IMG/VR virus record: IMGVR_UViG_3300044949_001678
Span: 1 to 23,193 of that record
Source: a virus
DNA length: 23,193 bases
Direction: 5' to 3' (one strand)
The notes below the pieces were generated by a model. That model had not been told where the DNA came from, made no database searches, and saw nothing but the letters and a program-made list of their open reading frames with translations. Positions 1 through 23,193 of this stretch are shown in pieces (within the stretch, counting starts at the first letter, position 1; every line of letters starts with the position of its first letter). Made by a program: the position numbers and the translations under genes.

Positions 1-180
1 ATTAATATTTATATTACCAACTATTTCATCTTCTATAAATAATATTTTATCTTGTTGTGCTTTTTTGATAACAGCGAGCAATTCTAAAACTTTATGACAG
101 ATTGTTCCTTTATCTGCTTTTTTATTAGATTGTCCACGCATACCCAAAACATATTCAATAAAATATTGTTGTTCGCACAT
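1..180 (-). CDS. PD-(D/E)XK nuclease, RecB/Cas4-like, N-terminal part (runs off the window)
   Basis: Only the N-terminal 60 or so codons are in the window; the gene continues past base 1. From the ATG at 180 the protein starts MCEQQYFIEYVLG and then has KADKGTICHKVLE. A Cys-x(3)-Tyr...Tyr-Val-x-Gly block followed by K-G-T-x-x-H-K-x-L-E is the usual N-terminal signature of RecB/Cas4-like PD-(D/E)XK nucleases, where the histidine belongs to the metal site. The catalytic D...ExK part is off the window. The frame stays open upstream and reads TYFRSSYNTHS before the ATG, which looks like the normal start of this family. A Shine-Dalgarno-like AAGGA (234-238) sits 8 bases before an in-frame ATT at 225, so the real start may be a non-ATG codon overlapping the kinase stop. 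It is last in the replication/recombination module, after dNMP kinase; a role in recombination or resection is inferred. Confidence 0.7.
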   Translation of the reverse strand, partial: MCEQQYFIEYVLGMRGQSNKKADKGTICHKVLELLAVIKKAQQDKILFIEDEIVGNININ

Positions 181-218
181 ACTATGAGTATTGTATGACG
201 AACTCCGAAAATATGTAA

Positions 219-815
219 TTATAATGGTAATATTCCTTTATTGGTTAGGAAATTAATAACAGTATCTATTTGCTCTCGTATAGACATACGATGATTATCA
301 ATGACTAAATCAAAATGAGAATAATCATAATTATCAGGATCCAACGCAATCTCACTTTCGTGATCTGAATTGTATGGATTACGCATTAATTTTATAACTA
401 CGCCTCCAGCATCCTTAATTGAAGAAACTTCGTTTGGAAATCTACAATCTGCAATTATTGCTATGTTAGGATTTTCAGTTTTAATTTTTGATATGGTGGC
501 ATCTGCCCATACATTATTTTGCATTTTTCTAAAAATATTTGTGCCAACAAATTGCATAACTTCTCTGGCTGTTAATTGATTATTATCCCAAAAGCAATTT
601 ACTAGTTCATTTTTTTGGTCATCAGAACCGTAGCATTGATCATATGTTAATCCAAGTATATTCATGCAAATGTCTTTTTTGAGTGGATCAGCAAAATTAT
701 ATATCTTGCCACTATTATAGGGGACTATTGATCCATTCGCATATTTTAAAAGAGCTTCAGAGCAAGTTGTTTTCCCTGATTGTTTGCGACCAGCAAATGC
801 AATAATTTGTGTCAT
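219..815 (-). CDS. Deoxynucleoside monophosphate kinase, T4 gp1-like
   Basis: A 198-aa P-loop kinase that would phosphorylate dNMPs to dNDPs for phage DNA synthesis in the cytoplasm. The Walker A loop is G9-RKQS-GKT16 right at the N-terminus. Further family-like blocks are FADPLK near residue 42, TAREVMQFVGTNIFR near 82-96, IADCRFPNEV near 120-129 (substrate-side Asp/Arg) and a RNP...DHESE lid-like segment near 144-154. This order and the length of about 200 residues fit phage dNMP kinases of the T4 gene 1 type rather than thymidylate kinase. Its ATG overlaps the primase stop as ATGA, so the two are probably translationally coupled. It completes the nucleotide pathway with the dCMP deaminase and ribonucleotide reductase further upstream in the same direction. 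Which bases it accepts cannot be read from the sequence. Confidence 0.85.
   Translation of the reverse strand: MTQIIAFAGRKQSGKTTCSEALLKYANGSIVPYNSGKIYNFADPLKKDICMNILGLTYDQCYGSDDQKNELVNCFWDNNQLTAREVMQFVGTNIFRKMQNNVWADATISKIKTENPNIAIIADCRFPNEVSSIKDAGGVVIKLMRNPYNSDHESEIALDPDNYDYSHFDLVIDNHRMSIREQIDTVINFLTNKGILPL
234..238 (-). promoter_or_regulatory. Shine-Dalgarno candidate for a non-ATG start of the PD-(D/E)XK nuclease
   Basis: AAGGA on the minus strand lies inside the last codons of the dNMP kinase gene. It is 8 bases before an in-frame ATT (225-223), 11 before ATA and 14 before a second ATT. No comparable site precedes the ATG at 180. It therefore favours initiation upstream of the ATG, which would include the family-like YFRSSYNTHS residues. 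This is inference from spacing and motif only. Confidence 0.4.
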
Positions 816-1951
816 ATTTTACTCTTAATTTCTGTGTCGATTTCTTCTATGGTCATTTCGGCAACATCTGGCTTATTGATACTTAGATTCACAATATTAT
901 AAGTATTTTTACATTTCGTATAAATTATCTCAGCCGCTTTTTTACCAGCTAAATCATTATCCATAATAGTTATTATAGTCATAGCACCAGATCCATCCAA
1001 TATGATTTTTTGTCTATCGCTTAATGACGAGCCAAACATGGCTACGCTATTATGAATACCGGCTTGTTCTAATCTCCATACGTTACCAGGACTTTCTACA
1101 AGAATAACCTTTCCAGACTCTAGTATAGATTTTTTAGCAAACCAGAAATTGTATAAATGATTTTGGCTTTTGAATTCATAATTATGTTTCCATTTAGGGA
1201 ATTTCCAACCTTCTGATTCTGATGGACAATTCTGATCATGGTAATATCCACATTTGTCACATTTGTCGAATATGCTTCTTCCTGTGCATCCTACTAAAAA
1301 TTTGTAATCATTATCATAAATTGGTACAACAGCCCTATTGTACATTTCTTTATTAGATTTATTACATAACCCAACATCGTATTTTTCTAAAATATCGTTA
1401 CTGAAACCTCTATTAATAAAATAATTGCAAGGATATTCTAGAGACTTTCTAACTTGTTGTCTGGTTATTAGTTGTTTAGGAGACTCTGCTTTAGTAACGA
1501 TATTATTAACGATATTAGTAAAATTAGTTTTCTCTATCTCGTGTTTTGATATTTTGATCTTGTGTACTTCTTGCTTTAGAAAGGCTTCTACAAACTCTAT
1601 AGTTTCTTCAAAAGATGCAGTATCGTCACCTTCTGTGACCCAGCCATAATTCTTATTCGACAGAACTCCCCTAATAAAGCCTATAATTGATCCTTTAAAA
1701 ATTTTCTCGCATCCGTGCGTTCTGCATTTCCAGTTACCTCTATAAGATTCTCCTTCAGGATATAAATTAAAAGCAGATGGATTATCTCCATTGTGTATGG
1801 GACAACTACCCGATATCATTTTGCCGTTATGTTTTAAATGACTTATAGATAATACTTGTATAAGATCATCTATACTATCGCACAACTTGTCGCAAATTAC
1901 TTTAAGCTGTTTTTGATTATACAAACGGGATGTTTTCTTCTGTGTTATCAT
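812..1951 (-). CDS. DNA primase with CHC2-type zinc finger and TOPRIM domain
   Basis: A 379-aa DnaG-type primase that would make RNA primers at the phage fork. The N-terminal zinc-binding domain is visible as C50-x2-H53 ... C76-x-x-H-x-C81 within SGSCPIHNGDNPSAF and GNWKCRTHGC. A second Cys-rich knuckle, C231-x2-C234 ... C242 with YYHDQNC, follows a GCTGRS block (221-226), an arrangement found in phage primases. The TOPRIM part shows the glutamate in VESPGN (E286) and the metal-binding D331-N-D333, then KPDVAE (360-365). It lacks the long C-terminal helicase-interaction domain of cellular DnaG, so it is compact. The start overlaps the end of the helicase gene by 35 bases. That is longer than usual here, but no better downstream ATG precedes the zinc finger. 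Helicase and primase being adjacent supports a joint replisome role. Confidence 0.9.
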   Translation of the reverse strand: MITQKKTSRLYNQKQLKVICDKLCDSIDDLIQVLSISHLKHNGKMISGSCPIHNGDNPSAFNLYPEGESYRGNWKCRTHGCEKIFKGSIIGFIRGVLSNKNYGWVTEGDDTASFEETIEFVEAFLKQEVHKIKISKHEIEKTNFTNIVNNIVTKAESPKQLITRQQVRKSLEYPCNYFINRGFSNDILEKYDVGLCNKSNKEMYNRAVVPIYDNDYKFLVGCTGRSIFDKCDKCGYYHDQNCPSESEGWKFPKWKHNYEFKSQNHLYNFWFAKKSILESGKVILVESPGNVWRLEQAGIHNSVAMFGSSLSDRQKIILDGSGAMTIITIMDNDLAGKKAAEIIYTKCKNTYNIVNLSINKPDVAEMTIEEIDTEIKSKI

Positions 1952-3389
1952 TTTCTAGTACAAATGTATTTTTGTTATTCTTTTTGGTTCCTGTATTATT
2001 AGAAATTTCTAATTTGGTTCTTCCTTCTGTGATTTTTGCACACCATCCTTTCATATGACAATTAATATAATCGTTATCATCTAATCCTCCGCCGTGACGG
2101 CTAATTAATGGAACCAATTTGCGATTACCTTCTGACGGACCATCTTCGGCTATTTCTTCGTCGCTTTTGCGTTTAAATATACTGAAATTACTACATAGCC
2201 ATATAATTCTATCTGATCCACTAGCCGTATCTGTACTTTCTTTGGTGATACCATCTCTATTTAATTGAATAAAAGCCACAATTGGCACTTGATATCTAAC
2301 AGCAAAATTATGAAGACTTGTCATCATAAATCCTAATAATTGATATTCTTTGAGGTCTTGACTAATACCAGAACTATCCATTAATTTTAGATAATCATAA
2401 AATATAACACACTCTTTTGCTGTACCATCATCATTTAAACCAACCTCTTTAACTAACCATCTTCTCATGATGGCTAATTGATCTTCAAAGGGTTTTCCAG
2501 CTATGCTTTTATGGTATATTTTTAGAGATTTTAATTCGTTAACAGCTTTTGCTATTTTATTCTTTTTATCCGGAGAATCAGCAAACTTTCCGGTTTCTAT
2601 ACTATTGATTTCGGTTTCGCTCATCATAGCAAGAATTCTATGAATATGATCTTGTTTATTCATTTCTGTATCCATATTTAATATGGGAATACCAAGATCA
2701 GCAATATTTTTTCCTATATTATCGGACAAAAGCGTTTTTCCTGTTTTGGGTCTGGCCGCTATAACATTTACTGTTCCTCTTCTTAATCCTCCGCCAATAG
2801 CCTGATCGTACACAGGAAATCCTGTTGGTATACCAACTTGATCTACTTTATTTTTTTCTAGATTTTCGATGTACTCATCAAGATTAGAACCTATTTGCTC
2901 CGGAGCAGAGTCAGTATCGTTAAGGAGCGACGTAAAATTAAAAACCGTATCCTCGGCTAGTCCTATAATCGAAGATATAGATTCGCTACCATTAATTTCT
3001 AATATTTTATCTTGTGCTTTTTCTAGTTGCTCCCTAAGTAATCTTGCAATTTCTAGCTTACGAATTTTAGCCGCAAACTTAGGTACATTTTCTTTATTAA
3101 CAGGAAAATCTAAAACCGCCCTAAGATGTTGGGCCTCTTCTTTTTTGGATAAAATATGAGACACACCAACTTCTTGAGCCACAGAATATATAGATGCGAG
3201 ATCTATACTATTAGGACTATTCTTTTCACACAGATCTTTTAAGCACTTATATAGTATTTTATTACTATCAATGGTAAAAGAAGACTCTTGAAGTATATCT
3301 GCAATATCAAGATAAACTTCCTCGCCATACTTACATATTCCTGCGAGTACCGCTCTTTCAGCAGAAGGATCAGATAAAATTATTGGCAT
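1917..3389 (-). CDS. Replicative DNA helicase, DnaB-like (SF4)
   Basis: A 490-aa hexameric-type helicase that unwinds the replication fork. Residues about 5-110 look like the DnaB N-terminal helical domain (SDPSAERAVLAGI opening). Residues about 185-450 form the RecA-like ATPase: the GxxTGFPVYDQAIGGGLRRG segment typical of DnaB, Walker A ARPKTGKT (212-219), the DTEM block near 240 (catalytic Glu region), Walker B CVIFYDY with D332, and FIQLNR with Q375 as in DnaB motif H4. The acidic, Asn-rich tail (about 460-490) may be a protein-interaction tail. The TAA of the preceding zinc-ribbon gene abuts its ATG directly. It lies beside the primase and downstream of the recombinase, in a compact replication cluster. 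Length is close to the 450-500 residues of bacterial DnaB. Confidence 0.93.
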   Translation of the reverse strand: MPIILSDPSAERAVLAGICKYGEEVYLDIADILQESSFTIDSNKILYKCLKDLCEKNSPNSIDLASIYSVAQEVGVSHILSKKEEAQHLRAVLDFPVNKENVPKFAAKIRKLEIARLLREQLEKAQDKILEINGSESISSIIGLAEDTVFNFTSLLNDTDSAPEQIGSNLDEYIENLEKNKVDQVGIPTGFPVYDQAIGGGLRRGTVNVIAARPKTGKTLLSDNIGKNIADLGIPILNMDTEMNKQDHIHRILAMMSETEINSIETGKFADSPDKKNKIAKAVNELKSLKIYHKSIAGKPFEDQLAIMRRWLVKEVGLNDDGTAKECVIFYDYLKLMDSSGISQDLKEYQLLGFMMTSLHNFAVRYQVPIVAFIQLNRDGITKESTDTASGSDRIIWLCSNFSIFKRKSDEEIAEDGPSEGNRKLVPLISRHGGGLDDNDYINCHMKGWCAKITEGRTKLEISNNTGTKKNNKNTFVLENDNTEENIPFV

Positions 3390-3776
3390 TTACTCACCAG
3401 CCATCGTAGAACACTTGTTGCATTTATATCTATCGTTGGAATCCGGCAGAAGAACAGGATTGATTTTTTCGCTTTTCCCACAAGATCTACACTTTACATC
3501 TACAGCCTCAAATTGTCTTGTTCTTGGGCTTGGAGGATGAACAGACAACTTTTTATCTATTAAAGAATCACTTTTATGCATACCGGCTTCTGGCATATTA
3601 TCAAATTTATTATAATGTTCTGATTTTAGTTTTCTTGTTTTTGTTTTTATATTATGATCTGGAAGAATTTCTTCTGTTCTCTCTTCTGCCTTTGGAGTAT
3701 TTTCTTTCGGTAATAAATTTTGTAATGCACTAATTAATTGCTTAATTTGCTCTGGATCACTAAAATTAAGTTCCAT
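3390..3776 (-). CDS. Small C-terminal zinc-ribbon protein, unknown role
   Basis: A 128-aa protein not recognised as a named family. The N-terminal third is predicted helical (FSDPEQIKQLISALQNLL). The middle is charged and Pro/Lys/Glu-rich, so probably flexible. The C-terminus carries a four-cysteine ribbon, CRSCGK ... YKCNKC (about residues 95-122), likely binding one zinc. It sits directly upstream of the DnaB-like helicase, its stop touching the helicase ATG, and overlaps the end of the 168-aa gene by 11 bases. That position would suit a helicase loader or single-strand-binding accessory protein, but nothing in the sequence proves it. Zinc ribbon calls on four cysteines are reliable; function is not assignable. 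Confidence 0.7.
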   Translation of the reverse strand: MELNFSDPEQIKQLISALQNLLPKENTPKAEERTEEILPDHNIKTKTRKLKSEHYNKFDNMPEAGMHKSDSLIDKKLSVHPPSPRTRQFEAVDVKCRSCGKSEKINPVLLPDSNDRYKCNKCSTMAGE

Positions 3777-4272
3777 GATGTTTCACCTTTGTTTTTTGAA
3801 TAGAAATCAATATATCTGATAGATTTTTTACAGAGGAGGCGATATAACTGAGTCTATCTGATCTTTGTTTGGCATATTTCTTAATTTTGTTTAATGCACT
3901 AGCTTTATCGTTGTGTTTGATGGCTTGTGCTGACTTTTCTATATAGCCATATCCCTTATAATTATTTATATCATCAGCAATAGTTTCTTTAATCGTATCT
4001 TCCGCCCAGTTTAATCTTGCGAGTTCTCTATTTAGTGATCTTTGTATATGAAAAGCAAATTGGGCCAACCTGTATGCTATTTGAGAACAATCTTCTGGCG
4101 TTAATTTTTCTATGCGATCTCTATCCATGGTTAAATATTGATTGATCTCTTGTTCGCTAATAACCTCACTAATATAATTAGGTAGTCCGAGATTTTTCTC
4201 GTACTCATCTAAAATATTGTCCCAATAACTAACTTGTTCAGTTGAACTTTTGTTGGTGGTAGTATTATTCAT
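3766..4272 (-). CDS. Hypothetical helical protein of the replication cluster
   Basis: A 168-aa protein, not recognised. It looks almost wholly alpha-helical and soluble. A short Thr/Ser/Asn-rich start is followed by YWDNILDEYEKNLGLP and then long amphipathic helices with many Lys, Arg and Glu. It has no signal peptide, membrane segment, cysteine motif or P-loop. It overlaps the nuclease upstream (8 bases) and the zinc-ribbon gene downstream (11 bases), so it is co-translated with recombination and helicase proteins. A structural or adaptor role at the replication fork is the simplest guess from context only. Confidence 0.65.
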   Translation of the reverse strand: MNNTTTNKSSTEQVSYWDNILDEYEKNLGLPNYISEVISEQEINQYLTMDRDRIEKLTPEDCSQIAYRLAQFAFHIQRSLNRELARLNWAEDTIKETIADDINNYKGYGYIEKSAQAIKHNDKASALNKIKKYAKQRSDRLSYIASSVKNLSDILISIQKTKVKHHGT

Positions 4273-4672
4273 TTTTTATTCTGCTTTTCCATTTGTCTAT
4301 ATCTTCATTAAACGGTAATTCTATATATTCAATCCCATTGATACTGCACCATTCAGCTTTTTCTTGATCTCTTTTTTTGTGCCTCATGAATCCTAACAAG
4401 TTGTGATGATAAAATCTGCTAAATGTATAATGTTGTTCTCCATGTACTTCTATACATTTCTTGTTCAATGGCAAGTAAAAATCCAAATACAGAGTTTCTG
4501 ATCTCCTAACTTGAACTGGTACTTCTTCTAGAACCTGAAGTGTTGGAAAACATTCATGAATTAACTCTCTGGCTTTTAGATGTAGGCTTGATTTGTTCTT
4601 GAGCGACCCATGAGATATTCCACCAATTAATTGCCAATGACAAAAATTATTGTCCAAATCTTTTACTTGCAT
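4265..4672 (-). CDS. VSR/DUF559-like PD-(D/E)XK endonuclease
   Basis: A 135-aa small nuclease candidate. After a helical start with K-A-R-E-L-I (33-38), the core reads EEVPV (49-53), LYLDFYLP with D64, KKCIEVHGEQHY with E75 and H77, and later RHKKRDQEKAEWC (97-109) before NGIEYIELPFNED. Acidic residue, strand, Asp, strand, then E-x-(H/K), followed by a basic helix starting with RD..K, is the layout of very-short-patch repair and DUF559 nucleases in the PD-(D/E)XK fold. The usual final Lys of ExK is His here (EVH). It overlaps the RecA-like recombinase stop by 10 bases, so repair, recombination-intermediate cleavage or Holliday junction resolution are all plausible. A homing endonuclease is less likely, because it is embedded in tight overlaps. 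Confidence 0.65.
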   Translation of the reverse strand: MQVKDLDNNFCHWQLIGGISHGSLKNKSSLHLKARELIHECFPTLQVLEEVPVQVRRSETLYLDFYLPLNKKCIEVHGEQHYTFSRFYHHNLLGFMRHKKRDQEKAEWCSINGIEYIELPFNEDIDKWKSRIKNE

Positions 4673-5682
4673 TTGATACCCATTGTTTCATAGACTTTTT
4701 CCAAAAGATCATTATATGTTTTCGGATTATCAACAAGATACTGTCTGGCTTTTTCTAAACCTTGAAATTTTGGCTTATCTTCAACAGTAGTAATTGTATA
4801 CCAAGCACCACCCTTATTGATTAAGCCAAGATCCACGGCTAAATTTAAAAGCTCCATGTGTTTATCAATACCTGTTCCGTATCTTATATAACTAGTAATT
4901 GAGCCGCCCGGTGGTCCTAATGCCGAACATAGTACTTCCCATTCTACTTCTTGTCCGATTTGTGGACTATCATCGGATAGATTCCACTTCTTAAAAAACT
5001 TGGCTTTAAGCTTTATATCAGTTTGATATGCAATGGCCTGACCGCTCTTCTCTTTCCATTCAGCATTTCCATATCCGGGATTACCCATTAGATGAGTAAT
5101 ACCAATAACTATATTTTTGTTAACAGGAATAACATTAGCTACTTTACGACAAAACTTAGCTAATAATTTTGCTCCGTCTGCTCTTTGCATTTTATTCATA
5201 TCGCTAGTGATCTCGGCCTCGGTGCATAATGCTGAATATGAATCAATAATAACTATTGATCCTGGTAATTCATTAATAATGCGTTCGCCTATTTGTAGAT
5301 ATTCTTCTGCGTGTAAAATTTTACCTTCTTGAGATCCTACAATATGAAATTTATCAAGATTTAATCCTGGTATTCCTTCTAAGTCTCTTTTTTTCAATCT
5401 ACCTTCAATGTTCAGGTAATACACTTCTCGGCCATCTTTAAAAGATCCATATGCGTATTCTGGTTTTTGTGCAGTAGCACAGAAATCTAGGGATGTTGTT
5501 GTTTTTCCGCACTTGGGTTGTCCTGTTAAAATAACAAAACTACCCTCTGGAATACCACCATTTAATACAATATCTAACGATGGACTAACTGGTATTGTGA
5601 GCAGTTTTTTGTCCATGACAGAACTTGCTGTAATTAGAATATTATCTCCGAAGTTCTTTTTTACATCCTCTTTTAAGCTCAT
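4663..5682 (-). CDS. RecA/UvsX-like recombinase
   Basis: A 339-aa RecA-family strand-exchange ATPase. Walker A is G54-QPKC-GKT61, the catalytic Glu region is in YYLNIEG (about 88-94), and Walker B is IVIIDSYSAL with D147. ITHLMGNPGYG (195-205) corresponds to the L2/motif 4 region, and KSGQAIAYQTDIKLKAK continues the core. The C-terminal LGLINKGGAWYT (285-296) is a segment shared with bacterial RecA, where it precedes the C-terminal domain. The basic N-terminal helix expected for filament formation is short. It would coat ssDNA, drive recombination-dependent replication and support repair. Its ATG overlaps the preceding gene's stop (ATGA), and a small nuclease follows immediately. Confidence 0.9.
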   Translation of the reverse strand: MSLKEDVKKNFGDNILITASSVMDKKLLTIPVSPSLDIVLNGGIPEGSFVILTGQPKCGKTTTSLDFCATAQKPEYAYGSFKDGREVYYLNIEGRLKKRDLEGIPGLNLDKFHIVGSQEGKILHAEEYLQIGERIINELPGSIVIIDSYSALCTEAEITSDMNKMQRADGAKLLAKFCRKVANVIPVNKNIVIGITHLMGNPGYGNAEWKEKSGQAIAYQTDIKLKAKFFKKWNLSDDSPQIGQEVEWEVLCSALGPPGGSITSYIRYGTGIDKHMELLNLAVDLGLINKGGAWYTITTVEDKPKFQGLEKARQYLVDNPKTYNDLLEKVYETMGIKCK

Positions 5683-6086
5683 TCTAATTCCTTTAATCTT
5701 GACAGAGTATTTTTTTGTTTAGATGATTTGTGGTATGTCTTTTGAGTATTTCTATCAAATTCCATAGACAATTTATTATTTTGTGCTTGTATGATAGCCT
5801 CGTGTTCTTCTATGATAGGAATCAAGTGCGGTGCTCGCAATGAAAAAATTTTCTTGGCTCTATCGTCTTTGATGGCTTCTATAATGGCTTGGCTAGAATA
5901 TTTTTCAATTAATTTATTAGCTGTGGCTATCTGATTTCTATAAAATAAAGACCACTCCTTGTTTGTCCAAAATCTAAAATGCAAATCCTTTTTTTCCTTT
6001 AATGCCTTGTGTTCGCAAATCAGCTCAGTAATATATTGCTGTGCTGTTACAAATTTATCATTGGAATATTTGGAGATATATTTCAT
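5679..6086 (-). CDS. Hypothetical protein upstream of the recombinase
   Basis: A 135-aa protein, unrecognised. It is basic and mostly helical, with YITELICEHKA near the start, an aromatic-rich HFRFWTNKEWSLFYRNQI block (about 36-53) and SLRAPHLIPIIEEHEAI (about 82-98), then a Lys/Ser/Gln-rich tail. No cysteine cluster, P-loop or membrane segment is visible. ATGA overlaps at both ends link it to the 108-aa protein and the RecA-like gene. A recombination mediator or loader (UvsY-like in role) would fit the position, but no UvsY sequence signature is visible. Confidence 0.65.
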   Translation of the reverse strand: MKYISKYSNDKFVTAQQYITELICEHKALKEKKDLHFRFWTNKEWSLFYRNQIATANKLIEKYSSQAIIEAIKDDRAKKIFSLRAPHLIPIIEEHEAIIQAQNNKLSMEFDRNTQKTYHKSSKQKNTLSRLKELE

Positions 6087-6409
6087 TTATTTTTATCTGG
6101 TCGAAAAATAGATACTTTGCCACTACGAGATACTGTGGATTTGATTTTTTTCTTGAAATCGTCATTTACTTCTGATGCTGCTTTTGTCATAATAGCCACA
6201 GAATTGATCTTCTTATTGTTGGTTTGTGTAATCATAAGATCTTTACTATTAACCTTCGAAGAAGTTGTTTTTATTTTAGTATTATTGCTAGATTGTTTGG
6301 TTGCTTTTTTGATATCTGAAATATCTACTTTGAGTTCTTTGGATATTTGTTCATCAGATTTCCCTATACTATTTAGGTACAATATTGCGTACTTTGTTTC
6401 TTTGTTCAT
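6083..6409 (-). CDS. Small putative helix-turn-helix protein
   Basis: A 108-aa basic protein. Residues 5-35 (KYAILYLNSIGKSDEQISKELKV, then DISDIKKA) look like a short helix-turn-helix of the kind that recognises DNA: helix, turn with G-K-S-D, then E-Q-I-S-K-E-L and a third helix. The middle is Ser/Thr/Asn/Lys-rich and likely disordered. The C-terminal half has DLMITQTNNKKINSVAIMTKAAS and ends with IFRPDKNK. No closer family is recognised. It overlaps both neighbours through ATGA junctions. Regulation of the replication operon or a DNA-binding accessory role are possible and unproven. Confidence 0.6.
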   Translation of the reverse strand: MNKETKYAILYLNSIGKSDEQISKELKVDISDIKKATKQSSNNTKIKTTSSKVNSKDLMITQTNNKKINSVAIMTKAASEVNDDFKKKIKSTVSRSGKVSIFRPDKNK

Positions 6410-6792
6410 GTTAGTTCCCTTTCTGCATTATTTAACCATGCGACATTTTTTGTTCTTAAAAAATTTACATACATATCAAAAACCTTTTGATTAACTCTGG
6501 TGAAACTGAATTCATTTTTACCTACTTTTGATAAGAATTTATTAGCTTTGCCTTCTGAATATAGTCCTATTGGATTAAATATCTTACCATATAATCCAAC
6601 CTTTACAAAATATTGAGTATCGCTATCGTTGTTGATTTTGGAATAAGCGTAAGCATTTTTTTCATTTTTGGTTCGCGGATTGTTGTTTTCATCCAAGAAA
6701 TCGTGTTTTCCTAAAACAGTATAATAATTCCTATCCGAAACTGGATCTATTTTGGAAGGATTGATTTGGAATATATTAGAATAATGATTCAT
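6406..6792 (-). CDS. Hypothetical protein
   Basis: A 128-aa protein without a recognised family. The composition is rich in Asn, Lys, Tyr and Phe. It contains NYYTVLGKHDFLD near residues 22-34 and a beta-rich stretch TQYFVKVGLYGKIFNPIGLYSE (59-80), ending in a helical part with VFDMYVNFLRTKN. It has no cysteine motif, signal peptide or transmembrane segment. ATGA overlaps join it to the FmdB-like gene upstream and the HTH-like gene downstream, so it is part of the same translational chain. Function unknown. Confidence 0.6.
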   Translation of the reverse strand: MNHYSNIFQINPSKIDPVSDRNYYTVLGKHDFLDENNNPRTKNEKNAYAYSKINNDSDTQYFVKVGLYGKIFNPIGLYSEGKANKFLSKVGKNEFSFTRVNQKVFDMYVNFLRTKNVAWLNNAERELT

Positions 6793-7166
6793 TTTTTACC
6801 TCGTTTAGTTTTGCCTTTGGATCCTGGCCATTTGATTTTTTCTGGTTTTTTGATTCTGCTCATGCCTGTTGGTAATGTCTTAGTACTTTCATCAAATTTA
6901 TATTCGTTATGTTTATGATATAAATGAGTTTTTTCATCCTCGCTCATTCTGTCACTATTACGTTTAGCTAAATCGCCTAATGTTTTTAATTCTGTATCAG
7001 ACTTACGAACACTTGTGCTTTGTGTTATCACATCATCAACATATCTTCTGTGGGTTTGTTTACTGTGGCATTTTTCACATTTGGGATGATCTATATAGTC
7101 TTTGATATAAAAAAATAATTCAAATCTATTTTGACATTTTTCGCACTGATATGAGTATGTTGGCAT
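6789..7166 (-). CDS. FmdB-type zinc ribbon protein
   Basis: About 125 aa from the ATG at 7166. The protein opens MPTYSYQCEKCQNRFELF, then HPKCEKCHSK. A start of MPxYxYxCxxCxxxFE followed by a second CxxC is the signature of FmdB-family regulatory zinc ribbons. An in-frame ATG 33 bases upstream (7199) exists, but it adds residues unlike the family and would run inside the HNH gene. The 7166 start gives a TAATG stop-start junction with that gene and is preferred. The rest is a basic, Lys-rich region (KIKWPGSKGKTKRGKK end) that may bind nucleic acid. The function of phage FmdB-like proteins is not established; a role as transcription or nuclease cofactor is only a guess. Confidence 0.75.
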   Translation of the reverse strand: MPTYSYQCEKCQNRFELFFYIKDYIDHPKCEKCHSKQTHRRYVDDVITQSTSVRKSDTELKTLGDLAKRNSDRMSEDEKTHLYHKHNEYKFDESTKTLPTGMSRIKKPEKIKWPGSKGKTKRGKK

Positions 7167-7741
7167 TATAGATAAGATTCCGGCAGATATGTCTTCCATT
7201 CTTCTGGTAGATCATCTTTTATCTTAAGAAGATGTTCGGCAATAGGCAAGAATTTCATATTTTTATTTGGTTTTATTGGTAATTTAATCAAGGGCATATT
7301 AGCTTGTTTGGGTGTTTTATTACCCTTTTTACGATTACAGTATGTACACGCCGTGACTATATTTGTCCAACTAGTTGGTGATGATGGTCCTGTCCATTTA
7401 GATTTTGGTATAACATGATCATATGTTAGACTACTCATTTCATATTGTTTATGGCAATATTGACAAGTATAATTATCTCTGATAAAAATATTTTTACGAG
7501 AGAATATAACATCCTGATTATTGATTCTAAAAAATCTTTGCGTTTTGGTTACTGCTGGAATAGGATATTTTTTATCTACTCCATTGATGTGATCGTTTTT
7601 ATAGAAATCTATTATTTCAATACCGTATCTAGGATTATTTTCAAATCTTATAGACCATATAATAGCCTTTTGCCAGGATATTATACTTAATGGACTATAA
7701 TCAGCATTCAATAATAGACATTGTTTATGTTTTTGTTCCAT
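7166..7741 (-). CDS. HNH endonuclease, HNH_5-like
   Basis: About 191 aa from the ATG at 7741; an in-frame TTG lies two codons upstream. The opening CLLLNADYSPLSIISWQKAI is the typical N-terminal block of a large family of bacterial and phage HNH nucleases. Then come RKNIFIRDNYTCQYCHK with one zinc CxxC, LTYDHVIPKSK (the HNH His, near 108-116), SWTNIVTACTYCNRKKGNKTP with the second CxxC and the Asn of the motif, and the common tail with Pro-rich repeats. It would cut DNA with one metal ion. It overlaps the PhoH-like gene by about 17 bases and the FmdB-like gene by 1. Such genes are sometimes free-standing homing endonucleases, but the tight overlaps suggest a resident replication or packaging role. 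Confidence 0.88.
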   Translation of the reverse strand: MEQKHKQCLLLNADYSPLSIISWQKAIIWSIRFENNPRYGIEIIDFYKNDHINGVDKKYPIPAVTKTQRFFRINNQDVIFSRKNIFIRDNYTCQYCHKQYEMSSLTYDHVIPKSKWTGPSSPTSWTNIVTACTYCNRKKGNKTPKQANMPLIKLPIKPNKNMKFLPIAEHLLKIKDDLPEEWKTYLPESYL

Positions 7742-8444
7742 TTTCAAAATTATCTAATCTTGCTAAAATTTTTGCTATTATTGGATTTCTCACTATGTCT
7801 GATGATTCTAATTTACAATTCCCGATACCTTCTATTCCATCTAGAGCATTGATCATATGAATAAATCCACCCTGTAAGTGTCTACTAAGATCGGATTGTC
7901 CAATATCGCCAGTTAGTATTAATTTACTCTCGTGACCAACTCTTGTCAATAACATTTTTAATTGTTCGTATGATGCGTTTTGGCACTCGTCAGCAACAAT
8001 GAAACAGTTGTGAAAATTACGACCTCTCATTAAACCTAAAGGTACTACTTCTATCTTATTATTTAGTTTTAATGAAGCATACTGGGCCATACTAATAAAA
8101 TGATTAATTTCATCAATAATAGGCAATAAATAAGGATGTAATTTTTCTTCCGCCGTTCCTGGTAGATATCCTATTTTTTCACCAGCCTCTATAACTGGCC
8201 TTGTGATAACAATTCTATTAACCTTTTGGTCTAATAAATACTCTAGTGCCATACCAATTGCTATGTGGGTTTTACCTGATCCGGCTAACCCTTGACAAAA
8301 AGTTATAGTATTTTCAGCAACAGTTCTTATATATTCTTTTTGATTTTCGCTCCTGGGTTTTAATCTATTTCTATAGATAGGACCAGATTGTTCAATATCA
8401 TTAGTGAGATCAACAGCTTTTTTCTTTTTATTATTTTTTCTCAA
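7725..8444 (-). CDS. PhoH-like ATPase
   Basis: A 239-aa single-domain PhoH protein. Walker A is G52-LAGS-GKT59, followed by NRIVITRPVIEAGEKIGYLPG (76-96), a stretch strongly typical of PhoH, then HPYLLPIID, VVPLGLMRGR (133-142), Walker B IVADECQNA with D152-E153, and LTGDIGQSD (177-185) with the sensor threonine and arginine-like downstream residues. The first 30 residues are basic. The start codon is TTG (8444-8442), preceded by AAAGGG six bases upstream. No ATG is available before the Walker region, so the TTG is required. PhoH is common in large phages, where it is thought to act as an RNA/DNA helicase-like ATPase, but its exact role in infection is unknown. Confidence 0.92.
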   Translation of the reverse strand: MRKNNKKKKAVDLTNDIEQSGPIYRNRLKPRSENQKEYIRTVAENTITFCQGLAGSGKTHIAIGMALEYLLDQKVNRIVITRPVIEAGEKIGYLPGTAEEKLHPYLLPIIDEINHFISMAQYASLKLNNKIEVVPLGLMRGRNFHNCFIVADECQNASYEQLKMLLTRVGHESKLILTGDIGQSDLSRHLQGGFIHMINALDGIEGIGNCKLESSDIVRNPIIAKILARLDNFENGTKT

Positions 8445-8468
8445 TGTTTACCCTTTGCGAATAGTGGA

Positions 8469-10661
8469 TTAAATTAGACATGCACCGCCAGCGCAACTAA
8501 TTTCCTCTATTCCCACGGTATTGTCCTCTGTTTCAGATAGTTGCGTATAATCAACCTTTTTGAAACTATTATATAGATCACAATAGATTTTCCAATTATA
8601 AACGTCTTTCATGCAATATGTTAAACGTTTGATATCACCATCAAAATATTTACCAGCAAAGTTTTTCATTTTCGTAACAAATAATAACTTATCTTGAGCA
8701 TCGTCTGTCTTTGCTTGATTCATACTAACGTAATCGCAAGCGGCCCAAAGATTGTTATCGAATGCGTTAAGAGATAACTCGATTAGACCAGAACACCACA
8801 ATGCAGCATCACCATACTCTTTAACAATTTCACGACTAGTATAAACTGTGGTAAATGGTGCTTGTGGATAGTCTTTATCGCCACTCTGAGGAATCAAACT
8901 AATACCGGCAAAATATTTACGATTATCATAAATAAATTTGGTTACGTCTTCCCATTCGTCAGGCTTAACCGTAACAGTATTACTAACATTATGGCTCAAA
9001 TATTCTTGAGTACATAAGCCTTTATTTTTTCCTGATTGTACCCAATGCTTTTGAGTATCTTTTACTATTGATAACATTTCAACGGCTGGTAATTGATTCT
9101 TTAATTTTGCACCATCAGGTACTTCTATAGGAAATTTAATAACTTCATCAGTATTATTGGCCGACCAAGATGATTTTTCGCAGGCTTGCGGGTTTAATTT
9201 TTTGAAGTGTTGGTATGGTGCTTCTAAAATGTTCGCCTGTACATGACGTATATATCGTTTGGCGTGATGTGGATGTATACCAGAACTAGTACCCAACATA
9301 CTACTGCTGGTACCTTCTGGTTTTAAGCATGTGACTCTAGCCGCTTGATTAATACCTATCTTTTTTGCTAATTCTTTATTTGTTTCGACCGCTATTTTAG
9401 CGCCTTTGGTCAAAACCTTTTCTGTCAAGACCAGATCGTGCTTTTCCATTGTGCCAGTTAATGACACGCCTAATAGGGCTTCCCTGTCAAAAATCCTTTC
9501 ACTAGTTTCTCCCAAATAATCCAATTTAGTAAAACCAGCTTGAAGAGTACCAATAATGGAAGCTGCTTTGCACCTTTCATAAAAATCCTCCTCGTCGGTT
9601 ACACTAGAACAATTAATGGTAGAAAGATTGCAACCCTGCCATCCGCTCTTACCATTTTCTTCATCGACAGGCCACATACCAATTTCTACACATGGATTAA
9701 AAATCATTTCTGTAGACTCGCTCCAAATAAATCCTGGTTCTCCGAATTCTTTCACAGATTGCATAAGAGTATCAAATTCCTCAAAAGTAGTTTCATTCTT
9801 TAGTAGGAGTGCGGAATTGTTACTTCTTGCTCTCTGTGGATTGTCAATAAACCAATTACCGGTTTTAGCTTTTGCCATTTCTTCGTCATCGGGACTAAAT
9901 AGCGCTAAACTAGCCGAACGCCTTACTCCTCCACTTAAAACAGCATCGCTACTATGCATCACTATATCATAAGCGTCGATAGGACGTAATTTTTTTTGTC
10001 CATTTGCTATACAACGATCTAATAAAGATCTGATTTTTTCAAGGCCATTTGCTAATGGCTCATAACCGGGTGCTTTACCCACGCCGGATGCCAAAGACGA
10101 TCCTTTTGGTCTAATATTAGTATAATCAAAAACTATATGACAATTTTTATATTGTTTGAATTCTTCTACTGGTTTACTAAAATAAGAACTAAGTAAAACA
10201 CCTAAAGCATCGGCCCAACCTTCTATGCTATCGTCAATAACATATTTAGTTCCAACATCTTCTACGGGGGCGTGCTCTAGTGTTGGTAATTTAGAAACAT
10301 GGTGTTTTTGTACACTAAATCCGGTTCCACTTCCGCACAATAATAACCAGAAACATTCTTGGAAAAAACGTAATCTATCACAGTAAGAACTGGTACAGTT
10401 ATAGATTTTTGCGTGTCTTTTAAGAATAGGATCGCCACCAAATTGGAGTGCTCTTTGAGAACCAAGAACCTTTTTCTTATACATTATATCATAAGCCCAA
10501 TCAATATCGTCTTTGATTCCAAACTCATCATACTTCGTGTGCATCATGTCACGGACTCTATCAACCGCTTCTTTCCATGTTTCACGGCGATTCTTATCCT
10601 CAATCCAACGAGCGTATTTACTAACGAATGTATAATTTTGCAGTTCTTGGAGCGCCGACAT
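8469..10661 (-). CDS. nrdJ: Adenosylcobalamin-dependent ribonucleoside-triphosphate reductase, class II monomeric
   Basis: A 730-aa class II ribonucleotide reductase of the monomeric RTPR type, close to the length of about 740 of the Lactobacillus enzyme. It reduces ribonucleoside triphosphates to dNTPs using coenzyme B12, independent of oxygen. The active-site Cys pair is C89 (in YNCTSSY) and C344 (in GCNLSTIN). The thiyl-radical Cys and its Glu are in NPCVE (C324, E326). CGSGTGFSVQ (109-118), GGVRRSAS (244-251) and CLKPEGTSSS are family blocks. The C-terminal shuttle cysteines are C723 and C728 in CAGGACLI. No intein or intron interrupts it. A strong AGGAG site lies in the last codons of the 45-aa gene upstream. 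No thioredoxin or glutaredoxin is in the window, so a host reductant is probably used. Confidence 0.95.
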   Translation of the reverse strand: MSALQELQNYTFVSKYARWIEDKNRRETWKEAVDRVRDMMHTKYDEFGIKDDIDWAYDIMYKKKVLGSQRALQFGGDPILKRHAKIYNCTSSYCDRLRFFQECFWLLLCGSGTGFSVQKHHVSKLPTLEHAPVEDVGTKYVIDDSIEGWADALGVLLSSYFSKPVEEFKQYKNCHIVFDYTNIRPKGSSLASGVGKAPGYEPLANGLEKIRSLLDRCIANGQKKLRPIDAYDIVMHSSDAVLSGGVRRSASLALFSPDDEEMAKAKTGNWFIDNPQRARSNNSALLLKNETTFEEFDTLMQSVKEFGEPGFIWSESTEMIFNPCVEIGMWPVDEENGKSGWQGCNLSTINCSSVTDEEDFYERCKAASIIGTLQAGFTKLDYLGETSERIFDREALLGVSLTGTMEKHDLVLTEKVLTKGAKIAVETNKELAKKIGINQAARVTCLKPEGTSSSMLGTSSGIHPHHAKRYIRHVQANILEAPYQHFKKLNPQACEKSSWSANNTDEVIKFPIEVPDGAKLKNQLPAVEMLSIVKDTQKHWVQSGKNKGLCTQEYLSHNVSNTVTVKPDEWEDVTKFIYDNRKYFAGISLIPQSGDKDYPQAPFTTVYTSREIVKEYGDAALWCSGLIELSLNAFDNNLWAACDYVSMNQAKTDDAQDKLLFVTKMKNFAGKYFDGDIKRLTYCMKDVYNWKIYCDLYNSFKKVDYTQLSETEDNTVGIEEISCAGGACLI

Positions 10662-10662
10662 A

Positions 10663-10800
10663 TTATCTCCTATATAAAATTGCTGAAATGCCCAGTAATA
10701 CTGTGAGTTGAAAAGAAGTTAAACACATTTCTGTATTACCGGTAAACTTATGATATAAAAAAATAAAAATACTAATATAGAATAATACTGTTGTATTCAT
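10663..10800 (-). CDS. 45-aa small membrane protein (hypothetical)
   Basis: Found by reading the stretch between nrdJ and the dCMP deaminase gene, which would otherwise be a 135-base gap. The ATG at 10800 overlaps the deaminase TGA as ATGA, the same junction used across this operon, and the TAA ends two bases before the nrdJ ATG. The product begins MNTTVLFYISIFIFLYHKF and has two hydrophobic segments (about residues 4-17 and 30-42) around a short polar loop, ending in YRR. Its last codons contain the AGGAG of nrdJ, so its translation could affect nrdJ. No family is recognised. The perfect fit into the gap supports it being real. Confidence 0.6.
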   Translation of the reverse strand: MNTTVLFYISIFIFLYHKFTGNTEMCLTSFQLTVLLGISAILYRR

Positions 10801-11264
10801 AATACACCACCGAGTTCTTTCAGCCAAGAAAGATTTGGTTCTATATAAATAATTTCTATTCCGCTCATTGAGACAAATTTTCTAAAAATATTTTGGGCTT
10901 CTTCATTGAATAAATGTGTACCATGATTATTTGACATAACTACTTTTCTTATACCTTCTTGCCATAAAGCCATAATACAGTCATTACAACTTTGACCAGT
11001 AACATACGCTATACCATTATCTGGTCTAACAACACAGTTAGATAGCGCATTTCTTTCGGCATGAATCATCCATGGATATTTTTCTGGCCGTGTTCTAGGT
11101 AATAAATCATCATCAAGTCCACGAGGAAAGCCATTATATCCTACGCCTAGAATTCTATCCCTAGAATCTGTGATAACGCAGCCGTGCTGTGTTTGCATAT
11201 CGTGACTACGTTGAGAAACAACTTTAGCCAAACCTAAAAAATAATCTGTCCACGATGGTCTCAT
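10797..11264 (-). CDS. dCMP deaminase
   Basis: A 155-aa zinc-dependent cytidine/deoxycytidylate deaminase that converts dCMP to dUMP, feeding dTMP synthesis. The zinc and catalytic residues are in MIHAERNA (H68, E70) and SCNDC (C93, C96). The second motif is normally PCxxC, and here the Pro is Ser92. The opening RPSWTDYFLGLAKVVSQRS and the GVGYNGFPRG block (41-49) are typical of dCMP deaminases, which supports the ATG at 11264. That ATG has no Shine-Dalgarno site. Instead a near-consensus promoter lies immediately upstream, so translation may start on a leaderless message. It is first in the nucleotide and replication module, followed by a small membrane ORF and nrdJ. Confidence 0.92.
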   Translation of the reverse strand: MRPSWTDYFLGLAKVVSQRSHDMQTQHGCVITDSRDRILGVGYNGFPRGLDDDLLPRTRPEKYPWMIHAERNALSNCVVRPDNGIAYVTGQSCNDCIMALWQEGIRKVVMSNNHGTHLFNEEAQNIFRKFVSMSGIEIIYIEPNLSWLKELGGVL

Positions 11265-11270
11265 GGAAGT

Positions 11271-11298
11271 ATTATAGCAAACCTACGCGTCTGGTCAA
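11271..11298 (-). promoter_or_regulatory. Sigma70-type promoter driving the nucleotide/replication operon
   Basis: On the minus strand TTGACC (11298-11293) and a perfect TATAAT (11276-11271) are separated by 16 bases. The -35 overlaps the stop codon of the GlsB-like gene. Six bases (ACTTCC) then separate the -10 from the ATG of the dCMP deaminase gene. A start point 7 bases after the -10 would fall on the A of that ATG, giving a leaderless transcript, consistent with the absence of a ribosome-binding site. It is the clearest promoter in the window and marks the module boundary. Use of host sigma70 RNA polymerase is inferred from the consensus. Confidence 0.7.
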
Positions 11299-11549
11299 GA
11301 TTTATTTGTTGTGAGTTTGTTATACAGAACCAATGATAATACTGCACCAGCAACACCCATAACAACACCGGCAGGAGATACAGCATCGTAGTTTCCTAAT
11401 AAATACAGGATTGCTCCGCCCATATAAGAGCCAGCAACACCCAATGCTACTGTTTTAACAAAACCAAAATTTTCTTCTCCGGGTACTATACTTTTAGCAA
11501 TAGAACCAACAAATAAACCATATACGCACCATACTAAAATGTTAAACAT
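11295..11549 (-). CDS. GlsB/YeaQ/YmgE-like (transglycosylase-associated) small membrane protein
   Basis: An 84-aa integral membrane protein with three hydrophobic stretches (about 1-20, 30-50 and 55-77). The Gly-rich pattern GLFVGSIAKSIVPGEENFG then TVALGVAGSYMGG (about 11-46) matches the GlsB/YeaQ/YmgE family, which typically reads G-x-x-x-G-x-I-A-x-x-I-x-P-G ... LGIxGAxxGG. Cellular members are general stress or envelope proteins of uncertain function. It is the last gene before the replication promoter and overlaps the 131-aa gene by 8 bases. In a phage, a role as holin-like or envelope-modifying protein is possible but not shown. Confidence 0.65.
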   Translation of the reverse strand: MFNILVWCVYGLFVGSIAKSIVPGEENFGFVKTVALGVAGSYMGGAILYLLGNYDAVSPAGVVMGVAGAVLSLVLYNKLTTNKS

Positions 11550-11937
11550 TTGCTGCCTCCACTAAGGTTATGACTTCATCATCCTTGAGATCTGCTCCTG
11601 TATCTAAAATAGCGTTCAATAGTTGAATACCATATTTAGCATATTGTTCTTTTGGTAACTCTCTTCTTAATATTCTTTTAATTCTCATCTGTGTGAACAG
11701 ACCACGACGAGCACTATATTCTTTAATTTCTGATCCGTAAAGATTGTATTTATCTTGAGAGGTATAGTTTCCAGATAATTTATTTTTATTACATTCTTGT
11801 AATACTCTAATAACTGTTAGAATAATACTAATCATCATAAGAATAGCAATAACGCTACCAAAATTTTCTTCTTGTGGTACTCCGGCTTTATTTAAAACCT
11901 TTGCGGCTATTGCTTTTAACTGTTCATCATTATTCAT
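11542..11937 (-). CDS. Single-pass membrane protein (hypothetical)
   Basis: A 131-aa protein with a soluble N-terminus of about 27 residues, one strong hydrophobic helix (SVIAILMMISIILTVIRVL, about 28-46), and a charged C-terminal domain rich in Arg/Lys that includes FTQMRIKRILRRELPKEQYAKYG (about 81-103). No family is recognised. It is linked to the zinc-motif protein upstream by ATGA and to the GlsB-like gene downstream by an 8-base overlap. The basic juxtamembrane region suggests the large C-terminal part faces the cytoplasm. A structural, holin-associated or injection-related role cannot be distinguished. Confidence 0.65.
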   Translation of the reverse strand: MNNDEQLKAIAAKVLNKAGVPQEENFGSVIAILMMISIILTVIRVLQECNKNKLSGNYTSQDKYNLYGSEIKEYSARRGLFTQMRIKRILRRELPKEQYAKYGIQLLNAILDTGADLKDDEVITLVEAANV

Positions 11938-12272
11938 TTTTTGATTATCCTACATCCATTAGGTCCACATGATATAGTTGTTGAACCACTTTTAGTTACA
12001 CCACTCTTAGATGGTTGTGTGAGTGTTTGTGTGCCTGTTTCTGGCTCACAATATCCACAATCAACCATTTTGATACCGTCACCACTCAAATATTTACCCG
12101 TACCCTTACATACTGGACAATTTTTCCTTTTGTATTTTGTATCAGGCATTTCAATATGTGTAGACTTAATAATGCCGCCAGCCAGAACAACAGATGCCGT
12201 AGTGGATCCTTTGTATTGAGATGATCCAAATAATATAGTTGCTACTAATACTAGCCCTAATAATTTATTCAT
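11934..12272 (-). CDS. DnaJ-type CxxCxGxG zinc-motif protein with N-terminal hydrophobic segment
   Basis: A 112-aa protein. The first 30 or so residues begin with a Lys and a hydrophobic run (LLGLVLVATILFG), then ASVVLAG, consistent with a signal peptide or membrane anchor. NCPVCKGTGKYLSGDG (about 51-66) and DCGYCEP (about 71-77) form a DnaJ/RecR-like double-CxxC zinc motif. A Thr/Ser-rich linker and a last CGPNGCRIIKK motif follow. If exported, the cysteines may form disulphides rather than bind zinc. It directly follows the 55-aa membrane ORF, with an 8-base overlap, downstream of the cysteine peptidase. Function unknown; an envelope-facing chaperone or lysis accessory is speculation. Confidence 0.7.
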   Translation of the reverse strand: MNKLLGLVLVATILFGSSQYKGSTTASVVLAGGIIKSTHIEMPDTKYKRKNCPVCKGTGKYLSGDGIKMVDCGYCEPETGTQTLTQPSKSGVTKSGSTTISCGPNGCRIIKK

Positions 12273-12432
12273 TTTTTACTCTTGGAAAGATTCTTTTTCT
12301 TTTTGGTTTAGGATTATCAATATTATCATCCGCTTCTGTTTTTTGCGGTACTATTAATTTAAGTACCGCCAAGATAAAAGTTAATAGCATACTAATTAGT
12401 CGTTGCAAAGCAATTTTATCTATTAGTCTCAT
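12265..12432 (-). CDS. 55-aa basic membrane protein (hypothetical)
   Basis: Found by reading the stretch between the cysteine peptidase and the zinc-motif gene. ATG at 12432 is preceded at 7 bases by AAGGTG (12440-12445), and the TAA overlaps the next gene's start by 8 bases. The product starts MRLIDKIALQRLISMLL, with one hydrophobic helix at about residues 10-29 (LQRLISMLLTFILAVLKLIV), then an acidic patch (EADDN) and a very basic tail (PKPKRKRIFPR). This fits a single-pass protein with a nucleic-acid- or phospholipid-binding tail. No family is recognised. Its exact fit in the gap, with a good ribosome-binding site, supports it. Confidence 0.65.
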   Translation of the reverse strand: MRLIDKIALQRLISMLLTFILAVLKLIVPQKTEADDNIDNPKPKRKRIFPRVKNE

Positions 12433-12439
12433 TATTATA

Positions 12440-12445
12440 CACCTT
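12440..12445 (-). promoter_or_regulatory. Shine-Dalgarno site of the 55-aa membrane ORF
   Basis: AAGGTG on the minus strand overlaps the stop codon of the cysteine peptidase gene and lies 7 bases before the ATG at 12432. It supports translation of the short ORF. The TATAAT that follows it is not accompanied by a convincing -35. Confidence 0.5.
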
Positions 12446-13367
12446 ATAAGTAATCGAACCCATAATCTGGTAATTTTTGTACAGGAAATCCATTAAAATT
12501 ACTAAAGGCATAAGTTCCATTTTGTTTAATCATGCCTTCTGCTACGTCACTATGGATTAGGAATGAGCCGTCTGGAATTGGACCCCACTCTGGATGATCA
12601 CCATCATTCCATTTACCCCAGCTATTTTGTACCAAAAACGATGTATCCCCATTGGTATCATCACACGCTATCCAAGCCATACAATGAGCCCAACTACCAC
12701 TAGTTCTAGCAAATCCTTTACTATCTCTTTTATTACTAAAACCATAATTAGAACAGACTGCTAATCCATAGCCATTTGCTAATGCGTCTCGTGCTTCTTC
12801 AACACTTTTAATAAGTGATGTAGTTCTAATTTGATGATCATTAGCTAAATCTAATACTTTATCCGGAACACCGCGACCACCCCATCCGGCACCAAGCATT
12901 CCGTCATATTTGCTAAGATCAACAACGCCCTTATAATTTTTACGAACAAGGACACCACCAATTTTATTAACAAATTCAGCGGCCTTGCTACCTGTCATAC
13001 CTTGACCACTCCAACCTCTAGCGCCATAAATGGCTTCGGTTGCTCCTCTTGCTACCCAGCTTTCTTTTTCGCCCAATATATCTATTTCTACCGCTCTACT
13101 AATATCACATGCGTTTCTTGTACCATGACTTACGCAATCGCCAGTAACTTGTCGTTCTTCATAAGGCTTTTTATCAAACTTCAAGACGCTTTTGTATGGA
13201 GTTGATAGTTTACCTTTACCACTATTTGTAATTCTAGAACTAGCATCACCAAAGTATGGATATTTTAAAATTTCCATTAAGTGATCAAATTCTAGTTGAT
13301 TCCAAATGGCTCCTTGAAAGCCTTGTCTATAGTTATTATAAAGATCAATTGGTGATAGTCGAGCCAT
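12444..13367 (-). CDS. Papain-like (C1 family) cysteine peptidase
   Basis: A 307-aa peptidase. The catalytic set is complete: Q73 for the oxyanion hole and C78 in QVTGDCVSHG, H228 in GSWAHCMAW, and N248 in VQNSWGKW, in the canonical order and spacing of C1 peptidases. There is no signal peptide, and the N-terminus is too short to be a typical inhibitory propeptide. GWGGRGVPDKV (160-171) lies between the catalytic Cys and His. It would cleave peptide bonds. The substrate is unknown: virion protein maturation, peptidoglycan cross-links or host protein are all possible. It starts right after the stop of a membrane-anchored protein and precedes several small membrane proteins, so a role in lysis or envelope penetration is plausible. 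Prohead proteases of phages are normally of other families. Confidence 0.85.
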   Translation of the reverse strand: MARLSPIDLYNNYRQGFQGAIWNQLEFDHLMEILKYPYFGDASSRITNSGKGKLSTPYKSVLKFDKKPYEERQVTGDCVSHGTRNACDISRAVEIDILGEKESWVARGATEAIYGARGWSGQGMTGSKAAEFVNKIGGVLVRKNYKGVVDLSKYDGMLGAGWGGRGVPDKVLDLANDHQIRTTSLIKSVEEARDALANGYGLAVCSNYGFSNKRDSKGFARTSGSWAHCMAWIACDDTNGDTSFLVQNSWGKWNDGDHPEWGPIPDGSFLIHSDVAEGMIKQNGTYAFSNFNGFPVQKLPDYGFDYL

Positions 13368-13865
13368 TTATTTTGCTCCTTGTGAACAAGCCCACGCCAA
13401 TGCTTTAAAACCCTCAGCAGCCTGAATGCGGGATTCTCTATTTAATGCTACACTATCATCGCCAATAGCCTCAACTATTACAGCCTTACAAGCTTCTGCT
13501 AATTTAGGATATTTATTTTTAATATCCAGTTTGAGCATAGTTCCCGCTAATTTGTTGGCTTGTCTAATTTCTTCTGTATTTTTAATAACCTCATCATCAC
13601 CATCTAAGGTTACAAGAGTTGCTAAATCTACATATAAACTAGATAATCTTTTACCATCAGTTTTACGATCAGGATCACCGTCTTTTAAAACCCTAACAAC
13701 CTCATCAGCTTTAGCTTTTAAGCCTTCTCTAACCGGTGCAGATAATTCTGCAATATCAACAACAACAGGTTGTGGACGATCTACCAATGATCCAAGATCA
13801 GGTTTGAATAATCCAATTCCTATTAGTATAAAAGCTAATGCTAATAATAATGTTTTAGTATTCAT
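13368..13865 (-). CDS. Membrane-anchored or exported hypothetical protein
   Basis: A 165-aa protein with an N-terminal hydrophobic segment after a Lys (TLLLALAFILIGIGLF, about 5-20), so either signal peptide or anchor. The rest is soluble, acidic and mostly helical, with SAPVREGLKAKADEVVRVLKDG (about 42-63) and KLAEACKAVIVEAI (about 121-134). No catalytic motif is recognised. It joins the 125-aa gene by ATGA, and its stop touches the ATG of the cysteine peptidase. It could be a partner, substrate or inhibitor of that peptidase, on position only. Confidence 0.65.
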   Translation of the reverse strand: MNTKTLLLALAFILIGIGLFKPDLGSLVDRPQPVVVDIAELSAPVREGLKAKADEVVRVLKDGDPDRKTDGKRLSSLYVDLATLVTLDGDDEVIKNTEEIRQANKLAGTMLKLDIKNKYPKLAEACKAVIVEAIGDDSVALNRESRIQAAEGFKALAWACSQGAK

Positions 13866-14239
13866 GTTGACTCCTTATCTCCACAAACTACAGGACTTAA
13901 GTATGGAAACATTTGATCAGCAACTTCTACGGCCTTAACACATCCGCACTCGGCAGCTAAATCTCGCGTTTGTTTCCAGCTTACAATCAGTTTAAAAAAT
14001 ATATCCTCTTTAGTTGTAACAACCGGCTTGACCGACGGAACAACAACAGCAACAGGAGTTACTGGTTTAAGTGGAGATGCGTTTTTAAATTTTTCCACTA
14101 ATCCACCTAATAGTGTTTGCACAGGGCTTAGTTTATCCTTAAATAATACCCATAGTATTAAGCCGACACCAGCGTATAGGGCCAAATCCATTGGTCCAAC
14201 TTTACTAGCAAATTCTTCAAAAGTTTCTGTGTAATTCAT
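13862..14239 (-). CDS. Single-pass membrane protein (hypothetical)
   Basis: A 125-aa protein. A short N-terminal region is followed by one hydrophobic helix (MDLALYAGVGLILWVLF, about 17-33), a Pro/Val-rich linker (about 53-74) and a small helical C-terminal domain with two cysteines close together (ECGCVKAVEVAD). No family is recognised. It overlaps both neighbours as ATGA. It belongs to the same run of small membrane proteins. A spanin- or holin-type function cannot be tested from sequence alone. Confidence 0.65.
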   Translation of the reverse strand: MNYTETFEEFASKVGPMDLALYAGVGLILWVLFKDKLSPVQTLLGGLVEKFKNASPLKPVTPVAVVVPSVKPVVTTKEDIFFKLIVSWKQTRDLAAECGCVKAVEVADQMFPYLSPVVCGDKEST

Positions 14240-14622
14240 AATCCAGCCTCTCTTTTAATAAAAACGCCCGTATTTCTAAAAATGGTAACCGTAGCATCAA
14301 TAGTGGCACTCACCATTATCATGAGCATATTTTTGATGTACTTATGTATAATAGGCTCAACAAGATTGGGAACAAATGGAACATCTATCACTAAAAAGAT
14401 TTTATCATAAAAACTATTCAAAAGATCCATTGCCAAAGCTTTTTTATCAGGATTGCTTAAATCGTTACCAATAGCTTCTATAATTTGTACAACACTAGCT
14501 GTTGTGAGCTGTAATAGTTTCCACGCTTCACCAAGAGCAAAACGCTTAACTTCATTTACTTTTTCTTTTGTGTTGACTATTAGTTTTTCTACTTCTGCTC
14601 TTATTAGTTCTTGGCTTGACAT
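14236..14622 (-). CDS. Hypothetical helical, partly hydrophobic protein
   Basis: A 128-aa protein. The first 35 residues are a charged amphipathic helix (likely coiled coil: ELIRAEVEKLIVNTKEKVNEV). The C-terminal half contains IFLVIDVPFVPNLVEPIIHKYI (about 74-95) and NMLMIMVSATIDATVTIF (about 97-114), which could insert in a membrane. Its first 71 bases overlap the end of the holin-like gene in another frame, so that stretch codes twice. No alternative in-frame ATG is available nearby, so the long overlap appears real. Function unknown. Confidence 0.65.
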   Translation of the reverse strand: MSSQELIRAEVEKLIVNTKEKVNEVKRFALGEAWKLLQLTTASVVQIIEAIGNDLSNPDKKALAMDLLNSFYDKIFLVIDVPFVPNLVEPIIHKYIKNMLMIMVSATIDATVTIFRNTGVFIKREAGL

Positions 14623-14896
14623 CTTTTTTTACCTCTGGTTGTTCTATTAACTTATTTGACTCATTTTGATTAGTCCACCAAATTTTCTTAATCTCATTGC
14701 GGCCTTTTACATATCGAAATAACACCGTTAGCTGACCAATAATCAATATTAATGCTTCTAAACCTCGACTAGTTTCTGCAATCAAATCCTCTTTTTGAGA
14801 ATGATCATTTAGTATACCCAATAAATATAGTCCACTAAATAAGAAGCTTACTAGTGTGAACCAGAACTCACTGGTTTTGTATCCTGGTTTGATCAT
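14552..14896 (-). CDS. Holin-like protein with two membrane segments and a basic tail
   Basis: A 114-aa protein opening MIKPGYKTSEFWFTLVSFLF. Two hydrophobic helices (about 11-28 and 48-62) are separated by a short charged loop, and are followed by YVKGRNEIKK and a long Lys/Arg/Ser/Asn-rich tail. A KTSEFW start before the first helix, two closely spaced helices and a basic C-terminus resemble phage holins. No exact family could be named. The coding overlap with the following gene covers the basic tail. Next to several membrane proteins and a peptidase, holin is the best guess, held loosely. Confidence 0.6.
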   Translation of the reverse strand: MIKPGYKTSEFWFTLVSFLFSGLYLLGILNDHSQKEDLIAETSRGLEALILIIGQLTVLFRYVKGRNEIKKIWWTNQNESNKLIEQPEVKKDVKPRTNKSRSRKTNSQHKRKSK

Positions 14897-14922
14897 AAAT
14901 TATAACCTACTTTTAGAAAAGT

Positions 14923-15237
14923 TTACTTTATAACAGGAGGCGCTGGTGGAAGGAATAACCCTTCTAATACTTTAGCTGGTTCACTACCTAATAGTTCCAA
15001 AACCTTAGCTTCAACTTGGGCTTGAGTATAATCGCCAATAGCATCATAATCATTGTTTGTCCATAAAAGTAGAGAATAGGGGCAGGGGCGAATGCGAACT
15101 TCGCATCTCTTCCTTTTGTTATTGTCGATTAGGGTTATGTCCAATTCAGATAAAGTGATAGGCTTTTGAACACGTACCTCTCCGGTGGATCGAGTAATGG
15201 TTGGTGGTTGAATAGTAACTGGCTGTGAAAGATTCAT
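14923..15237 (-). CDS. Hypothetical tail-region protein
   Basis: A 104-aa soluble protein. The N-terminal half is beta-rich (PVTIQPPTITRSTGEVRV; ELDITLIDNNKRKRCEVRIRP). A helical segment TQAQVEAKVLELLGSEPAKVLEGLF follows, ending with PPAPPVIK. No cysteine pair or signal is evident. A clear AGGAG ribosome-binding site sits in the last codons of the solenoid gene before it. It lies at the border between the adhesion genes and the membrane-protein run. It could be a small baseplate or fibre-associated protein. A 15-base palindrome occurs in its coding sequence (15092-15106). Confidence 0.6.
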   Translation of the reverse strand: MNLSQPVTIQPPTITRSTGEVRVQKPITLSELDITLIDNNKRKRCEVRIRPCPYSLLLWTNNDYDAIGDYTQAQVEAKVLELLGSEPAKVLEGLFLPPAPPVIK

Positions 15238-15239
15238 AG

Positions 15240-16400
15240 TTATATAACTCCTAGAATGGAAGAACCGTTGATGCCGCGAGGGATCGGAAACGGCGTGCGA
15301 TTGGCGTAGGTTTCAGTGCCATTCACAACGCCAGTGCTTCCGTTGTACGAACTGTCATTGAAAGTCGCGTCTCCGGTGACGGTGCCGCTGTTGTACGAAC
15401 TGCCGTTGAACGTCGCGTTGCCACTGACGCCGCCGTCGTTGTACGCATTGTTGTTGAACGTGGCGTCTCCGATAACAATGCCGCCGCCGCTGTTATATGA
15501 ACTGTCGTTGAACGTGGCGTCTCCGGGGACGGTGCCTTCGTTGTTGTACGAACTGTCGTTGAACGTCGCGTCTACGCCGAGCGTGCCGTTGTAGTTGTAC
15601 GAACTGTCGTTGAATGTCGCGTCTCCGGTGAAGGTGCCGTAGTTGTTGTACGAATTGTCGTTGAACGTCGCATCGCCGTTGACGGTGCCTTCGTTGATGT
15701 ATGAATAATCATTAAACGTGGCGTCTCCGGTGACGGTGCCGCCGGAGTTGTTGTATGAATAATCATTAAAAGTAGCATGTTGATTGATAGTATTAGAATT
15801 ATCAGCACCTCCATAAAATATAGCATTTCCATTTACGTATCCGTAGTTAATCATATCGATAAATGTAGCATTATTTCCGATATATCCCTCGTTTACCGAC
15901 GATGCTTCAAAAATTGCGTTACCATTTACGGAGCCGCTTCCGTTATTATATCCACCAGCACCAAAGGTAGCATTTCCATTGATAGTACCATTGTTATAAC
16001 CAAGAGAATTAAATAATACACTACCATTAATAATACCATTATTATTTCCGCTATAAGAGGCTCCAGTTAAATAAGCCTTGTGTGCGGTTAGTGTGCCTGT
16101 TAAGAAGGCATCTATTATAATTGCAATAGTATAATATTCCGAAACTTGAATAGCCGTAATATTTATGCCAAGCGTTGCAGTACCGCCGCTCACACTGCCA
16201 TTAGATGGACCACCATCAAAAGTAAGAGTGTTAACTATAGCACCACTACCGCTATTAGTTAAACAATCAGCAATCATTATAACATCGTCAGCACTACTAG
16301 GTAAAGATGTGGCAGGAACGGAGTATACATTATCGCTCCACCAGTTGCCGAGCGTGTTCCAGTTGCTGTCGACCGCGCCGTTGAAATACAGAGTTGCCAT
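15240..16400 (-). CDS. Predicted beta-solenoid repeat protein, putative surface adhesin
   Basis: A 386-aa protein. Residues 1-65 (TLYFNGAVDSNWNTLGNWW, VPATSLPSSADDVIM) resemble the cap found on bacterial and phage proteins with solenoid repeats. Residues about 121-362 hold roughly 14 units of 15-18 aa with consensus GDATFNDSSYN-x-GTV, the hydrophobic A-x-F and the Asn/Asp turns being typical of a beta-solenoid. The end, ANRTPFPIPRGINGSSILGVI, is non-repetitive. Base use is unlike the neighbours: by hand count 15361-15420 is 60% G+C and 16321-16380 is 58%, but 15961-16020 is 30%. This suggests a mosaic of donor segments. It sits among fibre proteins and probably acts in receptor binding or as a virion decoration. 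Confidence 0.75.
   Translation of the reverse strand: MATLYFNGAVDSNWNTLGNWWSDNVYSVPATSLPSSADDVIMIADCLTNSGSGAIVNTLTFDGGPSNGSVSGGTATLGINITAIQVSEYYTIAIIIDAFLTGTLTAHKAYLTGASYSGNNNGIINGSVLFNSLGYNNGTINGNATFGAGGYNNGSGSVNGNAIFEASSVNEGYIGNNATFIDMINYGYVNGNAIFYGGADNSNTINQHATFNDYSYNNSGGTVTGDATFNDYSYINEGTVNGDATFNDNSYNNYGTFTGDATFNDSSYNYNGTLGVDATFNDSSYNNEGTVPGDATFNDSSYNSGGGIVIGDATFNNNAYNDGGVSGNATFNGSSYNSGTVTGDATFNDSSYNGSTGVVNGTETYANRTPFPIPRGINGSSILGVI
15315..16040 (-). repeat. Tandem solenoid repeats (about 14 units of 15-18 codons)
   Basis: In-frame tandem repeats within the 386-aa gene. Units read, for example, GDATFNDSSYNNEGTV. The units closer to the C-terminus are more alike and GC-rich, while those closer to the N-terminus are diverged and AT-rich. 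The 18-base stretch encoding FNDYSY is shared by two adjacent units at the junction of the two composition zones, which suggests recent unit duplication or conversion. Confidence 0.8.
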
Positions 16401-16417
16401 AACATTTTACCTTTCTG

Positions 16418-16882
16418 TTAATAACCCGGTACAAAAGCTATAATGTCCCACTTGTTTCTGCTACTATCATAAGTAGCACCAAGAATATCCATATTTCCGC
16501 TAGTTGAACTAAGAGGTAGTGGACTTGTGGCACTACTAGGAATTTTAAATTGGTTACCAAAATTAAGAGTTAAACTATTAGCGTTGTGAGAGATTCTCCA
16601 GCGTAAACTTTGACCATCTGTGGGATTAGTTGGATTAGATAAAGTACCACTAGCAGCTAACGTAAGATCAAAAATATCTCCAAGACTAGCGTCTGTATTG
16701 ATAGTACCACTAACACTACCAAGTTGAACTACTGTGGGATATCCAATACCAGCACTTATTTCACTAAGACTAATCTTTTTAGTAACACCACTACCAGATG
16801 GATCATCCATAAATAAGAAAACGTCATCGTTACTCAGACTGCCGCTACCTTCTGGAAATTCATTTATTCTTAAAATTGGCAT
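16418..16882 (-). CDS. Tail-fibre-associated structural protein (hypothetical)
   Basis: A 154-aa beta-rich protein starting MPILRINEFPEGSGSLSNDD, then DVFLFMDDPSGSGVTKKISLSEI. This type of opening, with a fibre-like 'ISLSEI' segment, is common at the start of phage tail or neck appendage proteins. The remainder is a Ser/Thr/Gly/Asn-rich beta domain (LTLNFGNQFKIPSSATSPLP; WDIIAFVPG end). There is no signal or membrane helix. A GGAGG-type site precedes it in the end of the 70-aa gene. It is probably a virion component with the adjacent adhesins. No exact family is assigned. Confidence 0.65.
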   Translation of the reverse strand: MPILRINEFPEGSGSLSNDDVFLFMDDPSGSGVTKKISLSEISAGIGYPTVVQLGSVSGTINTDASLGDIFDLTLAASGTLSNPTNPTDGQSLRWRISHNANSLTLNFGNQFKIPSSATSPLPLSSTSGNMDILGATYDSSRNKWDIIAFVPGY

Positions 16883-16883
16883 A

Positions 16884-17096
16884 TTAGCCTCCTACTACTG
16901 TGTCGTTACCAATACCATAGTAATATGCTGGATCATCAAATCTGTTATCATATTTAGCTTCTATATCGCTAATGGTGGGAGTATTTTTAACATAAGTATT
17001 TAATAAGCTGTATTCTCCTGTTGTGGTGCAGGATACCAGCAGTGTACCATTTTTAATAGAATTAGCCGAAATTGCTTTGGTTATATCATTAGCCAT
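16884..17096 (-). CDS. Small hypothetical protein of the fibre module
   Basis: A 70-aa protein starting MANDITKAISANSIKNGTLL. Its C-terminal part has TPTISDIEAKYDNRFDDPAYYYGIGNDTVVGG, acidic and Tyr-rich. No motif is recognised. AAAGGA 5-6 bases before its ATG supports the start. It follows the permuted formylglycine-enzyme-like gene after a 32-base gap and precedes the 154-aa gene by one base. It could be a small accessory or chaperone of either. Confidence 0.55.
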   Translation of the reverse strand: MANDITKAISANSIKNGTLLVSCTTTGEYSLLNTYVKNTPTISDIEAKYDNRFDDPAYYYGIGNDTVVGG

Positions 17097-17128
17097 ATTA
17101 TTTCCTTTTATTTAGAGGATATTTAGTA

Positions 17129-18100
17129 TTACACCAGAATACCATCGCCTGTTGCTGTTGCTGTAATATTATTTGGCACAGTATTACTTTGGGTAGCATA
17201 TAACCAATATCCGGCATTTGTAGAACCACCTTTATAAAATCCAGCCTTGGTCCATTCATTAATATTTGGTAAAAAATATTTGGCTCCAACTTTTCTAATT
17301 GGTATACTTAAATTGATATCATATGCTCCGTCTTCTGTAGTTCCGGCATTTTGAGACCCGCTTGGTTTTCCATTATGTAGCCAATTGATATATCGTGCTG
17401 CCATTTTCCAGCTTACAAAATTTATTGGTTTGTTGCCCATATTTGCTTTTACAGTATATACATATTGACTACTACTTCCACTTCCTCCAATCAATGTCCT
17501 AGTAATACCACCAGAAATATTTGTTGCCATATCATTTAAATAAACATTACTAGGAACACTTGGAGCATTATCTATGGAAGCTATTGCTATTAAAAAATCT
17601 TTATACTCATTATTTGTTACATTATATTTAGCGACATTAAATAAATATGGTACTGAACCATATCCGTTTGGTGCGGCAACATTATTAGCATCCCAAACTG
17701 GTATGAAATTATTATATCCATGCGGATTATTTAAAGAGGCTACTCTGAATCCTCTAACCACACCAGCTGCTACTATATTTATATTGAATAAATCAGTATA
17801 TCTTAAATAATTTACGGTATCATCAAATGAAGCGGCATGTCTATACATATAGATTATACCACTAATAGTACTTTGGTAATTTTCTAGATATTCTTCAACT
17901 AGTCCGCTTTGATCATAAGTTCCGTATGCACTAGAACCACCGTTGGTTCCTACTGTAGTTACATTGCCTCCAGGAACAGTAAGTGTGGTTGTTCCATTCC
18001 AGTTTGCTGTTTTATACCAATTCACAGTATTACTACCTATGGGATAAATAATAGATTTAAAATTGGTTAATAAACTATTATTTTTTACGAAAGTATTCAT
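17129..18100 (-). CDS. Formylglycine-generating-enzyme-fold (SUMF1/FGE) protein with circularly permuted block order
   Basis: A 323-aa protein with clear FGE/SUMF1-domain motifs in a shifted order. The blocks that end a normal FGE come first: GNVTTVGTNGG (45-55), YGTYDQSG (59-66, usually YGxYDMxGNVWEW) and RGFRVAS (116-122). The blocks that normally open the domain follow: VAKYNVTNNEYKDFL (156-170), PINFVSWKMAARYINWLHNG (225-244), YFLPNINEW (275-283) and YATQSNTVP (301-309). The protein ends 14 residues later, and residues 19-26 (YPIGSNTV) resemble the YxTxSNTV block again. The break therefore falls in one loop, as in a circular permutation. The catalytic Cys pair of true FGE is absent, so it is probably a C-type-lectin-like binding domain rather than an enzyme. 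It sits in the adhesion module and overlaps the 164-aa gene as ATGA. Likely role: receptor binding at the fibre tip. Confidence 0.8.
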   Translation of the reverse strand: MNTFVKNNSLLTNFKSIIYPIGSNTVNWYKTANWNGTTTLTVPGGNVTTVGTNGGSSAYGTYDQSGLVEEYLENYQSTISGIIYMYRHAASFDDTVNYLRYTDLFNINIVAAGVVRGFRVASLNNPHGYNNFIPVWDANNVAAPNGYGSVPYLFNVAKYNVTNNEYKDFLIAIASIDNAPSVPSNVYLNDMATNISGGITRTLIGGSGSSSQYVYTVKANMGNKPINFVSWKMAARYINWLHNGKPSGSQNAGTTEDGAYDINLSIPIRKVGAKYFLPNINEWTKAGFYKGGSTNAGYWLYATQSNTVPNNITATATGDGILV

Positions 18101-18591
18101 AGCTGTGACGCTATTACAAATCCTTGATCAATTTGTTCTGGAGATAATCCTAAATATTGACCAAGGCTTTCAATAAGAGGATGATTTCTTTCTATATAAG
18201 GAGCATATTCCCATTCTACTCTTGTTTTCTCTCTCAATTTCTCGTTAACAATAGTATCAATAGCGGCCTCAACACTTGTTAAACTAATATCGTTATCGAT
18301 TAACCATAAGCGAACTTGTCGTGCGCTAATACTTTCTGGTACCACAATAGGAATTGGTATCCATGTTCTTGTAATATCAACATATGGTTTATTAATATTA
18401 ACTACTCTTTGAGAAACATCTTCTACTGTATTTTCTGGTTGAGGTGGATTATCACTACGAACAAAATAGTATCCACCTTCAGCAAGAATACTATTATCCA
18501 GATTTTCTCCAGTAATTATTGTTCCATTATCTAGAGTTATGCTAGTTGGTAGACTATCGACTAATTGTTGATTATTAATATTATAGTACAT
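18097..18591 (-). CDS. Tail-associated protein with paralogous N-terminal domain
   Basis: A 164-aa protein of two parts. Residues about 1-85 (MYYNINNQQLVDSLP opening; YYFVRSDNPPQPENTVEDV; RVVNINKPYVDITRTWIP) match the entire 88-aa protein just upstream. The C-terminal part, ISARQVRLWLIDNDISLTSVEAAID, then VEWEYAPYIERNHPLIESLG and LSPEQID, is a small helical domain frequently seen in proteins encoded next to tail fibres. Given its place directly after the fibre gene, a fibre-assembly or fibre-attachment role is likely but not proven. It ends with an ATGA overlap into the permuted FGE-like gene. Confidence 0.75.
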   Translation of the reverse strand: MYYNINNQQLVDSLPTSITLDNGTIITGENLDNSILAEGGYYFVRSDNPPQPENTVEDVSQRVVNINKPYVDITRTWIPIPIVVPESISARQVRLWLIDNDISLTSVEAAIDTIVNEKLREKTRVEWEYAPYIERNHPLIESLGQYLGLSPEQIDQGFVIASQL

Positions 18592-18593
18592 TA

Positions 18594-18860
18594 TTATTCA
18601 CCTTCTGATGGATTTCTTTGTTTCCATACTCTAACCACATCGGCGTATGGTTTATCTAGTGTGACCACTCTGTTTTTTACATCTTCATAATAATCTGAAC
18701 CTGGAGACTCCACATCATTCCGTATAGTATAATAGTTGTGATTAGCCCACAAGTTAATATCGTTCGCACTATCAAAGTTAAAATAGAAATTACCATCAGG
18801 ACCAATACTATTTTTTGGTAATGTTTCTACTATAATTTTATTTTTATCATCATAATACAT
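18594..18860 (-). CDS. Small tail-associated protein, paralogue of the next gene
   Basis: An 88-aa protein starting MYYDDKNKIIVETLPKNSIG. It contains NYYTIRNDVESPGSDYYEDV, RVVTLDKPYADVVRVWKQ, lining up with the first half of the 164-aa protein: shared MYY start, xx-V-x-(S/T)-L-P, YYxxRxD, EDVxxRVVxxxKPYxDxxRxW. It lacks the C-terminal SARQVR domain. An AAGGAATAA-like site after the fibre stop serves its ATG. The pair probably arose by duplication, with either loss or gain of the C-terminal domain. Confidence 0.7.
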   Translation of the reverse strand: MYYDDKNKIIVETLPKNSIGPDGNFYFNFDSANDINLWANHNYYTIRNDVESPGSDYYEDVKNRVVTLDKPYADVVRVWKQRNPSEGE

Positions 18861-18870
18861 AAATTATTCC

Positions 18871-21800
18871 TTAAATTTTCTTGCCTATATAATGACCTTG
18901 TATAATCGTCGATCCTATACTACGTAATAGTATAAGATAAACACCAGAAGAGAAAGTTGGTAAAGAAGTATTATACCAATCTGTTACAAACCCGCTATCA
19001 AAAGCAACAGTTGTTGTTGAAGTTACAGTAATTTGAAGCACAACATCAACACTTCGATTTGCTGTTGTCCAACCGGTACCTTCTGTAAAGTTGACACTAG
19101 TTCCATTAAGAGTTACTGTTTGTATTTGTCGATCTACATCATAACTAATAGCAGTATTTCCGCTAACTGTTCCAAGACTGTACACAGGCGTTGGAGCAGA
19201 TATGCCGTCATCTACTGTAATATATCCATTAGTATATACTTCTCCATCAGATTCTAAAGTTAGTTCATTATCAAGTCTGCTCGGACCAGAGCTGGTGATA
19301 ATTGATATTTTTGATGGTTGACTAGTATTAGATCCCCCAAGAACCCCATCCGCAGATCCTAATATTCTTCCAACAGTCTCAGCAATACCGCTAGTATTTG
19401 GTGCTGCATATATTATAGCTCCAATAGTATCGTTATTTAATAAACCAGAAGGTGAGGATTCTGTACCATTAAATCTTCTAAAGATTAATCTTCCACCCAT
19501 AGTAGCTGAAGTATTAGTATCGTAAGCAGTAATTCTTAATCCTGGAACATTACCACTATCTCCAATACTAGTATCGTAAGTAATATCCACTATTTTTGTA
19601 GAATCATTAAAAACTATACCACTTTCGGCAACTATACCTGTTGATGTTCCATCGCTAGTTAGTAATCTATTGTTACCATAATTTGTTATGGTTGTTCCAC
19701 CGCCACCAGTACCACTAGACGATATAGTATAGGTAGTTCCTGATGTTGATACTGTTACATTGCTACCAGCAACTATATTAGTTATTGGTAGCAATCCGCT
19801 TACGCTACTGTTAAAGTCCGTAATATTACTGCTGGTGTGGGTATGGCCTACAACGCTGTAGTTGCCGCTGGGCTGTAATCCAGTAACACTTACAGTATAA
19901 ATATTATTGGCAAATGACGTTGTAGCATATCCGATTCCACTAACACTAGGTAATAGTCCGCTAACGGTGCTATTAAAATCAGTAATATCACTGCTGGTAT
20001 GAGTGTGGCCGCTTAGACTAACTCCGGTTCCATTAACAGTTAATGATGTAAAACTACCACTAGCAGCATTAATAAGACCACCAGCATTCAAACCATTACT
20101 AAAAGTATGAAGTGCGCTAATGGTTCTGTTATTATCAATATGCACATATTGGGAGTGATCATCATCGGCCAATCCGAATAAACTACCATGATCATTTTGA
20201 ACAACACCAGCAACAGTAGATTGAATAGCCACTCGTATATCTAGTATACTTTGTAAGCTACTCTTTGGCGTATTTGTATAGGTAGAATTGGTTTTAAAAA
20301 TTAGTCGATATAGTGGTCTTATTTCTTGTGTTGGAATATTAGTAAGATTAATATCATTCCAATTATTGTGACTCTCGGCACTATTTAAACTGCTATCCTC
20401 TCTTTGACCAACTATAGCAAGAATAGGATCATTAATATCGTTTGTTGCCACAATCCACATTGCGAAAAATCTATCGTTAGTAACGTTTGGAATTGTCCAA
20501 GTTCCCCCACTAAATAGATTGTACTGAGCGCGTGTTCCATTGTATTTTACTGGGAACGCTGTGGCAGAGTCTCTTACCCACTGTCCCGTTGAACCACTAT
20601 GATAGTAGGTAGGAATATAGGCTATTGGATTAAGTGTTTGAACAAATTCATTGGCACTATTAATTCCATTATCATTAGTAATATCTATAATTATATCTTC
20701 TTGATATAAAACACCATCAGATATATCAATTTGAGCATGACTGTTAGAGGATCCATTACCTAATAAGATGTATCCACCAATACTAAGACCATTAATATAT
20801 TGTATGCCGAAAGTGTTGTGTATCCATTTATGAGTAACACTATCCATGCGGATTCCATGACGTTCTTCACCAAAAAATGTGCTTTGATTAATATCAGCAT
20901 TCCAATGAATATAAGCTATCGGTACATCAGTATCAAAATTAAATCCTGTTGTTTTATTATCCAATAATCCAGTGTCAGTATTAAAATGAAGATAATTTAG
21001 TGCAGTTCCAGTTGGTATAACAATACTTTCGCTTGTTGTTTTAGTAACTTTAATTCCCTCAATATAAACATCATAACTTGCTCCACTAGGAGCAATAGTA
21101 AATGTTCTGGTACTATCATTAAAGCTAATAACACTATCAAGTCTATTTACAAATCCTTGAGGTTCTAAACTAAGTTCATTAATTTCAGTGTGAAGATTAT
21201 CCAATCTTAGAGTATTAGCTGGATCGTCATATGTTAATTGAACGCCAGTGCCAGCGACTAAAAATCCACTACCTAAATTATCTTGAATAACTTCTGTTAT
21301 GACACCACTAATATCAGCATTAATAGTATAAATACCACTAGACGATGATACAGAAATACCGCTACCAGCTAATATGTCTTTAACTGGAAGTAGTCCACTA
21401 ACGGATGAATTAAAGTTTGTGATGTCATTAGTAACGTGAGAGTGACCACTAATGCTCACCACCACCCCTCCAACTGTTAAACTATCAAAATTGCCAGTTC
21501 CGCTAGGAATAGTTACTGATCCAGTGAAAATAGCTCCGCTTAAATTTGCCTTTTGTCCCAATCCACTAGCAATAGTGGTGGCAAAATTAGGATCGTCACC
21601 TAGTGCTGCTGCTAATTCATTAAGAGTATCTAGTGTTGATGGGGCGGAGTCTATTAGGTTACTGATTTCTGTTCTAACAAATGCTGTGCTAGCAATTTGG
21701 GTAGAATTTGTTCCGCTTGGTGCTGTTGGCACAGTTGGGGTGCCACTAAAAGCGGGACTATTATTAAATACTAAATTTCCAGATCCAGTTTCATCACTAA

Positions 21801-23139
21801 TTAAAGTATTAAGATTACTACTAGACGGTGTTAATAAAAAAGTTCTAGCATTAGAAGATAGATCTGTAATATCAGCTAGTTGAATAGTAGGATCACTTAA
21901 TGTTACAAAATAATTTGTGCCACTATTAGTGACAACTATTCCGCTTAATCCAGTTAGTGAAGTAAAGTTAGACGGAGGAATCAATCCACTAACAGCACTA
22001 TTGAAGTCTGTGATATCAGAACTAATATGATAATGAATACCACTAGCATAAACTCCACTTGGTTGTTTACTATCTAAAGCATTTTGCAATCCCGAAACAT
22101 CAGCTATAACATGTGAATGACCAACAACACTATAGTTACCACTTGGTTGTAGCCCACTAGCGCTAAGAGTATAGATATTATTAGCGAAAGACGATACTAT
22201 ATATCCGCTGCCACTAACGCTAGGAAGGAGTCCGCTTACTCCGCTATTAAAGTCTGTTATATCACTAGTATTGTGAGAGTGTCCAATTAAACTATAGTTT
22301 CCACTTGGCTGAACGCCAGTAACAGAAATTATTAGACTGTTTCCTAAATCATTATAATTAAGATTTACATAATTACCACCCACTAATAAATTACTTACTC
22401 TATCATCAACTTCTTCGTCAGTAAGACCAAAAGTCCCAGTAACACTAACTGTAAAATCACCAGAAACTGAAGATATTCCTATGCCGCTGCCAGCACTAAT
22501 ATTCTTAACAGGAAGAAGTCCGCTAACACTAGAGTTAAAATCTGTAATATTAGAGCTTGTATGAGTATGACCATCAACGCTATAATTTCCACTAGGTTGT
22601 AGTCCTGTTACAGAAATAGTATAAAGATTATTAGAAAAAGACGAAGAGACATAGCCAGTGCCAGTTACACTTGGTAACAAACCGCTTACACTACTATTAA
22701 AATCTGTTATATCGCTACTAGTATGAGTATGAATAGCATTAGCATAATTGCCACTAGGTTGTAATCCAGTGGCAGATATTGTAGTAAATCCTGTATTATC
22801 GTTATAATTAATATTAATATAATTTCCAGCTAATAACCCACTATTACCAATAATATCTTGTACGGTTTCTAATAGACTTACAGGATCACTATTATTTGAT
22901 GAAATAGTATATATGCCACTAATACTACTAACTGAGATTCCACTACCAGCCACTATATCTTGCACAGGAATTAGCTCACTAATATCCGAAGGCAATAATG
23001 CTATACAATGAGAAACTTCTACTAGTGCAGTATTGTCATATGTAACTATATCTATAGATGATGGCTGATCACCAATACAAGTTTCGATTTCTATGGTGTT
23101 GATATTGGGATCTAAAATTTGTACATCAAAACAGCTCAT
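18871..23139 (-). CDS. Tail fibre protein with repeated HxH/DITDFNS modules
   Basis: A 1422-aa fibre. The N-terminal about 90 residues (MSCFDVQILDPNINTIEIE) probably attach it to the tail. From there on, about seven units of the form GHTHTSSDITDFNSSVSGLLP recur, separated by SVTGLQPSGNY and YTISxTG strands. One variant reads HSHVIADVSGLQNALDSKQPSG. A STAFVRTEISNLIDSAPSTLDTLNELAAALGDDP segment near residue 480 is a known fibre motif. A unique region (about 660-960) holds NDHGSLFGLADDDHSQYVHIDNNRTISA. The C-terminal about 300 residues form a beta-rich tip with several Gly-rich strands. HxH motifs in phage fibres can bind metal between trimer chains; this is known for T4 gp37. The ATG overlaps the upstream stop as ATGA. 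Confidence 0.9.
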   Translation of the reverse strand: MSCFDVQILDPNINTIEIETCIGDQPSSIDIVTYDNTALVEVSHCIALLPSDISELIPVQDIVAGSGISVSSISGIYTISSNNSDPVSLLETVQDIIGNSGLLAGNYININYNDNTGFTTISATGLQPSGNYANAIHTHTSSDITDFNSSVSGLLPSVTGTGYVSSSFSNNLYTISVTGLQPSGNYSVDGHTHTSSNITDFNSSVSGLLPVKNISAGSGIGISSVSGDFTVSVTGTFGLTDEEVDDRVSNLLVGGNYVNLNYNDLGNSLIISVTGVQPSGNYSLIGHSHNTSDITDFNSGVSGLLPSVSGSGYIVSSFANNIYTLSASGLQPSGNYSVVGHSHVIADVSGLQNALDSKQPSGVYASGIHYHISSDITDFNSAVSGLIPPSNFTSLTGLSGIVVTNSGTNYFVTLSDPTIQLADITDLSSNARTFLLTPSSSNLNTLISDETGSGNLVFNNSPAFSGTPTVPTAPSGTNSTQIASTAFVRTEISNLIDSAPSTLDTLNELAAALGDDPNFATTIASGLGQKANLSGAIFTGSVTIPSGTGNFDSLTVGGVVVSISGHSHVTNDITNFNSSVSGLLPVKDILAGSGISVSSSSGIYTINADISGVITEVIQDNLGSGFLVAGTGVQLTYDDPANTLRLDNLHTEINELSLEPQGFVNRLDSVISFNDSTRTFTIAPSGASYDVYIEGIKVTKTTSESIVIPTGTALNYLHFNTDTGLLDNKTTGFNFDTDVPIAYIHWNADINQSTFFGEERHGIRMDSVTHKWIHNTFGIQYINGLSIGGYILLGNGSSNSHAQIDISDGVLYQEDIIIDITNDNGINSANEFVQTLNPIAYIPTYYHSGSTGQWVRDSATAFPVKYNGTRAQYNLFSGGTWTIPNVTNDRFFAMWIVATNDINDPILAIVGQREDSSLNSAESHNNWNDINLTNIPTQEIRPLYRLIFKTNSTYTNTPKSSLQSILDIRVAIQSTVAGVVQNDHGSLFGLADDDHSQYVHIDNNRTISALHTFSNGLNAGGLINAASGSFTSLTVNGTGVSLSGHTHTSSDITDFNSTVSGLLPSVSGIGYATTSFANNIYTVSVTGLQPSGNYSVVGHTHTSSNITDFNSSVSGLLPITNIVAGSNVTVSTSGTTYTISSSGTGGGGTTITNYGNNRLLTSDGTSTGIVAESGIVFNDSTKIVDITYDTSIGDSGNVPGLRITAYDTNTSATMGGRLIFRRFNGTESSPSGLLNNDTIGAIIYAAPNTSGIAETVGRILGSADGVLGGSNTSQPSKISIITSSGPSRLDNELTLESDGEVYTNGYITVDDGISAPTPVYSLGTVSGNTAISYDVDRQIQTVTLNGTSVNFTEGTGWTTANRSVDVVLQITVTSTTTVAFDSGFVTDWYNTSLPTFSSGVYLILLRSIGSTIIQGHYIGKKI
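19795..22740 (-). repeat. Dispersed HxH/DITDFNS coding repeats in the tail fibre
   Basis: Repeats of about 60 bases encode HTHTSSDITDFNSSVSGLLP-like units at about 19799-19855, 19951-20010, 21390-21445, 21985-22035, 22225-22285, 22515-22575 and 22680-22735, with a related HSH-IADVSGLQ unit near 22090-22130. They are in frame and belong to the fibre shaft. Homologous repeats could recombine and change fibre length. Confidence 0.75.
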
Positions 23140-23193
23140 AATGCGCAGTCTAGTAATGTTGTTGATTGACTAAATCGTTTAATAATAGTAATG
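23136..23193 (-). CDS. C-terminal end of an upstream gene (partial)
   Basis: From the window edge one minus-strand frame is open and ends in LLDCAL followed by TGA, overlapping the fibre ATG as ATGA. The other two frames hit stops. About 18 codons are visible, so no family can be named; the gene before a fibre is often a baseplate or tail structural gene. Confidence rests on the ATGA junction that most genes here share. Confidence 0.5.
   Translation of the reverse strand, partial: ITIIKRFSQSTTLLDCAL

Follow-up and report, generated by a model that had tools for sequence, protein, structure and literature searches.

A circularly permuted FGE/SUMF1-type domain, probably a tail-fibre-associated binding module, in a tailed phage

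A phage gene with the halves of its domain in inverted order

Can a protein in which the parts of a formylglycine-generating enzyme (FGE)/SUMF1-type domain follow one another in the wrong order be a single intact domain that was cut and rejoined? This question is raised by a minus-strand gene of the window, by which we mean the whole 23,193-nucleotide stretch of viral DNA analysed here. We assign a probability of roughly 0.8 to the reading that its product is a non-catalytic, circularly permuted FGE/SUMF1-type (C-type-lectin-fold) domain of a tailed phage, most likely a tail-fibre-associated binding module. The gene has the following features.

17129..18100, minus strand: permuted FGE-fold protein, 323 aa, complete open reading frame (ORF) from ATG to TAA (ORF, profiles and model)
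18041..18100, minus strand: residues 1–20, N-terminal extension, with residues 7–15 at pLDDT <50 (AlphaFold2 model)
17735..18040, minus strand: residues 21–122, canonical C-half, placed first; GSNTVNW ... YGTYDQSG ... RGFRVAS (motifs, alignment, half-profiles)
17753..17890, minus strand: residues 71–116, most variable stretch of the family and candidate ligand-binding surface (entropy)
17702..17734, minus strand: residues 123–133, where the old C and N termini are joined (rotation scan, half-profiles)
17168..17701, minus strand: residues 134–311, canonical N-half, placed last; VTNNEY ... FVSWKMAARYINWL ... LPNINEW ... YATQSNTV (Pfam, motifs, half-profiles)
17132..17167, minus strand: residues 312–323, end of the opened loop (...TATATGDGILV) (alignment)
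17129–17131, minus strand: stop codon of the permuted gene (ORF)

The canonical order of N-half followed by C-half is absent from this protein, in which the C-half (residues 21–122) precedes the N-half (residues 134–311). The initial annotation had located YGTYDQSG at residues 59–66, RGFRVAS at 116–122, VTNNEY at 161–166, FVSWKMAARYINWL at 228–241, LPNINEW at 277–283 and YATQSNTV at 301–308, and these positions are right. The Pfam FGE-sulfatase model (PF03781) matched residues 153–298 with 28.7 bits (gathering threshold 23.3; E = 1.3e-6), and this match of the N-half covers profile positions 36–131. Half-profiles built from 70 permuted units (the A2 set, window protein included) scored 79.7 bits for the C-half and 213.7 bits for the N-half, and gave nothing above 8.5 bits in the remaining frames of the window. 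The A2 set was derived from 107 permuted units at 83 loci, reduced to 72 distinct sequences and then to 70 at <88% identity; the window's own sequence stands in for the copy at one of these loci (L001).

Four further IMG/VR contigs encode the protein with 100% identity, and their DNA agrees with that of the window at 99.49–99.98% over 9.7–12.1 kb, which rules out an assembly accident. No PHROG or NCBIfam family matched the window protein, and 50,697 GenBank phage records held no match to it or to a canonical query (L088). Sixty-six of the 70 A2 members match phrog_18508, which PHROGs labels 'kinase'; where this match was examined (five permuted units, one canonical domain), it spans about 80 residues of the N-half.

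Rotation makes the domain collinear with bacterial homologues

We compared the protein with a bacterial profile of 282 columns, made from 22 canonical-order homologues that were selected as nearest. In its native order the window protein aligned to this profile as two inverted pieces, a C-half of 54.8 bits and an N-half of 186.0 bits. When all rotations were scored, the best single alignment rose from 186.1 bits in native order to 231.3 bits at rotations 126–129, and the rotated protein spanned columns 4–280 of the 282 in a single piece. Rotation improved the best single alignment of all 70 of 70 phage units (window included), by 45–124 bits, and the mean rose from 214 to 300 bits. Bacterial controls gained essentially nothing: among the 30 best-scoring of 73 bacterial canonical domains kept out of the profile, 29 peaked at rotation 0 and one at rotation 3. 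The HMMER sum over both pieces in native order, 235.1 bits, is already as high as the score after rotation; what rotation reveals is collinearity, with no added homology. The Pfam FGE model was nearly flat under rotation of the window protein (28.7 to 29.9 bits); this model also covers the canonical member L088 only up to position 189 of 255.

The permuted-family profile matched solved FGE-family chains in inverted order. Its comparison with solved SUMF2 paired profile positions 29–94 with chain residues 195–267 and, in weaker pieces, positions 124–144 with residues 35–55 and positions 184–201 with residues 115–132. These pieces come in inverted order, and taken alone only the first is significant. 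In the window protein every canonical part is present and the parts are collinear only once rotated, as in a circular permutant. The rotation scan and the inverted profile matches bear out the proposal of the initial annotation that one intact FGE-type domain had been circularly permuted, with the cut in the loop after YATQSN..P.

In alignment, the uncut loop of bacterial homologues has a sequence like YATQSDTAPTAVTADGVGNGSAAGTGNFANYNRAADW. The window protein ends in YATQSNTVPNNITATATGDGILV and starts, after about 20 extra residues, with GSNTVNWYKTANW; end and start match the bacterial loop, so the domain is complete, with little duplication. At the meeting point of the present termini, the rotated alignment to the bacterial profile has an insertion of 20 residues. 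In the wording of the bacterial loop, the cut falls between ...TGIGSAG and STGNFANY.... The old termini are joined by about 11 residues and the new termini lie in a loop, again as in a circular permutant. One detail of the initial annotation did not hold: it had equated YPIGSNTV (residues 19–26) with YATQSNTV (residues 301–308), a register that is wrong, as IGSNTV pairs with STGNVA(NY) after rotation, about 23 profile columns further on.

The permuted protein is modelled as one domain

Given a 70-row alignment, AlphaFold2 produced a single confident domain with a pLDDT of 88.7 and a pTM of 0.88; with a 5-row alignment the pLDDT was 34.1. The initial annotation had named a prediction of two half-domains that do not pack as evidence that would count against permutation, and the confident model is instead one domain. 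We also compared the model with solved structures using VIA-align, which aligns in sequence order. In 13 of 16 rows the alignment begins at model residue 123–130, in the N-half, ends near residue 320 and pairs this part with FGE-fold chains. Among the best matches were CarF (5aoh, molecule name CotH; Z 6.3, rmsd 3.6, 146 aligned, chain 2–196) and TvpA (2y3c, Treponema denticola variable protein 1; Z 5.4, rmsd 3.9, 138 aligned, chain 53–240), both of them C-type-lectin folds; the sequence-order alignment reaches only model residues 127–320 and 123–319 in these two cases. A further row, 6muj, aligned 126 residues over chain 20–214 (Z 4.6, rmsd 3.1), and three rows (7spq, 8ux5 and 8khq) start at residue 5 or 36, in the part of the model that precedes the N-half. 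Pairing of the N-half only should mostly be expected when a sequence-order aligner meets a permuted partner, and the Z values are modest.

A C-type-lectin fold of TvpA is named in the title of a reference within PMC10743442. Foldseek searches with the model found no match in PDB or BFVD at E ≤ 0.001, and the best E of the BFVD fold search was not under 1.6. The window protein resembles FGE, SUMF1 and SUMF2 (PF03781) by a Pfam score above gathering and by profile and structure matches, but differs from them in its permuted order and in having no cysteine.

The permuted order predominates in viruses

To describe gene architectures we write C and N for the two halves in their order along the chain. 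The lists hold the best 80 matches per scan, of 145, 297 and 177 viral matches and of at least 552 bacterial ones. Within these best 80 matches per scan, the C-then-N order occurred in 97 of 124 distinct viral ORFs (76 from the loci of three scans, together with those of a canonical-query scan), with plain NC in 24 and single halves in 3; the 107 bacterial ORFs comprised 92 NC, 3 NCNC, 10 C, 1 N and 1 CN. The 76 viral ORFs (window included), from the same best 80 matches per scan, divided into 59 CN, 9 CNCN, 3 CNCNCN and one with five CN units, plus single cases of CNNC, NCNCN, CNN and N. Simple arrays elsewhere start with C and finish with N. Among the best 80 matches per scan, the spacers from N to C inside arrays of permuted units were 46–809 residues long, and of 120 viral C-to-N joins 116 measured 9–14 residues, the remaining four being 17, 36, 260 and 264. 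One ORF of 3200 aa (L005) carries four C-then-N units with long linkers between them. Such relatives with lone permuted units, or with units spaced by long linkers, strengthen the case for permutation, as does the confident one-domain model.

A Thr/Pro stretch, defined as 17 of 30 residues being Thr or Pro, was found in 79 of the 97 viral C-then-N ORFs, compared with one of the 24 viral ORFs in canonical order and none of the 107 bacterial ORFs (best 80 matches per scan); the window protein is without one. Planctomycete and verrucomicrobial FGE-sulfatase-domain proteins (such as L088, L138 and L098), some with a PEP-like C terminus, share both halves and the loop motifs with the window protein. 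Bacterial relatives differ from it in running from N-half to C-half, as they do in 92 of 107 ORFs (95 counting NCNC) among the best 80 matches per scan. Viral canonical FGE-like domains (the second domain of L042, L246 and L248) belong to the family of the permuted unit in its ordinary order, and cluster with bacterial forms in trees, where the L042 domain is represented by a second copy, L203.

Three loci deserve separate mention. In L042, a stop-to-stop ORF of 1792 aa, permuted and canonical FGE-type domains adjoin within residues 921–1497. L143, on the contig of an Eisenbacteria metagenome-assembled genome, is the only bacterial CN among the matches listed; the end of its N-half is missing and it groups with canonical rows in the 77-row tree described below, and it could represent phage DNA that was binned with a bacterium, or else an independent instance. 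In L106, from Phycisphaerae, canonical domains stand in tandem, 12 residues apart, and a permutation could arise from an intermediate of this type.

A second cut site

In two proteins the chain is opened elsewhere. L307 (a 360-aa frame) and the first unit of L052 have the order N-half end, C-half, N-half start, with profile bounds that run from about 129–132 for the N-half end and to about 126–131 for the N-half start. The loop that is cut in the window protein is intact in both, a join of the window kind is present (GFRVASFSNPLSLANF in L307), and the opening lies in the loop before the LPSYDEW/IPSLDEW motif. Insertions occur near this loop in other members, of a few dozen residues in L063 and of about 117 residues in L314 and L315.

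A tree of 45 rows, subsampled with the window included and with the long L061 rows and L143 left out, separated the permuted and alternative forms (27 rows) from 18 canonical rows with a branch support of 93/66, the branch not being starred; a clade of the permuted rows alone was not rejected in this tree (AU p = 0.28). In a 77-row tree, subsampled from 157 rows and without the window protein, the alternative pair and L058 fell on the canonical side with weak support. Spurious rows had been removed before this tree was made, namely L051 (an N-to-C step over two permuted units) and L106 (the tandem canonical junction). It is possible that the termini were fused once and that the chain was then opened in different loops.

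A cysteine pair beside the new ends

Many relatives of the window protein carry cysteines at positions corresponding to residues 31 and 311, beside the new ends. Among the 70 units, 30 had both cysteines, 3 only that at 31, 1 only that at 311 and 36 neither (Fisher test, p = 2.8e-15), the strongest association among 78 cysteine column pairs. The cysteines also co-occurred in 28 held-out units, which are <88% identical to the 70 (both 7, 31 only 1, 311 only 0, neither 20; p = 6.8e-6), and the counts for all 98 units were 37, 4, 1 and 56 in the same order; these p-values are inflated by shared ancestry. Allowing a slack of two columns weakened the co-occurrence to 39, 3, 11 and 45 of 98. The 92 bacterial canonical domains had no cysteine at either position with a slack of 2–3 columns.

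We examined the role of ancestry with a quick 70-row tree made without both columns, on which one trait changes 16 times and the other 17. Independent contrasts on well-supported branches numbered only 3, of which on average 2.9 went in the same direction (p = 0.25), a number too small to carry a test. We read the 31–311 pair as a predicted disulfide in relatives. Because the window protein is free of cysteine, such a staple does not apply to it. A second pair, 23–121, was considered and rejected: it gave 4, 1, 1 and 64 in the 70 units but 0, 7, 3 and 18 in the 28 held-out units.

Origin of the permuted order and alternative explanations

The probable explanation for these forms is that, in phages, the old termini became fused, with tandem copies connected by a short join, and that the chain was then opened elsewhere. 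Duplication followed by deletion, the route suggested by the initial annotation, is plausible. The order seen in L307 and L052 would go back to a further opening of a chain fused in this way, and in about four tenths of the units the opened loop would be stapled by the cysteine pair at the new ends. The shifted termini might let the domain thread between linkers. Taken further, the family may descend from one fusion that produced an endless chain, opened by different phages in at least two loops, with the main type often reclosed by a newly evolved cysteine pair, a disulfide taking the place of the lost backbone connection; we hold this extended history tentatively, at slightly less than even odds. 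If it is true, the family would present a natural and widespread circular permutation with the compensating staple caught in the act.

The inverted order could also arise if the C-half of one lost canonical domain were followed by the N-half of another, the two not folding together. The bacterial tandem L106 demonstrates that such a junction can resemble a C-join-N unit, its spacer being 12 residues. We nevertheless consider this origin very unlikely. A half-profile scan of the window's six frames found no second FGE half, and hence none of the flanking FGE copies that the initial annotation had named as grounds for abandoning permutation; 59 of the 76 distinct viral ORFs hold exactly one C-then-N pair, and the N-to-C spacers of arrays are 46–809 residues long (both among the best 80 matches per scan). 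The single confident domain of the AlphaFold2 model and the co-occurrence of cysteines on the two halves argue in the same direction. Phage fibres are commonly oligomeric, and the C-half of one chain might instead complete the N-half of its neighbour in a fibre or other oligomer. That general property of fibres favours such an exchange, with which the single-chain AlphaFold2 model is compatible, but the short, near-fixed join (9–14 residues in 116 of 120, best 80 matches per scan) and the single-chain pTM of 0.88 make it unlikely.

A search of titles and abstract openings in the open-licence literature, a body that excludes bioRxiv preprints, found no description of a permuted FGE or C-type-lectin fold. 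The family is well suited to the study of topology change in proteins: permuted and canonical forms both exist today, the join is conserved, the chain has been cut at more than one site, and two cysteines at the opened loop covary. It also shows how annotation overlooks permutation: a comparison in sequence order detects one half at a time, and PHROGs calls the relatives 'kinase'.

Genomic setting and probable function

Upstream of the permuted gene, on the same strand, lie two genes that bear on its function.

18097..18591, minus strand: 164-aa gene, phrog_6034 (unknown function), with a 4-nt overlap with the permuted gene (PHROGs)
18871..23139, minus strand: 1422-aa tail-fibre-like protein with phage tail repeats, three genes upstream (Pfam, PHROGs)

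Next to the fibre genes, window positions 15240–16400 encode a 386-aa protein that consists mostly of GDATFNDSSYN-type repeats, the DNA repeats being about 74–80% alike. We compared gene order across 17 selected loci on 16 contigs. The order of a neighbouring gene cluster at window positions 10797–14896 is kept in whole or in part in 6 of the 16 contigs (L011, L013, L014, L016, L018 and L073), and the permuted gene does not keep a fixed position with respect to this cluster.

From the gene neighbourhood and the linkers of relatives, the permuted protein is a putative adhesin; if it is one, it would be a new receptor-binding scaffold in uncultured phages. Residues 71–116 have a mean entropy of 2.93 bits, versus 0.95–2.22 in eight other stretches, and this variable stretch may be the part that contacts the ligand.

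Kinship in sequence and fold to FGE, PvdO, EgtB and CarF, and weak NCBIfam matches among relatives, raise the alternative that the protein is a catalytic formylglycine-generating or EgtB/PvdO-like enzyme and not a binding module. In agreement with the initial annotation, which had noted that the catalytic cysteines are missing, the 323-aa protein contains 0 cysteines. The catalytic cysteine pair of FGE, which sits in the canonical C-half, is thus missing from it. The NCBIfam matches come from three permuted relatives and lie far under the curated cut-offs, the window protein having none, and the tail-fibre-like gene close by and the linker-rich arrays among relatives also speak against catalysis. 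The high variability of residues 71–116 suggests another alternative, that the gene is the target of a diversity-generating retroelement and its permutation incidental; FGE-type C-type-lectin folds are known targets according to PMC3521204. A reverse transcriptase (PF00078) was found in 0 of 23 carrier records, which may be fragments. We give the retroelement reading very little credence, about as little as the junction of two lost domains, and the enzymatic reading marginally less still; a non-catalytic binding module remains our preferred reading.

On L003, a contig of 92,962 bases that belongs to the virus of the window, a direct scan of a 670-aa ORF against PHROGs identified it as the terminase large subunit (E = 4.5e-22). 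The terminase-family search, made with phrog_2, also matched 11 of 14 control genomes, and the direct scan of the ORF confirmed the label; the Pfam Terminase_6N match of this ORF was under the cut-off. The nearest GenBank phage record to the ribonucleotide reductase of the window is a Rhizobium phage, at 47%. The terminase large subunit and the kinship of the ribonucleotide reductase point to a tailed phage. The window protein and its relative in L011 (66% identical, 314 codons) differ with a dN of 0.26 and a dS of 1.61, which suggests purifying selection, with dS near saturation. Two phage records have phrog_2 matches with one in-frame TAG each (G009:C1:23171-24628 and G023:C1:230243-231700), possibly reflecting stop-codon recoding or an interruption.
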